NCBI GenBank assembly: GCA_027486675.1
Contig: JAIXOQ010000020.1
Location: 124,001-188,000, forward strand
Source: Pseudomonadota bacterium
GTDB lineage: Bacteria > Bdellovibrionota > UBA1018 > CAIMNF01
Direction of reading: 5' to 3'
DNA: 64,000 nucleotides
Translations under genes and position numbers: made by a program
In this document: positions 1-64,000 of the stretch, in pieces
How the letters are laid out: each line of letters starts with the position of its first letter
Position numbering within the stretch: position 1 is the first letter of the stretch
The notes under the pieces: model-generated
Told to the model about the DNA's origin: nothing
Databases searched by the model: none
What the model saw: only the letters and a program-made list of their open reading frames with translations

Positions 1-278
1 TAAAACATTTTTTTAGACTTCATGACCCGACTCAAGTCAACGGACAGGGGAACGACATCGGTACTCAGTATCGATCAGCAATTTTTTATTTGAATGAAGA
101 GCAACGCAAGACGGGCGAGCGGGTCAAAGCTGAGCTTCAGGCCTCCAAGAAGTGGCCTAAGCCCATCGCTACAGAGATTGTTCCTGCAAAGAAATTCTAT
201 CCAGCTGAAGGTTATCACCAGGACTATTTAAAAAAGAATCCGGGCGGGTATACCTGCCACTGGCTACGGCCAGAATAG
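1..278 (+). CDS. msrA: Peptide-methionine (S)-S-oxide reductase, 3' part
   Basis: The frame is open from base 3 with no start inside the window, so only the C-terminal ~91 codons are present. MsrA reduces methionine-S-sulfoxide in proteins and free methionine, with thioredoxin as electron donor. The translated part begins with an HDPTQVNGQGNDIGTQYRS block and continues through a YHQDYLKKNPGGY block, both characteristic of the second half of MsrA. The N-terminal GCFW motif with the catalytic Cys lies off-window, so activity cannot be judged. The stop is TAG at 276-278. A TTG at 90 could be mistaken for a start, but the homology runs straight through it. Confidence 0.9.
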   Translation, partial: KHFFRLHDPTQVNGQGNDIGTQYRSAIFYLNEEQRKTGERVKAELQASKKWPKPIATEIVPAKKFYPAEGYHQDYLKKNPGGYTCHWLRPE

Positions 279-293
279 AGCAATCGAGCGCGC

Positions 294-487
294 CCATTCT
301 TTTCCCAATAGACCCACAAGAACCCAAATACTCCCAAGCCCAAACAATCCAATGACCAGTGTGCTCCGAGCCCTCATCCATGAGGCTTGCTCTCGCCATC
401 CGGGCGAGCGCTTTTAGTCGCACCTGGCCATTGGATTGTTTGGGCTTGGGAGTACTTCTTCTGTGGTTATGTGTTGGCGAAAGAATG
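294..487. repeat. Palindromic repeat element, copy 1
   Basis: Two 31-bp arms, 329-359 and 424-454, are inverted repeats of each other with one mismatch. They enclose a 64-bp core (360-423). Weaker complementarity continues outwards to about 294 and 487. The core contains smaller hairpins (CTCAT/ATGAG and CTCGCC/GGGCGAG). A second copy lies at 1732-1925, with the flanks in the same orientation but the core reversed. Short open frames read through the arms on both strands, but they are by-products of the palindrome. Confidence 0.9.
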
Positions 488-595
488 GTCGGGACTGAGG
501 CAGTTACGGGACAATCGCCGCGAGTTCGTCCACGAACCCATTGGTCGGAGGCTTTCACTAACGCAGCGAGTGTGTCTGCCTATGCAAAACAGACT

Positions 596-1408
596 TCATC
601 CCAACTTTGTAAACCATTCTTGAATATGGATCCCCGCAATTTGTGCAGCTTTCCGATTGTGTGCAGGACAAAGATGGCGGAGGTTTTTTAGTTCGGTTTT
701 GCCGCCAACTGCGAGCGGAATCACATGATAAATATGCAAATGCGCCTTTGATGGACAACGGGCATTGGTGTTTGGCGCAATGTGCTCGCACTGCCCACTG
801 GATCTCTCGAAAACTGCACGCTTCATCTGCATCGGAATATATCTGGAATACGGATCATTGGACTGAGCGGGTTGCACATCCGGACGAGTTGGCTCCGATG
901 CAACTTTCCCCATCTGCTTCTCGCGCTGCTCGATAAAGGTTTTTAATGTTTGCTTGAAGAGCTCTCGGGTTTCTTCATCGATTAGAATTTTCTCAACACT
1001 CCGCTTGGATTGCCCCAAACACTGCGCAATCAGATCTGATTTCTTGATCTGCGGTTTTGAATCCTGCTTTGGCCTCGCCGATGCTGCCTTTTCCGCACGA
1101 ATGTGCCGCTGAATCAGTGCCGCAGACGTCAGCGTCAAAGCGCCCTTTTCAAGGTGTGTTTTCACCTCCGGTACTTCGCGCATCAGCCTCATGGCAGAAA
1201 CTCGTTCTGCCGCTCAACCCTCCGCGTAACCTAAATCTCTGACTACATAGTCAAACAAACTTGAATAAGCATCGACTGCATATGCCCGTCGCTTATCCAC
1301 TTCCTCAAGGTGTGTAAGCAACACCAAGGTCGCAGTTTTTTCATTCTTTGCGGCCTTACTGGTGAGATCTAAGAGTTCTAGGTCTGTGAGTTTCTTCAAG
1401 TTGTTCAT
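596..1408 (-). pseudogene. HNH endonuclease gene interrupted by an in-frame TGA
   Basis: Two open segments, 1214-1408 (64 codons) and 596-1213, lie in the same frame and are separated only by a TGA at 1216-1214 (codon 65). Joined, they give a ~270-residue protein. It has an N-terminal helical region ending ...RDLGYAEG-stop-AAERVSAMRLM, a basic middle part and a C-terminal HNH nuclease domain with paired-Cys spacing (CEHIAPNTNARC, LCPAHNRKAA). This matches the usual architecture of the HNH endonuclease family common in Bdellovibrio-type genomes. The HNH core reads HIYHVIPLAVGG. Family members normally have Asp-His where this has Tyr-His, so a second inactivating change is likely. The gene sits between the two palindromic elements and is best read as a decaying accessory gene. 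Readthrough or a sequencing error cannot be excluded. Confidence 0.75.
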
Positions 1409-1731
1409 CGCACCAACAAGTGTAAGCCCATGTTTTTTGACGCCTAAAATGGCTTATAAGTGAATCAAAAAAGGAAAAATGAAAAACAAGAACCTTTTGC
1501 CCGAAATCACGCAGCACAGCCCCGCACAGCAAGTATTAGTGGCGATGAGACCGCAGTGACGGGAGAGGGTTTTTTGTGCACAAAGAAACCTGTCAAGCGC
1601 GACGCGAAATATTTTTTAAATCTTCCGACAAGAGAGAATTCGAAACCACTTCCGGAAATCGTGGTTATAAAACGCCGAAAAGACGTATACGAGACTTAAA
1701 CTGGCGTATGGTCAGAATCGGCCCGGCAGCG
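1409..1731. other. Intergenic stretch without a supported gene
   Basis: This stretch lies between the HNH pseudogene start and the second palindromic repeat. A 79-codon open frame from a GTG at 1460 exists but has no ribosome-binding site, recognisable motif or neighbour to support it. The sequence upstream of the HNH start (minus strand, 1409-1460) is AT-rich and could hold its promoter, but no convincing -35/-10 pair was found. Confidence 0.5.
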
Positions 1732-1925
1732 CGTCCATTTTTCCCCAATAGATCCACAAGAGAACAATTACTCCCAAGACCAAACAATCCAATGACCAGG
1801 TGCGACTAAAAGCGCTCGCCTGGATGGCGAGCGCAAGCCTCATGGATGAGGGCTCGGAGCACACTGGTCATTGGACGGTTTGGGCTTGGGAGTACATCTT
1901 CTGTGGCTACGTTTAGGGGAGGAAG
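1732..1925. repeat. Palindromic repeat element, copy 2 (core inverted relative to copy 1)
   Basis: The arms are 1769-1799 and 1864-1894 (31 bp each) around a 64-bp core at 1800-1863. The core is the reverse complement of the copy-1 core with only two differences. The outer flanks keep the copy-1 orientation: the left flank carries CCCAATAGA-CCACAAGA and the right flank TCTTCTGTGG, as in copy 1. The flanks are much less conserved than the core. Confidence 0.9.
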
Positions 1926-2263
1926 CATATCCTCAGCGTGATACCGCTGATCGACTAGTTCTGGGTTCTTTCTCTTTGAAAGCATCCAAATCAAGCTTGC
2001 TGCTCCCAGCTGCATTGGAGCCAAAAGCCAGAAATCATATGCACTGGGAATCAGTTTCCCCCGTCTTCCATCTGTCCTGGTGGTTGCCTCAGGCCTATTT
2101 TGCGGGGGAATGGCCGAAACTCACATTCTAATAAAAAAATGTTAGATTCGGCCAGAATCTAAATTTATGAATTAGCTGCAGGAAATAAGGATATGGTCAG
2201 CGGTAGAGATTCGAATCCGCCGCAGATGAAGAAGCTCGATGAACTCTATTAGAGGCTTAAAAA
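1926..2263. other. Intergenic stretch with one hairpin
   Basis: No supported gene is present. Short frames here lack ribosome-binding sites and family motifs. The one clear structure is the hairpin at 2142-2162. A short GATTCGAATC palindrome near 2207 resembles a tRNA T-loop, but no tRNA can be folded around it. Confidence 0.5.
2132..2162 (-). terminator. Hairpin followed by a T-tract on the minus strand
   Basis: There is a perfect 8-bp stem TTAGATTC/GAATCTAA (2142-2149 with 2155-2162) and a 5-nt loop. On the minus strand it runs into a T-rich tract (2139-2132). It has the form of an intrinsic terminator for leftward transcription, but the nearest minus-strand gene (tatD) ends 650 bp away with a plus-strand gene between, so its client is unclear. 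Confidence 0.4.
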
Positions 2264-2800
2264 ATGATGTTCAAACCTTTAGTCGTTGTTTCGCTTTTTA
2301 TAACCTTAAGCTGTATCACCAGCACACCAAAGTCCGTCCAGATCGACAAAAAACTCGAAGTGGTCAATCCCGATTATGGAATTTTGTCAGAGTTGTACCG
2401 CACCAGATCCGGCAAGCGCCCCCTGATGTGGAGATGTTTTCGGATGAAGGACGTCGCGGTCAAGTATCGCACTTGGCGAGATGCAGATCCATTGGGTCCA
2501 TATAATCAGATTGTTTCGATGTGTGATTTCGAAATCGTTGTAAAAGGCGAACCGATTTCGCACGTTTATCATGGGCGTCGAGGTAAGCCGGTTACTTATT
2601 GCAGCGAATTCAAAGCCGCCTGGAAAAAGCTCACGTTGGGTGAAGAACATATTTGTATGGAGGGCGAGACTTTGACAAAAGGTGAGCCAGAGATTGAAGG
2701 CAAATCAAAAAAGGAAGTCGTCAATTGGACTTGGGACAAGATCGCAACCAAAAGAGGCTGTTATAGCTTTTGGGATTCCTTTAGTTGCGTCGATTTTTAA
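2264..2800 (+). CDS. Putative lipoprotein of unknown function
   Basis: This is a 178-residue protein of no family I recognise. Residues 1-17 form a hydrophobic signal sequence ending LFITLSC, so Cys17 could be lipidated, although Thr at -3 is atypical of a lipobox. The mature part holds several further Cys residues (RCFRM, MCDFEI, YCSEF, HICMEG, KRGCYSF, SCVDF), which suggests disulfides and a periplasmic or surface location. A GAGG sits about 7 nt before the ATG. The gene ends six bases before the end of convergent tatD. It is next to a thiol-oxidation operon, which fits a Cys-rich exported protein but proves nothing. Confidence 0.65.
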   Translation: MMFKPLVVVSLFITLSCITSTPKSVQIDKKLEVVNPDYGILSELYRTRSGKRPLMWRCFRMKDVAVKYRTWRDADPLGPYNQIVSMCDFEIVVKGEPISHVYHGRRGKPVTYCSEFKAAWKKLTLGEEHICMEGETLTKGEPEIEGKSKKEVVNWTWDKIATKRGCYSFWDSFSCVDF

Positions 2801-2806
2801 ACGGGC

Positions 2807-3589
2807 CTATCGCCAGAATAAAGCCTGCGCATTACGCGTCGTGACGGCCGCTACTTCATCGGCGCCTACGCCGAAAATCCCGGCAAGAGTCTCAGCCGTG
2901 CGCACCACCATAGCAGGCATGCATTTTTTTCCGCGAAAGGGTTCGGGCGCTAAAAAGGGGGAATCTGTTTCCACCAGCAGACGATCCAAAGGAAGCTGCT
3001 TCACTGTGTCCCGCAAAGCGACTGATTTCTTAAACGTGATGATCCCTGACAGAGAGATGAAAAATCCTAGATCGATACAGGCACGGGCAAAATCTAAAGT
3101 TCCGGTGAAACAATGGATGACCCCGATCGCTCCATCGCGTTTCTGATCTTTCGCATAGGCTGTTAGGGCAGTAAGCAGTTCTGCTTCGGCGTCACGGGAA
3201 TGAATCACAACGGGTTTTTTCGTTCGCGCGGCGATCGCAAGCTGATCCTTCACGCGCGCAACCTGTACCGCAGGTTCACTGTGGGAATAATAATAATCGA
3301 GCCCAATTTCACCTAAGCCCACGCATTTTGCGTGGGACATCCTACGTTCGATGTCTTCTAACACTGCATCATCGATCAGTTTTGTATCGTGGGGATGAAT
3401 GCCGATCGTGTGAAATACCGAAGGGTGGGCCTCTGAGATTTTTTCAATGGGGTCAAAGGAGTCGGGGTCGGTCCCGATCGTAACGAGCCTGGTGACTCCG
3501 GCGGTATGGGCCTCTTCGACAAGATCAGCGACCGACTTACCGTCATAGTCGTAATTCAAGTGGCAATGTGTATCAACGAGTCCGGTCAT
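2807..3589 (-). CDS. tatD: TatD-family metal-dependent hydrolase
   Basis: A 260-residue TatD-family DNase/hydrolase. These TIM-barrel metalloenzymes act as 3'-5' exonucleases or general phosphohydrolases. The family motifs are in order: the N-terminal metal site VDTHCHLNY, the GIHPHD block, GEIGLDYYY with the conserved Glu, VIHSRDA, GVIHCFTG and the C-terminal VETDSPFLAPEPFRGK signature. The length is typical. The ATG overlaps the stop of the upstream VKOR-DsbA gene by 4 bp, so the two are translationally coupled. That pairing may reflect only operon membership. Confidence 0.93.
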   Translation of the reverse strand: MTGLVDTHCHLNYDYDGKSVADLVEEAHTAGVTRLVTIGTDPDSFDPIEKISEAHPSVFHTIGIHPHDTKLIDDAVLEDIERRMSHAKCVGLGEIGLDYYYSHSEPAVQVARVKDQLAIAARTKKPVVIHSRDAEAELLTALTAYAKDQKRDGAIGVIHCFTGTLDFARACIDLGFFISLSGIITFKKSVALRDTVKQLPLDRLLVETDSPFLAPEPFRGKKCMPAMVVRTAETLAGIFGVGADEVAAVTTRNAQALFWR

Positions 3590-4716
3590 TTTGTTTTAAG
3601 CAAAGTTTCGATGAGGTCGATCCACATACTGGTCGGCAGTCCGCCCTCAATCTTTCGGCCATTCAGAAAGTAGGTTGGCGTCGCCTGCAGTTTCAGCGAA
3701 TTCCCTAAACTGACTTCCTGGGCCAGACGTGCCATGGTCGATGGTTGTTCCGCACAGGCCTGAAGTGCTGTCGCATCAAATCCTGCGGCAGCTGCGAATT
3801 TAAATACGTTTTCAGGACGTAACTCACCTTGGTGACTGAATGTGGTCTGTTCAAACAGCACATGTTTTTCCCCAGCACAAAGCGCCGCTTTCGCTGCGAT
3901 ACAAGCCGCAGGATGCATCACTCGTTTCATAGTTGGATTGCATTCAGAACTCAAAGGGAAATTCAGGGACACAATCCGTAAATCATTTGGAAACCTAAGC
4001 CTTAAGGCCTCAAGGACCAACGCACCATTTTTACAGCTGGGACACTCAAAGTCCCCAAACTTCACCAGCGTGATGGGCGCTGTTTTTGGTCCCGACTCAT
4101 TGGATCCCTCAGGGATCGAAATACTAAGAATAGGGGAGGAGAGCAGGGAGGACCGAATGTCAGAGAGGTCTTCTCCAGTCATTTTGTTTTTGGGTCCAAC
4201 CGCTGCTGTTGCCATGGCTGTTATTGCCACTGCGCCTAGGCCACAGTAAAGGAGTGTGGAATGAAAGAATGGAGTGCGTTGGTGGTGGGGTTGGCGTTTC
4301 AGCGAAAATACACCCGCCAAAATTGAAACCGTCGCCACATCCACTAGGAGGCAATAAAAGCAGCCTTTGCCTATGCGGTACATCACTCCAAGATAAATCA
4401 CACTCATCAAGACAGAGAAAACCGAGAGGATTTTCAGCCATTTTCTGCAGAATTCGTATTGTGAATCCATGCGTGCGATCAAAGCGAGCAACGCGATTAG
4501 AAGAAAACCCGCCAGCGCAACGGAGGAGAGAGGCAAGCCTGGGATGAGTTCGGCATAAGGGCTCATTTCAATTGCGGTGCAATCGAAAGTTTCATTGATA
4601 TTGCAGAGACGATTAGTTTCTACAATGCCGCTTCTTAAGGCTAAAAAATCTTTTGTTTGAATCAGAGAAATGATTCCGCCAAAAATAGCCGCTCCGGTGA
4701 TGATCCAAAGTTTCAT
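3586..4716 (-). CDS. VKOR-DsbA-like thioredoxin fusion (disulfide bond formation)
   Basis: A 376-residue fusion of a membrane vitamin-K-epoxide-reductase-like domain (about 1-140) to a periplasmic DsbA-like thioredoxin-fold domain (about 195-376). The VKOR part has a loop Cys pair at Cys38 and Cys46 and the quinone-facing CFYC (Cys119/Cys122), with several transmembrane helices. The thioredoxin part has FGDFECPSCKNG (active-site Cys225-P-S-Cys228) and a later cis-Pro region (ATPTYFLNG). Such proteins oxidise exported thiols and pass electrons to quinone, replacing the DsbA/DsbB pair. The gene overlaps ccdA-like upstream (4713-4716) and tatD downstream (3586-3589), each by 4 bp. The neighbouring reductive CcdA-type gene gives opposite redox directions in one operon. 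Confidence 0.9.
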   Translation of the reverse strand: MKLWIITGAAIFGGIISLIQTKDFLALRSGIVETNRLCNINETFDCTAIEMSPYAELIPGLPLSSVALAGFLLIALLALIARMDSQYEFCRKWLKILSVFSVLMSVIYLGVMYRIGKGCFYCLLVDVATVSILAGVFSLKRQPHHQRTPFFHSTLLYCGLGAVAITAMATAAVGPKNKMTGEDLSDIRSSLLSSPILSISIPEGSNESGPKTAPITLVKFGDFECPSCKNGALVLEALRLRFPNDLRIVSLNFPLSSECNPTMKRVMHPAACIAAKAALCAGEKHVLFEQTTFSHQGELRPENVFKFAAAAGFDATALQACAEQPSTMARLAQEVSLGNSLKLQATPTYFLNGRKIEGGLPTSMWIDLIETLLKTK

Positions 4717-5480
4717 TGTACGCTTCCTGCCTTAAAGAATAGATAATGAGCAAACACCAAAAGGAGTCCGCCGCTTAGAAGTTTAATACTGTTCATCCAT
4801 TGTCCAGCCTTAGGCATGCTCTTCACAAGTCCTGCGACCAGCGCTAATGCCAGAAGGATCGTTCCGAGGCCAATGCTGAACGACAACATCAGGACCCATC
4901 CGAAGGTGACTGACTTGGTTTGTGCGATGAAGGTCAGGATCGCAGTCAGCACGGGTGTTGTGCAGGGGGCAGCGATGAAGCCCGAAGATAATCCCAGCGT
5001 GAATGCTCCCAGGAGGGAGACCTCTTCTTTTAGAGTTGAAGGTTTTGGATGGAAACCAAGACGGCGTTGCAATCGGTCTAGGGTTGCTTGGGGATCCCAT
5101 CGGATCACGTCCAGCATCATCAAGGCGCCCACACTCATGATCGCGCCCAAAACCAGGTACCAAGTTGCAGTGTTAGTCGTGCTCCCAAAAATGCGACCTG
5201 TGGAGCCAGCGATTGCGCCTAAAGTGGAATAAACCACCGCCATCCCTGCGACATAGGCAGCTCCGCGCAGGAAAACTTCCTTTTTCGCGTGTCTGCCGTG
5301 GATGGTGTTGCCTCCGACGACACTGAGCGTGATGGGGATCATCGGGTAAATGCACGGAGTTAGGCTAGAAAGGACGCCTCCGACATAGGCAAGAAATATT
5401 GAAAGCAAAATCGAAGATAAAGACGCGGCATCTGCGGCCTGGCTAAGCCAACCCTCAAGGCCCTGAGATAGGAGATCCAT
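4713..5480 (-). CDS. ccdA: CcdA/DsbD-type thiol-disulfide electron carrier, membrane domain
   Basis: A 255-residue multi-pass membrane protein of the CcdA/DsbD transmembrane family, which carries reducing equivalents from cytoplasmic thioredoxin to periplasmic thiols. The two redox cysteines are in their signature contexts: LSSLTPCIYPMIPIT (Cys43) and FIAAPCTTPVLTA (Cys173). There is neither the N-terminal alpha nor the C-terminal gamma domain of full DsbD, so the periplasmic partner must be separate. It precedes the VKOR-DsbA fusion with a 4-bp overlap and follows the DksA-like gene by 14 bp, so a single minus-strand transcript is likely. Confidence 0.88.
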   Translation of the reverse strand: MDLLSQGLEGWLSQAADAASLSSILLSIFLAYVGGVLSSLTPCIYPMIPITLSVVGGNTIHGRHAKKEVFLRGAAYVAGMAVVYSTLGAIAGSTGRIFGSTTNTATWYLVLGAIMSVGALMMLDVIRWDPQATLDRLQRRLGFHPKPSTLKEEVSLLGAFTLGLSSGFIAAPCTTPVLTAILTFIAQTKSVTFGWVLMLSFSIGLGTILLALALVAGLVKSMPKAGQWMNSIKLLSGGLLLVFAHYLFFKAGSVQ

Positions 5481-5494
5481 GTCTCCTCACCCTA

Positions 5495-5857
5495 TCACGC
5501 GTAAAGTTTTTCGCGGTGTTCAGCTTGCTCCTGGCAGCCGACGCAAAGTGCTGTGAAAGGTCTGGCTTCCAGTCTGCGGGTTGAGATCTCGCTCCCGCAG
5601 GCGGCGCATTCTCCAAACGAGCCGGCCTCAATACGTGACAGAGCTAGTTCAATATTGCTTAAGATTGAGCGCTCGCGATTTCGGAGCTCAAACACTAAAC
5701 TCTGACTAATTTCTGCTGCCGCAAGATCCACCTCGTCGGGAAGATCATCAGTAGAGACGTTTAACTCCTGATCTCTGGACTGTTTTGAGTTCGAAAGAAT
5801 TCGGCCTTTCTCGTCCAGGAGCAGGGTTCTGAATTTTAGGAGCGTATGCTGGTCCAT
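5495..5857 (-). CDS. DksA/TraR-family zinc-finger protein
   Basis: A 120-residue protein with an N-terminal helical hairpin and a C-terminal four-Cys zinc finger (Cys84-x2-Cys87 ... Cys105-x2-Cys108, FGECAACGSEIS and ALCVGCQEQAE). This is the DksA/TraR layout. Family members enter the RNA polymerase secondary channel and modulate initiation, often with ppGpp. The coiled-coil tip carries acidic residues (DLPDEVDLAAAE) comparable in place to the DksA tip. At 120 residues it is shorter than E. coli DksA (151). It is the first gene of the leftward thiol-redox operon and is divergent from glmU, with about 58 bp between the starts. Confidence 0.85.
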   Translation of the reverse strand: MDQHTLLKFRTLLLDEKGRILSNSKQSRDQELNVSTDDLPDEVDLAAAEISQSLVFELRNRERSILSNIELALSRIEAGSFGECAACGSEISTRRLEARPFTALCVGCQEQAEHREKLYA

Positions 5858-5859
5858 AG

Positions 5860-5884
5860 TTTGCGATCTCTCTCTCTACGCAAA
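5860..5884. promoter_or_regulatory. Inverted repeat in the dksA-like/glmU divergent spacer
   Basis: TTTGCG (5860-5865) and CGCAAA (5879-5884) form a 6-bp inverted repeat with a 13-nt CT-rich spacer between two divergent starts. The form and position suit a repressor or activator site, but nothing identifies the regulator and chance is possible. Confidence 0.25.
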
Positions 5885-5915
5885 GTATTTAACCGAGATC
5901 ATTGGTCTACTCAAC

Positions 5916-7379
5916 ATGAAAAATGAAATTTTAAACACAAAGTCACGAATTCCTAAAAAACGGTCGGCTGGGGTTCTCCTGCTCGCGGCAGGTCAGGGGA
6001 AGCGAATGCGCTCGTCCTTACCTAAGGTTTTGACGCCAATCTCCGGCCATTCCTTGATTCAGCACATCTTAGATCACCTCTTTGAGGTCGATTTTGACTG
6101 CGATGTGGGCATCGTGGTCAGCCATCAGAAGGAAGAAGTGATCGCCGCCGTTTCAAAGATCTATCCTGACCGAAAAATTGAGTTCATCGACCAAGGCACC
6201 CCTTTGGGCACGGGCCATGCAGTGCAACAGGCCATGAAATCAACCTGGGGTAGACGTCAGGTGGCAGAACGACGGGACATTCTGATTTTGCCCGGCGACT
6301 TACCGCTCATTACCCGGGAACTGATTGAAGAGATGGCTTCACCCTTAGAGAGGACAGTGTCCTTTCGCATGTTGACAGCGGTTCTCCCCAATCCAACGGG
6401 GTATGGTCGTGTCGTTCGACGCGGAAAAAGTGGTCCCGTCTTACGGATCGTCGAAGAAAAAGACGCAACCGAGCGCGAGAAGCCGATCCATGAGGTCGTA
6501 CTGTCGATCTACACCTTCCAAGCTGCGTTCCTGGATCTGCATCTGAAACATCTGAAGAACAACAATGCACAAGGGGAGTATTACCTTCCTGACCTTGTGA
6601 AGATCGCTGCGGAGCGGAAGAAGAAGATCGTCACTCTTGCTTGGCCTGAGATTGAAGATGTCCGGGGCGTGAATGATCCTTGGGAGCTTGCCCTGGCTCA
6701 AAAGATTTTAAACACCCGGATTGTGGAGTCTTGGGCACGAAAAGGTGTCCGTTTCATGGATCCATGCACAAGCTTCATCGGTCCACGCGTCACATTTGGA
6801 AGCCAAGTGGAGGTTTATCCAGGGGTTGTGATTGAAGGGACCACGGCAATAGGAAACCAAGTGAAGATCGGTCCTCATGTTCATCTCCGGGACATGATCA
6901 TCGAGGATGGTGTTGAGCTGCGCACGGGCACGGTTGCAGAGGAAAGTAAGATCCGAGAGCGATCCAAGGTGGGGCCTTACGCACACCTGCGGCCAGGTTC
7001 GGATGTGGGGCAGGACTCTAAAATTGGAAATTTTGTCGAGCTTAAGAAATCGAAAATTGGTCGATCGACCTCGATTGCGCATCTGTCCTATGTTGGGGAC
7101 GCAGAGGTCGGTTCTGACGTGAATATCGGTTGTGGGTTTGTGACCTGCAATTTTGATGGGCGTGTGATTGAAGGTAGCCGTAAGCACAAAACCATCATCG
7201 AAGACGGGGTATTCATTGGCAGCGATTGCCAGGTGGTCGCGCCAATTACAATTCACTCTGGGGCCTACATTGCGTCCGGCTCAACCGTCACAGAAGATGT
7301 CGAAACCGACGCGCTTGCTATCGCTCGCACTCGGCAAATTGTGAAATCGGGCTACGCAAAGAAACTGAGAGGCAAGTAG
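5916..7379 (+). CDS. glmU: Bifunctional GlmU (GlcN-1-P acetyltransferase/GlcNAc-1-P uridyltransferase)
   Basis: A 487-residue GlmU, which makes UDP-GlcNAc for peptidoglycan and LPS by acetylating GlcN-1-P and then coupling to UTP. The N-terminal nucleotidyltransferase carries LLLAAGQGKRMRSSLPKVL (about 21-39), GTPLGTGHAVQ and LPGDLPLI. The C-terminal half is a left-handed beta-helix of hexapeptide repeats with RPGSDVGQDSKIGNFVELKKS, the catalytic-His region AHLSYVGDA and GCGFVTCNFDG. It is about 30 residues longer than E. coli GlmU, partly from an N-terminal extension of ~17 residues. The true start could lie slightly downstream because the ribosome-binding site at 5916 is weak. Its stop is 3 nt before the helicase start. 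Confidence 0.96.
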   Translation: MKNEILNTKSRIPKKRSAGVLLLAAGQGKRMRSSLPKVLTPISGHSLIQHILDHLFEVDFDCDVGIVVSHQKEEVIAAVSKIYPDRKIEFIDQGTPLGTGHAVQQAMKSTWGRRQVAERRDILILPGDLPLITRELIEEMASPLERTVSFRMLTAVLPNPTGYGRVVRRGKSGPVLRIVEEKDATEREKPIHEVVLSIYTFQAAFLDLHLKHLKNNNAQGEYYLPDLVKIAAERKKKIVTLAWPEIEDVRGVNDPWELALAQKILNTRIVESWARKGVRFMDPCTSFIGPRVTFGSQVEVYPGVVIEGTTAIGNQVKIGPHVHLRDMIIEDGVELRTGTVAEESKIRERSKVGPYAHLRPGSDVGQDSKIGNFVELKKSKIGRSTSIAHLSYVGDAEVGSDVNIGCGFVTCNFDGRVIEGSRKHKTIIEDGVFIGSDCQVVAPITIHSGAYIASGSTVTEDVETDALAIARTRQIVKSGYAKKLRGK

Positions 7380-7382
7380 GGG

Positions 7383-9410
7383 ATGCTCGATTTTTTAGAG
7401 CAACTGAATGCGCCACAGCTTGAGGCCGTGAAAACGACCGAAGGGCCACTTTTGGTTTTGGCCGGCGCTGGATCAGGAAAGACGAAGATGCTGACCTCCC
7501 GCATCGCATACCTGATGTTAGAAAAGCGGGTTCGCCCATCGCAGATTCTGTCTGTGACCTTTACCAATAAAGCCGCCCAAGAGATGCGGCTTCGCATCGC
7601 TAAAGCGCTCCCTGATGGTGTTGGAATTCCCTACGATATCGGAACTTTTCACGCGATTTGTGCGAAAATTCTACGCCGGGAAGCAGCATTCCTTCCATTC
7701 ACAAAGCCCTTTGTCATTTATGACGATAGCGATCAGCTCAGCTTATTAAAAAGTGTCGTTAAGAAACTTGGGATCGATGACAAAGCGTACTCGCCGAAGT
7801 CTTTTATGTGGGCGATCAACCGCCTCAAGTGCGATGCGGAGGAACCTTTAGAGGTACATCCCGGCGCCCGCGGAATTGAGCGCAAACTCCCCGAAGTGTA
7901 CGCGGAGTATCAGCGGCAATTGTTTGAAAATAACGCCCTTGATTTCGGGGAGATGATCACCCTGACGTACCGACTGCTTCGCGATCATCCCGAGGTCCGT
8001 GCCCGGGTTCAGAGCCGTTATAAATACATCCTGGTCGATGAGTACCAAGACACCAACCGCGCGCAGTATTTTTTGATCTCCATGATCGCAAGCCTGAGTC
8101 ACGGCGGCAGCGGAAATCTGTGTGTCGTGGGTGATGAAGACCAGTCGATCTACGGGTGGCGTGGGGCCGATATCAGGAACATTTTAGATTTTGAGCGTGA
8201 TTTCCCTGGCGCAAGTCTCGTGAAGCTGGAACAAAATTATCGGTCCACACAGACGATAGTAGCGGCTTCGAGTGATCTGATTGCTCACAACACACAGCGA
8301 AAGAGAAAACGGCTTTGGACTGATTCTGAAGAAGGCACACCTATCATGCGGGTGCAGTGCCCGGATGATCGATCAGAAGCCGCCTTTGTGGTCGCTGAAA
8401 TCAAGCGCTTGATTGAGGACAATCCAGAGTACAGTTTGAGTGATTTCGCTATTTTTTATCGCACCCACGCGCAGAGTCGTTTGGTGGAAGAAAACTTAAC
8501 CAACGAAAAAATACCTTATCGCATTGTCGGCGGACTGCGGTTCTTTGATCGAAAAGAAATCAAGGACCTGATGTGTTATCTGCGCCTGGTTTTAAATCCC
8601 TCAGATTCAGTCAGTCTCAAGCGTGTGATCAACACACCTGTGCGCGGGATAGGTAAGACCACGATCGATAAATTGGAAAGTGCCTGGAATCAGCAGGGGA
8701 GCTTATGGGACTTCCTTGTTGAAGAGGCGATACAGCCTCAGGTGTTTTCCGGCCGCACACTCAAGAAACTTCAGGACTTCCGCACCATGGTGGATGGTTG
8801 GATCCAAGAACAGGGTCGTATACCTGTGTCGGAGCTTTACCACAGGATTTTGGCTGAAACCCGCTACGTCGAGGAATTGAAATCCGAGGGCACGGATGAA
8901 GCGATCGACCGGATCGACAACTTAGAAGAACTCGATTCTATGATTGCCGAATTTGAAGAACGGGATCTGGATCAGGGCACTGCTCTTGCGGCGGGGGACA
9001 CTTTTCAGGAAGGCACCACCCCGTTGTCTCGGTTCTTGGAACAAAACACCTTGTCTGACGTACCGGAGCTTGAAGGTCAGATGGCTGCTGTGCAGATGAT
9101 GACTTTCCACGGCTGCAAGGGCTTAGAGTTCCCTGTCGTATTCATGGTGGGGATGGAGGAAGGTTTGTTTCCATCCGTGCGACGAGGGGAGATGAATGAC
9201 GACATAGAGCTTGAGGAAGAGCGGCGGCTTTGTTACGTCGGAATGACGCGAGCGCGGGAGCGCCTTTATTTATTGCACGCACAGCTCCGCCGAGTGTGGG
9301 GAGATCTTCTGTATCAGTACCCGGCACGCTTCTTCGATGAAATCCCTGAAAAATACGTAGAAACAAGGACCTTAGAACAAAGCTTAGCGCGCTCCCTGAG
9401 TCGGTATTAG
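7383..9410 (+). CDS. UvrD/PcrA/Rep-type superfamily 1 DNA helicase
   Basis: A 675-residue SF1A 3'-5' helicase. Motifs in order: the Q-motif region LNAPQLEAV, Walker A LAGAGSGKTKML (about 28-35), TFTNKAAQEM, GTFHAICA, the DEXX box LVDEYQDTN, GDEDQSIYGWRGAD, the LEQNYRST motif, TFHGCKGLEFPVVFMVGMEEGLFP and VGMTRARERLYL. These helicases unwind DNA in repair and displace proteins from forks. The length is close to Rep (673). It lacks the long basic tail typical of PcrA/UvrD, so the exact orthologue name is left open. It starts 3 nt after the glmU stop and shares its transcript. Its last 27 bp overlap the convergent gene at 9384. Confidence 0.93.
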   Translation: MLDFLEQLNAPQLEAVKTTEGPLLVLAGAGSGKTKMLTSRIAYLMLEKRVRPSQILSVTFTNKAAQEMRLRIAKALPDGVGIPYDIGTFHAICAKILRREAAFLPFTKPFVIYDDSDQLSLLKSVVKKLGIDDKAYSPKSFMWAINRLKCDAEEPLEVHPGARGIERKLPEVYAEYQRQLFENNALDFGEMITLTYRLLRDHPEVRARVQSRYKYILVDEYQDTNRAQYFLISMIASLSHGGSGNLCVVGDEDQSIYGWRGADIRNILDFERDFPGASLVKLEQNYRSTQTIVAASSDLIAHNTQRKRKRLWTDSEEGTPIMRVQCPDDRSEAAFVVAEIKRLIEDNPEYSLSDFAIFYRTHAQSRLVEENLTNEKIPYRIVGGLRFFDRKEIKDLMCYLRLVLNPSDSVSLKRVINTPVRGIGKTTIDKLESAWNQQGSLWDFLVEEAIQPQVFSGRTLKKLQDFRTMVDGWIQEQGRIPVSELYHRILAETRYVEELKSEGTDEAIDRIDNLEELDSMIAEFEERDLDQGTALAAGDTFQEGTTPLSRFLEQNTLSDVPELEGQMAAVQMMTFHGCKGLEFPVVFMVGMEEGLFPSVRRGEMNDDIELEEERRLCYVGMTRARERLYLLHAQLRRVWGDLLYQYPARFFDEIPEKYVETRTLEQSLARSLSRY

Positions 9411-10340
9411 GGCCTGGGTTAAGACTTTGTTTTCGGTGGCTGAAATTAAAGCGCTGAGGTGTGCCTCCACCTTAGGGAAGAGGTGGGCGTAGGTGTCGTA
9501 CCAGAGCAGGTTGTCCTCTGCGAAATCTCTGAGAGGCCCCCTCCTGGCCTCAGATTCCAACACGTGGGTCCAGAAACTGATCCCGGAATTCAGAAGAGTA
9601 CGGATCTCTTCTGTTGCCTCTTGGGACATCGAGCTTAGGAATGAATAGAAACTCTTATCTTTTAGGGAAGGCGAGAGGACAGCAAAATACTGACTCATCA
9701 ACGTCCTCCAAGTGTCCTCTAGTTCATTGAGTTTCTTTATCCCCCTAGTGCTCGTTTCTTTGGTTTTATAAAGGGCTAAAAGAGTGGTCCGCATCTCTTC
9801 AATCACAGGAATCATTTGGGGCAGACATTCCTTGTTGATCTTGACTAGGAAATCCCGCGCCGCATACACGCCCTTCATCTCAGGCATCATCTTAGAGATC
9901 TCGGCTTGAAGAATCTTTTGCAAACGTCCTTGAATGAGGTTGAGATCAGCTGGGCTTGGCACAGCTTGATCGATGCGGAAAGTCTTGTGATAGTTCTGTA
10001 AAGAAAGCAAAATCCCGCGCAGTGCGGACAATTGCCGAGCCAGCAAACTTCGGCCCGGAATGATCGTGAGCTGTTCTAGCAGCGGCACGAGGTCTGGGGC
10101 AATCATTCTAAGGAGCTCATCAATCTGTCCCGTGACCTGGAAAACATCGTGGTAGGTTTCAGCCATTTCAACTGAGATGGCCATGCGGGTGCGCACGCGC
10201 TGCAAGAGTTCTGTCTGTTCTGCTGGGGAAAGATTGCCTTGGCTGAACCGATCGCATAGGACCGAGGGCGACCAAAGGGGCGAATCAGCTGCTAATGTGG
10301 CTTGATTGAAAACAAGGACCAACAAAAGTGGAATCATCAT
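9384..10340 (-). CDS. Exported protein of unknown function
   Basis: A 318-residue protein I do not recognise. Residues 1-18 form a signal peptide (MMIPLLLVLVFNQATLAA, likely cut after ALA/A). The remainder looks mainly alpha-helical, with regular Leu spacing and few Cys (one in the mature N-terminal region, one near residue 170), and no catalytic motif stands out. It overlaps the end of the helicase gene tail to tail by 27 bp and diverges from gatC with a 65-bp spacer. Confidence 0.7.
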   Translation of the reverse strand: MMIPLLLVLVFNQATLAADSPLWSPSVLCDRFSQGNLSPAEQTELLQRVRTRMAISVEMAETYHDVFQVTGQIDELLRMIAPDLVPLLEQLTIIPGRSLLARQLSALRGILLSLQNYHKTFRIDQAVPSPADLNLIQGRLQKILQAEISKMMPEMKGVYAARDFLVKINKECLPQMIPVIEEMRTTLLALYKTKETSTRGIKKLNELEDTWRTLMSQYFAVLSPSLKDKSFYSFLSSMSQEATEEIRTLLNSGISFWTHVLESEARRGPLRDFAEDNLLWYDTYAHLFPKVEAHLSALISATENKVLTQALIPTQGAR

Positions 10341-10405
10341 CTTAAGTCCCCCCCCGAGGCTTAACAGTTCAGACCCTGCCTGATTCCTGCTAGAATGTCA
10401 CTTCT

Positions 10406-10705
10406 ATGGTTGAAGTAAATGAGGCATTGATCCGCAAGGTGGCCGAGCTCGCTCGCTTGGAGTGTTCAGACGCCGAAGTCAGCGAATATGTCCGGTCGGT
10501 CGGGGACGTTTTGGGATATGTGGCGCAGCTTGAGGAAGTGGATACAAAAGGGGTAGAACCCATGACCCACGGCGTGGATTTTGTTCTGCGTGCCCGAGCG
10601 GATGTTGCCGAGGCGCCGAAATTTACCGCAGACGGAAAACCTAAGGTTCTATCGGCAGCCCCTGAAGTTCTTTACGACGGTTATAAAGTTCCACAAGTTC
10701 TCTAA
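10406..10705 (+). CDS. gatC: Asp-tRNA(Asn)/Glu-tRNA(Gln) amidotransferase subunit C
   Basis: A 99-residue GatC, the small belt-like subunit that clamps GatA to GatB. It has the family layout: an N-terminal VNEALIRKVAELARLECSD helix, then LGYVAQLEEVDTKGVEPMTH and the C-terminal extended segment ending APEVLYDGYKVPQVL, which wraps GatA. The upstream ribosome-binding site is weak. It is the first gene of the gatC-gatA-gatB run. Confidence 0.95.
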   Translation: MVEVNEALIRKVAELARLECSDAEVSEYVRSVGDVLGYVAQLEEVDTKGVEPMTHGVDFVLRARADVAEAPKFTADGKPKVLSAAPEVLYDGYKVPQVL

Positions 10706-10719
10706 GGAATGACGCCACC

Positions 10720-12183
10720 ATGATGCAATACAAAACAGTTTCTGAAATTCACGATGCTTTTGACCGCGGCGAAACGACGCCGAGTGCGCTCACTCAAAAA
10801 TTTTTAGATCGCTTGAAGAAGAGTGATCACAATGCTTTTTTGACTGCGATCGATGATCGCGCTTTGGGTCAGGCGAAAGCAGCGGATGAAGTGATTCGTA
10901 CAAATGGTGGGAAGGTGCCCCGCGCAAAGATGCCTTTGCTGGGCGTGCCCATGGGCATTAAAGACGCGCTTTGTATCGACGGTGTGCGCACCACCTGCGG
11001 ATCTAAGATGCTCGAAAATTATATACCACCCTACACAGCAACCGCTGTAGCCCGTCTTGAGGCAGCAGGGGTGATTAGTGTTGGCAAACTGAACATGGAC
11101 GAGTTCGCCATGGGCAGCTCCAATGAAAACTCTGCCTTTGGTCCCGTTCTGCATCCGACACATCGGGATCGGGTGCCGGGTGGATCCTCAGGCGGATCCA
11201 GTACTGCAGTCGCAGCCGATCTTTGTTTTGCTGCTTTAGGTTCTGATACCGGAGGGTCGATTCGTTTGCCCGCATCCTTTTGTGGAGTCGTCGGATTTAA
11301 GCCGACTTATGGCCGTGTTTCACGCTTTGGACTTGTGGCTTTCGCTTCGTCTTTAGATCAGATTGGGCCGCTGACTCACAGTGTTGAGGATGCTGCTTTG
11401 ATCGCAGAAGTGATGGGAGGTTTTGATCCAAAAGATTCCACGTCAAATCCAGCGTCCATTCAAGGGTTAGCAGCTGAGGCAAAAAAACAAATCGAAGTGA
11501 AGGGTCTTAGGATTGGTATCCCCAAACAGTACTTCATCGACGGCATACAGGCTGAGGTGCGTGAAGCGATTGAATCCACACTTGCAGAGCTGACTCGCCG
11601 GGGTGCCAAGCTTGTTCCAATTGATCTGCCGCACACGAAGTACGCGGTATCCACTTACTACGTCGTCGCGGTGAGTGAAGCATCTTCCAATCTTTCAAGA
11701 ATGGATGGCATCCGTTTTGGTGTGCGGCCCAAAGAGGCGATGGAGGCGGATTCGCCGACTGAATTTTATAAAAGGGTCCGAAAGAATTTTGGTCCGGAAG
11801 TAAAACGCCGAATCATCTTGGGTACCTTTGCTTTGTCATCCGGCTACTTTGATGCGTATTACACTAAAGCGTGTCAGGTCCGGCGTTTGATCCGACAGGA
11901 TTTTGAAAATGCATTTCAGCAAGTGGATCTGATCGCGACACCCGTCAGCGCAACGACCGCGTTCAAGGCCGGCGATAAAGCAAAAGATCCTTTGCAAATG
12001 TATCTCACAGATATCTTTACCATCCCCGCAAGCCTTGCGGGTTTACCTGGTATTAGTGTGCCCTGTGGTCAGGATCAGGCCGGACTTCCGATCGGCATGC
12101 AAATTTTAGGACCACGCATGGAAGATGTAAGGGTGCTCCAGGCTGCGAATCTGATTGAGCGCATCCATGGGGGCAAGGCATGA
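10720..12183 (+). CDS. gatA: Asp-tRNA(Asn)/Glu-tRNA(Gln) amidotransferase subunit A
   Basis: A 487-residue amidase-signature protein that releases ammonia from glutamine for transamidation of mischarged Glu-tRNA(Gln) or Asp-tRNA(Asn). The catalytic Lys is in GVPMGIKDAL, and the Ser-cisSer region is in GGSSGGSSTAVAADLCFAALGSDTGGSIRLPASF. KPTYGRVSRFGLVAFASSLDQIGP follows as expected. The length is normal. It begins 14 bp after gatC and overlaps gatB by 4 bp. Confidence 0.97.
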   Translation: MMQYKTVSEIHDAFDRGETTPSALTQKFLDRLKKSDHNAFLTAIDDRALGQAKAADEVIRTNGGKVPRAKMPLLGVPMGIKDALCIDGVRTTCGSKMLENYIPPYTATAVARLEAAGVISVGKLNMDEFAMGSSNENSAFGPVLHPTHRDRVPGGSSGGSSTAVAADLCFAALGSDTGGSIRLPASFCGVVGFKPTYGRVSRFGLVAFASSLDQIGPLTHSVEDAALIAEVMGGFDPKDSTSNPASIQGLAAEAKKQIEVKGLRIGIPKQYFIDGIQAEVREAIESTLAELTRRGAKLVPIDLPHTKYAVSTYYVVAVSEASSNLSRMDGIRFGVRPKEAMEADSPTEFYKRVRKNFGPEVKRRIILGTFALSSGYFDAYYTKACQVRRLIRQDFENAFQQVDLIATPVSATTAFKAGDKAKDPLQMYLTDIFTIPASLAGLPGISVPCGQDQAGLPIGMQILGPRMEDVRVLQAANLIERIHGGKA

Positions 12184-13634
12184 GTACGGAATACGAAGTC
12201 ATCATCGGCTTAGAAGTGCACGTTCAGCTTGCGACGGAATCCAAGGTTTTTTCTTCCGCCCGCGCCCGCTTAGCAGCCGGCCATTCAGTGGCCGATGAAG
12301 CCGTGAATCAAAATACAAACGAAGTTTGTTCCGCACAGCCTGGGTCTTTGCCTGTGCTCAACGAACGCGCGATCGAGTTCGCGGTGAAAGCCGGGCTTGC
12401 AACGGGTTGCCGCATCAATGAACGCAGCGTATTTTCGCGGAAGCATTATTTCTATCCCGATCTCCCCAAGGGCTACCAAATATCCCAGTACGATCTGCCC
12501 ATCTGTGAACACGGGTTTCTGAATATTGAACTTGGCGATACGCAGAAGCGGATCGGCATCACCCGCATTCATATGGAAGAGGACGCAGGGAAGCTGGTCC
12601 ACCTCAGTGGCTTCAGTTTGGTGAACCTCAATCGCGCTGGGGTTCCGCTGATCGAAGTAGTGAGTGAGCCAGACATGCGTTCTTCAGCTGAAGCGGGCGC
12701 TTATCTTCGTAAGCTTTATGCAATTGTGACAGCGTTGGGTGTGTGTGACGGAAACCTGCAAGAAGGAAACTTCCGTTGTGATGCAAACGTTTCTATTCGT
12801 CCAAAAGGGCAAGAAAAATTTGGGACTCGAACGGAAACCAAGAATGTGAACTCTTTCCGCTTTGTTGAAAAAGCGATCGAGTTTGAGATCGCGCGTCAGA
12901 AAGAAGTTTTGGAATCCGGCGGCAGGGTAATCCAAGAGACCCGTCTCTATGATTCAGTGAAGGATCAAACCTTTTCTATGAGGTCAAAAGAGGAAGCTCA
13001 AGACTACCGTTATTTCCCAGATCCAGATTTACCACCGCTGGTGCTTGATCCTTCCTATATTGAAAACATTCGAAAAAGCCTTCCTGAACTCCCAGATCAG
13101 AAGCGGGATCGTTATGTCGCTTCCTTTGGACTATCGAAATACGATGCGGAGGTTCTAACAGGGTCAAGTGCATTGTCGGCCTACTTTGAAGAAGCACTTT
13201 CATTCAACAACAAGAATGCCAAGGCGTTAGCCAATCTGATCACTGGGGAATTGGCTCGTTTGCTGAACGATTCTGAAAAAGAGATCTCTTCTGTACTACT
13301 TCGGCCAAAACACGTCGCTGATCTTGCCCGGTGTTTGCAGGAGCAAATCATCTCGATGAGTGCTGCAAAACAGATTCTATCTGTGATCTTTGCATCAGGC
13401 GGGGAAGTGGAGGCTTTGATTGAGTCGCTTGGCTTAAGGCAAGTCAGTGATCTTTCGGCGCTCGATCCTGTGATTGACGAAGTGATCGCAAAGAATCCTA
13501 AACAGGTTGAAGAATTCAGGTCAGGCAAAGACAAGTTGCTTGGATTCTTCGTCGGTCAGGTGATGAAAGCGACCGGTGGAAAAGCGAATCCGGGGCTGCT
13601 GCAAGAACAAGTGCTTAAGAAACTAAAGGGATAG
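12180..13634 (+). CDS. gatB: Asp-tRNA(Asn)/Glu-tRNA(Gln) amidotransferase subunit B
   Basis: A 484-residue GatB, which binds and activates the mischarged tRNA and performs the amidation. Diagnostic segments are GLEVHVQLATESKVFS, SRKHYFYPDLPKGYQISQYD, HMEEDAGKL, NLNRAGVPLIEVVSEPD, EGNFRCDANVSIRP and EAQDYRYFPDPDLPPL. The C-terminal YqeY/tail domain is complete, ending GLLQEQVLKKLKG. The ATG overlaps the gatA stop by 4 bp. Confidence 0.97.
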   Translation: MSTEYEVIIGLEVHVQLATESKVFSSARARLAAGHSVADEAVNQNTNEVCSAQPGSLPVLNERAIEFAVKAGLATGCRINERSVFSRKHYFYPDLPKGYQISQYDLPICEHGFLNIELGDTQKRIGITRIHMEEDAGKLVHLSGFSLVNLNRAGVPLIEVVSEPDMRSSAEAGAYLRKLYAIVTALGVCDGNLQEGNFRCDANVSIRPKGQEKFGTRTETKNVNSFRFVEKAIEFEIARQKEVLESGGRVIQETRLYDSVKDQTFSMRSKEEAQDYRYFPDPDLPPLVLDPSYIENIRKSLPELPDQKRDRYVASFGLSKYDAEVLTGSSALSAYFEEALSFNNKNAKALANLITGELARLLNDSEKEISSVLLRPKHVADLARCLQEQIISMSAAKQILSVIFASGGEVEALIESLGLRQVSDLSALDPVIDEVIAKNPKQVEEFRSGKDKLLGFFVGQVMKATGGKANPGLLQEQVLKKLKG

Positions 13635-13639
13635 GCGTT

Positions 13640-15994
13640 ATGAAAAAAATTGGAATTGTCTTTGGATCCTTACTTGGATTGATCTTGGTTGCGATTGTAG
13701 TGATCCCATTTGTTGTGGATGTGGATCATTTTCGGCCTGAAATTGAGAGGGCGGCAAACGAGCAGATCCAAGGGAAACTGAAGCTAGGAAAGTTATCGCT
13801 GAGTCTTTGGGGAAAAATCTCCGTCAAGATCGCAGGTGTTGACCTGATCGATGCGGCGGGTCATCCGCTTCTTAAGGTGGCGGAAGGCGCATTAAATATC
13901 CCGGTGTTCTCGATCTTTTCAGGGAGTCCGCTCATCACGTTTTCTATGCAAGGCGCTGATTTAGTAGTGATCCGCGATGCCAAAGGCGGACTGAACTGGC
14001 TGTCCCTCATGAAGGCGGGTCAAAAGACCGACTCGGCTCAAGCGCCTGCTCCGAAGGAAAAGAAGGAGGCAGTAGCCACGAAGGTAGAGCTGCCATCGTT
14101 GGTTGCAAATGCTCGGCTTGGGGTTGAACTCTTGAAATCGAAACTTCGTTTTGACGATGCCGCAAGCCAAACGCACGCGGTTTTAGATCCGATCACGATC
14201 AGATTGCATGATGTCTCCCTCTCCAGAAAGACAGAGCTTGAGTTGATTGCTGAAGTGAAAACGGAGTCTGGTCCTGACGCTAAAATTGTTGGTCCGGTCA
14301 AGTTGACCGCGACACTCAATCCAAAGCTGAAGGATGGCGTGATTGAGGGTGGCTCGTTTGATGCAAAATTCGACGCCGATGATCTTGAGATTCAAAAAGG
14401 GTCTGTCTTTCATAAGAAGGCAGGCATAGCGGCCAATGTTGTTGTGCACGGGTCACTCTCGCCAACCGCACTCACCTTAAAGAACTCAGAGCTGCAATTT
14501 CACAATGCAAAGATTGATGTTTCTGGTGAGTTTCTAAAGACCGGGAACCTCAATGTGGTGCTTCAGGCCAAGCCGATTGACCTCAAGCCCTGGGGCCAGT
14601 TGATCCCGGCCTTAAATGAATTTGAACTCGGCGGGATTGCAACATTGATTGCAAACGTGAAAGGGATCTCAACCGCCCTTCAGTATTCCGGAAAGCTTGA
14701 ACTGAAGGACATGACATTCAAAGGTCCAATGCTGAAGTCAAAACCGCGCATTCAATTGTTGGTCGACCTTCAGACGGATCGGATCGAGCGCTTCTTTGCA
14801 GAGGTATCGGGACCAGGGACACAAGCGAAGTTGACCGGAAAGGTGATCAGCTTTCAGAAACCGCAGATCTCTTTTGATCTGACCTCTACTGGGATGGATC
14901 TGGATCAATGGATTGATTTCCCCAAGGAAGAGGCGAAGGCGGCTCCAGCGCAAAGTGCTGCATGGAGTGGCAAGAAGTCAGGCGAATCTGGCAATGCCGG
15001 GGCTGACATGGACGCGATGCTCGATCCAGTTCGTAAGAACGAGGCTTTGAAGGGCACATCGATTCAGGGTTCTGTGTCGATTCCTATGCTGAAAGTCAAA
15101 GGTGCGAAGATCGAAGGACTGCGTGCCGGCATTAGGCTTAAGGACCTTAAGGCTGGAATTTCTGATCTGAAGCTTAAGGCCTATGACGGTGCAGTTGCGG
15201 GAAGCATGGAAGTGGATGTTGCCCCAGCGATGCCGAAGTACAGTCTTAAGTTGAATGTCAGCGGCATTGATCTTCAAAAGGCAGTCGAAACCCAGTTTGT
15301 TGCCTTCAAGAACACTTTGGTAGGCATTGCGCAATTTTCGCTGGATGCAAGTGGGGCAAGCTTTAATCCAGAAACTGCAAAACGGAAACTGGTGGCTAAG
15401 GGGTCGTTTCAGATCGCGAATGCGAAATTTGCAACCATCGATGTGATGAAGATGGTCTCTGATGCGATTTCAAATGCTGTCGCCAAGGTCGGAGATAAAA
15501 TCCCAGGGATCAAGAACCGTGCGCCTAAGGTCAGCGGGAATCGTGAGTCGAAATATAAAAGCGTGAACGGGACCTTCACCATTCAGGATGGAAAACTTCG
15601 TGCGCCTGACTTTAGTGCTCTTGCGGTGCAAGATCACGGTCTAGATCTGAAGGGTGCAACTGAGCTGGGTTTGATCGATCAGTCCCTAGACGCCAAGTGG
15701 GAAATCATCGATACCTACCGCTTAACTGGGGCTAGTGAAATCAGTGCCAATATTGCTGGCAAAGAGATTAAGAACATTTTGGCGAAAGGCGAAAATGATC
15801 CTGTGATGATTCCGGTTTCTGTCGGCTGTAAGTGGAGTGCTCCTTGCCCAAAATACGACGAGGCTCCGATCTATTTTGCAAAGATCGCAGCGGATCGTGT
15901 AGCGAAGGGCGCAACGCAAGCATTCAAAGCTCAGGCAACTGACAAAGTGAAGGATGCCTTAAAAGGTGGCCTAAAAAGCCTTTTTGGTCGCTAA
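13640..15994 (+). CDS. AsmA-family inner-membrane-anchored protein
   Basis: A 784-residue protein with one N-terminal membrane anchor (residues 4-25) followed directly by the AsmA-type start VDVDHFRPEIERAANEQIQGKLKLGKL. The rest is a long series of beta-rich repeats, and the C-terminal part (about 560-750) resembles the AsmA_2 region. AsmA-like proteins span the periplasm and are implicated in phospholipid or LPS transport to the outer membrane. A Lys/Glu/Ala-rich linker lies near residues 130-150. It starts 5 bp after gatB and overlaps the Ppx/GppA gene by one base (TAATG), so it is in the same operon. Which AsmA subtype it is cannot be settled here. Confidence 0.85.
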   Translation: MKKIGIVFGSLLGLILVAIVVIPFVVDVDHFRPEIERAANEQIQGKLKLGKLSLSLWGKISVKIAGVDLIDAAGHPLLKVAEGALNIPVFSIFSGSPLITFSMQGADLVVIRDAKGGLNWLSLMKAGQKTDSAQAPAPKEKKEAVATKVELPSLVANARLGVELLKSKLRFDDAASQTHAVLDPITIRLHDVSLSRKTELELIAEVKTESGPDAKIVGPVKLTATLNPKLKDGVIEGGSFDAKFDADDLEIQKGSVFHKKAGIAANVVVHGSLSPTALTLKNSELQFHNAKIDVSGEFLKTGNLNVVLQAKPIDLKPWGQLIPALNEFELGGIATLIANVKGISTALQYSGKLELKDMTFKGPMLKSKPRIQLLVDLQTDRIERFFAEVSGPGTQAKLTGKVISFQKPQISFDLTSTGMDLDQWIDFPKEEAKAAPAQSAAWSGKKSGESGNAGADMDAMLDPVRKNEALKGTSIQGSVSIPMLKVKGAKIEGLRAGIRLKDLKAGISDLKLKAYDGAVAGSMEVDVAPAMPKYSLKLNVSGIDLQKAVETQFVAFKNTLVGIAQFSLDASGASFNPETAKRKLVAKGSFQIANAKFATIDVMKMVSDAISNAVAKVGDKIPGIKNRAPKVSGNRESKYKSVNGTFTIQDGKLRAPDFSALAVQDHGLDLKGATELGLIDQSLDAKWEIIDTYRLTGASEISANIAGKEIKNILAKGENDPVMIPVSVGCKWSAPCPKYDEAPIYFAKIAADRVAKGATQAFKAQATDKVKDALKGGLKSLFGR

Positions 15995-16896
15995 TGGCAA
16001 ACGGTGAGGCCACAAAGCGCGCTGCGATTGATTTGGGTACCAACACTTGCTTGCTGCTGATTCTTGCTCCGGACGGCGCAATTTTGCACGATGAGTCCAA
16101 CACAGTGAGACTGGGTGAAGACTTAGGTCGGACCGGCGTGTTTTCAGAAGCTGCAATGCAGCGAACTTTAGCGACACTGCTGGCCTATACAGGGACCTTA
16201 AACCGGCATGGGATTCCATGCAGTGACGTCGTTGCCGTGTCGACGGCGTCAGGACGAAATGCAAAGAATGCAGCTCAGTTCTTTCAGAAAGTGAAATCAG
16301 AGACGGGGATCTCTTTTCGAATCTTAAGTGGGGATGAAGAAGCGTTGGCAACCTTTCTGGGTGCGGATCCCGGGCCTGACGATTGTGTCATCGATATCGG
16401 CGGCGGAAGCACTGAAGTCGTAACAGGCAGTCACGCCATCAGCATTGGCATGGGGTCAGTGAATCTGACGGAACAGTTTTTAAAATCGGATCCGGTCACG
16501 GATCAAGAATTCTGGCAACTAGAAGACCAAGTGGACGAACTCCTGGCTGATGCGATGAAGCGCTTTGATCCCCTCCCGAAACGTGGGATCGCAGTCGCCG
16601 GTACAGCAACCACACTAGCAAGCCTCCAGTTGGCGCTCCCCAAGTTTGATCGCACTCAGATCGATGCAATGCATCTTTCTGTAGGTGATTTGCATCGATG
16701 GGTCGAAGACCTCAAGTGGCGCACCAATTCTGAGCGGGAAAAAATTCCAGGGATGGAAGCTTCACGAGCCCCAGTGATCTTGGCGGGTGCTGTGATCCTC
16801 TGGCGATTCTTAGCAGTCGCAAAGATCCCCTCCATCCGGGTCAGTACACGCGGCCTTCGGTTTGGTGTTCTTCACAAGAAGTTCGTGACGGCATGA
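15994..16896 (+). CDS. Ppx/GppA-family phosphatase
   Basis: A 300-residue single-domain member of the exopolyphosphatase/pppGpp phosphatase family. The actin-like ATPase motifs are visible: AAIDLGTNTCLLLI (phosphate 1), the STASGRNAKNA segment, CVIDIGGGSTEVV (phosphate 2), GMGSVNLTE and AVAGTATTLAS. It corresponds to the short ~300-residue form without the C-terminal HD-like domain of E. coli Ppx, so polyphosphate versus pppGpp preference cannot be predicted. Its start overlaps the previous stop by one base, and its own stop overlaps the flavoprotein start by 4 bp. Confidence 0.9.
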   Translation: MANGEATKRAAIDLGTNTCLLLILAPDGAILHDESNTVRLGEDLGRTGVFSEAAMQRTLATLLAYTGTLNRHGIPCSDVVAVSTASGRNAKNAAQFFQKVKSETGISFRILSGDEEALATFLGADPGPDDCVIDIGGGSTEVVTGSHAISIGMGSVNLTEQFLKSDPVTDQEFWQLEDQVDELLADAMKRFDPLPKRGIAVAGTATTLASLQLALPKFDRTQIDAMHLSVGDLHRWVEDLKWRTNSEREKIPGMEASRAPVILAGAVILWRFLAVAKIPSIRVSTRGLRFGVLHKKFVTA

Positions 16897-18080
16897 TCGC
16901 TGTCGTAGGTTCGGGCCCCGCCGCATTGATGGCAGCTGACTTGTTATCTTTAGCGGGTCACTCCGTTTCCATCTTCGAGAAAAGAAAGAGCATCGGTCGT
17001 AAGCTTCTGGTTGCTGGCAGTAGCGGGCTCAATATCACAAATGATCTTTCTATCCCCGATTTTGCCGCCCACTACCAGGTAAACGGTGTGGAGAAAGATT
17101 TCTTTCTTCGCTTGATTGAGGCTTTTCCACCCAGCGCGTGGGTGAGTCACATCGAAGCGATGGGGATCCCCACATTTAAGGGATCCACCGGGCGTTACTT
17201 CATTGAGGATCTTCGGGCCGCGCGATTCTTGCACGTGTGGCGCGAAAAGCTAAAACTCCAAGGCGTCGAGTTTCACTTATCCCACGAGTGCATCGGTTTC
17301 GATCCGGGCCCTGAAGGCATGGGTGCCGTGCTTTCCTTCGTGGGTGGCAAAAGTGTTTTCAGTAAAACGGTAGTTTTTGCTTTAGGCGGCGCCAGTTGGG
17401 AGCCCGATGAAGTTCCTCTGCGCTGGCCTGAAATCTTTCGCGCCCACAGCATCCAAATGGATCCATTCATCGCTTCCAATGTTGGTTATGAGGTGGACTG
17501 GAGTCCAAAATTCTTAGCTGAGGCAGAAGGCCTACCGCTGAAAAACGTAGTGTTGTCTTCATCGAAGGGTTCGCGTGCGGGTGAAGTGATGATCACCAAG
17601 TATGGAGTTGAGGGGACGCCCGTGTATTTTGTTGCCGAAACCGGACCGCTGACGATCGACCTAGTGCCTGATCTAAGTGTTGAAGACATCGTGCGTAAAT
17701 TAGAGGCCGTGAAAGAAAACCTATCCCCCATGCGGCGGATCGAAAAGCGGCTGGAGCTTTGTGAAGCGTCTCGGGCTTTGGTGTATCACTACTCTTCTTC
17801 GGAATGGCTCAAGACTCGGATGATGGGAATGGTAGCCGCCCGGCTTAAGAAGTTTCCATTGGTGCTTCAGGGCCCGCGCCCACTCGCGGAAGCGATTTCT
17901 TCCTCAGGCGGAGTTTCATTCACGGAGGTGGATGAGCGCCTCATGTTAAGAAAATTCCCAGGCGTTTATTTAGTGGGCGAAATGCTGTCTTGGGACGTGC
18001 CTACAGGAGGATTTTTGATCCAAGGCGCGGTTGCGCAGGGTGCATGGGCGGCAAAGACACTTTTAAGAGGCTCCCCTTAA
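16893..18080 (+). CDS. HI0933/YhiN-family FAD-dependent flavoprotein
   Basis: A 395-residue Rossmann flavoprotein. It has an N-terminal FAD site VVGSGPAALMAADLLSLAGH, then EKRKSIGRKLLVAGSSGLNITND, which is the family-specific stretch of the HI0933-like (BaiN/YhiN) group, and a C-terminal FPGVYLVGEMLSWDVPTGGFLIQGA that closes the FAD site. The family reduces or oxidises poorly defined substrates, and no specific reaction can be assigned. The form with this C-terminal DVPTGGF sequence matches the subgroup annotated as TIGR03862-type flavoproteins. It is the last gene of the gatCAB-asmA-ppx run, with a 4-bp overlap. Confidence 0.88.
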   Translation: MIAVVGSGPAALMAADLLSLAGHSVSIFEKRKSIGRKLLVAGSSGLNITNDLSIPDFAAHYQVNGVEKDFFLRLIEAFPPSAWVSHIEAMGIPTFKGSTGRYFIEDLRAARFLHVWREKLKLQGVEFHLSHECIGFDPGPEGMGAVLSFVGGKSVFSKTVVFALGGASWEPDEVPLRWPEIFRAHSIQMDPFIASNVGYEVDWSPKFLAEAEGLPLKNVVLSSSKGSRAGEVMITKYGVEGTPVYFVAETGPLTIDLVPDLSVEDIVRKLEAVKENLSPMRRIEKRLELCEASRALVYHYSSSEWLKTRMMGMVAARLKKFPLVLQGPRPLAEAISSSGGVSFTEVDERLMLRKFPGVYLVGEMLSWDVPTGGFLIQGAVAQGAWAAKTLLRGSP

Positions 18081-18175
18081 GCAAAACAGCAATTGAAATG
18101 GATGATCAAGCGGGCAATGCAAGGGCAAAAATTTTTTATATTTACCGCAACGGAGCGGTCGGATAAATTTCTGCC

Positions 18176-19510
18176 ATGCGTTTATCGTTAAGTTTATTAT
18201 CCCTAAGCTTTCTCTGGGTGACATCCGCGAGGGCTGATGGGACCGAAGAAGCGAAGTTCCTCAAGTCTCTATCAGATGGGCTGATTGCAAAGGCTTGTAG
18301 TCGGGCGTCAGAAGGATCGGTGTCTTTTCAAATAGCTGTCTTTGACGCTTCAAGGGAAGCCGAAACTAATGTCTGGTTTCTATCAATCGCACAATCCATG
18401 AGCAAGGATCTACGCCTCAAGCTTGCGCGTTCCCTTCTCACAAACGACGGCAGAGGTGTCCTTGCTTCTTGGATTAACGTTCAGGATAAATCTGTTTCAG
18501 ACATAGTCCGCATAAATGCCCTAGGAGGAATGAAAGATATCGTAAACGAGTTATGGCCGATCAGTGTTGAGAAGACAATTCTGGGCGCTGAGGATAGGGC
18601 ATGGCATGAGGCGCTTTCTCATTTTGCTGATCTGCGGGGGACTGACAGCGCCAAGGGCGCCTGGTATGTAGACTCTTTTATTCGAATTGCAGCGATGAGC
18701 GCAGCCCAGCTGCCACCGGCTGAGCGGAGTTTATGGTTCAGCGATCTCTACCCTAAAAGCTTACGAAAGTGGCAGAGCACAGCATTATTCTTTGCTTCAG
18801 GGATGCTTATGGTCGGTCTTGATTATTGGGCCAATAGGGCTCCCGTTCCTCTGGAGCATGAAACCTTTTTATCCTACCTCGGGAATAGGGTTGGAATTTT
18901 TCCGATCCTAAAGCTTCTTGGACTCAGTTATATAGCGAAGTCTGTCAGTGAAGTGGTCCTCCGTCTTTCGGTTGGAACCACGCGTTTGTACCAAGTCAAT
19001 GCCCAGTTGAAGATTGCAACCGAGGGTCTAAAATATCAGGCCATTCCCGCTTCGTTAGTTTCAAATATCACCTTGGAGTCTATTGCCTATAACCCGGATC
19101 GCATCATTGATTTCGCCAAGAATGGTTCACTGATAGACAAGAATCAATTCGGTGAATGGGAGCTATCGGAAATCTCTGAAGAATTAGCGGCAATGCTGAC
19201 TGCCCCCGATGAAAAAGTCCGGCTGGATCTTTTGTACAGAACATTGGCCTACCGTCAAATCATGACTGAGGTAAGGCATGAGATCAAATTGCATCGTCCG
19301 GCCGACTCAGGATTTATCCCTTCGACGGTCGTCAGTTCTCTGGATGTTCGTTTGGCGCGTGTGAATGCCTTTATTAAGACTCTCACCGATCCTTTTACCT
19401 CCGGCGATAGCGAACTCAAAATACTGACAGAAGTAGTTGAGAGAGAGATCCAGCAGAAACGAGATGCAGTCCGCGTGAAAAATGCAGCTGCCCTTACCGA
19501 TGCCAAGTAG
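18176..19510 (+). CDS. Exported protein of unknown function upstream of the glucan synthase
   Basis: A 444-residue protein not recognised. Residues 1-20 form a cleavable signal peptide ending SARA-DG. A hydrophobic segment near residues 200-217 (ALFFASGMLMVGLDYWA) and another near 240-262 may be membrane helices or a buried core. The C-terminus is charged and helical. It sits 52 bp upstream of the cyclic glucan synthase on the same strand, so the two may be co-transcribed. A role alongside glucan synthesis or export is therefore possible but rests on position only. Confidence 0.7.
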   Translation: MRLSLSLLSLSFLWVTSARADGTEEAKFLKSLSDGLIAKACSRASEGSVSFQIAVFDASREAETNVWFLSIAQSMSKDLRLKLARSLLTNDGRGVLASWINVQDKSVSDIVRINALGGMKDIVNELWPISVEKTILGAEDRAWHEALSHFADLRGTDSAKGAWYVDSFIRIAAMSAAQLPPAERSLWFSDLYPKSLRKWQSTALFFASGMLMVGLDYWANRAPVPLEHETFLSYLGNRVGIFPILKLLGLSYIAKSVSEVVLRLSVGTTRLYQVNAQLKIATEGLKYQAIPASLVSNITLESIAYNPDRIIDFAKNGSLIDKNQFGEWELSEISEELAAMLTAPDEKVRLDLLYRTLAYRQIMTEVRHEIKLHRPADSGFIPSTVVSSLDVRLARVNAFIKTLTDPFTSGDSELKILTEVVEREIQQKRDAVRVKNAAALTDAK

Positions 19511-19562
19511 CCTGAGCTAGATCGGGCCGATCATAGGCCGAAGTGATACGATCTGGGACACG

Positions 19563-22500
19563 ATGATATGGCAAAAACGAGGTGTTCCCCATCAGTCCCG
19601 AAGCAACTTGGAAGAAGTCATTCGATCAGAGCTTTTTAGTCCTGAGCGTTTTGATGAACATGCACGCGGTTTAGCGCTCGCACAAAAGGTTACCGCGAAT
19701 CCTAGTCATGGAATCCGTATTTTTCCCCATTTGCGAAAGAATGCGAAACGCCTCCGCAGTGCCTATCTTTATATCTCAGAAGCTTTGCACGCAGAGGAAG
19801 CAATCGCACCAGCGGCGGAATGGCTCATTGACTCCTTCTACGTGATCGACGAACAGCTGCGTGAAATTCATAACGGACTACCCCGGCAGTATTACGATGA
19901 GTTGCCAAAAATCGCAGAAGGCTTTCTGACTGGCTACCCCAGGGTTTATGGGATCTGCTGGGCCTATGTCGCACACTCCGACAGCCGTTTTGATCCAGCA
20001 AGCCTAGAGCGTTTTGTGCGCACGTACCAAGAAGTGCAGCCCCTCACGATGGGGGAAGTGTGGGCCATCTCAGTAACCCTAAGAATCGTGATGATCGAGA
20101 ACTTGCGGCGAATCGCGGATCGGGTCGTGGCCTCGCAGGAAGCGCGCCGTTATGCAGATCGGCTGGCTGATGAATTCTTAGGCTTACGCTCGGATCGGAA
20201 AAAAGTACGAAGAATCGAGCTCGATAGCTTTCACAGGCTTTCCGACGGTGATGCATTCCTGGTCCAACTTGTTCAAAGGTTCCGCTACCAGGACCCGGAT
20301 ACGACTCCAGCCTTAGCCTGGCTGCATTCAGAGCTCGCGAAGAGAAATACAGATGCCGATGCAATCGCGTCGAATGTGCATCAAGCCATGGCGGCCACGA
20401 ATGCAACAGTGCGTAACATCATCACAAGCTTTCGTTCGATGTCGAACTATTCCTGGTTAGATTTTTTTGAGAATACCAGCGTTGTTCACCTCGCACTCAA
20501 GTCGGTTGCGGGCTTCACCGACATGGACTTTAAGACCCGAGATCGATATCGACACGCAATCGAAGACATCGCTTACGCCACAAAAAAAGACGAGATGGAT
20601 ATCACTCGGGCAGTCATCCAGTCCTCAAAGGAGTCTAGTGCGACACTTGAAGGAGATATTGGCTACTTCCTGATCGGGTTAGGACGAGAAAAATTCGAAC
20701 ACGACCAGGGCGCAAGAACACCGATCCAAAATCTTTTTCTTAAGTGGTACTACCGACACATCCGATTGACTTATTTTGGGACCCTGCTAGCCGGTGCGGC
20801 TGCGGTGCTTGCCGTTCCTCTTTACTACTTTGCACCAGACTCACTATTCGCAGTGTTTGTCGTAGGATTCTTCGGGCTGTTTTCTGCAACTGAAATTGCA
20901 TTCTCAATAGTGAATCGTTTGATTGCCGAATACTTCGGGCCCGAGCGCCTCCCTCGAATGAAACTTCAAGATGGACCTCCCGCCCATGCGCGCACCTTTG
21001 TGGTCGTCCCGACTCTCTTGATCGACCCAGCCGAAGTGGCGGCCCAGTTTGAGCGGCTTGAAGTCCACTATCTTGCTAATCCAGAAGGGGATACTTTGTT
21101 CGCCTTGCTCACGGACTGGGCAGATTCGAAGGTGGAGTACGACTTAGCCACGGACGCGGCGATCCTAGAGGAAGCCCACAAGAGTGTTGCTTTGCTGAAT
21201 CAACGACATGCACCCTGCTCAGACGGCAGTCCGCGTTTTTTCGTCTTTCATCGCAAGCGCCAATGGAATCCAAGTCAAGGAACTTGGATGGGTTGGGAGC
21301 GAAAACGTGGGAAATTGCAGGAATTCAATCGTTTACTCAGAGGTCATACCACGACTTCGTTTCTTCCGGTGACCGATCCTAAGAATCAACCGCCGAAGAA
21401 CGTGCGATATGTGCTTACCCTGGATGCGGACACTCGTCTCCCTAAAGGGACTGTGTCGCAACTCGTAGGCATCTTTTGTCATCCGCTCAATCGACCCGTT
21501 TTTGATCCAGAAACTGGCCGCATCAGACAAGGTTACGGGATCCTCCAGCCGCGGATTACGGCGTCCCTTCCTGGCCTGGAAGATCGAACGATCTTCCAAA
21601 AGCTCTTTTCTGGGGAATGTGGTGTTGATCCCTATGCCTCCGCGATTTCTGATGTCTACCAAGATTTGTTTCGGGAGGGATCATTTACTGGAAAAGGCAT
21701 CTACGATGTGGATGCCTTTGAAATGGCTCTGGAAGGGCGTATTCGGGAAAATACTCTTCTCAGTCACGATCTTTTTGAAGGCACCTTCGCGCGTTGTGGG
21801 TTCGTGAGTGATGTAGAACTTTATGAGGACTTCCCGTCGCACCATGCTGTTTCAGATGCGCGTACCCACCGTTGGACACGGGGAGACTGGCAGCTTCTTC
21901 CGTGGATCATAAAGTCCTCAAGCGCTAGCCTCCCCGCGCTTTCGCGCTGGAAGATGTTCGATAATCTGCGTCGAAGTCTCACGATGCCGGCAATTCTGAG
22001 CCTCATTCTCTTCGCCTGTTTTAGTCCTGATGTTCAGTATCTCCCTTGGATTCTATTCGCTTTGGCTGGCTTTGGATTTCCCCCCTTCATTCCTTTCATC
22101 GCAGACTGCCTTCCTCGCCGAAATCGCACAATCAGAGACCACTTGCACGAATTGAAGCGGACGTTTGGTCTGGGGCTTGGACACTTTGGGGTAGGTCTGG
22201 TTCTTTTGGCCCACCAAGCAGTACATCAATTGGATGCTGTGATTCGTGTTCTTTGGCGCTTAGGTTTCAGTCGCAAGAATCTTCTGGAGTGGACCACTGC
22301 TGCACAAGCGAAGAGAAGCGCCACATATCGTCTGATGGATTCTATCTACCGAATGCGCACATCGATGCTTCTAGGTGCAACGCTGATCGGGGCTGCGTAT
22401 CAGGCAGACGGTGCGGTGTCTCCGATGGCATTTTACTTCGGTGTGCTGTGGATGATCGCCCCAATTTTCGCATTGTGGATCAGTTCCCCAGCCAAAGAAT

Positions 22501-25500
22501 CCGAACGCCGCGATCTTGATCCTGATGAGATCCCCGAGCTTCGGACCTATGCGCGTCGTATCTGGAGGTTCTTTACGACCTTTGTGACCGCCGAAGATCA
22601 TTTTCTGCCCCCTGATAATTTCCAGGAAGATCCTGCTGCGCTGATTGCTCATCGTAGTTCACCGACTAACTTTGGTTTGTATTTACTCTCAGTGGTTACA
22701 GCACGCGATTTTGGATGGTCCGGCGTTCGTGAGACAGCGACACGTTTGGAACAGACCCTAAAGACTATGGAAGGGTTGCCGCGCTTTCGTGGACATTTCT
22801 ACAATTGGTATGAGATTCGCGATCTACGACTTCTAGATCCAAAATATATTTCGTCGGTCGATAGTGGGAACCTTGCGGGTCATTTGATTGCTGTAGCGCA
22901 AGCTTGCGACGAGATGCGAAGAAAGCCAGTTGCGTCTGGGTCTTCAGTTCTTGGAATTCAGGATGCGATTCACCTTCTATGTGAAGAGATCGTATGTATT
23001 GAAGATTCGTTAGAGTTCTCTGGGATCCGATTCACAAGCGTTCTACCCCAGGTCAGACGATTCGAAGAACATCTGCACCGGGCCCAAACGGATGCGGAGA
23101 TTCTGGATTTCTGGTCCTCGCTGGAGCACGCCGCTTTGGTGTTAAAAAAATCTGTAGCAATCTTTGCATCAGAAGCAGAAGTGGGCGGAGTGAGCCCGTC
23201 TGAGCTCTTGGCTTGGTTAGACCAGCTTTGTGACAACGTGAATAGTCACGCTTCAGATGTAAGGGCACTCATACCTTGGGTCCCGTTCGTATCTGGTGTC
23301 GGCGCTATCGCAGGTCGTGCGGAGAATCAGAGGGATCTGTGGAATTCTCTACTGCATTCTTTGGATCCAAATTCTGCCATGGGGACACTTCCCGAGCAAA
23401 GTGAAGCTGCTCTTTTCAACCTTGAACAGCTTCGGCGTTCCTCTAAATCGGCTCTCTCTCCTTCGGAAGAACTCTTCTTAGATCAACTGCAAGATGCATT
23501 GATGCTTTCCGTCGTTTCAACCAAAGAGATCTTAAAGAGATACAGCGCGCTTTCACGCACTGCCCATAAGCTTTTTAGCGAGATGGAATTTGGTTTTCTC
23601 TTCAACACCAAGAAGAAACTCTTCTCCATTGGATACCGCGTCGATAGTGATCAGCTGGATGAAAGTTGTTATGATTTGCTCGCTTCCGAAGCGAGGCTCA
23701 CGAGCTATGTCGCAATCATCAAAGGGGATGTTCCTGTTAGCCATTGGTTTAGACTCGGGCGGGGATTGACACCCGTATCGGGTGGAGCAGCGCTGATCTC
23801 TTGGTCGGGTTCCATGTTCGAATATTTGATGCCATCTCTTGTGATGAGCGAACCCGCAGATAGCCTGCTCGATCGCACGTGTAGCCTGATTGTCGAAAAG
23901 CAGATCAAATATGGTCAAGAGCGCCGTGTCCCTTGGGGGATTTCAGAATCCGCTTTCAACGTACGCGATCTGGAGATGAACTATCAGTACTCAAACTTTG
24001 GCGTTCCGGGATTAGGATTAAAACGTGGACTATCGAACGATCTCGTCATTGCGCCTTACGCTACTGCGCTCGCAAGTATGCGGCACCCGAAAGAAGCGAT
24101 CAAAAACTTTGAAGCGATCGCAGCACTCGGTGGGAGTGGACGATACGGATTTTATGAAGCGCTCGACTTTACTCCTTCCCGGTTGCGTGAGGGTCAGAAG
24201 ACTGCTGTCATCCGATCTTACATGGCGCATCACCAAGGAATGACGCTCGTTGCCCTGTCGAACCTCATCTTAGGGTCATTGATCCCTAAACGATTCCATG
24301 CAGAGCCACTGGTTCAGTCCGCAGAGCTTTTGCTTCAGGAGCGAACACCCAGACAACTCGGGAACGTACGCCATAGCATGGGTGACCCTGAGACCGTCAC
24401 TGTCAGAAACATCGCCGAACCAGTCAGTCGCAAGTTACGTTCACCTCACCATTTACTGCCGACCTCTCATCTCCTATCCAACGGTAAATATGGCGTCATG
24501 ATCACTGCTGCCGGATCCGGGTACAGTCGTTGGAAAAACATTGTGCTGACCCGCTGGCGGAACGACGTAACGCAGGACAACCGAGGTCAATACATCTATC
24601 TGAAGAACTTGAGCTCTGGGCAAGTCTGGTCTCCATCCTTTCATCCTTTAGGAGTGGACCCAGAGCGTTCTGATATCGTCTTCACGGAGCAAGAGGCCAA
24701 AATTTCCCGTGTTGACGGAGAGATTTCCACAGAGTTAAGGGTCATTGTTTCTGTAGAAGACGATGTGGAGCTTCGACAGCTCTCGATCACCAATCACGGC
24801 CGTAACATTCTTGAGATTGAGGTGACGTCCTACTGCGAAGTCGTGCTTGCTCCTTTTGATGCTGATCGGGCTCACCCTGCGTTTTCAAACCTCTTCATGC
24901 AGACCGAGTTTGCGCCTGAAATTTCGGGTCTCATCGCAAGCCGTCGTCCTCGCTCAGAAAAGGAGGCGCTCGTATTCCTGGCGCAAACCCTGACGACGAC
25001 CGCAAAGCAAATTTCAGAAATGGAGTACGAGACCGACCGATCACGATTTTTAGGAAGGAATAAGAGCACGCGTTATCCGGAAGCGATCAAAAATAAATTC
25101 CTCTCTTTGCGTACAGGTGCTGTCCTTGATCCTATTTTAAGCATGCGGATCCGGATCAGGATTGAGCCCGGAGAGACCGAACGCATCTTTCTTTCAACTC
25201 TAGTTGCGACTTCACGCGATGAGTTGCTGCGACTGGCAGAGAAGAACAACAGTCGGCATGCATTCGAACGAGCATCAATTCTGGTCTGGACCCATGCGCA
25301 CGCTAGGCTCAGGCATCTAGGAATAGAGCCCGATGAAGCACAGGTTTTTCAGAAACTTGCGAACCAGATCATTTTCTCTGATCCACTCATGCGTCCATCG
25401 AGTGAATACCTGAAGCAAAATACACTTAATGTTACCGGTCTTTGGGGTCGGGGCATATCTGGCGATTACCCAATCGTGCTTGTTCGGATCGAAGGAGACG

Positions 25501-28319
25501 ATGAGCTATTCTTGATTCGGCAGCTCCTGCGTGCGCATGAGTACTGGAGGATGAAATGCCTCTCCGTCGATATTGTCATCTTAAATGAAAAGGCCTCTTC
25601 CTACGTTCAGGACTTTCAGTTGGGTCTTGAGTCGCTTTCAAGGGGCAGTGAAGCGACCTTGCCTGCGGCGGCAGACTTCTACCCGGGTAAAGTTTTTGTG
25701 CTTCGCAACGATTTATTAGACACCCGAGAGCGCATCCTCTTACAGACTATTGCGCGAGTGATCTTAAATGGAAGGCAGGGTTCGCTCGCAGAGCAAGTAC
25801 TTCTGACAAAAGTTCCTAAAAAGATGCGGACCATTCCGCCGAAGTTTATCCCTGAAGTCATAAAAGAAGTCGATCTCAAGAATGAGGTCACGGATATTGT
25901 GGCGGGCCTTGAAATGTTTAATGGCCTAGGCGGTTTTTCCTCCGATGGGCAGGAATACGTGATCGTCCTAACAGAGAATCAGGTCACGCCCGCACCTTGG
26001 ATCAACGTGATCTCCAATGCTCAATTTGGATTTCAAACGTCCGAATCTGGATCCGGATATACCTGGTCAGTGAATAGCCGAGAGAACCAGCTGACCGCCT
26101 GGTCCAATGACCCGGTCGTTGATCCACCCAGCGAAGCGTTTTATATTCGCGATTTGGAATCCGGTAAATTTTGGTCCCCGACCGCATCCCCGATTCGTCA
26201 TGCAGCGGGAACCTACGTCATTCGGCATGGCAAGGGATACAGCAGTTTTGATTATGAAGCCAACGGCATCAAAAGCGAATTAACTCAATTTCTTGGGGGC
26301 GAAGATTCGATCAAGATCTCAAAGCTTGTGCTTACGAATACTTCTGATACTTCGCGAAGCCTCTCTGTTACTGGCTATGTCGAGTGGGTCTTAGGATTCA
26401 GTCGGGATAAGACTGCGCCCTATGTCATCACAGAGATCGACCCAGAGACTCACGCAATCTTCGCAAAGAATCCTATGGATGCCGAGTTCGGCCATCGCAT
26501 CGCATTTTTCGGGATGCTTGAGTCCGCCGATACTTTCACGGCAGACCGTGGGGAGTTCATAGGTCGGAATGGGACCTTGGGGCAACCTGTCGCGTTCTAT
26601 TCAGAGTCTCCCCTCCGGGGCAGTGTAGGTGCAGCGCTCGATCCCTGTGGCGTACTGCAGAAAGATTTTCAAATTGCCCCAAATGAATCCATCACGATCA
26701 CCTATTTCTTAGGCCAATCGGACACGAGTGAGTCCGCTCGCGACCTGATCCTCAAATATCGACGCACTGATCTGAACCAAGTTTTTGCAGAGACAGAACG
26801 AAAATGGAAGCGGATCTTAGGTGGTGTTCAGGTTCGAACCCCGGATCGAGCGATGGATCTTCTTCTCAATGGATGGCTGATCTATCAAACCGTCGCATGC
26901 CGGTTTTGGGCACGCGCAGCTTTCTATCAAGTGGGGGGCGCGATTGGCTTTCGGGATCAACTCCAAGACACTATGGCTTTCGTGGCCGCCGATCCAACGC
27001 TTGCGCGTGCGCACATTCTCAATGTCGCTTCCCGACAGTTCATCGAAGGCGACGTGCAGCATTGGTGGCATCCACCGACGGGTCGTGGGGTGCGGACTCA
27101 TTTTTCGGATGACCTCCTTTGGTTGCCGTATGTCTTGCTTCATTACCTGAAAGTCACAGAAGATTTTTCGATTCTTGATGTCAGTGTTTCGTTCATCGAA
27201 GGGCCACAACTCAGGGCGGATCAGGAAGACTCATACTTCGAACCGCGGCGAGCGAATGTGAACCAGGATGCAGACCTTTTTGAACATTGCGCTCGTGCGA
27301 TGGATATCAGCCTGAAAACGGGTGTTCATGGCCTTCCTTTGATGGGAAGCGGTGACTGGAACGACGGAATGAATCGGGTTGGACATGCAGGTCGGGGTGA
27401 AAGCGTCTGGCTCGCCTGGTTTATGCAGTCTATTTTTCCAGACATGATCGCACTCGCAGAGCAGCGGGGAATGCGGGAACGAGCGGCCGCATGGCGTTCT
27501 CATTCGCAGTCCTTAAAAGGAGCGATAGAAACCGAAGGCTGGGACGGCGAATGGTATCGACGCGCATTCTTTGATGACGGCACTCCGCTTGGTTCGGCGG
27601 CTAATTCTGAGTGCAGGATCGATTCGATCGCGCAAACCTGGTCCGTTCTTTCTAACTCCGGCGACGATCAACGGTCAGTCATCGCGATGCAGGCAGTGGA
27701 GAAGCACCTGATTCAGAGGGATTCGGGTCTGATTCTTCTTTTCACTCCACCCTTTGACCAAACCAAACATGATCCAGGGTATATCAAAGGCTATGTGCCA
27801 GGTGTCCGGGAAAACGGTGGACAATACACACACGCTGCCATCTGGTGTGTTTGCGCCTATGCAAAAATGGGGAATGGAACACGCGCTGCCGAATTGTTCT
27901 CGATGTTAAATCCTATCCTCCGTGCGACTACCCCGGAAGCTGTTCAGACTTACAAGGTAGAACCTTACGTGATGGCGGCCGATATTTATGGTGTTTCGCC
28001 GCACATCGGTCGAGGTGGCTGGACCTGGTATACGGGATCGGCAGGTTGGATGTACCGTGCTGGGCTTGAGTATATTTTAGGGATCGAAAAAAGAGGCAAT
28101 CGCTTGCACGTCAATCCTTGCATACCAGATGTATGGCCTGGATTTTCCGTGACTTACCGTCACGGAAATGCTGTGTATTCGATCGAAGTGGAGAATCCAA
28201 AACGCGTGTGTCGCGGTGTTGCTCAGATCTTTGTCGATCGTGCAGAGGTTTCTGTCGATCAAGGAATCGAGCTTGTGGACAGGGTTGGCCCCCGGTCCGT
28301 CAGAGTCATCTTGGGGTGA
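19563..28319 (+). CDS. ndvB: Cyclic beta-1,2-glucan synthase (NdvB/ChvB/Cgs type)
   Basis: A 2918-residue membrane enzyme with the full architecture of cyclic beta-1,2-glucan synthases (known family length about 2800-2900). Residues ~1-400 form the N-terminal cytosolic part. Membrane helices lie at ~405-450. The GT84 glycosyltransferase domain follows with the nucleotide-sugar DAD in YVLTLDADTRLPKGT (~617) and THRWTRGDWQLLPW. More helices lie at ~810-850 and ~935-970. The large C-terminal half has two carbohydrate-binding/glycoside-phosphorylase-like blocks and ends in a GH94 catalytic domain with LMGSGDWNDGMNRVG (~2593) and GYVPGVRENGGQYTHAAIW. In rhizobia and Brucella the enzyme initiates, elongates, trims and cyclises periplasmic glucans for osmoadaptation and host interaction. 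No ChvA/NdvA-type exporter is visible in this window. Residue numbers are approximate. Confidence 0.93.
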   Translation: MIWQKRGVPHQSRSNLEEVIRSELFSPERFDEHARGLALAQKVTANPSHGIRIFPHLRKNAKRLRSAYLYISEALHAEEAIAPAAEWLIDSFYVIDEQLREIHNGLPRQYYDELPKIAEGFLTGYPRVYGICWAYVAHSDSRFDPASLERFVRTYQEVQPLTMGEVWAISVTLRIVMIENLRRIADRVVASQEARRYADRLADEFLGLRSDRKKVRRIELDSFHRLSDGDAFLVQLVQRFRYQDPDTTPALAWLHSELAKRNTDADAIASNVHQAMAATNATVRNIITSFRSMSNYSWLDFFENTSVVHLALKSVAGFTDMDFKTRDRYRHAIEDIAYATKKDEMDITRAVIQSSKESSATLEGDIGYFLIGLGREKFEHDQGARTPIQNLFLKWYYRHIRLTYFGTLLAGAAAVLAVPLYYFAPDSLFAVFVVGFFGLFSATEIAFSIVNRLIAEYFGPERLPRMKLQDGPPAHARTFVVVPTLLIDPAEVAAQFERLEVHYLANPEGDTLFALLTDWADSKVEYDLATDAAILEEAHKSVALLNQRHAPCSDGSPRFFVFHRKRQWNPSQGTWMGWERKRGKLQEFNRLLRGHTTTSFLPVTDPKNQPPKNVRYVLTLDADTRLPKGTVSQLVGIFCHPLNRPVFDPETGRIRQGYGILQPRITASLPGLEDRTIFQKLFSGECGVDPYASAISDVYQDLFREGSFTGKGIYDVDAFEMALEGRIRENTLLSHDLFEGTFARCGFVSDVELYEDFPSHHAVSDARTHRWTRGDWQLLPWIIKSSSASLPALSRWKMFDNLRRSLTMPAILSLILFACFSPDVQYLPWILFALAGFGFPPFIPFIADCLPRRNRTIRDHLHELKRTFGLGLGHFGVGLVLLAHQAVHQLDAVIRVLWRLGFSRKNLLEWTTAAQAKRSATYRLMDSIYRMRTSMLLGATLIGAAYQADGAVSPMAFYFGVLWMIAPIFALWISSPAKESERRDLDPDEIPELRTYARRIWRFFTTFVTAEDHFLPPDNFQEDPAALIAHRSSPTNFGLYLLSVVTARDFGWSGVRETATRLEQTLKTMEGLPRFRGHFYNWYEIRDLRLLDPKYISSVDSGNLAGHLIAVAQACDEMRRKPVASGSSVLGIQDAIHLLCEEIVCIEDSLEFSGIRFTSVLPQVRRFEEHLHRAQTDAEILDFWSSLEHAALVLKKSVAIFASEAEVGGVSPSELLAWLDQLCDNVNSHASDVRALIPWVPFVSGVGAIAGRAENQRDLWNSLLHSLDPNSAMGTLPEQSEAALFNLEQLRRSSKSALSPSEELFLDQLQDALMLSVVSTKEILKRYSALSRTAHKLFSEMEFGFLFNTKKKLFSIGYRVDSDQLDESCYDLLASEARLTSYVAIIKGDVPVSHWFRLGRGLTPVSGGAALISWSGSMFEYLMPSLVMSEPADSLLDRTCSLIVEKQIKYGQERRVPWGISESAFNVRDLEMNYQYSNFGVPGLGLKRGLSNDLVIAPYATALASMRHPKEAIKNFEAIAALGGSGRYGFYEALDFTPSRLREGQKTAVIRSYMAHHQGMTLVALSNLILGSLIPKRFHAEPLVQSAELLLQERTPRQLGNVRHSMGDPETVTVRNIAEPVSRKLRSPHHLLPTSHLLSNGKYGVMITAAGSGYSRWKNIVLTRWRNDVTQDNRGQYIYLKNLSSGQVWSPSFHPLGVDPERSDIVFTEQEAKISRVDGEISTELRVIVSVEDDVELRQLSITNHGRNILEIEVTSYCEVVLAPFDADRAHPAFSNLFMQTEFAPEISGLIASRRPRSEKEALVFLAQTLTTTAKQISEMEYETDRSRFLGRNKSTRYPEAIKNKFLSLRTGAVLDPILSMRIRIRIEPGETERIFLSTLVATSRDELLRLAEKNNSRHAFERASILVWTHAHARLRHLGIEPDEAQVFQKLANQIIFSDPLMRPSSEYLKQNTLNVTGLWGRGISGDYPIVLVRIEGDDELFLIRQLLRAHEYWRMKCLSVDIVILNEKASSYVQDFQLGLESLSRGSEATLPAAADFYPGKVFVLRNDLLDTRERILLQTIARVILNGRQGSLAEQVLLTKVPKKMRTIPPKFIPEVIKEVDLKNEVTDIVAGLEMFNGLGGFSSDGQEYVIVLTENQVTPAPWINVISNAQFGFQTSESGSGYTWSVNSRENQLTAWSNDPVVDPPSEAFYIRDLESGKFWSPTASPIRHAAGTYVIRHGKGYSSFDYEANGIKSELTQFLGGEDSIKISKLVLTNTSDTSRSLSVTGYVEWVLGFSRDKTAPYVITEIDPETHAIFAKNPMDAEFGHRIAFFGMLESADTFTADRGEFIGRNGTLGQPVAFYSESPLRGSVGAALDPCGVLQKDFQIAPNESITITYFLGQSDTSESARDLILKYRRTDLNQVFAETERKWKRILGGVQVRTPDRAMDLLLNGWLIYQTVACRFWARAAFYQVGGAIGFRDQLQDTMAFVAADPTLARAHILNVASRQFIEGDVQHWWHPPTGRGVRTHFSDDLLWLPYVLLHYLKVTEDFSILDVSVSFIEGPQLRADQEDSYFEPRRANVNQDADLFEHCARAMDISLKTGVHGLPLMGSGDWNDGMNRVGHAGRGESVWLAWFMQSIFPDMIALAEQRGMRERAAAWRSHSQSLKGAIETEGWDGEWYRRAFFDDGTPLGSAANSECRIDSIAQTWSVLSNSGDDQRSVIAMQAVEKHLIQRDSGLILLFTPPFDQTKHDPGYIKGYVPGVRENGGQYTHAAIWCVCAYAKMGNGTRAAELFSMLNPILRATTPEAVQTYKVEPYVMAADIYGVSPHIGRGGWTWYTGSAGWMYRAGLEYILGIEKRGNRLHVNPCIPDVWPGFSVTYRHGNAVYSIEVENPKRVCRGVAQIFVDRAEVSVDQGIELVDRVGPRSVRVILG

Positions 28320-28325
28320 TCCAGC

Positions 28326-28532
28326 TTAAAGTTCGCGCTTCAAAGCTTTAGCAAGCTCGGGTCGCTCGCTCGCAAGTCGTTTCAGCAGTGATTCGCGAAA
28401 GGATGGATCTGCAAATCGCAGCATCTCAAGGACCTGTTTGTATCCATTCACGCGCACGCCTTGTTCTTCCACGGATAGAGTGCTGGCACCACGAGGCGAT
28501 TCCTGTGTCTTATAATTTTTTTGAGAGCTCAT
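28326..28532 (-). CDS. Small protein with FliG-like C-terminal segment
   Basis: A 68-residue protein. After a polar N-terminal 30 residues it reads GYKQVLEMLRFADPSFRESL and then LKRLASERPELAKALKREL, a helical pattern reminiscent of FliG-type armadillo helices (leucine-rich, with a D/ERPELA turn). That resemblance is an impression, not a proven homology. Its ATG overlaps the stop of the coiled-coil gene at 28529 by 4 bp, so both form a two-gene unit. It ends 7 bp from the end of the convergent glucan synthase gene. Confidence 0.6.
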   Translation of the reverse strand: MSSQKNYKTQESPRGASTLSVEEQGVRVNGYKQVLEMLRFADPSFRESLLKRLASERPELAKALKREL

Positions 28533-28960
28533 CCTAATTCCCTCGGCTTTCTTTTCTCGTACGTCTCAGTCATCTTCTTAGTCGCTTCTTTGTAATGTTC
28601 TTGGAGCTTTGCGATCTCAGCTTCCCCTTGAGTGCGTTCAGTAGCTACGCGCTTTTGGTATTTCGCCCGAGCCTTTTCGGCCTCAGTCTCGCCTTGCTCT
28701 TTAGTCATCTTCTGCTGTGTTTCATTGCGCGCGGCAAGCAGCTGAACCTTTCGATCCATCTCCTCGGCGGTCTTCGAGATCCGCACCTCGTAATCTTTAG
28801 AAATTTGCTGAAGTTGGGCTTCTTGGGTCTCAATCAGTTTTTGCAGCTTCTGTTTATGCGAATCTTCTTTTTCGCGCACGTCGGCCTCAAACTGCCGATC
28901 CATCTGGAGTAGGTAGCTCTGGTAACGATTGTCGTCTATGCCGCCGCTTGATCCGCTCAT
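28529..28960 (-). CDS. Coiled-coil protein of unknown function
   Basis: A 143-residue, highly charged protein. After a short Gly/Ser start it is almost entirely predicted coiled coil (about residues 12-135), rich in Glu, Lys, Gln and Ala, with no Cys, no signal peptide and no membrane segment. It is co-directional and overlapping with the small gene at 28326. The partner's FliG-like flavour and this rod would suit a cytoplasmic scaffold, but no function is recognised. The start is divergent from the ygfA region. Confidence 0.65.
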   Translation of the reverse strand: MSGSSGGIDDNRYQSYLLQMDRQFEADVREKEDSHKQKLQKLIETQEAQLQQISKDYEVRISKTAEEMDRKVQLLAARNETQQKMTKEQGETEAEKARAKYQKRVATERTQGEAEIAKLQEHYKEATKKMTETYEKRKPRELG

Positions 28961-29061
28961 CCTTTTTTAATATTCCCTCTTGCGCGGTGCTCCAGACAAC
29001 CGGCAAGGGGTGCCTGCGTAGTGGTGGCTATTTGACGCAAAATCACGCAAAACTATGGGAA

Positions 29062-29664
29062 ATGGATCAGGACCTCGTGACAGCAAAGAAACGACTGCGG
29101 AGTGAGATGCGGGCTATCCTGGCTGCATTCACACCCAAACAGATCTCAGACCTTTCGGCTCGAGTCATGCTGAATATGGAAACCGGGCTGCGCGATCAAT
29201 TTCGCGAAAAGTTAGGTGTCCTGTTCCTGCCTATGCCGAATGAGGTCAGTCCTATGGAACTGGTGACCCATTTTAAAGAGGTGGCTTTTGTGCGCGTTGA
29301 GTCTTCAAATCCCCCGCGCCTATCACTCCGGCAGTGTGACCCCTTTTCTGAGAAGCAGATTGAGACTTTAAGCGGGTCTGGGTTCAGTGTGCGTCAGCCC
29401 TCAGGAGGCTGCGCAATCCTTCATCCGGACGAGTCTAAAACAGTGGTGATCGTGCCGGGCTTGGCTTTCACAAGGGATGGTTATCGTTTAGGTCGAGGGG
29501 GCGGGTATTATGATTCTTTGTTGGCTGCGATGCCCGGAGCGTTTCGCGTTGGAATCGCATTTCATCAACAGGTGGTTTCAGAATTACCGCTAGAAATGCA
29601 TGATCTAGGACTTGATGCGATTGTTACGGATAAAGACTGGATTCTAACAGGAATGAGAAAGTAG
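29062..29664 (+). CDS. ygfA: 5-formyltetrahydrofolate cyclo-ligase family protein
   Basis: About 200 residues from the ATG at 29062. The enzyme converts 5-formyl-THF to 5,10-methenyl-THF with ATP. Family features are the basic N-terminus AKKRLRSEMRAIL, LFLPMPNEVSPMELV in the middle, VVIVPGLAFTRDGYRLGRGGGYYDSLL (the ATP/folate site) and the C-terminal GIAFHQQVVSELPLEMHDLGLDAIVTD. The frame is open upstream to 28948, but those residues do not look like the family and would overlap the divergent coiled-coil gene. A GTG a few codons downstream (29077) is another possible start. The stop is 3 nt before ymdB. Confidence 0.9.
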   Translation: MDQDLVTAKKRLRSEMRAILAAFTPKQISDLSARVMLNMETGLRDQFREKLGVLFLPMPNEVSPMELVTHFKEVAFVRVESSNPPRLSLRQCDPFSEKQIETLSGSGFSVRQPSGGCAILHPDESKTVVIVPGLAFTRDGYRLGRGGGYYDSLLAAMPGAFRVGIAFHQQVVSELPLEMHDLGLDAIVTDKDWILTGMRK

Positions 29665-29667
29665 TTC

Positions 29668-30471
29668 ATGATTCGTTATTTGTACTTTGGTGATGTGTTT
29701 GGTCGGCCTGGTCGTGAAGCGGTAGAAGAAGCGGTAGATCGTTTCCGTAAGAGCCACAACCCCGATGTGATGATTGCGAACGTTGAAAATGCGGCGCATG
29801 GAAAAGGGGTCACGCCCAAGATGGCGGAGGAATTCTTTTCTTGGGGTTTTGATGTTCTCACCACTGGCAACCACGCGTGGGACCAGGGTGAAATCATCGA
29901 CACTTTTCGTCATGAGCGCCGTTTGCTTCGGCCGCTCAATTATGGGGATAAAACTGGCCTCTATACCCCGGGTCACGGAAGCGTAGTGATTGAGCCGAAA
30001 TCCAAGCCGGGCGTGAAAGTCGCGGTCATCTTGGTGATGGGCCGCGTATTTATGGAGCCTTTAGATTGCCCGTTTCATTGCGCCAACGCGGAAGTGGAAG
30101 AATTGATCAGCGAGGGCGTTCATAACATCTTCATCGATTTTCACGGCGAAGCCTCAAGCGAAAAGCAGGCATTTACCTACTATTTTGAAGGCCGTGCCAC
30201 CGCTGTGGTGGGCAGTCATCAGCATGTGCAAACCGCGGACGAGCGCATCCTGCAGGGCGGCACTGCAGCGATCACTGATGTCGGTATGTGCGGGGTGTGG
30301 GATTCTGTGATTGGTGTGAAGAAAGAAAATTCGATCAAAAAATTTCTATCGAAGATGCCGCAAAGATTTGAACCCGCCGAGGGCCGCGGTGGTTACGGTG
30401 CCGTTATCATTGACGCAGATGAAACTACAGGGCGTGCGGTAAAGATCGAACGATTCCGGGTGTTAGTTTAG
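29668..30471 (+). CDS. ymdB: YmdB-family metallophosphoesterase (cyclic-nucleotide phosphodiesterase)
   Basis: A 267-residue calcineurin-like phosphoesterase of the YmdB/TIGR00282 family. In Bacillus, YmdB hydrolyses 2',3'- and 3',5'-cyclic nucleotides and affects biofilm and sporulation choice. The di-metal motifs are present: YFGDVFGRPGREAV, NVENAAHGKGVT, TTGNHAWDQGE, FIDFHGEASSEKQAF and VGSHQHVQTADE. A Cys is present near residue 209 in DVGMCGVWDSVIGV. It follows ygfA by 3 nt. Its last 4 bp overlap the convergent S8 peptidase gene, and its last 12 codons are duplicated at 31780-31815. Confidence 0.92.
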   Translation: MIRYLYFGDVFGRPGREAVEEAVDRFRKSHNPDVMIANVENAAHGKGVTPKMAEEFFSWGFDVLTTGNHAWDQGEIIDTFRHERRLLRPLNYGDKTGLYTPGHGSVVIEPKSKPGVKVAVILVMGRVFMEPLDCPFHCANAEVEELISEGVHNIFIDFHGEASSEKQAFTYYFEGRATAVVGSHQHVQTADERILQGGTAAITDVGMCGVWDSVIGVKKENSIKKFLSKMPQRFEPAEGRGGYGAVIIDADETTGRAVKIERFRVLV

Positions 30472-31712
30472 TTCCCCTCTGCAATGTCCCTACAGTCGAT
30501 ATCCATGCGTATGGTGGGTTTGCCGTCGGGTCCGCGTTGGAGGTAGAAGGTGATGGGGAAAGTTCCACCTTTCGATATGATCTGTTTGACGAGGTCTGTT
30601 TGATTGAGTGCGACTAGTTTGGTCAATGAACTTTGCAGGGTCTTGGCGACTTGCCGTCCCTCAGACAACGGTATCGGAAGCGAAGTTGGTGTGTTCGCCT
30701 CCGGGTCTTTCAGTGCACGCGCTCCTTCAACGAGGCCTACAAGATCCTGGTGTTGTACCGTGTGATCGTCAAAGAGATTTTGAATCCCTTCCTTCGCAGT
30801 GAGCTCTGGGTGCTCTGAGAAGCTTTTTGCTAAAGTTCCTGAGACTCGAGGTGCAGCAAATGAGGTGCCTCGGTTTTCAGCATCGTAAGTTCCATTTGCA
30901 GCGATCTGAATCGCGTCCTTTCCGTAGTTCGAGTAGAGCTCTAAGCCATTACCAGCATTGAGTGCAGCGACATAGAGAACGTTGGGGTGGCGGAACATGT
31001 TCTTTTGGATTTCCGTGTCGTCATTTGAAGCTTCGAGATAGTTACCATCATTTCCTGAGGAGATTACAAAAACGGTCTCTTTCTGCTGGGATATGAATGA
31101 ACTCCACTCCTTCCAAAGCCGTCTGTAGGTTCTGAGTTGGGACTTGATGAGTTCGCGTGTGACTATATTTTTCGTCTGTTTGAGATCCTCGCCGACTTTC
31201 TTGAACTGCTCGAAAGGCCAGTACGACAAGGATACGACCCGCACATTTTGTGTGATTAACAGGTTCTTAAGTTCCTGCAGTTGGTCTTTAAAAAGATGAT
31301 GAATAGTGCGCTCTCTAAAGAAAGTGTATGAAACGCCCCGATTGACCTCTGTCCGGAAAACAGAAGAAAAAACTAACCCACCCGGCATTGCCAGTATTCG
31401 CGAATCGCCAGAGTATCGTCGTGCGAGATGGCTCACATTCGAGCCATGGTTGAGGATGAAATTGAAGTCATCCTGTCCCTGGAGGCTTTCAATCCTCTGT
31501 TGGTGAAGTTTCTTAAGCGGAACTCTTTTGCTATCTCGGAGCCACACGTTTGGGTTGTAGGTGATGGTCTCCATCGCTTCCCAGTCTGAGGGCCTGAGAG
31601 CTGCATCATCAGGCGCCACTATAGAATCAATAATCAACAACGTCGACGGTACTGCCCCGCTTTGAGCAGTCGCGGGCACGCTATTGAGCAGCAAGAACAA
31701 AAGACTGAGCAC
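30468..31712 (-). CDS. Exported S8-family (subtilisin-like) serine peptidase, copy 1
   Basis: A 414-residue secreted subtilase. The triad is complete: Asp in LLIID (residue 34 counted from the upstream TTG), His94 in NHGSNVSHLA and Ser289 in RGTSFAAPRVSG. The oxyanion Asn is in ISSGND (226). There is no propeptide of normal length, since the Asp lies only ~12 residues after the signal peptide. I prefer the GTG at 31712 (MLSLLFLLLNSVPATA) to the in-frame TTG at 31727, because GGAAGA sits 7 nt before it and the TTG would add acidic residues ahead of the signal peptide. The C-terminal ~27 residues are identical to copy 2. The stop region overlaps ymdB by 4 bp. Confidence 0.88.
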   Translation of the reverse strand: MLSLLFLLLNSVPATAQSGAVPSTLLIIDSIVAPDDAALRPSDWEAMETITYNPNVWLRDSKRVPLKKLHQQRIESLQGQDDFNFILNHGSNVSHLARRYSGDSRILAMPGGLVFSSVFRTEVNRGVSYTFFRERTIHHLFKDQLQELKNLLITQNVRVVSLSYWPFEQFKKVGEDLKQTKNIVTRELIKSQLRTYRRLWKEWSSFISQQKETVFVISSGNDGNYLEASNDDTEIQKNMFRHPNVLYVAALNAGNGLELYSNYGKDAIQIAANGTYDAENRGTSFAAPRVSGTLAKSFSEHPELTAKEGIQNLFDDHTVQHQDLVGLVEGARALKDPEANTPTSLPIPLSEGRQVAKTLQSSLTKLVALNQTDLVKQIISKGGTFPITFYLQRGPDGKPTIRMDIDCRDIAEGN

Positions 31713-31779
31713 GCCGCAGTCTTCCAAGATGGGGTCAAATAGTCAAGAATTTGAGTTAGGGGTAAATCGTAAGAATTGC

Positions 31780-31815
31780 GCGGTGAAGATCGAACGATTC
31801 CGGGTGTTAGTTTAG
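31780..31815 (+). pseudogene. Duplicated 3' end of ymdB (12-codon remnant)
   Basis: These 36 bases encode AVKIERFRVLV plus a stop, exactly the last codons of ymdB (30436-30471), with one synonymous change (GTA to GTG). No upstream ymdB sequence accompanies it. It overlaps the 3' end of peptidase copy 2 by 4 bp, just as real ymdB overlaps copy 1. It is the scar of a tandem duplication whose unit ran from the ymdB tail through the peptidase gene. Confidence 0.93.
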
Positions 31816-33062
31816 TTTCCCTCTGCAATGTCCCGACAGTCGATATCCATGCGTATGGTGGGTTTGCCGTCGGGTCCGCGTTGGAGGTAGAAGGTCATCC
31901 AGTGCGGGACGAGTGCTTTGGCCTCGCTTTCGATGCGGTCTGTCCTATTGGTTGCTATCAGGTGGCGAAAAAAAATTTCAAGGTTCTTCGCTTTCTGTCG
32001 TTCTGGAGTAGACGGTATCGGAACTGAAGTTGGCATATTTGCTTCTGGGTCTTTTAGCGCACGAGCGCCTTGAACCAGTCCGAAAAGGTCCGGATGTTGC
32101 TGTGTGTGGTGATTCAGGAGCTCATGAACTCCTTCATGCACAGTGAATTCAGGTTTTTCTGAAAATATTTTTGCTAGAGTTCCCGAAACTCGAGGTGCTG
32201 CAAAAGATGCGCCGAGCTTTTCAGCGTCGTACGTACCATTTGCCCCAATTTGAACCACATGAGTTCCATAGTTTGAATAGAGTTCTAGGCCATTGCCAGA
32301 GTTTAAAGCACCAACATAGAGAACGTTGGGGAGGTAGATCATGCCGGCCCGAACATTTGCAGTGCTCGTGGCTTGCACGAGTTTCTTGGAATCGTTACCG
32401 GCTGAATGCACGAAAATAGTATTTTCTTCTTCTTTTGTGAACTGTGTCCACGCTTGCCATAACTTTTTGTGAACACGTAGAACGAGTCGAAGCTTTTCAC
32501 GATCCGTAGGATCTAGATTTTTCTGATACTCTTCGATCAATAAGTTGTAAAGGTTGTGGAATAAGACGGACAAAGAGACAACTCGAATATTTTGTTCCTT
32601 AAAGAAAGTGCTGAGTGTCTGAAAGTACTCCGTAAATTTGTCTGACCTGAGGAATGAGTTGATTTCTTGGATCGGTAAATCATTAAGGCCTAACTCTGAT
32701 AGTGCCATCAATGTATAGAAAAAAATTTGGTCAAATAAATCGAAGCCGGGAATTGCTAGGACACGCGCGTTACCGGCGTAGCGTGTCGCTAGGGTAGTCA
32801 CTAAATCGCCATGGTCGTCTGCCGTGTCGCCCCATTTCTCACCCGCTTCTTGATTGAGCTTCGAGAGGGAAATTTTCTCAAAGACATTCAGCTCTGTTTC
32901 GCGAAGTAGAGTCACTTCAGTCATTGCAGCTCGATCGGAGGATTTAAATGCCGCCAAGTCAGAACTTTGCGGCATATCAATAATCAACAACGTCGGAGGT
33001 ACCGCCCCGGTTTGAGCGGTCGCCGGCGCAACACTAAGCAGCAATGACAACACGCTGAGCAC
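31812..33062 (-). CDS. Exported S8-family serine peptidase, copy 2
   Basis: A 416-residue paralogue of the preceding peptidase, placed in tandem. Asp34 (LLIID), His89 (DDHGDLVTTLA) and the serine (LGASFAAPRVSG) are present, as is the oxyanion Asn (SAGND). The residue before the nucleophile is Ala (GAS) instead of the usual Thr (GTS), which copy 1 keeps. The GTG at 33062 gives a signal peptide MLSVLSLLLSVAPATA; an in-frame TTG lies 15 nt upstream. The central regions of the two copies differ strongly, but the last ~27 residues are identical and the DNA there is almost identical. Confidence 0.86.
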   Translation of the reverse strand: MLSVLSLLLSVAPATAQTGAVPPTLLIIDMPQSSDLAAFKSSDRAAMTEVTLLRETELNVFEKISLSKLNQEAGEKWGDTADDHGDLVTTLATRYAGNARVLAIPGFDLFDQIFFYTLMALSELGLNDLPIQEINSFLRSDKFTEYFQTLSTFFKEQNIRVVSLSVLFHNLYNLLIEEYQKNLDPTDREKLRLVLRVHKKLWQAWTQFTKEEENTIFVHSAGNDSKKLVQATSTANVRAGMIYLPNVLYVGALNSGNGLELYSNYGTHVVQIGANGTYDAEKLGASFAAPRVSGTLAKIFSEKPEFTVHEGVHELLNHHTQQHPDLFGLVQGARALKDPEANMPTSVPIPSTPERQKAKNLEIFFRHLIATNRTDRIESEAKALVPHWMTFYLQRGPDGKPTIRMDIDCRDIAEGN

Positions 33063-33133
33063 GCCGCAGTCTTGCAATGTGGATTGATTATGTCAACAGA
33101 AGGCAGGATCGCCGCGGCCAGCCGCGCTCGGCC

Positions 33134-33670
33134 TTATTTCTCGGCTAGCGCTGACTGAATTGCCGCATGGATCTTCGAATCATCCGGTTTATCGTTCGAG
33201 CTAAAACGGGCAATGATGTTGCCCTTTTTGTTAATCAGGAACTTGTTGAAGTTCCAGGTCACTTCGCCCCGTGTATCGGTAGGGCCTGAGGATGTTAAGA
33301 ATTGAAAGATTGGGGACTTCTGATCCCCCTTCACGACAGATTTAGAAAACATCGGGAAGGCCACTTTGTAGTTTGATTTACAGAAAAGCTTAATTTGGCC
33401 TTCGTTTCCTGGCTCTTGTCCGCCGAAATCATTGGAAGGAAAACCAAGTACCACAAATCCCTTGGCCTGGTTCTCTTCATAGACTTTTTGCAGTCCACCG
33501 TACTGATAGGTGTACCCGCACTCAGATGCCGTGTTCACCACAAGGGCGACTTTGCCGGCAAAGCTCTTCATGGGCACATTTTTTCCGTCGATGTCTTTGG
33601 TTGCGAGGTCATAAAACGAAGTGGGCGCGGCTGATGCCAACGCAAGGGTGGCTAGTAAATGAATCAACAT
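33134..33670 (-). CDS. Exported glutathione peroxidase-family protein
   Basis: A 178-residue thiol peroxidase of the GPx family with an N-terminal signal peptide (MLIHLLATLALASAAP), so it acts outside the cytoplasm. Motifs: VNTASECGYTYQY (peroxidatic Cys), LGFPSNDFGGQEPG (Gln of the tetrad) and VTWNFNKFLINKKG (Trp/Asn). The resolving-Cys region FCKSNYKVAFPMF is also present. Cys-type bacterial GPx proteins generally use thioredoxin-like reductants rather than glutathione. The ATG overlaps the end of the upstream Cys/Gly-rich gene by 7 bp, so their translation is coupled. Confidence 0.92.
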   Translation of the reverse strand: MLIHLLATLALASAAPTSFYDLATKDIDGKNVPMKSFAGKVALVVNTASECGYTYQYGGLQKVYEENQAKGFVVLGFPSNDFGGQEPGNEGQIKLFCKSNYKVAFPMFSKSVVKGDQKSPIFQFLTSSGPTDTRGEVTWNFNKFLINKKGNIIARFSSNDKPDDSKIHAAIQSALAEK

Positions 33671-33975
33671 GATTGCTCCTCAAGTTTGTTATTCGTTTTC
33701 CCACAACCGCCGGTACCGCACTTGCCTGAGCCGCAGTTTCCGCCGCCGCAGGCGCCGATGGGTGCAAAGGCCCATTCACGGTCGATTCCGTTCATATTGC
33801 GGATCGCTTCAAATAGATTGGTGAAGGTTGCTGTGGCCAATGTTGTGCCGTCCGTGTGTCGCACCACAAAGCCCAAGTAGCTGCCCGGTTGTTCGGGGAC
33901 TTCTGAAATTCCACCGAAACACTCTTCATCCATCAGCAGGCCTTTGCGGTAATTTTCAGAAGTGAGCTTATCCAC
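33664..33975 (-). CDS. Small protein with Cys/Gly-rich tail, coupled to the peroxidase
   Basis: A 103-residue protein not assigned to a family. The first ~70 residues look like a small folded domain (GSYLGFVVRHTDGTTLATATFTN). The tail, GACGGGNCGSGKCGTGGCGK (about 74-93), has four regularly spaced Cys, which suggests metal binding or a thiol cluster. A last Cys is the C-terminal residue. No signal peptide is visible. The gene overlaps the exported glutathione peroxidase by 7 bp, so a joint redox or metal role is a reasonable inference. Confidence 0.7.
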   Translation of the reverse strand: MDKLTSENYRKGLLMDEECFGGISEVPEQPGSYLGFVVRHTDGTTLATATFTNLFEAIRNMNGIDREWAFAPIGACGGGNCGSGKCGTGGCGKTNNKLEEQSC

Positions 33976-33986
33976 GGGGTTCAGTA

Positions 33987-34015
33987 TTGCGCGGGCGGCC
34001 TGTTTTCGCTATACC
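33987..34015 (+). promoter_or_regulatory. Sigma-70-type promoter for tRNA-Ala
   Basis: TTGCGC (33987-33992) and TATACC (34010-34015) are spaced by 17 bp. They lie 24 bp before the tRNA 5' end, so a start near 34022 would leave a leader of about 18 nt. Each hexamer matches the consensus at four positions. Confidence 0.5.
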
Positions 34016-34039
34016 TGAGGTTCTTCCTAAATTGTGTGT

Positions 34040-34115
34040 GGGGGTGTAGCTCAGTTGGTAGAGCACCTGCTTTGCAAGCAGGGGGTCATCGGTTCGAATC
34101 CGTTCACCTCCACCA
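34040..34115 (+). tRNA. tRNA-Ala (anticodon TGC)
   Basis: A 76-nt cloverleaf with CCA encoded. The acceptor GGGGGTG pairs with CACCTCC (one G-T). The D-arm contains GCTCAGTTGGTAGAGC. The anticodon stem CCTGC/GCAGG encloses the loop TTTGCAA with anticodon TGC. The T-arm carries GGTTCGAATCC. A T-rich tract follows directly. The last 11 bases recur at 36566-36576. Confidence 0.97.
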
Positions 34116-34259
34116 TTTTTTAATTGGTGGCCAGCGCACAAAATTACATTTTAAATTTTACAGGCGAAGGAATCCGTTCGGGACCGGTGATGAAACTGAT
34201 CCGGTTGAAAAATTAATTCCTCTTTACGTCCCACTTTCATTGGCGTAGATCAATACCTG

Positions 34260-35705
34260 ATGAAAAGGATATGCTTTTTAACCCGAAGGACTTGCTCGCT
34301 CCTGTTGGTCTGTTTCCTTGCCTTTGCCCATTCGCAGGCTATTGCCCATCTCTGTGAGGACATCGTTTTACATAACGATGACAGCGAGAGTCTAAGAACA
34401 AACGTGCTGCGTAGTTTAAACGTGAAATTGGATGAGCTGGCAGTTTCAACGTCTCCGGATTTATCGAATGATTACGCAAAATTTGTTGTCGAAGTGTCGG
34501 ACGGAGTTGACCTAGCGAAACGACAACACGGCGTCTTGAAAAGCGAGTTGATTCGATTGGAGACGGCGCTTCAGCAAGATGAGCAAACCTACAAGGAAAA
34601 ATTTAATCCGGGGAGCAAAGTTCTCTCATTTTTTAATCTGAGTTCACACTCTCAGGACGTTCGAGCAAGGAAGTCAGCAATTTATGAGCTCCAGAACAGA
34701 GTCAGTACGAGGGAGTGGTTTCATAAACAGATGGTCGATATGTCGGTGCGCGCTGAAGACTTAGGAATCATTCTCAACTTTTCAAAGTACATGCGTGACG
34801 CGGATACAGTCTTTTCAGATGTCTCACGCAGATCTCAGTCATTCGGAATTGCTACGGTAGCGGTGCGTGAGCTCGTTGGATCTGGGAAAGAGATTGCGAA
34901 ATCGGTCGAGGAGTTGGGCGCTTTAATTGCGCTGGTGTCGAGACATGAATATGAACCTTCTACTCGTGCACACGTCGCCATTTTCCTATATGAACACGGA
35001 AAAAATACGGAAGCAGACATTTTGAATTTCTTTAAAACCGTCGCTGAGCTGAAGGAATCGGTGAAACGCTCCGTCGCTCTTCGTTTCGCAATACTTTTTG
35101 AGAAGTACAGGATTTTGGTGTCCGACCGCGATGCTTGGATCAAACTTTTTCTTGAGATGGTGAAGGGGTTTCCTTCCGAAGCAATGGAAGAAGATCTGCT
35201 GTATTCGATCTCACACGCTATGGAGCAGCAAGGTAGCCCGCAGGAAGTGAAAGAATTGAGCAAGTTCATACGTGAATGTCATGAGTTGGAAGGCTTAAGC
35301 TACCGAGGCGCAACCATGCTCGCGAATGCTTTTTTTTGGGATAAAAACTTTTCGGATCTGCGGAGCGCAGCATCAGTAGCACGTGCGAATTTTGAGTATT
35401 TTTATAAGACACTCAAAGTTGCCTCAGAAGGCTCTTACATCCTTGCCGCGGGCCTCACACGTATCCGTGGTAATAGTCAGGATCGCGAAGAATTACTCCG
35501 CCTGTATAAGCGGTTTTTTCGAATACAGGGTGTAACAGAAGAGCAGGCAGCGAGCATTGCGGTCGCGATCAAAATTAAAGATGCCTTCGGGGCGGGTCCT
35601 GATCCATTGATGTCGATTTACTTCCACGACTACCAAGCGCCTCGTAGGCGATCGAGCTACGGCAGTACTGGTGGCTTCGATGGTAATATGACCACTCCTT
35701 GGTGA
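34260..35705 (+). CDS. Exported helical protein, paralogue A
   Basis: A 481-residue secreted protein of unknown function and paralogue of the gene at 36698. The signal peptide is roughly residues 1-29 (ends SQAIA-HL). The mature N-terminus carries CEDIVL, followed by a shared STSPDLS block, a long helical/coiled region (about 65-150), FSKYMRDADTVF, and a C-terminal half with HEAT-like helical pairs. The extreme C-terminus is GGFDGNMTTPW, and the same pattern ends paralogue B. It is preceded by tRNA-Ala (145 bp upstream) and followed by the convergent antitoxin gene. No catalytic motif was seen. Confidence 0.75.
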   Translation: MKRICFLTRRTCSLLLVCFLAFAHSQAIAHLCEDIVLHNDDSESLRTNVLRSLNVKLDELAVSTSPDLSNDYAKFVVEVSDGVDLAKRQHGVLKSELIRLETALQQDEQTYKEKFNPGSKVLSFFNLSSHSQDVRARKSAIYELQNRVSTREWFHKQMVDMSVRAEDLGIILNFSKYMRDADTVFSDVSRRSQSFGIATVAVRELVGSGKEIAKSVEELGALIALVSRHEYEPSTRAHVAIFLYEHGKNTEADILNFFKTVAELKESVKRSVALRFAILFEKYRILVSDRDAWIKLFLEMVKGFPSEAMEEDLLYSISHAMEQQGSPQEVKELSKFIRECHELEGLSYRGATMLANAFFWDKNFSDLRSAASVARANFEYFYKTLKVASEGSYILAAGLTRIRGNSQDREELLRLYKRFFRIQGVTEEQAASIAVAIKIKDAFGAGPDPLMSIYFHDYQAPRRRSSYGSTGGFDGNMTTPW

Positions 35706-35767
35706 CTAATGAAGTGTTTGTGTAAACGGATATGCGGGAAGTAGAGCGGTCTGTGGCTGGCCACGGA

Positions 35768-36004
35768 CTATGCAGCTTCTTTAAGTCTCTTCAATCCATC
35801 CGCAATCAATAGCCGCATGAGCACCTGATAAGGCACGCCCTTCTTAAGTGCGATTGTCTTCAGTTCTTTTAGGAGCTCTTCTTCAAGAGCCACGCTTGTT
35901 GGCTTTCTGCGTGCACCTTTGAGGCGACTCATGCCTTCAATGATTTCACGAGGATCGAAGTCGACCTTTTCATATTCTTTCAAGCGTTTTACGTGCTTCT
36001 TCAT
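35768..36004 (-). CDS. Ribbon-helix-helix (BrnA/CopG-type) antitoxin
   Basis: A 78-residue protein with a basic linker and a C-terminal RHH DNA-binding unit: KPTSVALEEELLKELKTIALKKGVPYQVLMRLLIADGLKRL. This matches the CopG-type antitoxins paired with BrnT toxins, which bind the toxin and repress the operon. AAAGAGGA lies 4 nt before the ATG. The ATG is 16 bp after the stop of the BrnT-like toxin, the canonical toxin-first order. Since the toxin frame is broken, this may be a surviving orphan antitoxin. Confidence 0.82.
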   Translation of the reverse strand: MKKHVKRLKEYEKVDFDPREIIEGMSRLKGARRKPTSVALEEELLKELKTIALKKGVPYQVLMRLLIADGLKRLKEAA

Positions 36005-36020
36005 AAAGTCCTCTTTCTTT

Positions 36021-36340
36021 TCAGCTCGTAGGTCTTGAGCTGATCGGTCTTACTCTTCCGTCCCGCAAAGTAAATACAACGGAGCCCATGCGACCCTGAT
36101 TGGTAGGTCCAACGATGCAAAGTCTTTCTTCATCAACAATTGGCGCAATCTGTCTTCCGATCGGAACGGCAAGCTTCTGTAGAAATAGCTCTTCAATTTC
36201 TTCTGTCTCAACGCCGTGTTTCGTTTTGCTTTTGAGCGCGTTTCCACGGTCCCACTCAAATTCAAAACCTTCGGTCTGTAGGTACCAATAGGCGAGCCAA
36301 AACGCACTTGAACTGCGCCATCTACAACACTATAGTGCAA
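36021..36340 (-). pseudogene. BrnT-like toxin gene, frameshifted
   Basis: The C-terminal frame (36296-36021) encodes an EGFEFEWDRGNALKSKTKHG start and continues through ...EEIEELFLQKL, VDEERLCIVGPTNQGRMGSVVF and RDGRVRPISSRPTS, a good match to BrnT RNase toxins. That frame has no usable start codon and is closed upstream by TAG. The missing N-terminus is found in the neighbouring frame, from a TTG at 36340 (HYSVVDGAVQVRF). Adding one T to the T4 run at 36302-36299 joins the two into a continuous protein of ~106 residues. The lesion is thus a 1-bp deletion in a homopolymer: real decay, phase variation or a sequencing error. The antitoxin frame downstream is intact. Confidence 0.72.
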
Positions 36341-36417
36341 TATACTAAAGCGGCTTTGCAAGTGCTGCCCTCTAGGACTTGCCCTGCTGGTAGTTTGCGT
36401 TCCTCTCCACAATCCAC

Positions 36418-36522
36418 TTAATCGTCCGCGCGAAGCATCTCCCGGATCGCGCCCCTGCTGACAGTGCGGTCGCGGGCGATCTTTCGAAGCGACGCTCCTG
36501 CCGAGATTTTTGGACGGAAAAA
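36418..36522 (-). pseudogene. C-terminal fragment of a serine recombinase-like protein
   Basis: A 34-codon frame between stops encodes RPKISAGASLRKIARD and then RTVSRGAIREMLRADD. This resembles the C-terminal helix-turn-helix of resolvase/invertase-type recombinases, where RPK leads into a LRKIA..-.VSRG.I...L motif. The catalytic domain is absent. It lies just upstream of the broken BrnT-like toxin, which suggests the remains of a small mobile unit. A transposase HTH is an alternative source. Confidence 0.45.
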
Positions 36523-36565
36523 TCAATGAAATCTGAGAAGAATAGAATACGGGATGGTGCTGCGC

Positions 36566-36576
36566 CACCTCCACCA
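36566..36576 (+). repeat. 11-bp direct repeat of the tRNA-Ala 3' end
   Basis: CACCTCCACCA here equals the last 11 bases of tRNA-Ala (34105-34115), 2461 bp away in the same orientation. It could be an attachment-site remnant of an element inserted at the tRNA, or a relic of the duplication that produced the two exported paralogues. It is short enough that chance is a real possibility. Confidence 0.35.
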
Positions 36577-36584
36577 AAAAAATC

Positions 36585-36614
36585 AGCCTTCGGTGAAAGC
36601 CGGAGGCTTTTTTT
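36585..36614 (+). terminator. Intrinsic terminator
   Basis: The stem AGCCTTCGG/CCGGAGGCT (36585-36593 with 36600-36608) has 9 pairs including one G-T, a 6-nt loop and a run of T at 36608-36614. The form is textbook. No plus-strand gene ends just before it, so it may insulate paralogue B or be left over from lost upstream sequence. Confidence 0.8.
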
Positions 36615-36697
36615 GTCCAGTCAGCCCGCCAGATGATTCTGTGGGATCGCCAATGAATTTCTGGGCTCTTGATCATTGTTCGAGTAAAAGTCTCAGA

Positions 36698-38164
36698 ATG
36701 AGATTGTTCAATTGGATACAGTTATCGGGATTGATCTTCTTTTCTTTGCTGATGGTGAGCACCCATTCTAGGGCGGGCATCTGCGAAGATATCGTTCTGA
36801 ACGACGGGGACCATTTCGGTCTGAGTAAAACTGTGCTTAATCCTTTAGGGATAAAACTCAGGGATTTAGAACACTCAACCTCACCTGACTTGTCCATCCA
36901 GCACGAAAAATTCTTAGCAGAAGCATCTTCCGCACACAGCTTTGCAAAACTGCGCGAGGAAGAACTGGGAGAACAGTTGAATGATTTGAAAGAGGATCTC
37001 AGGAAGTTCGAGGACACTTATCAAAAGTCATTCCGACCTCTCAGCAAATTTCTGACTTCCATCGATCTTGGGTCCCATTCTAGCGCCGTTCGTGCAAAAC
37101 AGAAGGCCATCGAAGAGCTTGAAGAAAAGGTATGGACACGGAGATGGCTTCGCGTAGGTTTAGCGAAGAAGTTGGATCGAGCTGAAGATTTGGGCGCAAT
37201 ACTAACGTTCACAAAGTACATGCGTGATGCAGACCTAATCTTCGATGCCCATGCGCTGAGAAATCTGCGACCTGGTGCGACTGCGGTCGCCGTGCGATAT
37301 CTAGTTGGATCTGGGTATGAGATCGGCAAAACGATTGAAGATCTGAGTTCTTTGATCGCTATCACATCCAAGTACGAAAACCGTAATGATCTACCAGTAG
37401 AAGTCGCCCTCTTTCTCCTCTCCGAGGGAAAGTACTCAGAAGAAGATGCGGCTGAGTTCTATCGCGGAGTAACATCCCTGCTTCCGGTTGTGCGCCGCAC
37501 CGCTGCCATCCGCTTCGCGATCCTCTTTGCTAAACATCGGAGTCCGCCACTCGATAGAGATGTATGGATTAAGCTTTTTTTAGATATGAAAAGACAAGAT
37601 TCATCTCAAGAAGATAATGATCTTCTTTACTCGATCTCATTTGCGATGAATAAGTTACGTAGTCCGATGGAAGCGAAAAGGCTGATCCAATACATCCGAG
37701 AATTTTCTAAGTCCCGTCTTCTCAGTCATACTAGTGCGACTCTGCTCGTCAATGCGTTCTATTGGGAAAAAAGCCCTTCAGAACTTCAAACGGTGTCTGA
37801 ACAAGCCCTCGTGAATCGTGATTCCTTTCGGCAGTCGCTTAAAATTGATGCAAGCGGAGCCTGCTTGCTTGCTGCTGGTCTTGCATCTATCGAGGGGAAT
37901 GAGCAGGACCGCAAAGAACTATCTAGTCTCTACAAACGTTTCTTTAGCATCGAGGGGATTACAGAATCGCAGGCAGCAAGCATTGCAGTGGCGATAAAAG
38001 TTAAGGATAAATTTGGCCCTGGTTTTGACCCACTCTTGGCCATGTATTTCCCAGATTATAAGTCTTCCAGTTACAGCAGTGGGGCGGGCTATACCTCCTC
38101 AAGCGATACACCGATTTACGGGGGATTTGGTGGTATCGATGGTAACCCTGGTACGCCTTGGTAA
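36698..38164 (+). CDS. Exported helical protein, paralogue B
   Basis: 488 residues from the ATG at 36698. The frame is open to 36554, but the extra residues are not like paralogue A and would cross the terminator, and 36698 starts a proper signal peptide (MRLFNWIQLSGLIFFSLLMV..., cut near SRA-GI). As in paralogue A it continues CEDIVL, then STSPDLS, a helical stretch, TFTKYMRDADLIF, SQAASIAVAIKVKD and a C-terminus ending GGIDGNPGTPW. Similarity covers the whole length. A Ser/Tyr/Gly-rich insert precedes the tail. The function is unknown and it is likely periplasmic or surface-located. Confidence 0.75.
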   Translation: MRLFNWIQLSGLIFFSLLMVSTHSRAGICEDIVLNDGDHFGLSKTVLNPLGIKLRDLEHSTSPDLSIQHEKFLAEASSAHSFAKLREEELGEQLNDLKEDLRKFEDTYQKSFRPLSKFLTSIDLGSHSSAVRAKQKAIEELEEKVWTRRWLRVGLAKKLDRAEDLGAILTFTKYMRDADLIFDAHALRNLRPGATAVAVRYLVGSGYEIGKTIEDLSSLIAITSKYENRNDLPVEVALFLLSEGKYSEEDAAEFYRGVTSLLPVVRRTAAIRFAILFAKHRSPPLDRDVWIKLFLDMKRQDSSQEDNDLLYSISFAMNKLRSPMEAKRLIQYIREFSKSRLLSHTSATLLVNAFYWEKSPSELQTVSEQALVNRDSFRQSLKIDASGACLLAAGLASIEGNEQDRKELSSLYKRFFSIEGITESQAASIAVAIKVKDKFGPGFDPLLAMYFPDYKSSSYSSGAGYTSSSDTPIYGGFGGIDGNPGTPW

Positions 38165-38214
38165 GGATGAGGAGGGTGTGGTCCTAAGGGATAAGCCGGG
38201 GTATGGCCACATCG

Positions 38215-38565
38215 CTAATTGTTCACTGGGCCGAGCTCGTAGATATTGGCGGGATGATTGATGGCCACTTCGGCATCACGATCCTCAAATAGTCTTAAAA
38301 TTGCTCGCACCCTGCCTTGATCATCCTCAAGCACCCACCTTCGATCTTGGTCGTCGCGCTCGGTCACCTGCAGCTGGGTGGTGTGGTTACCGGCGCCCGC
38401 AAGGGTTCCGCCAGTGATCTTTGAACCCATAAAATGCACGTGGAGCTCGCGCCCTTGGAGTTCTTTCGCGCCGGTGTTTCGGGAGCTTGCGCTGAGCCGG
38501 AAGGCGAGAGTACGAGTTTCTGTGTCATGGCTAGGGGCTTCGGTAAGGATTCTGGCTAGGCTCAT
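38215..38565 (-). CDS. Conserved-looking small protein, function unknown
   Basis: 116 residues from the ATG at 38565, chosen because AGGAG lies 7 nt upstream. An earlier in-frame start at 38622 has no such site. The protein looks beta-rich with alternating hydrophobic residues (RTLAFRLSAS, ELHVHFMGSKITGG, TTQLQVTERDD, RRWVLEDDQGRVRAIL), like a small barrel domain. No signal peptide is seen. It lies 148 bp downstream of the esterase gene on the same strand. Confidence 0.6.
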   Translation of the reverse strand: MSLARILTEAPSHDTETRTLAFRLSASSRNTGAKELQGRELHVHFMGSKITGGTLAGAGNHTTQLQVTERDDQDRRWVLEDDQGRVRAILRLFEDRDAEVAINHPANIYELGPVNN

Positions 38566-38713
38566 GGTCGCTCCTAAAAGGGGGTGGACGGGCGAGAAGG
38601 AGGATAGCCTAGGGGCAGCCAAAAGTAAACAAAAAAGTCAGGTACTAAGGAGCGCCCCAAATTGGCCAGCCGCCATCTCCAATAAAACGCGACTGGCAGC
38701 ACCCGCTAGCACA

Positions 38714-39355
38714 TCACCCGAAAATCATCTTCGCTTGACCCCATACCGCTGCCGCAAGGTTCGCGTGGTCTTCAGGTTCGAGGTGGACACCGTCTTTGTC
38801 ACTTGATGTCACATGAAGAGCTGCATCTAAGAAGTGCACAGCTTCGTCGGTCGCCATTTGTTGATAGGCATCCGCCAAGCCTTTGGAATAATTCAAGGCC
38901 TCTGGATAGTTAAAGTCATCACTGACATAAAATTCGGGCCGAATGATAGGTGGAGCAATGACTAGGATTTCGCTCGGATGCGTTGGAGGCTCCTTTGTGA
39001 TTTTTTTTGTGAGTTTTACGAGCGCTCGCATCCGGTCAGTGATCGATTCCACGCTTGGGTTATATTTCTTCTTTAAGTCGTTGCTGCCTAACATGAAGAT
39101 CACGAGATCCAGCGGTACATGAGAATCTAAGCATGCTGCAAGATAGGCACGGCCCGATCTGCCTTCACGGATTGGATCGTCGATTCCAGTCGTGCGACCG
39201 TTATTGCCTTCCGCGATGATGGAATACTCGGATCCCGCAAGCCGCGCAAGCTGGCCCGGCCAGCGGATATCTTGACCAAATCTGGATTTCGAATAATTAC
39301 TCAGCGGCTTCTGCCCGTAGGTATTGGAATCACCAAAACAGAGTATGGTTTTCAT
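38714..39355 (-). CDS. SGNH/GDSL-family hydrolase
   Basis: A 213-residue SGNH hydrolase. Block I is LCFGDSNTYG with the nucleophile Ser10. The Gly block is GNNGRTT, the Asn block is MLGSNDLKKKY, and block V is DGVHLEPEDHANLA with the Asp-x-x-His pair. There is no signal peptide, so it is cytoplasmic. The family covers arylesterases, lysophospholipases and deacetylases; the layout resembles the arylesterase-like subgroup, with WPGQLA near the N-terminus. The ATG overlaps the stop of the membrane-protein gene by 4 bp, so the two are co-expressed. Confidence 0.9.
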   Translation of the reverse strand: MKTILCFGDSNTYGQKPLSNYSKSRFGQDIRWPGQLARLAGSEYSIIAEGNNGRTTGIDDPIREGRSGRAYLAACLDSHVPLDLVIFMLGSNDLKKKYNPSVESITDRMRALVKLTKKITKEPPTHPSEILVIAPPIIRPEFYVSDDFNYPEALNYSKGLADAYQQMATDEAVHFLDAALHVTSSDKDGVHLEPEDHANLAAAVWGQAKMIFG

Positions 39356-40329
39356 GGAGTAGTTCTCCTTGAGTACTTGGCTTGAATGATTTTTCCAATG
39401 CCCGAAATGCTATGAAAATTGAGCGGAAGTTCAAGAAAAACGTGTAGGAAACTGAGCATGAACAAAACCTGAAGGCCGAGTTGATAGTCGATCGCATAGA
39501 GCGCAACTGCACCAACGCAGGAAACACTGAGCGCGACCCATCCGTAACGAGGGAGGTGATGCCAGCCTATGATCGACGTCTTCGAAAACCAATTGAGGTA
39601 GTGATAGGTGTATGAAAATGCGACTAGTCTCATCAATTTCCAGCCTGTTGAACCGAAGAAAATATTTTCATCAACGCTCGGATCGAGTGTGTTTAGGAAG
39701 ATTGCAAGGGCCTCATGAGTGGAGGAAAAGCTTTGTAAGTTCGCTAACACACCTTCACTGGGTAGGTAGGCCCCGATGGGAGGGAGAACCATCGAGAGGA
39801 CACCACAACACACATAGAAGACGACCGACAATGCACCAGAAAGACTCTTCGACTTCAGGCTTCCATAAACTATAAAGAGACCGGTAAAAACAAAGACATG
39901 AATCATCGTCGGCAGCAGGATCCCAAAATAGACACTCATGGATTGATCCGTGAATGCAAAACATGCGATGACGGCGCCGATGACGATCCCAACGATTCTT
40001 TTTAATAGTTGATCCACCCAGGTTAGAATTCCTGCTGTGATGAACGTGAAAGCAATAGACCTAGAAATTTGAATTCCGGTGAGGAACCCAGAAAATGCTC
40101 CCGCTGCAATGAGTACGGAGAGTATTCCAATAATCCAGATATCCCATTTCTTTTGGGTAAAGAAATTCTTTCGGTACAGCCATGGAATTTCAGTTAAATA
40201 ATGGGCCGGGCCGAGTACTGCATATGAAAATAGAAAGACCTCAAATGGCAGGACAAAAGCCGCAAGCAGCGAGATCAGCATGAGACCAATATTGATGGTG
40301 TTCAGACGATCGACGGATTGCACAAGCAT
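39352..40329 (-). CDS. Multi-pass membrane protein of unknown function
   Basis: A 325-residue integral membrane protein with about 8-9 predicted helices. Conserved-looking polar motifs lie in membrane-edge positions: VLGPAHYLTEIPWLYRKN, TYHYLNWFSKTSIIGWHH and FLHVFLELPLNFHS. The repeated His residues near helices suggest a metal or cofactor site, of the kind seen in membrane carotenoid-cleaving (Brp/Blh) or di-iron enzymes, but this is only a pattern impression. It is translationally coupled to the SGNH hydrolase (4-bp overlap). Confidence 0.65.
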   Translation of the reverse strand: MLVQSVDRLNTINIGLMLISLLAAFVLPFEVFLFSYAVLGPAHYLTEIPWLYRKNFFTQKKWDIWIIGILSVLIAAGAFSGFLTGIQISRSIAFTFITAGILTWVDQLLKRIVGIVIGAVIACFAFTDQSMSVYFGILLPTMIHVFVFTGLFIVYGSLKSKSLSGALSVVFYVCCGVLSMVLPPIGAYLPSEGVLANLQSFSSTHEALAIFLNTLDPSVDENIFFGSTGWKLMRLVAFSYTYHYLNWFSKTSIIGWHHLPRYGWVALSVSCVGAVALYAIDYQLGLQVLFMLSFLHVFLELPLNFHSISGIGKIIQAKYSRRTTP

Positions 40330-40342
40330 CGTCTTTAGCTTA

Positions 40343-41206
40343 CTACTCTAACAATTCCGCAGTCGTCGTCTGATTGTTGATTGGCGTGAATGCCGGAGGG
40401 TCGGTCGGACCGCTGTCGTCGGACGGACCAACAGAAATTGCAGCCATGACGTCTGCATGCAATTTATCTACCTTCCTGTGGGCGTCTTCTGGGGAGAGGG
40501 ATTCGTTGTGCCTCAAATAGTTTACCAAAAACAAGCGGCATCCCTGATGGCCAGATTTTTGAATACCCAATAGGGTTTGGAGATATTTACGATAACCGCC
40601 CCCCTTTTGATTCACGGCATCCGCAGCGAGAGGCTTTCCAAATGTTTCCTCTGTAAGGTGTGTTGAAATCTTGTTTAGCCGTCTATTCAGTTGAGCAGAG
40701 ATCGCTTCACGCGCCTCGTACTCCGCTTTTTTATTTTCGAATGGCTTCGAATCCAGGAGCGGGATGGATAATTGAAATTTTTGATTGCCAAAGAGGCGCG
40801 CATTCTTTGGTTTGATCTCACCGTGCTTCACAGAGTATTCGATTACCGACTCCATGCCATTGATGTTTTTAAATCTAAACGAACGCGTTTCCGTGCCATC
40901 CGTGTCAGGCAGCTTCTCCCCTTGCTTCAGTTTCTCAACTTCGATAAATCGAAGTTCATTATTCTCAAATGCCAGAAACCCAACATACTTGACTCCGTCT
41001 CGCAAAATGAAATAGGGCGTAAGAGTGGTATCGATGCGGGGCCGGTTGCGCACAGAAATAAACTCGTCTTCATCAGAGTCCAAGGAGGCAGCACAGTGGT
41101 GAATATTGTATGTTATGGGCGGATCAGGAAGAGTGGCCTTAATACCCTGTGCAATGGCGACTTGTCCCAGGGTGTAAAGCAACAATCCGGTACCGATCAA
41201 GCTCAT
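40343..41206 (-). CDS. Exported protein of unknown function
   Basis: A 287-residue protein with an N-terminal signal-like segment (LIGTGLLLYTLGQVAIAQG) and a predominantly polar mature part. Two Cys (HHCAAS and QGCRLF) could form a disulfide. The C-terminal ~35 residues are Pro/Ser/Thr-rich (PTDPPAFTPINNQTTT), like a surface-exposed tail. No family recognised. It lies 13 bp upstream of the membrane-protein gene on the same strand and may be the first gene of that unit. Confidence 0.65.
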   Translation of the reverse strand: MSLIGTGLLLYTLGQVAIAQGIKATLPDPPITYNIHHCAASLDSDEDEFISVRNRPRIDTTLTPYFILRDGVKYVGFLAFENNELRFIEVEKLKQGEKLPDTDGTETRSFRFKNINGMESVIEYSVKHGEIKPKNARLFGNQKFQLSIPLLDSKPFENKKAEYEAREAISAQLNRRLNKISTHLTEETFGKPLAADAVNQKGGGYRKYLQTLLGIQKSGHQGCRLFLVNYLRHNESLSPEDAHRKVDKLHADVMAAISVGPSDDSGPTDPPAFTPINNQTTTAELLE

Positions 41207-41288
41207 AAAAATTCCCCCAAATGTTAGTGTATGTCAGGACCTTCAGCCCACAGAGCTGTGTCGCGCGAGACACCCTAAGCTCCACTCC

Positions 41289-42686
41289 TCAATGGAAGTT
41301 GATCAGCTTATTGCCTGGGAAGAAGGTCTCCATAAATACCCTGGCTGATTCGCGGGTAAAGCCGGATAGGGCCTTATTGATCAGACGTTCCACTGGGATC
41401 GATGGGTCAGCCTTAATTTTAAGCATCGCCTGCACGTATTCATCGGCCATACCGATGATCTCTGCCACTTTAGAAACCGGAGTGCCGCCTGATCTCTCTG
41501 GGAATCCAGCTCCGCCTAAACGCATGTGATGCTGTTCGATTCCTTGAAGCGCAGCTGCAGAAAGAGTGCGAAGTTTTGCTAAGGTCTCAACTGCACGGCG
41601 CGGATGATCACGAAATATTTTTTGTTCTTCAGGAGTTAAAGCAGACTCCTCTTCGGCCTTCATGACTTCTGGTGCATCGGCTAGACCCAGATCATGAAAC
41701 ATGCCCGCAAGTCCAAGGATACGCACTGGATTCTCCCCTTGGATCTTAAATGCATGCCCTAAAACGCCCGCGATCATCGATGTTGCTACGCCATGTTCAT
41801 AGAGCACGGTGTCGCTGAGAAATTGCGACAGAAGTTTGGGCTGACTGCCTTGACGAAATTCATCCATCACGGTCTTCAGATTCCCCACAAACTTTCCCGC
41901 ATACGCAAGATTTGCATCACTGATGCCATTTAATTTTAAGTTCTTCATCACCTCTTCGCCTAAGTTTAGACTTTGAGCGAGTTTGACATCTGTGCCCACT
42001 GATCGAAGCTTCAGAATGGCTGAGGTAATATGATCGCAGTAGGACATGTAGACATCCTGGACCTCGCGACGAATATAGAAGTAGCGCACTCCCTTAGATA
42101 AGTATTGTTTTAGACGCTCGGGGGTGAAAGCTTCGCCGGCATTTAAGAGTTTTAGAAAACGATTCGACGAAAGTCGAACAAACACATCAAAGAGGCATTC
42201 GCTACCAGATAGAAAATCCTCCGCGCGAATGGGCACGTAAGCCGAGTCCACTTGTTGATCTTCTAGCGCTTGTCCCTGAGTTACGATCTCTGTTTTGTCA
42301 AAACTCAGCACAATCGGAGACAAAAGCCGAATCATCTTCTTGTAATCGACGGGCTTCGTGAGGGTGTCGCGTACACCCAGTTTTTTAATGTCCACATACT
42401 GCATCTCTGGCATAGTGGCACCTGCATCTTGCAGCACATAAATCGGGGTTGCTGGGCGGTGCATGTGTGCGCACCTGATAATGGAGATCCATCCCACACC
42501 CGGAGTCCTTGGATTTACGAAAATTCCTGAAAGTGGGCTCCCACTATCTGAAAGAAAGGTTTGCGCCATCGCGCCTTCGTTCGCAGGCAGGATCGGAAAC
42601 GCGGCATGTACGTATCCTAGGCTTAAGGACTGAACAAATGAGTCATCGGGATCAACAACTAACACAGGCCGCATAGAGTTTTGCAT
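41289..42686 (-). CDS. Degenerate receiver fused to an HD-GYP-like output domain
   Basis: A 465-residue signalling protein. Residues ~5-125 are a receiver domain: VLVVDPDDSF keeps acidic residues and TKPVDY keeps the Lys, but the phospho-acceptor Asp is replaced by Asn (GIFVNPRTPGVGW). It is therefore probably not phosphorylated. The middle part (~130-270) is helical. The C-terminal HD domain has VATSMIAGVLG, GMFHDLGLAD and QHHMRLGGAGFPERSGG. HD-GYP enzymes that hydrolyse cyclic di-GMP normally have HHE..DG.GYP; here GGAGFP replaces it, so activity is uncertain. It lies 45 bp downstream of the sigma-54 activator on the same strand. Confidence 0.82.
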   Translation of the reverse strand: MQNSMRPVLVVDPDDSFVQSLSLGYVHAAFPILPANEGAMAQTFLSDSGSPLSGIFVNPRTPGVGWISIIRCAHMHRPATPIYVLQDAGATMPEMQYVDIKKLGVRDTLTKPVDYKKMIRLLSPIVLSFDKTEIVTQGQALEDQQVDSAYVPIRAEDFLSGSECLFDVFVRLSSNRFLKLLNAGEAFTPERLKQYLSKGVRYFYIRREVQDVYMSYCDHITSAILKLRSVGTDVKLAQSLNLGEEVMKNLKLNGISDANLAYAGKFVGNLKTVMDEFRQGSQPKLLSQFLSDTVLYEHGVATSMIAGVLGHAFKIQGENPVRILGLAGMFHDLGLADAPEVMKAEEESALTPEEQKIFRDHPRRAVETLAKLRTLSAAALQGIEQHHMRLGGAGFPERSGGTPVSKVAEIIGMADEYVQAMLKIKADPSIPVERLINKALSGFTRESARVFMETFFPGNKLINFH

Positions 42687-42731
42687 GATGCCCGTTTAGT
42701 ATCGCTTAACTTTTGTTTTGTTTAAATTATG

Positions 42732-44177
42732 TTAATGCCTTGCAGCCGAGCCTGCAGACGGAATGTTGACGCTGTGAATACAGAGTTCTTTCAGTTTGTT
42801 ATGCAGGTGAGATCGATCCATCTTCAGCCGTGCTGCCATGCGGGTCACGTTGCCTTTGGCTAACTCGTATTCACCCTTTAGGAGCGCGTATTCAAAAGCG
42901 CCGACTCGATCATAATAGGATTCCAAGGCTCTTTTTGTTGATCCATCCGTGTCACTGCTGATGTTCCCTTTGTTCGGCTCATAGCCACTGAAACATTTCT
43001 GAACCTTCAGGGGGAGATCGGATACATCAACAATATCTGAGTCACATAGACTATAGAGAACCGCTACCATGTTGTGGAGTTCCCGTACATTGCCGGGAAA
43101 TGGGTATTCTTGAAACGCAGCAATCGCAGCTGGAGAGAAAACGAGCGTTCTTCCACCGGTGCTGAGCAAACTGGAGAAATGGTTCAGTAGATCGGGAATA
43201 TCTTCAACTCTCTCTCTGAGGGATGGGACCTCAATGGTGAATACAGCGATACGCTGGAGAAGGTCATCTTTAAATCGACCTTCCTGGCACAGAGTTTCTA
43301 GATTTTGATTGGTCGCAGAGATCACTCGAAATTTAAGCGGAATCGGCAAGGATGCTCCCAGGCGAAGGATTTCTTTTTCTTGCAACACCCGTAGAAGTTT
43401 CATCTGTATTTCAAGCGGCATATTGCCCATCTCATCAAAATAGATCGATCCACCGTGGGCAGCTTCAAAAAGGCCAAACTTCCCTTGATCAGCTCCCGTG
43501 AATGCACCTTTTTCAAAACCGAAGAGTAGACTTTCGGCAATGGAAGATTGAATGGTCGAGGCATCGACAGAGACAAATGGTTCTAACCCGTCGGCACGCT
43601 CCTGTCGTAAGAGTCGCGCTACAACTTCTTTACCCGTACCGGTTTCGCCGGTGATCAGGATGGGTAGATCCGAAGATCTGAGGCGTTTGATCGTACGTAA
43701 AATATTCTTGGATGCTTCTGAAGAACCAATCCAGCGCACTTGTTTATGATTCGCTGCTATTTCGGTCTCGAGCTGTCGAACTTTTCGTTTGGATGCCCTT
43801 CTAGCAAGTGACCTCTCAATAGCAAGAGCAAGTTCATTCATACCGCTTGTTTTCGGAACGTAGTCCGTAGCGCCCAGTCGCATCGCTTCCTTAACCCGCT
43901 CAAAGTCGGTGTAACTACTAAAAACGACGATTTCTAAATCCTCTTGCAAAGCCTTGGCCCGAGGGATCAGCTCTACTCCTTCATTCGAATGGCGCATCTC
44001 GATATCGGTCAGCATGATTTCAAAACGGTGCTTCTTGAGGAGCACGAGCGCCTCGTCCGAATTCTTTGCTGTGTGCGTGCGTAACCTTCGACGGCCGATC
44101 AGGTCTTTGAGTGCAAGTCGTGTTGATTCTTCATCTTCAACAATGAGCAAGTTCGGAAAATTTGGACCAAATTCCAT
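42732..44177 (-). CDS. NtrC-family sigma-54-dependent response regulator
   Basis: A 481-residue three-domain activator. The receiver (1-120) has EDEE, phospho-acceptor Asp58 (LTDIEMR) and Lys109 (PKT). The AAA+ domain has Walker A GETGTGKE (177-184), the sigma-54-contacting loop GAFTGA (224-229), the Walker B region GGSIYFDEMGNMP and the arginine-finger region. The C-terminal Fis-like HTH is NVTRMAARLKMDRSHLHNKL. It should bind an enhancer and open sigma-54 promoters by ATP hydrolysis. No histidine kinase is adjacent. A sigma-54 promoter lies in the 80-bp divergent spacer next to its start and points at the small gene 44258-44629, its probable target. Confidence 0.93.
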   Translation of the reverse strand: MEFGPNFPNLLIVEDEESTRLALKDLIGRRRLRTHTAKNSDEALVLLKKHRFEIMLTDIEMRHSNEGVELIPRAKALQEDLEIVVFSSYTDFERVKEAMRLGATDYVPKTSGMNELALAIERSLARRASKRKVRQLETEIAANHKQVRWIGSSEASKNILRTIKRLRSSDLPILITGETGTGKEVVARLLRQERADGLEPFVSVDASTIQSSIAESLLFGFEKGAFTGADQGKFGLFEAAHGGSIYFDEMGNMPLEIQMKLLRVLQEKEILRLGASLPIPLKFRVISATNQNLETLCQEGRFKDDLLQRIAVFTIEVPSLRERVEDIPDLLNHFSSLLSTGGRTLVFSPAAIAAFQEYPFPGNVRELHNMVAVLYSLCDSDIVDVSDLPLKVQKCFSGYEPNKGNISSDTDGSTKRALESYYDRVGAFEYALLKGEYELAKGNVTRMAARLKMDRSHLHNKLKELCIHSVNIPSAGSAARH

Positions 44178-44208
44178 GCCGGCAAAATTATCAAACCCGG
44201 AACCCGAA

Positions 44209-44224
44209 TGGCACCTGATTTGCT
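44209..44224 (+). promoter_or_regulatory. Sigma-54 (-24/-12) promoter
   Basis: TGGCAC-N5-TTGCT: the GG at 44210-44211 and the GC at 44222-44223 are exactly 10 nt apart, as required. The six -24 bases and the TTGC box match consensus. Transcription would begin near 44235, leaving a ~23-nt leader with GAGAGAGG before the ATG at 44258. It lies between the divergent starts of an NtrC-family activator and the small gene. Confidence 0.8.
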
Positions 44225-44257
44225 TATGTTCTCGCAGTCGAGAGAGGAAAATACATC

Positions 44258-44629
44258 ATGATTTCAGATGAATTGGGCGAAGGTGTACGGGGTCGAATTG
44301 TTTTTTCGGATCATTTCTGGAGCGTGGTTGGCTGCGAAATCGCAGAAACACTGAACGATGGGGGCTATTTTCACCAGGTGGGTTCGTTTTCGTGGCAACG
44401 GATGAAAGAGGTGATTGAAAGCTCCTCGGATTTGTTTGGCTCCTACATGAAGTCAGTCGTCATCTCGTTGGATGGAATGACGGTCGGAAAAATAGACGCT
44501 TGGTTGGAGGAGACTTTGCCCTGCCTGATGGCAGGAGGTGTTAGGTTGGTGCTGGTCACGTCGAACTGGGCTCTTTATGGGCAAATCAACGAGAAGACTC
44601 GTTCTCAGCCCACCCCAATTTGCGCATAA
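44258..44629 (+). CDS. Small orphan protein behind a sigma-54 promoter
   Basis: A 123-residue soluble protein I do not recognise. It is mixed alpha/beta (GRIVFSDHFWSVVGCEIAET, SVVISLDGMTVGKIDAWLEE, GVRLVLVTSNWALYG). The pattern strand-LDG-helix...GVRLVLVTS-strand resembles STAS-like or receiver-like folds in outline only. The ATG has GAGAGAGG upstream. It is transcribed away from the sigma-54 activator and preceded by a near-consensus sigma-54 promoter, which strongly supports expression under that regulator. It ends 3 bp before the terminator region of the convergent haem operon. Confidence 0.75.
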   Translation: MISDELGEGVRGRIVFSDHFWSVVGCEIAETLNDGGYFHQVGSFSWQRMKEVIESSSDLFGSYMKSVVISLDGMTVGKIDAWLEETLPCLMAGGVRLVLVTSNWALYGQINEKTRSQPTPICA

Positions 44630-44631
44630 AC

Positions 44632-44667
44632 AAAAAAACCCCTGTGGCCAGGTAGTGGCCACAGGGG
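44632..44667 (-). terminator. Intrinsic terminator of the haem operon
   Basis: A perfect 12-bp stem, CCCCTGTGGCCA/TGGCCACAGGGG (44639-44650 with 44656-44667), has a 5-nt loop and runs on the minus strand into seven T residues (44638-44632). It begins 25 bp after the stop of the ureohydrolase gene. On the plus strand no T-run follows, so it mainly stops leftward transcription. Confidence 0.93.
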
Positions 44668-44692
44668 TCTTGTAACCTTAAAAAAATTTGAG

Positions 44693-44800
44693 CTACTTCT
44701 TTTTAGCTGCCGACTTTTTCTTTTTTGCGCGAGCCTTTTTTGAGGCTTGTCCAGCGCGTTGCTTCATCTTTTGAGTTTTATTCTTACGTCCACGGCCCAT
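44693..44800 (-). CDS. Possible independently translated small basic protein inside the ureohydrolase frame
   Basis: From the ATG at 44800 the same frame encodes 35 residues, MGRGRKNKTQKMKQRAG followed by a tail of Lys, Ala, Arg and Ser. About half the residues are basic. AGGGAG lies at 44813-44808, 7 nt from the ATG, as good a ribosome-binding site as any in the window. The MGRGRK start resembles stand-alone small basic proteins, but I cannot name a family. It may be made both as a tail on the enzyme and as a separate peptide. Confidence 0.45.
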   Translation of the reverse strand: MGRGRKNKTQKMKQRAGQASKKARAKKKKSAAKKK

Positions 44801-45871
44801 GAGTGATCTCCCTGTTTTGTTTAAGTCTAACGATGTTGTGCGAAATCGGCAAACTCCCTGAGAGGCCAGTGCCAGGGCAGAGAGCTTATAGAGCAAGCGC
44901 ATACCCACATTTGCGTCCCATTCCCGCGCAGCTTGATCCCAAGTTGCTGAAGCATCGGTATTGGGAGCAACCTCAACTAAGTCGAAACCTAAGATGTTGC
45001 GTCCGGATTTCGCTAGTTCGATGAGGAGGTATTGAAGTTCTGAATACTCTAGGCCACCAGGCACCGGTGTTCCTGTGTGTGGGCAATACCTTGGATCCAG
45101 CCCGTCGATGTCGATGCTTACCCAAACACTTTCAGGCAACGTATCGATGATTTTTTTGCAGGTTTGAGTAAACGCTACTCTTCCAAGTCGAGCATTTTGA
45201 AGATCTCTATCCCAAAATACATTCACTCGATCGGGCATGGAGCCTAAGTATTGCATTTCCTCATCACAAAAATCCCGGATCGCAACCTGTGTCAAAGTGG
45301 TGAGTTCGGGCACACGCTCAAGCGCATTCCGCATGATGGATGCATGCGAGTCTGTAAATCCCTGATAGGCATCACGCGTATCGGAATGCGCATCGATATG
45401 CAAAATTCCAAAGGAAGCATATTTTTTTCCAAGCGCGGTGTATGCCCCAATGGGTGTGGAGTGATCACCTCCAACCAAGGCAGGAATCTTTCCGTCTGAA
45501 AGAATCTTGGTTACCCGGGCCTCAATTGCAGCATTTAGTTTCCGTGAAAGACTGTTCACTTGATCGACATGCCCCGCCACTTTTTCCGCACGGGCCTCCT
45601 TGTTCCACTGTTCTATCTTTGGATCAGCATCCCACCAAAACATTCCCTTCTTCCATGGGTCTACAACGTCCCAGTCAAAGAGATCGAGTTGTATGCTCGC
45701 TTCTAAAATTGCTTGTGGGCCAAGGCGCGTCCCGCCTCCATATGACGTGGTCGCTTCCCACGGCACCGGTACATAGATGAGTTTTGCATCCTTGTAAGTT
45801 GAAGGAACTCCGTACACACCGTTCTCTAAATCCCCAGGCCCGTTGACAAGATCCGCTTCATTTTGTTTCAT
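44693..45871 (-). CDS. Ureohydrolase (agmatinase/arginase family) with fused basic tail
   Basis: A 392-residue manganese ureohydrolase. The metal motifs are complete: ALVGGDHSTPIGAY, ILHIDAHSDTRDAY and VWVSIDIDGLDPRYCPHTGTPVPGGL, then GFDLVEVAPNTDASATW. These enzymes release urea from agmatine, arginine or formimidoglutamate; the substrate cannot be fixed here, although agmatinase (SpeB) is the commonest. The enzyme is normally ~310-350 residues. After residue ~357 it continues into a 35-residue Lys/Arg-rich tail beginning with Met at 44800, preceded by a perfect Shine-Dalgarno. It is the last gene of the haem operon; the start overlaps the protoporphyrinogen oxidase stop by 4 bp. Confidence 0.88.
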   Translation of the reverse strand: MKQNEADLVNGPGDLENGVYGVPSTYKDAKLIYVPVPWEATTSYGGGTRLGPQAILEASIQLDLFDWDVVDPWKKGMFWWDADPKIEQWNKEARAEKVAGHVDQVNSLSRKLNAAIEARVTKILSDGKIPALVGGDHSTPIGAYTALGKKYASFGILHIDAHSDTRDAYQGFTDSHASIMRNALERVPELTTLTQVAIRDFCDEEMQYLGSMPDRVNVFWDRDLQNARLGRVAFTQTCKKIIDTLPESVWVSIDIDGLDPRYCPHTGTPVPGGLEYSELQYLLIELAKSGRNILGFDLVEVAPNTDASATWDQAAREWDANVGMRLLYKLSALALASQGVCRFRTTSLDLNKTGRSLMGRGRKNKTQKMKQRAGQASKKARAKKKKSAAKKK

Positions 45872-47079
45872 AAGTTCCTATTCAAAGTCAGGACGTCAGA
45901 TAGTATGCCACGCAGGCTCACATTTCCTGTCCAATTACCGCAAAGCAGAAGGCCCGGTTGTTGTAGCGTGAGTTCCGCTGTAGCCGTATCCAGAGCTGCT
46001 CTGAGTCGTGGGCCATAGATGGGGATGGCATTCTTCCATCGTGTGATATGAAGTTCAAATGATTCCCCACTCCAACCTAAAACCTGATTCAGTTCTTTCT
46101 TCAGTAGGGCTTCAATCTGGGAATCGGTCAGCGTCAATGCTTCAGGATCTGTTGTTCCTCCCAGCATCACAGTGAGTGATGTCGTGTCACTATTGCGTAC
46201 ACGGCCAATAAAAGCACTGGAGTTGTAGAGCACACCTAAGATGCGCACCCCTTCCCCGCGCGGAATGAGCACACCGATCCCTCTGGGTGCTTTTCTTCCA
46301 AAATCCAGAGACTTCGCAAAAACGGTGATCGTGATGAGCGGAGCGTAAGGGATTTGTTCGAAGAGCTCTGCAAGCTTTGGATGTGTTGCCCTCAAAAGGT
46401 TCGCAGCCTGAGGCGCGGGTGTCGCGATCACGATATTTTTGATTTTCCGGAGTGTTGTGACTGCCCGATTGAGTTGAATGTTTTCATGGAGCCGAGTCCT
46501 CAGGGCCAATGCCCAGGATTCAAGACCTCCTGGCAATGTCATCATTTGTTTCTTTTCCTTCTGTTTTACCTTTGGAAAAGCCAATCGAAAATCGAGCTCT
46601 TGGGGAGTCGCTGCAAAAACGCCTGTGACGAAGGGAGCAATCAGAAATCGTGTCGCTGCTTCGCCGAGATGATGTAAGCCCCAAGCCTCAAAGGAGGCTG
46701 TAGGGGAAAGGATGGGTTTCCTTCTTAGGTATTGAAAAAGTGTCCGAAGAATTTCAACAAACGTCAGGGGCATTCGCTGCGGTTTGCCGTTTCGGTAGAT
46801 GTACCGAGCCTTGGCCTTGGGATTCACGGAGATTGGAGTGATGCCGATCTCTTCAAAATGTTTGACCATGGCATCAGTCATCAAAAAACTGTGCGCAGCA
46901 CACTCCACTAATCCTAAGTGAGTCTGCTTGCTTTCAAGCAGGCCACCTACACGAGGCGCGGACTCAAGCACCTCGACTTGATAACCTTTGGTCTTGAGCG
47001 CATCTGCGATGAGGAGTCCTGAGATCCCAGCCCCAATGACTGTCACTTCTTTATGTGTGGGGTCAATTTTTCCAATCAC
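45868..47079 (-). CDS. hemY: Protoporphyrinogen oxidase (oxygen-dependent, HemY/HemG flavin type)
   Basis: About 403 residues from the GTG at 47079. An FAD Rossmann motif VTVIGAGISGLLIADALKTKGY is followed by VLESAPRVGGLLES, then LPGGLESWALALRTRL and a C-terminal LLLCGNWTGNVSLRGILSD that completes the FAD site. It oxidises protoporphyrinogen IX to protoporphyrin IX. The frame is open to a TTG at 47142, overlapping hemN by 59 bp. The GTG 4 nt after the hemN stop is more plausible because the FAD motif follows soon after, though neither has a strong ribosome-binding site. It overlaps the ureohydrolase start by 4 bp. Confidence 0.87.
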   Translation of the reverse strand: MIGKIDPTHKEVTVIGAGISGLLIADALKTKGYQVEVLESAPRVGGLLESKQTHLGLVECAAHSFLMTDAMVKHFEEIGITPISVNPKAKARYIYRNGKPQRMPLTFVEILRTLFQYLRRKPILSPTASFEAWGLHHLGEAATRFLIAPFVTGVFAATPQELDFRLAFPKVKQKEKKQMMTLPGGLESWALALRTRLHENIQLNRAVTTLRKIKNIVIATPAPQAANLLRATHPKLAELFEQIPYAPLITITVFAKSLDFGRKAPRGIGVLIPRGEGVRILGVLYNSSAFIGRVRNSDTTSLTVMLGGTTDPEALTLTDSQIEALLKKELNQVLGWSGESFELHITRWKNAIPIYGPRLRAALDTATAELTLQQPGLLLCGNWTGNVSLRGILSDVLTLNRNL

Positions 47080-47083
47080 AGCA

Positions 47084-48448
47084 TCAGACCGTTTGTGAAA
47101 AGAGTTTAGTCTCTGGTGCCTTACGAATGAGTCGCGCATCAAAGGCCATGCAAATATTTCTCAGAAAAGCGCGTCCTTCTTCGGTGACGTGAACCTCATT
47201 GCCTTGAAGGTTGAGGAGTCCGTCCCGACCCATTTCATCGAGTCGATGAGGTACTTCTTTCAGGAAAGAAGAGGCTGGATCTGCAGTGTTCCAGCTTGTT
47301 CTCATTTCTGTCATCAGGTTTAAGATATGGCGCCTGAGACTCAAGTCTTCTGCGTTTAACACATGCCCCCGGTGAATCGGCACATGACCTTCATGGACAC
47401 ATTTGGAGTACGTCTCAAGCAATTTTTCGTTTTGGGCAAAGGCTGTCCATGCATCGCTGATGGAAGAAACGCCTAAGCCAATGATCGGCTGAACGTTGCG
47501 GGCGGTGTAACCCATGAAGTTCCGGTGAAGTGTCTTATCTAAGACGGCCTGGTACAAAGAGTCTGATTTTAAAGCAAAGTGGTCCATACCGACCTCAACG
47601 TAACCCGCCTCTTCTAGGATGGTTCTTCCTAGGACATAAAGCGCCCGCTTGTTTTCGCCCTGCGGTAGATCGTCTTCCGTAAACCGACGTTGCCCAGGTT
47701 TAATCCATGGCACATGGGCATAGGCATAGAATGCGATTCGATCCGGGCGTAGTTCTCTCACATGCTTCATCGTCGTTTCGATGCTGTCTAAGGTTTGAAG
47801 AGGTAGACCGTAAATGAGATCGAAATTAACGCTGTTAAAACCAAGCGATCTTGCGTCGTCGGTTACCTTTTTCACCTGATCTACTGACTGAACCCTATTG
47901 ACGATGTCTTGGACTTTCGGATCAAAGTCTTGAACCCCTAGGCTAATCCGCGAGAAACCATGATGTGCAAGAACGCGCATTTGTTCTTGGCTTGTGACAC
48001 GCGGATCGACTTCTATAGAAAATTCGGCGTTGTCGGTTCGGGTGATTCTTTTCGTCAGCTGGCCAAAAAGATAGTCGAGTTCGCTTACAGACAGAAATGT
48101 GGGTGTTCCGCCGCCCACGTGAATTTCACTGACGGATAGATGACTCGTGCGTCCGGTGTGCTGAAGAAGTTGGGTCCATTCTTTCAACAGAGTCTCAATG
48201 TAAGGTTGGCTGACACTGTGATTCCTAGTGATCCGCGTATTGCAGCCACAGTAGGTGCAAAGGCTTTCACAGAAGGGTAGGTGGAGGTAAAGTGCAGCAC
48301 CCAAGCCTTCTGCTTGAGATTGATCCAAAGTATTTGAAAGATGCTGAATCCATTCCTCTTCTGTTGGATTCCGATCCCAATAGGGGACGGTAGGGTAGCT
48401 TGTATAGCGCGGACCCGGAACGTTATATTTTTGCGAAAGCTCGTTCAT
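47084..48448 (-). CDS. hemN: Oxygen-independent coproporphyrinogen III dehydrogenase
   Basis: A 454-residue radical-SAM enzyme. The cluster motif is LHLPFCESLCTYCGC (Cys-x3-Cys-x2-Cys plus the following Cys), preceded by the family start YNVPGPRYTSYPTVPYW, with VGGGTPTFLS and SIEVDPR as expected for true HemN rather than HemW. It decarboxylates coproporphyrinogen III to protoporphyrinogen IX without oxygen. In the same operon it feeds an oxygen-dependent-type oxidase. The start overlaps hemE's stop by 4 bp. Confidence 0.95.
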   Translation of the reverse strand: MNELSQKYNVPGPRYTSYPTVPYWDRNPTEEEWIQHLSNTLDQSQAEGLGAALYLHLPFCESLCTYCGCNTRITRNHSVSQPYIETLLKEWTQLLQHTGRTSHLSVSEIHVGGGTPTFLSVSELDYLFGQLTKRITRTDNAEFSIEVDPRVTSQEQMRVLAHHGFSRISLGVQDFDPKVQDIVNRVQSVDQVKKVTDDARSLGFNSVNFDLIYGLPLQTLDSIETTMKHVRELRPDRIAFYAYAHVPWIKPGQRRFTEDDLPQGENKRALYVLGRTILEEAGYVEVGMDHFALKSDSLYQAVLDKTLHRNFMGYTARNVQPIIGLGVSSISDAWTAFAQNEKLLETYSKCVHEGHVPIHRGHVLNAEDLSLRRHILNLMTEMRTSWNTADPASSFLKEVPHRLDEMGRDGLLNLQGNEVHVTEEGRAFLRNICMAFDARLIRKAPETKLFSQTV

Positions 48449-49491
48449 TCGGGGAACTCCTGTTTCACTTTCTCTATGAATCGATGCACGTTTTCTTCAG
48501 GAGTCTGCTGAAGTACCCCATGGCCTAGCCCGCAAATCCAACCCTGAAGTAGGGAGGGATCAAGCCTTCGAATGGGTGCAAGGTACTGGCTCAATGCATC
48601 TTCAAATGCCAGTCCGCGAAGTAGCATGAGCTTTGGATCGAAGTTCCCCTGGATGGCCCAGTGGTCTTTATACTGGGTCAGCACTTCAGCGATCGGCGTA
48701 TTCCAGTCGATGCCTTTGACATCAATTGGAAGAGATTTTAAGTGGTCCCAGTGTGAATAGGACGTGCCCTTGGAATAGTAGAGGCGTGACACATTCGGGA
48801 ATTCAGCTTTCAATGTGGAGAGAACTCGATTCAGTTCCGGTACGACGTAACGAGCATAGGTGTCCGAATCTACGTCACCTGCACAAGTGTCTAAGATCGC
48901 CATCACATCCGCACCACCGCGCGCTTGCACTCGGATTTCTTCGAGGAGTACAGGAAGTAAGATTTCGCAAAACTGCGAAAAAATTGGAGTAGGAACCATC
49001 GATTGAGCACGACCCAGCGAATTCTGATGGGATCCATCCACAGCATAGAAAAACAAGGTCAACGGACCACCCACGAACCCCAGCAGGGATTTATCTTTTG
49101 CAAGACCAGCCCGAACTTGACGAAGGGCTTCCCCCTGGAAGTGGAAATGCTTTGTGAGATCGGACACAGGGGTGAGTCTTTTGAGATCTGACTCTTTTGT
49201 GATGTGCCACGAGAGCTTTGGGCCGGGTGCGTAATCTAGATCCATTCCCAGGGCTTCTAAAGGGAATAAAAGGTCAGAAAAGAGAATCGCCGCGTCAAAC
49301 TTAAATTCGTCCACAGGTCCGAACGTCACCTCAGTTGCAAGTTCTGGGATGCGACAAAGATCTAAGAAGGAATGTTTTTTCTTCAGATTCTGATAATGCG
49401 AATGGTATCGCCCAGCCTGACGCATAAACCAAATGGGAGGACGGCCTAAATTTCTTCTTTTTGCAGCTTCTTGAATTCGCGTTGTGTTCAT
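48445..49491 (-). CDS. hemE: Uroporphyrinogen decarboxylase
   Basis: A 348-residue HemE, which removes four carboxyls from uroporphyrinogen III. It has the family start PPIWFMRQAGRYHSHYQNL, the FSDLLFPLEALGMDLDYAPGPKL block with the catalytic Asp region, GFVGGPLTLFFYAVDGS and GWICGLGHGVLQQTPEENV at the C-terminus. The ATG is 2 nt after the response-regulator stop, so it is translated within the same operon. Confidence 0.96.
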   Translation of the reverse strand: MNTTRIQEAAKRRNLGRPPIWFMRQAGRYHSHYQNLKKKHSFLDLCRIPELATEVTFGPVDEFKFDAAILFSDLLFPLEALGMDLDYAPGPKLSWHITKESDLKRLTPVSDLTKHFHFQGEALRQVRAGLAKDKSLLGFVGGPLTLFFYAVDGSHQNSLGRAQSMVPTPIFSQFCEILLPVLLEEIRVQARGGADVMAILDTCAGDVDSDTYARYVVPELNRVLSTLKAEFPNVSRLYYSKGTSYSHWDHLKSLPIDVKGIDWNTPIAEVLTQYKDHWAIQGNFDPKLMLLRGLAFEDALSQYLAPIRRLDPSLLQGWICGLGHGVLQQTPEENVHRFIEKVKQEFPE

Positions 49492-49493
49492 TG

Positions 49494-50171
49494 TTATTCC
49501 AAATCCAGTTGATAGCCAACGCCACGCACACTGCGGATGGTCGTAGGTTCGGCGGGGTCTTTTTCGATAATCTTTCGAAGCTTCAAAATAAAGTTGTCGA
49601 TCGTACGGGGCGTAGGGTACTCACCCGCAGTCCAGATCGAGTCTAAGATGCGATCTCGGCTCACGACCTTTCCGGCCTCTTCATACAGAAGCTTGAGAAG
49701 GTCGCATTCTTTCGAGGTCAAATCAAAGATCTCACTCCCGCGCCGTGCTTTGTAACGCTCGTAGGAGAACTCAGCTTCCCCGATTCTGACCCAGTCCGGT
49801 AGATCTGGCTGCGGCATGCGCGACAATGTGTTTTTTACTCTGAGTAAAAGCTCACGAAACAAAAATGGCTTTGTGATGTAGTCGAGTGCGCCTGCTTCAA
49901 GGCCCTGCACACGGTCCTCGGGAGATCCCATTGCAGTGAGAAAGAGGATAGGCAGGTTTGGCCTTCGCTTTTGTAGACCTTTTGCGACATCAAAGCCATT
50001 GCCGTCGGGGAGCTGGACGTCAAGGATCGCAAGATCCACGAGATCAAAGTATGCTGCGGCGTCCTTTGCGGTTTTAACCCAATCTACCTGGTAACCTTCG
50101 AGTTGCAAACGTTCCCAGACCGTTGACCCGACGGTGACTTCATCTTCAACAAATAAAATACGAGTGCTCAT
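49494..50171 (-). CDS. OmpR/PhoB-family response regulator in the haem operon
   Basis: A 225-residue regulator. The receiver has VEDE (9-12), the phospho-acceptor Asp in LAILDVQLPDG (about 52), LTAMGSPEDR and TKPF. The C-terminal winged helix has FDLTSKECDLLKLLYEEAGKVVSRDRILDSIW and RTIDNFILKLRKIIEKDP, then IRSVRGVGYQL, the OmpR-type signature. The ATG overlaps the kinase stop... in operon order the kinase (50168-51124) precedes it and they share 4 bp, so the pair is a coupled two-component system between hemL and hemE. It probably controls this operon or a related redox/haem response. Confidence 0.94.
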   Translation of the reverse strand: MSTRILFVEDEVTVGSTVWERLQLEGYQVDWVKTAKDAAAYFDLVDLAILDVQLPDGNGFDVAKGLQKRRPNLPILFLTAMGSPEDRVQGLEAGALDYITKPFLFRELLLRVKNTLSRMPQPDLPDWVRIGEAEFSYERYKARRGSEIFDLTSKECDLLKLLYEEAGKVVSRDRILDSIWTAGEYPTPRTIDNFILKLRKIIEKDPAEPTTIRSVRGVGYQLDLE

Positions 50172-51124
50172 TTAGACTGTGAGCCTTTTTCTTTGCGTAG
50201 GGTGATGCGAACACAGAAAGCAGAATCGACAAAAAATTTTGCATCTCCGCCCATCGATCGAGCTAGTGCTTGAATTAAATAAAGTCCAATGCCACTTCCC
50301 TTGCTTTGGTGCCCACGCTGGAAAAGTGTGCCTAAGTTATCAGGCACTTGGTCCAGGTTCGCGTTGATATGCTTAAAAAGAATCTCAATCCTTCCATCAC
50401 TATCTGACACTGAAACCTGCACATTTGCGGGAGTAGACACACTATACCGTTTGGAATTCTCAAAGATATTCTTGGCAATGATCTCTAGCGCACTTCGATC
50501 CGCAAGCACGTTTGTGCGTAGGTTTTTTGAGACCACATCAAACTGGAGTCGGGCCAGTTCTTCCATCCAAGAATCTAAGGCGACCGGCTTGATCCAAAGA
50601 GCGCCACCGCCCTCGACCCTGGCAAGTTCTAGAGTACGTTCCACCTGGGATTCCAGGCGTTCCACGTCTTCGGACAAACGTCTTGCCCAAGTCTGAAGTT
50701 GCGGATTCTGTGACGGGGATGCGATCACATGATCTTCAATCGCTTCCGACTGCAGGCGTATCCCTGTCAGGGGGGTTTTTAACTCATGCGTGAACGTCGC
50801 AAAAAAAGTCTGAAGACCTCGAGCGCGTTTCTGCTCCCGGATATAGAAGAAAATCAGGACCGCACTACTGAGTGCAAAAAGTGTCGCAAAGGTCGCTGCC
50901 TCCCAAGAAATCATGCGGTTGAATCGCTCGAGGTCTGATGCGACGGACTCTGCCGCAATACCTGCCGACAACTGAAGTTCTGCGGCCGAATTTGCAGTGC
51001 GTTTCAGCAAAACCCCCCACCATGCTGCAAGTCCGACCATCAGAATGACCCATGCAGAATGAAACACGATGAGGAGTCTCAATGTCCGAGCAGGTTTTGC
51101 GGTGAGTTGTCCGAGTTGAGTCAT
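50168..51124 (-). CDS. Membrane sensor histidine kinase in the haem operon
   Basis: A 318-residue kinase. Two transmembrane helices (about 17-38 and 77-95) enclose a short extracytoplasmic loop of ~38 residues, too small for a typical ligand domain. There is no clear HAMP domain. The H-box is TFTHELKTPLTGIRLQSEAI with His near 119, the N-box is NIFENSKRYS, and the G-boxes are VPDNLGTLFQRG and GSGIGLYLIQALARSMGG. With so little periplasmic sequence, the signal is likely sensed in or at the membrane. It starts 10 bp after hemL and overlaps the regulator by 4 bp. Confidence 0.92.
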   Translation of the reverse strand: MTQLGQLTAKPARTLRLLIVFHSAWVILMVGLAAWWGVLLKRTANSAAELQLSAGIAAESVASDLERFNRMISWEAATFATLFALSSAVLIFFYIREQKRARGLQTFFATFTHELKTPLTGIRLQSEAIEDHVIASPSQNPQLQTWARRLSEDVERLESQVERTLELARVEGGGALWIKPVALDSWMEELARLQFDVVSKNLRTNVLADRSALEIIAKNIFENSKRYSVSTPANVQVSVSDSDGRIEILFKHINANLDQVPDNLGTLFQRGHQSKGSGIGLYLIQALARSMGGDAKFFVDSAFCVRITLRKEKGSQSK

Positions 51125-51134
51125 AGTCTTCGGA

Positions 51135-52436
51135 TTAACTATTTTTCACTTTTGCAAATGCGCGTTTTGCACGACTCAGAGCCTGATCTAAGACTTGAGG
51201 CGTGTGAGCTGTTGAAAGAAACCCTACTTCGTATCCACTCGGTGCAAAGTAGAGGCCTTCCTCTAAACACGCGTGAAACACTTTTGCATAAATCGCCTTT
51301 TGTGTTTCAGGAATTTGCCCAATTGCACGCACCGGCGTTGATGAAGCTTTCCCACACACCATCCAAAACAACGACGCTTCGGATTGCATCGAAGATTCAA
51401 AAGGAAGATCCCGTGCGAGGTAGGTCAATTCAGCGGTGAAGCTCTTCGTGGCTTCTTCCAGTCTTTTGTAAGGCTGCTCACGGAGTGCTTTCTTAAGCAT
51501 TGCAAGACCTGCACACATAGAAACTGGATTTGCGCTTAAAGTCCCCGCTTGGTAGACCGGACCTTCGGGTGCAATCCACTTCATGATTTCGTGGCTTCCG
51601 CCGTATGCACCCACCGGAAAACCACCGCCGATGATTTTTCCAAAACAGAGGACATCGGGTTTAATTCCGGTCTGTTCCGTCATTCCGCCTAAAGCAACGC
51701 GAAATCCGCTGATCACTTCGTCGAAGACTAAAAGTGCGCCGTTTTTCTTTGTGATGTCGGCAACTTTGCGAAGAAATTCAATGCTTTGCGGAAGCAGTCC
51801 GTTGTTTGCCGGCAGCGGTTCAATGCAAACAGCAGCGATTTCTTTGCCATGAGCATTCATGATGGTTTCGAATGCAGCTTCATCATCGAGCGGGCACACC
51901 AAAGTGTCAGCTGCAGTTTGGGCGCTAATGCCAGCACTATCCGGGGTTGCCATCTCCGCAAGGCCCGAACCAGCGCGGACGAGCAAAGCATCAACATGTC
52001 CGTGGTAACAGCCATCAAATTTTAAGATCTTGTTTCGTCCAGTTGCCGCTCTTGCCAAACGGATGACAGACATAACGGCTTCCGTCCCAGAGCTGACGAA
52101 ACGTACGCGTTCTAAGAGGGGAATTTTACTAGTCAGCAGTTCTCCAAATTCGAGTGAGTAGGGCTCAGCAGTGCCGTAAGACCAGCCGCGCTTTAACGCG
52201 GCTAAGACAGCTTCTTCAATTTCTGGGTCTCGATGACCAAAGAGGAGCGGACCCCAGGACATACAAAAGTCGATGTAGCTGTTGCCATCCACATCAAAGA
52301 TCTCAGCACTGTTCGCCCTTTCCATAAAGACAGGGGATCCGCCGACACCACGGAAGCCACGGACCGGAGAATGCACTCCACCCGGGGCCACACGTTTCGC
52401 ACGCTCAAATAGGGATTCTGAATTTTGATGATTCAT
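51135..52436 (-). CDS. hemL: Glutamate-1-semialdehyde 2,1-aminomutase
   Basis: A 433-residue PLP-dependent enzyme that converts glutamate-1-semialdehyde to 5-aminolevulinate, the last step of the C5 route. Family segments are APGGVHSPVRGFRGVGGSP, FVSSGTEAVMSVIRLARAATGR, FDGCYHGHVDALLV, LVFDEVISGFRVALGG and the PLP-lysine region DVLCFGKIIGGGFPVGAYGG. The start overlaps the hemB stop by 4 bp. Confidence 0.96.
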   Translation of the reverse strand: MNHQNSESLFERAKRVAPGGVHSPVRGFRGVGGSPVFMERANSAEIFDVDGNSYIDFCMSWGPLLFGHRDPEIEEAVLAALKRGWSYGTAEPYSLEFGELLTSKIPLLERVRFVSSGTEAVMSVIRLARAATGRNKILKFDGCYHGHVDALLVRAGSGLAEMATPDSAGISAQTAADTLVCPLDDEAAFETIMNAHGKEIAAVCIEPLPANNGLLPQSIEFLRKVADITKKNGALLVFDEVISGFRVALGGMTEQTGIKPDVLCFGKIIGGGFPVGAYGGSHEIMKWIAPEGPVYQAGTLSANPVSMCAGLAMLKKALREQPYKRLEEATKSFTAELTYLARDLPFESSMQSEASLFWMVCGKASSTPVRAIGQIPETQKAIYAKVFHACLEEGLYFAPSGYEVGFLSTAHTPQVLDQALSRAKRAFAKVKNS

Positions 52437-53422
52437 CGTTGCTCCTTAATCCATTTCTGCGCATTTCTTGCGCCATAGCTGATGAGAATAGATGCACCCG
52501 CACGTCTGAGTGCTATCCAAGATTCCACATGTGCTGCCGCTGCGTTGATGAGGCCCGCCTTTGCGAGCTCTTCAATCGCGGCATATTCACCACTAACCTC
52601 ATACACGGCCCAAGGGAGTTTGATCTTTGCAGAAAGCATCGCAAGGACATCTAGGTAGGGAAGTCCAGGCTTCACCATTAGGATGTCTGCTCCTTCGCGT
52701 ACGTCACGTTCCGACGCAAGCAGTGCGTCGCTCGGTCGTGCTGGATCGATCTGATAGGTAGCGCGATCCTTTAAAGAATTGGTTTTGCTGGGCACTGAGT
52801 TTGCAGCCACGCGAAAGGGGCCATAAAACTTAGAATGAAACTTTGCAGAATAGCTCATGAGTAATTTCTGTTCTTGCCCCCCCTGGTCTAGGGCGCCTCG
52901 AATCGCTGCGATACGCCCATCCATCATGTCGCTGGGTGCCACGCAGTCGGCCCCTGCGGCCGCGTATTCAAGGGCCGCTTTTGCAAGTTCTGTCACAGAC
53001 CTTCCATTGTCCACGTGATCACCTTCGGTGGAGAGGACTCCGCAGTGACCATGATCTGTGTAGGAACAAAGACAAACGTCGACCGCAAGAAACAGATCCG
53101 ATCCGAATCTCTTTTTAATTTCTGAGATCATCTTCGCGGTGGATGCGTATGAAAAGTTCTGAGCCGACTTTTGCGCTGGAACACCAAAGATCACGAAGCT
53201 TTTCACACCGGTTTCAAGATCTGATTCAATTTGGCGTAAAATCGAATCTGCGGTTTCTCTGTAAACGCCGGCGAGTCCTGGAATCTCTTCTTTGACTTTT
53301 AGCCCTTCCACACAAAAGAGGGGCTGCATGAAGTGATCGACACTGAGATCTACCTCTGACGTCAGTTTCCGAAAGAGTGGATTGAGCCGAGCACGCCTGA
53401 GCGTTAACTTTCCAGAGTCCAT
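52433..53422 (-). CDS. hemB: Delta-aminolevulinic acid dehydratase (porphobilinogen synthase)
   Basis: A 329-residue HemB that condenses two ALA molecules to porphobilinogen. The active-site metal motif DVCLCSYTDHGHCGV has the three-Cys zinc pattern, so this is a zinc-type enzyme. The two Schiff-base lysines are in MSYSAKFHSKFYGPF and ILMVKPGLPYLD. APSDMMDGRIAAIR and VYEVSGEYA are also present. It overlaps the end of hemC by 19 bp and the start of hemL by 4 bp. Confidence 0.96.
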   Translation of the reverse strand: MDSGKLTLRRARLNPLFRKLTSEVDLSVDHFMQPLFCVEGLKVKEEIPGLAGVYRETADSILRQIESDLETGVKSFVIFGVPAQKSAQNFSYASTAKMISEIKKRFGSDLFLAVDVCLCSYTDHGHCGVLSTEGDHVDNGRSVTELAKAALEYAAAGADCVAPSDMMDGRIAAIRGALDQGGQEQKLLMSYSAKFHSKFYGPFRVAANSVPSKTNSLKDRATYQIDPARPSDALLASERDVREGADILMVKPGLPYLDVLAMLSAKIKLPWAVYEVSGEYAAIEELAKAGLINAAAAHVESWIALRRAGASILISYGARNAQKWIKEQR

Positions 53423-54885
53423 GATTCAAAATCCTTTCCGTTCAAAAAAACCAACGGATCGATTCCGCACTTTCTAAGATGCGTCTCGGTCTTTCCTGGT
53501 CCGCAAGCGTGGGTCTTGTTGCGAAAGCTTGCCTCAAATCCTCGCTCTTTGGCCACAAAACTAGCGCGATCCCATTGACTGCCACTGGTCCAAAAGTAAG
53601 CGTCTGCACTGTAGAACGATTCTGCGATCTCTTCCGCATCCAGTTGATATACGGCGATGTCATTCGTTCCGGCTGCATCCGAGTGCGTGAGTTGCACCAT
53701 TCTAGAATGAGCTCCCAAGATTCTTGATTGTGCAATCTTCGTAAAACGAACCTCGCCTAAACCATCTGCGCAAGCTTCAACCCAGATACCTTGCTTGGCT
53801 AAGGATTTCCATGTCGAACTTCCAGCGCACCAAACCGTTCTTCCTGATTCAGCCCCAGGAACCCATGCAGAGGAGTGAGCAACAAAAAGGGGGCCAGCCG
53901 GGATCGTTGAAAGGGATACATCGAGGGAGCGCCTTTTAAACATCTGGTCACTGCGCACGATCTGCGGACGCTTCGGCCTTTCTTGAGCCGTGTGACGTGT
54001 GCCTCGACGCAATACAGAAAGAATTTGGCCGTCTTGATCTTCAAGATTCCAAGTCCCGATCCCATCAATGTGAATGGCGCCTAGTTTTTGATGGCAGCCG
54101 CCACCGGATTCGGCTAGAAATTGGCGTTCGCGCTGCACGCCATCTGCTGTGATTGGATCGTGAATTGCGGAAAGAATGCGGATGACCTCTTTTGCATCTG
54201 ATCTTGATTCAAGAGCAAGCGCTCCTTGGGCCGGTGCAGGCGCGCACTCTAATAGTGGCAGCATCATCTTGCGTGAACGCGAGACCTGATCTTTCAAAGA
54301 GGTAGGGCATTCTGCGCTCATCATTAGTCTTTCAAGGCCAGCTGCCGCAAGGATTACACCATCTAAAGTTTGTGAGGCATCTTCGGGTTCAAAGATCTTA
54401 CCGAGACGGGTATTTACATTCCCACGGAGGCTGACGATTTCAATCTTAGGATTTCCAGGGATGAGATCTACAAGAAGGCGTGGAGCAAAGGCAAGTCTTC
54501 GTGGGCTTGAAGTTCCAATGCGAAGTGTGCGCCCTCTTTGGACGCGATCTAAGATATCAGGGGCAAAAAGTGCAACATCATGAGGGAGTGCACGTTCGGG
54601 TACTGCGCAAAGAGTGATCATCGCAGGCCGTTCGAGGCTTAAATCCTTAAAAGAATGAACCGTGAAGTCCACTTCCCCTCTGAGTAAGGCCAGGTCGAGC
54701 TCTGCTGTAAAAAACTCTTTCCCGTCAATTTGGTAGAGCGGCTTATCTAAGATCTGATCGCCCCGGGTTTCGATTCCCACAAGTTCCACACTGAGCCCAG
54801 TGTGCTTGGCCTCTAACGCAGCCTTGATTTGTCCGCTTTGCGCGAGCGCAAGAAGTGATTTTCTAGTTCCTAATCGAAGTTTCAT
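53404..54885 (-). CDS. hemC: Hydroxymethylbilane synthase with C-terminal HemD-like region
   Basis: 493 residues from the ATG at 54885, which forms an ATGA overlap with the hemA stop; the open frame continues upstream to 54912. Residues ~1-285 are HemC: LRLGTRKSLLALAQSGQI, IDGKEFFTAELDLALLRGEVDFTVHSFKDL, GTSSPRRLAF, LRGNVNTRL and the dipyrromethane cofactor Cys (about 264) in ESGGGCHQKLGA. The last ~190 residues include WCAGSSTWKSLAKQGIWVEACADGLGE and YFWTSGSQWDRA, in the places where uroporphyrinogen III synthase has its T-S-x motifs and a strand-rich two-domain fold. No separate hemD was found here, so this is probably a fused, divergent HemD. Confidence 0.88.
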   Translation of the reverse strand: MKLRLGTRKSLLALAQSGQIKAALEAKHTGLSVELVGIETRGDQILDKPLYQIDGKEFFTAELDLALLRGEVDFTVHSFKDLSLERPAMITLCAVPERALPHDVALFAPDILDRVQRGRTLRIGTSSPRRLAFAPRLLVDLIPGNPKIEIVSLRGNVNTRLGKIFEPEDASQTLDGVILAAAGLERLMMSAECPTSLKDQVSRSRKMMLPLLECAPAPAQGALALESRSDAKEVIRILSAIHDPITADGVQRERQFLAESGGGCHQKLGAIHIDGIGTWNLEDQDGQILSVLRRGTRHTAQERPKRPQIVRSDQMFKRRSLDVSLSTIPAGPLFVAHSSAWVPGAESGRTVWCAGSSTWKSLAKQGIWVEACADGLGEVRFTKIAQSRILGAHSRMVQLTHSDAAGTNDIAVYQLDAEEIAESFYSADAYFWTSGSQWDRASFVAKERGFEASFRNKTHACGPGKTETHLRKCGIDPLVFLNGKDFESWTLES

Positions 54886-55781
54886 TTTGAGAACTGCGCT
54901 AAATCTTCCCAACCATGTGCAAGAGAAAGCGATCCACCCATAGATCTGAGTAAGGCACGCTCACGACAGGCGCGTTTTGCACGAGCAACCGCGAGGTCAC
55001 GGATGCTTCCCTTTTCTTTCGATAGATCAAAAATATCTGAAAGTGTGATTAAGTTTGGAAGAACACTCCATGCTTCAAGAGCCTCAAGGGTGCCGCCCAA
55101 ATGAAGCACTCTTGCTTTCGTCTTTGAGAGAGCCTCAATCCAATCCGCGTCGAGTTCATGACCTGCAGGAGTAAGGATGACGACAATGTCTGCCACAGGG
55201 ATCATGGCAAGGGGGTCGGTGGTGATGGAAGGGGTGCTGTAGCCCTTGGCAACAATCTCTTCAGACAGATCAAGCGCACGCTCTGGAGTGCGATTCCAAA
55301 GTGTGACGTTTGCTTCGGCCAGATAGGGAAGGACCGATTTCGCCATCTGTCCCGCACCCAATGCAAGGACGCGATCCGTTGAGGTTGGCCTGAGAAGCGT
55401 ACGTGAAAGGCTGCCGTAGCTTGCCACACTTACGCCTTGTAGGTGCTGAGCGCGGATATCTTTCGCATCTTCAAGCGCACTCTGAAAAACAGAACGAAGT
55501 TCCGGCGGCAGAGTTTCCCACTGAAGTTTTAAGGCTGATTTGAGCTGTCCGAAAACATCGGTTTCACCAATCACAGCGCTTTCAAGGCCGCAGGAAAATC
55601 GCAGAAGTAGCTCATAGGCATCGACACCGACTGCAGATCGTTTTGCGCCTTCCAATGGAGCCTGCGTTGCTAGAAGTTGGCGTTGGCAGGTGGAAACCAA
55701 TAGAGAGCCGAGCGGAGCGCTGATGGGAGCGCTTACCGAAACACTGGGCCATTCTCCGATCCAAAGAGGCTTAAGTTTCAT
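54882..55781 (-). CDS. hemA: Glutamyl-tRNA reductase, short form
   Basis: A 299-residue HemA, which reduces glutamyl-tRNA(Glu) to glutamate-1-semialdehyde and commits it to haem synthesis. The catalytic Cys32 is in LLVSTCQRQLL. SCGLESAVIGETDVFGQLKSAL is the family's substrate-site stretch, and VLALGAGQMAKSVLPYL is the NADPH Rossmann motif. The usual length is ~420 residues. This one is trimmed at the N-terminus (Cys normally near 50) and ends after the NADPH domain plus one helical segment, so most of the C-terminal dimerisation domain is missing. It heads the haem operon and overlaps hemC by 4 bp. Confidence 0.92.
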   Translation of the reverse strand: MKLKPLWIGEWPSVSVSAPISAPLGSLLVSTCQRQLLATQAPLEGAKRSAVGVDAYELLLRFSCGLESAVIGETDVFGQLKSALKLQWETLPPELRSVFQSALEDAKDIRAQHLQGVSVASYGSLSRTLLRPTSTDRVLALGAGQMAKSVLPYLAEANVTLWNRTPERALDLSEEIVAKGYSTPSITTDPLAMIPVADIVVILTPAGHELDADWIEALSKTKARVLHLGGTLEALEAWSVLPNLITLSDIFDLSKEKGSIRDLAVARAKRACRERALLRSMGGSLSLAHGWEDLAQFSK

Positions 55782-55797
55782 CCTGTAAAATCAGGAT
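55780..55797 (-). promoter_or_regulatory. Inverted repeat overlapping the hemA ribosome-binding region
   Basis: ATCCTG/CAGGAT (55792-55797 with 55780-55785) form a perfect 6-bp inverted repeat with a 6-nt loop. It covers the CAGG directly before the hemA ATG and the first bases of the start codon. It could hide the start in mRNA or be a protein-binding site. Its position at the first committed haem gene makes it worth noting; proof is lacking. Confidence 0.35.
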
Positions 55798-55843
55798 ACC
55801 GGAACCTTGGGGACGAATTGTCACCGCAGCGTCATGAAAGCCA

Positions 55844-56275
55844 TTACTGAGAGAGAACGCAGCGTGCTTTTTTAGCGGAGGTGTCGCATTCGACACGGCT
55901 GATGCGGGTCACGTTCGTGCTGCCAATTTTCGTGCGGTAGAGGGGAATATCACGCAGAGCTTCGCTCACAAGAGCGTTATGAATCTTCGATTCAATCTTG
56001 TAAGTTTTTTTGCCCTGAGCCGCCGGAAGTTCATATCCGCAATTGGTGAGTACCCCGCGCGTGGTCGTATACTGCTGCTTACAAGTGAGGTTTTCAGCGA
56101 CGATTTTGGCCTTAATGAGGGGCCGAGTTCCGTCTTCTGAGACCGAATATCGACCGATTGCACTCGCCAAACGCTGAGAATCTAAGGCCGAAAGGAGGAC
56201 CTTGTCCGCTCGGGCGATATTTGAAGTGAATGCCGCACACACAACGCCTAAAGTTAGAAATCCATACTTCCACAT
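55844..56275 (-). CDS. Exported Cys-containing protein of unknown function
   Basis: 143 residues from the ATG at 56275, which starts a standard signal peptide (MWKYGFLTLGVVCAAFTSNIARA-DK). The longer frame from a TTG at 56314 would overlap the likely promoter. The mature protein has four Cys (LTCKQ, LTNCGYE, VECDT, ARCVL), which suit two disulfides, and no recognised domain. It lies 62 bp upstream of hemA on the same strand and may share its transcript, though a role in haem synthesis is not indicated. Confidence 0.68.
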   Translation of the reverse strand: MWKYGFLTLGVVCAAFTSNIARADKVLLSALDSQRLASAIGRYSVSEDGTRPLIKAKIVAENLTCKQQYTTTRGVLTNCGYELPAAQGKKTYKIESKIHNALVSEALRDIPLYRTKIGSTNVTRISRVECDTSAKKARCVLSQ

Positions 56276-56285
56276 AAGTTCGACT

Positions 56286-56314
56286 GTTTTAGTCCGAAAT
56301 CGACTCAAAGTCAA
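56286..56314 (-). promoter_or_regulatory. Possible sigma-70-type promoter
   Basis: TTGACT (56314-56309), a 17-bp spacer and TAAAAC (56291-56286) on the minus strand. The predicted start near 56279 would leave almost no leader before the ATG at 56275, so either the mRNA is nearly leaderless or the match is fortuitous. Confidence 0.3.
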
Positions 56315-56377
56315 TGTAAAATAATCAAGTAAACGGTTGCTATTGAATATCGGGCTCTATGTTAGTTTTAAGGCTCA

Positions 56378-57361
56378 ATGCGTATCCTGATTCATCATCT
56401 TGCCCAGGTGCCCGTCACAACTTACGGGGGCGCCGAGCGGGTCCTGGTCTGGTTAGCCAAGTCGCTGGCTGACCGGGGGCATACCGTAAGCGTGGTTGTT
56501 TCGCCTGGAAGCGAAGTCTTTGATGAGCGTGTGAAAATTTACCTCGGCGATGATGATTTTTTTTCGTCGGGCGACGCCTATGATGTCGTCCACTTTTTTA
56601 CGAATCCGACCGACCGATGGTATTCAGCTGGACCCGAAAATCAAATCGTCACCATTCATGGAAATGGCAAAGTAGGTGAGCGGTTTCACAGGAATGCAGT
56701 CTTTTTAAGCCGCGATCATGCAGAACGACACGGTGGGCAAACTTTTGTTTACAACGGAGTCGACCTTGACGACTTGCCGTTTAATAATTCGCCGCGCTCA
56801 GGGCCCTATCTATTTTTGGCCAATACCAACTGGCGTGTAAAGAATGCTCGAGGTGCTTTCGGACTAGCGCGTCAAGCAGAACGGGACCTTTGGGTAGCTG
56901 GAGGCTCGGGGCCGCTCAGTTTACGTGCCATGGTTTTTTTGAGTTCGTTGTCCACCAAGCAAACGAAATGGTGGGGCAAAATAGACGATGCAAAGAAGTC
57001 GGTGCTGCTCGGGCAAGCGCAAGCTTTAGTGTTTCCCATCCTGTGGAATGAGCCCTTCGGCTTGGTGATGATTGAAGCACTGGCGTGTGGCACACCAGTG
57101 CTTGCGAATCCGTATGGAAGTGTAAAAGAAATTCTTTCCTTCGCACCTCGATGCATATTGAAGTCAGATCAGGAGTGGCTTGCAGCGCTGCGCGGCGAGT
57201 TTCCGTTGCCCGAACCTGAGGAATGTCGAGCGTGGGTTGCTGCAAATTTTAGCCGGGAGATCATGGCGGAAAAATACGAAGCGCTCTATGCACGATTGAT
57301 GCGGGGGGAAGCACTGAATCAGCAGCAGCCCGTGACTTTAATCGGTGCCGAGGCCATTTAG
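56378..57361 (+). CDS. GT4-type glycosyltransferase
   Basis: A 327-residue GT-B glycosyltransferase. The N-terminal acceptor domain begins RILIHHLAQVPVTTYGGAERVLVWLAKSLADRGH, typical of family 4. FVYNGVDLDDLPF precedes the donor domain, which has the EX7E motif EPFGLVMIEALACGTPVLA. At 327 residues it is short for GT4, with a compact N-terminal half. Sugar donor and acceptor are unknown; cell-envelope glycans are the usual products. It is followed with no gap by RNase HI (TAG then ATG). Confidence 0.87.
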   Translation: MRILIHHLAQVPVTTYGGAERVLVWLAKSLADRGHTVSVVVSPGSEVFDERVKIYLGDDDFFSSGDAYDVVHFFTNPTDRWYSAGPENQIVTIHGNGKVGERFHRNAVFLSRDHAERHGGQTFVYNGVDLDDLPFNNSPRSGPYLFLANTNWRVKNARGAFGLARQAERDLWVAGGSGPLSLRAMVFLSSLSTKQTKWWGKIDDAKKSVLLGQAQALVFPILWNEPFGLVMIEALACGTPVLANPYGSVKEILSFAPRCILKSDQEWLAALRGEFPLPEPEECRAWVAANFSREIMAEKYEALYARLMRGEALNQQQPVTLIGAEAI

Positions 57362-58057
57362 ATGCTTATGGAAAATGAATGGTGGATTGTCACCGATGGC
57401 GCATGTTCTGGTAATCCAGGGCCTGGGGGATACGGATTGATTCTGCGCTCACCTGCGGATCAAGTGATCGAAGCGGGTGGAGCAGAGGCGCATACCACCA
57501 ACAACAGAATGGAGCTTTTAGCTCTGATTGATGGGTTCGAGCGAGTTCAGAAAGAGATCGAGGACAAGGGAAAAATTCATTTTGTCACTGATTCTAGCTA
57601 CGTCCTAAACGGCACTCTCAAGTTTCTACCGGCATGGCGTAAACGTGATTTTGTCACCACGGAAGGGAAACCAGTAGCGAACCGCGAGATGTGGGAACGC
57701 ATGGCGGGGATCTTGGATCTTTTGCGTGAACGCTCCGTTGTTATTCGAAGCACGCTCGTGCCTGGCCATGCAGCAATCGAGATCAACGAACGTGCGGATG
57801 TGATCGCTGTCACGATGAGAGATGGGCGGTCCTTAAAGCTTTTTTCTGGGAATATTAAAGACTATCCGGTTTCCTTTTCGCTGAGGCCATTTGGCGCCCT
57901 TTACCTGAGCTTTGTGGATGGGCAACTGATGCGTCACGCCACATGGGATGCCTGCCAAAAGGCCGCACACGGCAAGAAGGGCGCGAAGTTTAAAAAGGTA
58001 GCGTCAAAAAATGAAGAGCTTGAGACGTTGCGTTCTTGGGGCTGTATTATCGATTGA
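57362..58057 (+). CDS. rnhA: Ribonuclease HI with a C-terminal viroplasmin-like extension
   Basis: A 231-residue RNase H1 that cuts RNA in RNA-DNA hybrids. The four acidic catalytic residues are Asp12 (TDGACSGNPGPGGYG), Glu51 (RMELLAL), Asp77 (VTDSSYVLNG) and Asp146 (ERADVIA), with His136 in PGHAAIE. The core ends near residue 155. The remaining ~75 residues include ALYLSFVDGQLMRHATWDAC and GKKGAKFKKV, close to the hybrid-binding (viroplasmin) domain that usually lies at the N-terminus of RNases H1. It is flanked without gaps by the glycosyltransferase and the aldehyde dehydrogenase. Confidence 0.9.
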   Translation: MLMENEWWIVTDGACSGNPGPGGYGLILRSPADQVIEAGGAEAHTTNNRMELLALIDGFERVQKEIEDKGKIHFVTDSSYVLNGTLKFLPAWRKRDFVTTEGKPVANREMWERMAGILDLLRERSVVIRSTLVPGHAAIEINERADVIAVTMRDGRSLKLFSGNIKDYPVSFSLRPFGALYLSFVDGQLMRHATWDACQKAAHGKKGAKFKKVASKNEELETLRSWGCIID

Positions 58058-59572
58058 ATGGACACTTTGTTTTCACGCAACCTCACGCCAACGAGCGTAA
58101 AAGATTTGGATGATGTTTTTGCACGGGCAAAACGTGCGCAAGAGCGCTGGGCCAAAGAATCTGTTGCAACACGCGCAAAAAAATTTCTACAGCTGCGAGA
58201 AGTCTTAGTGAGAAAGTCTGAAAGTATTGCGGAGACCATTCATCAAGAAAATGGAAAGACGCTCATTGAGGCGATCACCTGCGAAGTCATCCCCAGTTTA
58301 GAGTTGCTGACCTTGTTTGCTGAGCGTGCAAAAAAGATTCTCAAGGATCGTCCCATCCCGCTTAGAAATCCTATGCTTCTGTCACGCCAGAGTTATCTGA
58401 ACTATTGGCCGCTCGGCACGGTTGCGGTGATAGCACCGTGGAATTTTCCGCTCTATTTAGCGTTTGGTGATATCGCTCTTGCGATTTTAGCTGGGAATTC
58501 GGTGGTGTTTAAGCCCAGCGAATACACGCCTTGGGTCGGAGCGCGCATTCAGGAACTTTTTGATGAGGCTGGATTCCCGATCGATGTTTTGCAAACGGTT
58601 CAAGGGGATGGTCTTTTAGGGGCCGCAATCGTGGAGCATGGTCCTGCGAAGATTTTTTTCACGGGAAGTGCAAAGACTGGGAAGGCGATCATTGCAAAGG
58701 CTGCAGAGCGTCTCACGCCTGTGGTGCTTGAGCTCGGTGGAAAAGACGCAATGCTTGTGTTGCCGGATGCTGATCTTGATCTAGCGAGTAGCGCGGCCCT
58801 TTGGGGTGGGTATGTGAACTCAGGCCAGGTGTGTTCATCGATTGAGCGGATCTTGGTACCCGAAAATCTTTCTGATGATTTCACCGCAAGACTCAAGGCG
58901 AAGATCGCCGCTGTGCCCGCTGACAATTGGGGCACCATCACCATGGATAAACAAAAGAATGTCTATGAGGCGCACCTTGCCGACGCGCGGAAGCGGGGCC
59001 TTGCAATTGAAGTCGGTGGGGAATTTAACGTAGAGCGCACGAAGCTTCAGCCGACCATAGTGCGAGGTAAAGGGATTGAGGAGTCCTTGGTGTATCGGGA
59101 AGAGACCTTTGGTCCGGTGGTTGCCATTGCGACTTACCGAAATATTCCTGAAGGCATAGAGAAGGTGAATGATTCCCAGTACGGGTTAGTGGCCAGTGTT
59201 TTTGGTCGGGACTTAAGTCTTGCCGAATCTGTGGCCAGAGAACTGCAAGCTGGAAGTGTGCTCATCAATGAGGTGACCTACACTGCAGGAGTTCCAGAAA
59301 CGCCGTGGGGCGGGATTAAAGAAAGCGGGATCGGTCGTAAACATTCCGATCAAGGGCTCCTGGAGTTCGTGAATGTCAGACACATCCATAAACCCAGGTA
59401 TTCATGGTTAAGTTTTAAAGCGGTGTGGTGGTTTCCGTACACGCCATTCCAAGCAGAACTGTTCCGCACTTGGGTGAAGACGTATCGACTGAGCGTGTTT
59501 GAACGACTTAAGGTGCTTCCTCACTTACTTTGGAGCCTGGTTCAGTTCTTAAAGAAAGAGCCTAGGATTTAG
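58058..59572 (+). CDS. Aldehyde dehydrogenase with hydrophobic C-terminal tail
   Basis: A 504-residue NAD(P)-dependent aldehyde dehydrogenase. Motifs: TVAVIAPWNFPLYLAFGDI (cofactor and oxyanion Asn), VFKPSEYTPWVG, FFTGSAKTGKAI, the general base Glu in VVLELGGKDAML (~224) and the nucleophile Cys in NSGQVCSSIERI (~259), then EETFGPVVAIATY. The last ~55 residues (SWLSFKAVWWFPYTPFQAEL and on) extend beyond the usual core and are rich in aromatic and hydrophobic residues. This suggests membrane association, as in fatty-aldehyde dehydrogenases. The substrate is not determined. It begins directly after the RNase HI stop. Confidence 0.88.
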   Translation: MDTLFSRNLTPTSVKDLDDVFARAKRAQERWAKESVATRAKKFLQLREVLVRKSESIAETIHQENGKTLIEAITCEVIPSLELLTLFAERAKKILKDRPIPLRNPMLLSRQSYLNYWPLGTVAVIAPWNFPLYLAFGDIALAILAGNSVVFKPSEYTPWVGARIQELFDEAGFPIDVLQTVQGDGLLGAAIVEHGPAKIFFTGSAKTGKAIIAKAAERLTPVVLELGGKDAMLVLPDADLDLASSAALWGGYVNSGQVCSSIERILVPENLSDDFTARLKAKIAAVPADNWGTITMDKQKNVYEAHLADARKRGLAIEVGGEFNVERTKLQPTIVRGKGIEESLVYREETFGPVVAIATYRNIPEGIEKVNDSQYGLVASVFGRDLSLAESVARELQAGSVLINEVTYTAGVPETPWGGIKESGIGRKHSDQGLLEFVNVRHIHKPRYSWLSFKAVWWFPYTPFQAELFRTWVKTYRLSVFERLKVLPHLLWSLVQFLKKEPRI

Positions 59573-59650
59573 GGGCGGCTCTTTTCTCCTGATCACATTT
59601 TTACACTCTCTTTACTCCCGATGGCGCTATCCATCATCCGATGATGAATC

Positions 59651-61309
59651 ATGCCCTGGTCATCACCCTACGTCCTTACGAACTGGATCGAACTTGCCGT
59701 GTTCTTTGTGTTGCTCATAACCCTTGCTCCCTTACTCGCAAGGTGGCTCATCGCATCGATAAAACCTTCTGCCTCTGAAGCCAGCTGTTTTGCCAGCCTT
59801 GGCGTAGATCTAAAAACCGAAATGAACTGGAAGCAGTACTCACTCGCACTGCTGTTCATCCACCTCATTGGGGCAGGATTTCTATTTCTCCTGCTTCTCA
59901 CCCAAGGGTCACTCCCCTTAAATCCGATGCATATCCCAGGAATGTCCTGGGATCTTGCACTCAACACAGCGGTGAGTTTCGTCACCAACACCAATTGGCA
60001 GGCTTATTCGGGCGAATCTCAATTGAGCTACTTATCCCAGATGTTAGGACTAGGTGTTCAAAACTTCTTAAGCGCGGCGGTTGGTATCGCAGTTGCGTTT
60101 GCTCTGGCTCGTTCCTTAGCGCGTGAAAAGACCAGTGAGCTTGGAAACTTCTGGTTTGATCTTTGGCGTGTGACTACACGCTTCCTGCTTCCAATGGCAG
60201 CACTTTTTGCTGTCTTCTTGATTTCTCAAGGTGTGGTGCAGTCCTTTGACCCCTACGTCACCGCCAAGACAATAGAGGGGACGGATCAAGTGATCCCCCT
60301 TGGGCCTGCCGCATCTCAGGTTGCGATCAAACAACTCGGTACCAATGGAGGTGGATTTTTTGGCGTTAATTCAGCGCACCCTTTTGAAAATCCAACTCCA
60401 CTTTCAAATTTTCTTCAGCTCTTGGCCATCTTACTCATACCCGCAGCAATACCCTTGGTCTTTGGACGTATGTCGGGTCATCAAAGGCACGGACGCATGC
60501 TGTTTGGCGTGATGCTCGGGTTATTCACGGCCACCCTTGCTGGATCCCTCTACTTTGAAAACATGGCGAATATGGAAGGCAAGGAAGTCCGGTTCGGTGT
60601 GTTTGATAGTGCGCTTTGGTCTTCTGTCACCACCGTGGCCTCCAATGGCTCAGTGAATGCGATGCACGATAGCTTGATGCCGGGAACCGGCGGACTTGCG
60701 ATGTTTAACATGCAACTCGGTGAGATCGTCTTTGGAGGTACCGGCTCAGGACTCTATGGAATGGTCCTATTTGCAGTTCTCACGGTATTTCTGTGCGGGC
60801 TCATGGTGGGTCGCACGCCGGAATATCTTGGAAAGAAGATCGGTGGTCGAGAGGTGATCGCAACATCCATCGGCATACTGCTCCCCAGTCTCTTGATCCT
60901 GGGCTTTACTGCACTTGCGTGTGTGGTGCCTGCGGCGCTTGCCGCACGAACCAACTCAGGTCCACATGGATTTAGCGAAATTCTTTATGCCTTCACTTCT
61001 GGGGCCGCCAACAATGGCAGTGCATTTGGAGGACTCTCTGTGAACTCAGTCTTTTACAACGTCACACTCAGCATCGCGATGGTGCTTGGCCGCTTTGGAG
61101 TGATTCTCCCGGTACTTTTTATCGCGGGCTCATTTGCAAAACAAAAGACGATTCCACCCTCCGCAGGAACCCTATCTTCAACAAGTGTGACATTTGCCCT
61201 GCTGCTAGTCGGAGTGATTCTGATTGTAGGCGCGTTGACTTTTATACCGGCTCTCACTCTCGGTCCGATTGTTGAACATCTATTGCTTCCAACCGGAAAG
61301 AAATTCTAA
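59651..61309 (+). CDS. kdpA: Potassium-transporting ATPase subunit A
   Basis: A 552-residue K+-translocating subunit of the high-affinity KdpFABC pump, with about ten transmembrane helices. Selectivity-filter segments are SFVTNTNWQAYSGE, LGTNGGGFFGVNSAHPFENP, TVASNGSVNAMHDSLMPGTG and TSGAANNGSAFGGLSVN. The family length (~557) fits. No kdpF-like 29-residue frame was recognised in the 78-bp upstream spacer. kdpB starts 9 bp downstream. Confidence 0.97.
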   Translation: MPWSSPYVLTNWIELAVFFVLLITLAPLLARWLIASIKPSASEASCFASLGVDLKTEMNWKQYSLALLFIHLIGAGFLFLLLLTQGSLPLNPMHIPGMSWDLALNTAVSFVTNTNWQAYSGESQLSYLSQMLGLGVQNFLSAAVGIAVAFALARSLAREKTSELGNFWFDLWRVTTRFLLPMAALFAVFLISQGVVQSFDPYVTAKTIEGTDQVIPLGPAASQVAIKQLGTNGGGFFGVNSAHPFENPTPLSNFLQLLAILLIPAAIPLVFGRMSGHQRHGRMLFGVMLGLFTATLAGSLYFENMANMEGKEVRFGVFDSALWSSVTTVASNGSVNAMHDSLMPGTGGLAMFNMQLGEIVFGGTGSGLYGMVLFAVLTVFLCGLMVGRTPEYLGKKIGGREVIATSIGILLPSLLILGFTALACVVPAALAARTNSGPHGFSEILYAFTSGAANNGSAFGGLSVNSVFYNVTLSIAMVLGRFGVILPVLFIAGSFAKQKTIPPSAGTLSSTSVTFALLLVGVILIVGALTFIPALTLGPIVEHLLLPTGKKF

Positions 61310-61318
61310 GGAAAATTT

Positions 61319-63424
61319 ATGGCTAAAAATCCAGTCTGGACTCAGGAAATTATTCTAGGAGCCGTTGTCCAGAGTTTTGTGAAGCTCCACCCAAAAACGC
61401 AGTTCAGAAACTTCGTGATGTTCTGTGTATTCCTCTGCAGCTTAGGGCTAACCGGGGTCGTGCTTGTTTCGGCTGTGCAAAGAAACATCAGCGCCTTTGA
61501 GTGCAATACTGCTCTCTGGCTCTGGTTTACAGTTCTCTTTGCAAACTTTTCTGAGGCTTTGTCTGAGGGAAGAGGCAGAGCGCAAGCAGAGTCGTTACGA
61601 AAGACTCGCACCCAGGGCGTGGCAAGGATTATTCAAGAGGCCGATATCGGCTGTGCTACACCCCACGTGACACATAAATCATCCGCTGAACTTGTGGTGG
61701 GTGATCTTGCACTGTGTGAATCAGGTGATCTTATCCCTGGCGACGGCGAAGTGATCTGGGGGATAGCGGCAATAGATGAGAGCGCAATCACCGGTGAATC
61801 GGCGCCCGTGATCCGTGAATCCGGTGGCGATCGTTCCGCTGTTACGGGCGGCACAAGAGTTTCAAGTGACCGAATTATTGTGCGCATCACGCAGGCTCCT
61901 GGGGATTCATTTGTGGACCGGATGATTAAGCTGGTTGAAGGAGCATCGCGTCAGCGGACTCCCAACGAGATTGCGCTCTCTATCCTGCTCGTCGGACTCA
62001 CAATTGTTTTTATCGCGGTGATCGGCACTCTGCCGATCTTCTTTGGGTATGCGGCCACTGAATCGCATCTTGGAAGTCATCTTTCTTTTGCAATGCTTGC
62101 TTCGCTCCTGGTGTGTTTGATCCCGACGACCATTGGAGGACTACTGAGCGCGATTGGCATTAGTGGAATGGACCGCTTGATTCAGCGCAATGTGATCGCC
62201 AAGAGTGGGAAAGCTGTAGAAGCGGCCGGAGATGTCGACGTATTGTTACTGGATAAAACCGGCACGATTACTTTAGGGAATCGTATGGCGTCCAGGATTG
62301 TAGCAGGTTCGCCTGAGAGCGAATCGCAGTTGACGCGTGCAGCCTATCTTTCGAGCGCTTCTGACGACACGCCAGAAGGCCGCTCTATTGTCGTTCTTCT
62401 CAAGAACTCAAAAGGAAAAGAAGTTCTGACGCTGAACTCAGAGGCAGGTGATGCACTGAAGTTCGTCCCGTTCTCAGCACGCACACGCATGAGTGGTGCG
62501 GACGCGGGTGGGTCTGAATACCGCAAGGGAGCGGTCGACGCTGTCAGGACTTGGGTAGAATCGAAGGGCGGAAAGGTTTCGGCGGGATTATTGCAGCTTG
62601 CAGACCAAATGGCGTCGCAAGGATCCACCCCGCTTTTAGTGGCTCAAGACAATCAGGCTCTTGGCGTCATAGAACTCAAAGATATTGTCAAAGGCGGGAT
62701 CAGGGAACGTTTTGCGCAACTTCGGAAGATGGGCATCAGGACGGTGATGATCACAGGAGATAATCCTAAAACCGCAGCAGCAATAGCCGCTGAAGCGGGG
62801 GTAGATGATTTTATTGCAGAAGCAACTCCGGAGATGAAACTAGAACGCATCCGTAAGGAGCAAAAAGAGGGTCATTTGGTGGCCATGATCGGTGATGGCA
62901 CGAATGACGCGCCGGCCCTTGCCCAGGCAGATGTAGGTATCGCGATGAACACAGGGACACAAGCGGCCCGTGAGGCTGGAAATATGGTTGATTTAGAAAG
63001 TAATCCGACCAAGCTGATTGATGTCGTTGAAATTGGAAAGCAGTTATTGATGACGCGGGGATCGTTGACGACCTTTTCTATCGCAAACGACGTGGCAAAA
63101 TACTTTGCGATTCTTCCCGCTCTTTTCATCACGCTCTACCCTTTAAATCCCGAGGACGCACGTTCAGGGGTCTTGGGCGCGCTCGACATTATGAAACTCA
63201 GCTCACCCGAAAGTGCAATCTTAAGTGCAGTGATCTTTAATGCCCTAATCATTGTTGCACTGATCCCGCTCGCACTCAAAGGTGTGAAGCTGATATCAGC
63301 GAGTGCAGACGTTGTGCTGAGGAGAAATGTTTGGATCTACGGATTCGGCGGGATCATTGCCCCCTTTGTAGGGATCAAGGCAATTGACATCATCATTGGA
63401 TCGTTCCTAGGAGGTGCACTGTGA
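61319..63424 (+). CDS. kdpB: Potassium-transporting ATPase ATP-binding subunit B
   Basis: A 701-residue P-type ATPase that powers potassium uptake through KdpA. The phosphorylated Asp312 is in [14 protein letters not shown]. The actuator TGE is in [12 protein letters not shown], the nucleotide-domain segment is [14 protein letters not shown], and [18 protein letters not shown] and [21 protein letters not shown] form the hinge/P-domain. It is somewhat longer than E. coli KdpB (682), mainly at the N-terminus. AAGGAAAA lies just before the ATG, and the stop overlaps kdpC by 4 bp. Confidence 0.97.
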
Positions 63425-63948
63425 GTGTGATGCGTTCGGGAACGATTTTGTTCGGAATTCTGGCAGCTCTCACCGGGGTTGTGTATCCACTCCTGATCAC
63501 TGGAATTGGAAAACTGATGCCGAATCAGGCAGGTGGGTGCCTGGTTTACAATCAGGAAAAAATCATCGGTTCTGAACTCCTAGCCCAAAAATTCACAACT
63601 GAGAGATACCTGTGGCCCCGCCCTTCTTCCGCAGACTATGCCACTGTAGCCAGTGGTGCGAGTCAGCTTGGGCCTTTGTCAAAAACTTTGGCTGATCGTA
63701 GAACACAGCCAATGCCTGAAATTCTAAAAACAACGAGCGGTAGTGGATTAGATCCGCATTTAGACCGTGCATCCGTCGACTATCAGCTGCCACGCATTGC
63801 TTCCGCCAGAAAGTGGAACGCAGCTCAGTTGGATCGTGCCAAGAGATGGATTGAAGAAAATTATGAGGCACCCCAGTTCGGTTTCTTGGGTTGTGAACGA
63901 TTGAACGTCTTGCGATTTAATCAAGCTTTAGAGATGGAGAAGATATGA
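63421..63948 (+). CDS. kdpC: Potassium-transporting ATPase subunit C
   Basis: A 175-residue single-span subunit that stabilises the KdpAB complex. One N-terminal membrane helix with [22 protein letters not shown] is followed by [26 protein letters not shown] and [22 protein letters not shown], the family signature. It starts with GTG at 63421, overlapping the kdpB stop, and its own stop overlaps the next ATG. Confidence 0.95.
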
Positions 63949-64000
63949 GTCAGATGAGAATTTTTTTAAGTACCGCAGTCTTGAGTTTCGCACTCGTAGT
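63945..64000 (+). CDS. Start of an apparently exported protein after kdpC (partial)
   Basis: The ATG at 63945 overlaps the kdpC stop (ATGA). The 18 visible codons encode [18 protein letters not shown], a short basic N-terminus followed by a hydrophobic run like a signal peptide. It is not the start of a KdpD kinase, which begins with a cytoplasmic domain. The identity lies beyond the window. Confidence 0.55.
   Translation, partial: MSQMRIFLSTAVLSFALV

Follow-up and report, generated by a model that had tools for sequence, protein, structure and literature searches.

A conserved sigma-54 activator and its divergent promoter in an order of Bdellovibrionota point to a two-activator circuit that has probably decayed in part or been rewired at one locus

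We analysed a 64,000-nucleotide stretch of a Bdellovibrionota genome (assembly GCA_027486675.1, contig JAIXOQ010000020.1; hereafter the window), in which a gene for an NtrC-family response-regulator activator of 481 aa (42732..44177, minus strand, ATG at 44177) lies divergent from a 123-aa open reading frame (ORF; 44258..44629, plus strand). The activator was characterized using Pfam, an 18-sequence alignment and a tree. Pfam identified Response_reg, Sigma54_activat and AAA_lid_14 domains, while a Fis-type helix-turn-helix (HTH) scored 20.6 bits as HTH_8, just below the Pfam cut-off of 22 bits, and its MDRSHL...KL motif is near-invariant among the aligned orthologs. In the receiver (PF00072), the phosphorylatable aspartate D58 and K109 are invariant across the alignment, and the AAA+ domain retains Walker A (GETGTGKE), Walker B and the GAFTGA motif. 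With receiver, sigma-54 AAA+ and HTH parts all present, the protein is, judging from its sequence, a bacterial enhancer-binding protein of the NtrC type, and rpoN is present in the same genome. A gene for an HD-domain (HD-GYP-like) protein begins 45 bp past the activator gene in the same direction (window 41289-42686), and was not found at the activator loci of relatives. An earlier note on this DNA held that no kinase is nearby, which is accurate for an NtrB-like kinase adjoining the activator, but a histidine kinase/OmpR-type regulator pair is found 6 kb off (49494-51124), the OmpR-type regulator being the kinase's own partner. Elsewhere in the window are two paralog pairs, one subtilisin-like with near-identical C-terminal ends (30468-31727 and 31812-33077) and the other comprising large proteins, unassigned to a family, with a signal-peptide-like start (34260-35705 and 36554-38164).

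Between the activator gene and the 123-aa ORF lies the sigma-54 promoter proposed in the earlier note, TGGCACCTGATTTGCT (-24/-12 elements, 44209..44224, plus strand), which matches the pattern TGGCAC-N5-TTGCW exactly (TTGCT here), including the GG-N10-GC spacing. The predicted start (~44235), a Shine-Dalgarno-like AGAGAGGA (44241..44248, plus strand) and the ATG of the ORF are well spaced relative to each other. At 0.076 bits/codon, codon usage of the ORF resembles that of the window's real genes (0.045-0.243 for training genes, and no more than 0.062 for 24 spurious ORFs). A strong hairpin with a T run on the minus strand (CCCCTGTGGCCA-ggtag-TGGCCACAGGGG, 44639..44667) is situated between two convergent genes. 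The ORF beyond it (window 44693-45871), of the arginase/agmatinase family, continues in frame into a Lys/Arg-rich tail of 35 aa (MGRGRKNKTQKMKQRAG...), which has its own AGGGAG and ATG upstream and may be a small basic protein in its own right or a fused extension.

The promoter motif by itself proves little, because the three exact copies in the whole genome are close to the number expected by chance (one for the reversed control, and ~2-3 by arithmetic). Ten other sites with the looser pattern TGGCNC-N5-TTGCT occur in the genome, some before secretin- or lipoprotein-like genes and others within ORFs; a genome-wide regulon based on this pattern was not firm (11 sites versus 5 in the control) and was set aside. 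Such near-chance counts, together with the missing enhancer described below, would suit a fortuitous match, in which case the 123-aa ORF would be transcribed otherwise or not at all. However, a divergent sigma-54 site (scoring at least 9/11, located within 400 bp and directed away from the activator) was found upstream of 27 of the 34 orthologous activators with enough upstream DNA, compared with 3/34 on the opposite strand and 3.9% of shuffles, and we consider a fortuitous match highly improbable. The promoter was judged real owing to this conservation and to its place in the ~80-bp divergent gap, where we estimate the chance of finding it at ~3e-5, and its retention at 27 of 34 loci indicates that it is also old. 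What was first noticed from the letters, a sigma-54 promoter divergent from the gene of an NtrC-family activator, was upheld.

Full-length orthologs of the activator (40-51% identity) occur in 35 of the 55 genomes of the order and form one clade (support 100/100). Within it, the window's activator groups with orthologs of family f1, the sister genus (99/99), on a long branch (1.36). As the window's genome is the sole genome of its genus, intermediate steps cannot be shown by a close relative. Literature searches gave no account of this locus for Oligoflexia or Bdellovibrionota, and the conserved activator of this order is, as far as we found, undescribed.

What the promoter precedes in relatives bears on the suggestion in the earlier note that the activator is a dedicated regulator of one orphan gene. 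The gene divergent from the activator in families f2, f3 (G019) and f5 (G016) specifies another sigma-54 activator (hereafter AAA2) of about 300-400 aa, which has no receiver, has an AAA+ domain with GAFTGA and, in complete f2 copies, carries a C-terminal HTH; for the one AAA2 tested in Pfam (L036), the sigma-54 domain, lid and HTH_8 were confirmed. In three genomes (G026, G039 and G020) AAA2 is not directly adjacent and is present a few kb further on. At two f3 loci (L154 in G021 and L153 in G023), a strong divergent sigma-54 site (11/11 and 10/11, respectively) faces genes unrelated to AAA2, and the slot can therefore be re-used. On the same side as AAA2, a 16S rRNA gene follows ~360-700 bp beyond it in the four contigs reaching far enough (G022, G016, G048 and G026, the last with inserted genes before the 16S rRNA gene), and 16S-tRNA-Ile-23S operons lie downstream of AAA2 in f2 and f5 genomes (L137 3955-5509, L139 4463-5985, L149 5784-7338, L145 10888-12439). 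Contigs of f1, and many of f2, stop about where the rRNA operon would begin, which is only suggestive of the same linkage. For a pair of sigma-54 activators, conserved linkage with an rRNA operon is unusual. In the window this linkage is lost, the 16S match of the genome being on another contig.

An enhancer-like repeat, TGTNGGG-N4-CCCNACA, precedes the -24 element by 50-140 bp in most relatives; several have two copies of it, about 30-33 bp apart. Given that the motif was derived from loci with the AAA2 promoter, its use at other loci provides an independent test. A combined pattern (a relaxed repeat with TGG-N8-TTGCW 50-111 bp after it) yielded 24 matches across the 55 genomes, compared with one for the reversed control, and 13 of the 24 were away from the AAA2 promoter (L172, L175, L176, L177, L179, L182, L185, L188, L190, L192, L194, L195 and L196). 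The exact repeat on its own was not enriched (8 sites versus 5 in the control); enrichment appeared only in combination with the promoter. Many of the extra pairs precede genes for envelope or secreted proteins and one precedes a histidine kinase fragment; inspection by eye of the genes behind them revealed lipoproteins, secreted proteins, the histidine kinase fragment, a hemerythrin-like protein and a peptide-synthetase-like protein. These 13 loci constitute a candidate regulon of the conserved activator, which in relatives most likely has several targets and would bind the repeat.

In the window, 31 bp (44178..44208) separate the start codon of the activator gene from the -24 element, compared with 87-256 bp in relatives, and the enhancer repeat is absent from this gap. 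The earlier note had recommended a search for the enhancer in 44100-44205; TGTNGGG-N4-CCCNACA does not occur there, the best repeat near the promoter has 7/12 mismatches, and the combined repeat and promoter pattern had zero matches throughout the window's genome at the stringency used. An upstream activator site of the kind found in most relatives is thus missing from the window. The sole local alternative is a 7-bp perfect inverted repeat within the 5' end of the activator gene (AATTTGG-A-CCAAATT, 44159..44173), which is unlike the repeat of relatives, could be due to chance, and is a weak candidate for a substitute enhancer.

These observations weigh on the reading in which a dedicated activator controls one specific small target of new function. 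An intact activator, a perfect promoter, a gene-like ORF and the absence of homologs are all as such a system would have them. However, conservation of activator, promoter and small gene together, as envisaged in the earlier note, extends to the first two only, the 123-aa gene being found in no other genome searched; moreover, the enhancer-like repeat is missing from the window, and in relatives the pair of repeat and promoter serves many loci. Because that pair recurs before other genes, and the promoter precedes AAA2 in relatives, the activator does not appear to be dedicated to one gene, and we regard the dedicated system as improbable.

AAA2 itself has been reduced in several genomes. Complete divergent proteins in f1 are about 190-220 aa and have neither GAFTGA nor HTH, and the three scanned in Pfam had no match there. 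Their descent from AAA2 is supported by hhalign (probability 96%, E 1.5e-9 as a single-template value, with the match over the lid) and by a remnant of Walker A in L014 (GPKGTRK in place of GPTGSGK). An intermediate was found in G034, where AAA2 keeps Walker A and the lid and has lost GAFTGA and HTH; its sister G025 (support 100/100) has an intact AAA2, and so the loss in G034 is independent of that in f1. AAA2 has therefore shrunk on two or more occasions, in f1 and separately in G034, and further degenerate versions occur in G018 and G054. In two f1 pairs, pN/pS was 0.50 and 0.65 for the degenerate protein, compared with 0.12 and 0.18 for the activator, values that are rough as synonymous sites are near saturation; the degenerate protein is fast-evolving, yet apparently still under constraint. 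The shrunken AAA2 proteins are without GAFTGA and the DNA-binding HTH, with the ATPase site mostly gone too, and their promoter is conserved and divergent from the activator gene. It is conceivable, if rather doubtful, that these proteins (in f1, G034, G018, G054 and perhaps the 123-aa protein) are inactive derivatives of sigma-54 activators that form a new class and have been put to new use, as adaptors or brakes acting on the activator.

The 123-aa protein occupies the position of AAA2, divergent from an orthologous activator and under a sigma-54 promoter, and Walker A, GAFTGA, lid and HTH are all missing from it. It had no match in Pfam, PHROG or the PDB, and searches of phages, plasmids and 369 genomes from the phylum turned up no credible relative; two candidate homologs, in G306 and G152, were rejected as weak matches with no activator nearby. 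Comparison with AAA2 and f1 proteins gave no significant similarity by hhalign (E 0.13), hmmsearch (rank 279, with 147 of 2,000 shuffles scoring as high) or global profile alignment (z about 0.5). In a single-sequence fold of low confidence (pLDDT 54), strands and helices follow one another in a way that would fit an AAA+ core, and a Foldseek search with this model found no match. We also considered relocation of AAA2 within the window's genome, and discarded it, there being no ortholog among the best eight sigma-54 activator matches and none beside the 16S gene.

On position alone, we take the 123-aa protein to be most likely what is left of AAA2, a view to which we give a little under even odds, rather than an unrelated replacement. 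In the latter case, AAA2 would have been lost and an unrelated small gene would use the inherited promoter, run by the activator or by another through a different site. Consistent with replacement are the absence of detectable similarity to AAA2 or f1 proteins, the presence of other genes in the slot in G021 and G023, and the rearrangement of the window's neighbourhood on both sides (the rRNA operon is elsewhere, and the HD-domain gene was not found at the loci of relatives). However, position, strand, promoter and the graded shrinkage in the sister genus suit descent equally well, and the predicted order of strands and helices, though of low confidence, fits an AAA+ core; we consider replacement a lesser possibility, and somewhat unlikely.

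Comparable arrangements of sigma-54 activators have been described. In Rhodobacter (Cereibacter) sphaeroides, the activator FleQ drives an operon encoding a second activator, FleT, and both then act together (PMC7277832). The loci of relatives would resemble this system in that the first activator is predicted to switch on a promoter preceding a gene for a second sigma-54 activator; gene order, promoter and repeat are conserved. However, FleQ and FleT are without N-terminal regulatory domains (PMC9542535), whereas the activator of this locus has a receiver, and fleT lies within a flagellar operon, whereas a flagellar link was not found here. Paired sigma-54 activators without an N-terminal regulatory domain are also known from Pseudomonas syringae (HrpR-HrpS, discussed in PMC9542535). 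AAA2 shares the absence of this domain. HrpR and HrpS differ in acting jointly, as hetero-hexamers on hrpL. To our knowledge, no divergent sigma-54 promoter of the kind proposed here puts either of them under the control of the other. In Myxococcus xanthus, the sigma-54 activator Nla28 has a larger regulon, within which it directly controls genes encoding other activators of this type (PMC9765219), much as the activator of the ancestral module is proposed to drive the gene of another; a shrinking divergent partner is not described there. The ancestral module would thus be comparable in logic to FleQ-FleT or Nla28, with membership in neither claimed, and is set apart by its partner's repeated loss of catalytic parts.

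Taken together, we favour the interpretation, with more than even confidence, that the locus derives from a conserved sigma-54 circuit of two activators and is now partly decayed or rewired. In the original form of this circuit, an arrangement that persists across the order, a phosphorylatable NtrC-type regulator would bind the upstream TGTNGGG-N4-CCCNACA repeats, often pairs ~30 bp apart, and turn on the divergent sigma-54 promoter of AAA2, while also serving several other promoters. Having ATPase and HTH and no receiver, AAA2 would act as a second tier or as a mixed-oligomer partner of the first regulator. In the window's family, the ATPase, sigma-54-contact and DNA-binding parts of AAA2 have been lost, and in the window itself the DNA that bears the enhancer-like repeat in relatives is missing and a 123-aa frame occupies the slot. 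With an intact activator and a perfect promoter core, sigma-54 dependence of the small gene is still possible, but the activator would need to reach it through another or a weaker site. The perfect promoter core and the gene-like reading frame also argue against simple decay.

Rather than belonging to a new dedicated system, the small gene is thus probably what a two-step switch has left behind, either worn down or replaced. What appeared to be a dedicated regulator with an orphan gene becomes a testable case of a two-activator cascade losing a tier, and for the conserved activator of the order the comparison supplies a specific enhancer motif together with an initial set of candidate target promoters. 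Of most interest is the repeated loss by AAA2 of its ATPase and DNA-binding parts while its promoter was kept: in at least two separate lineages, the conserved promoter would still drive a partner stripped of its catalytic and DNA-binding parts.
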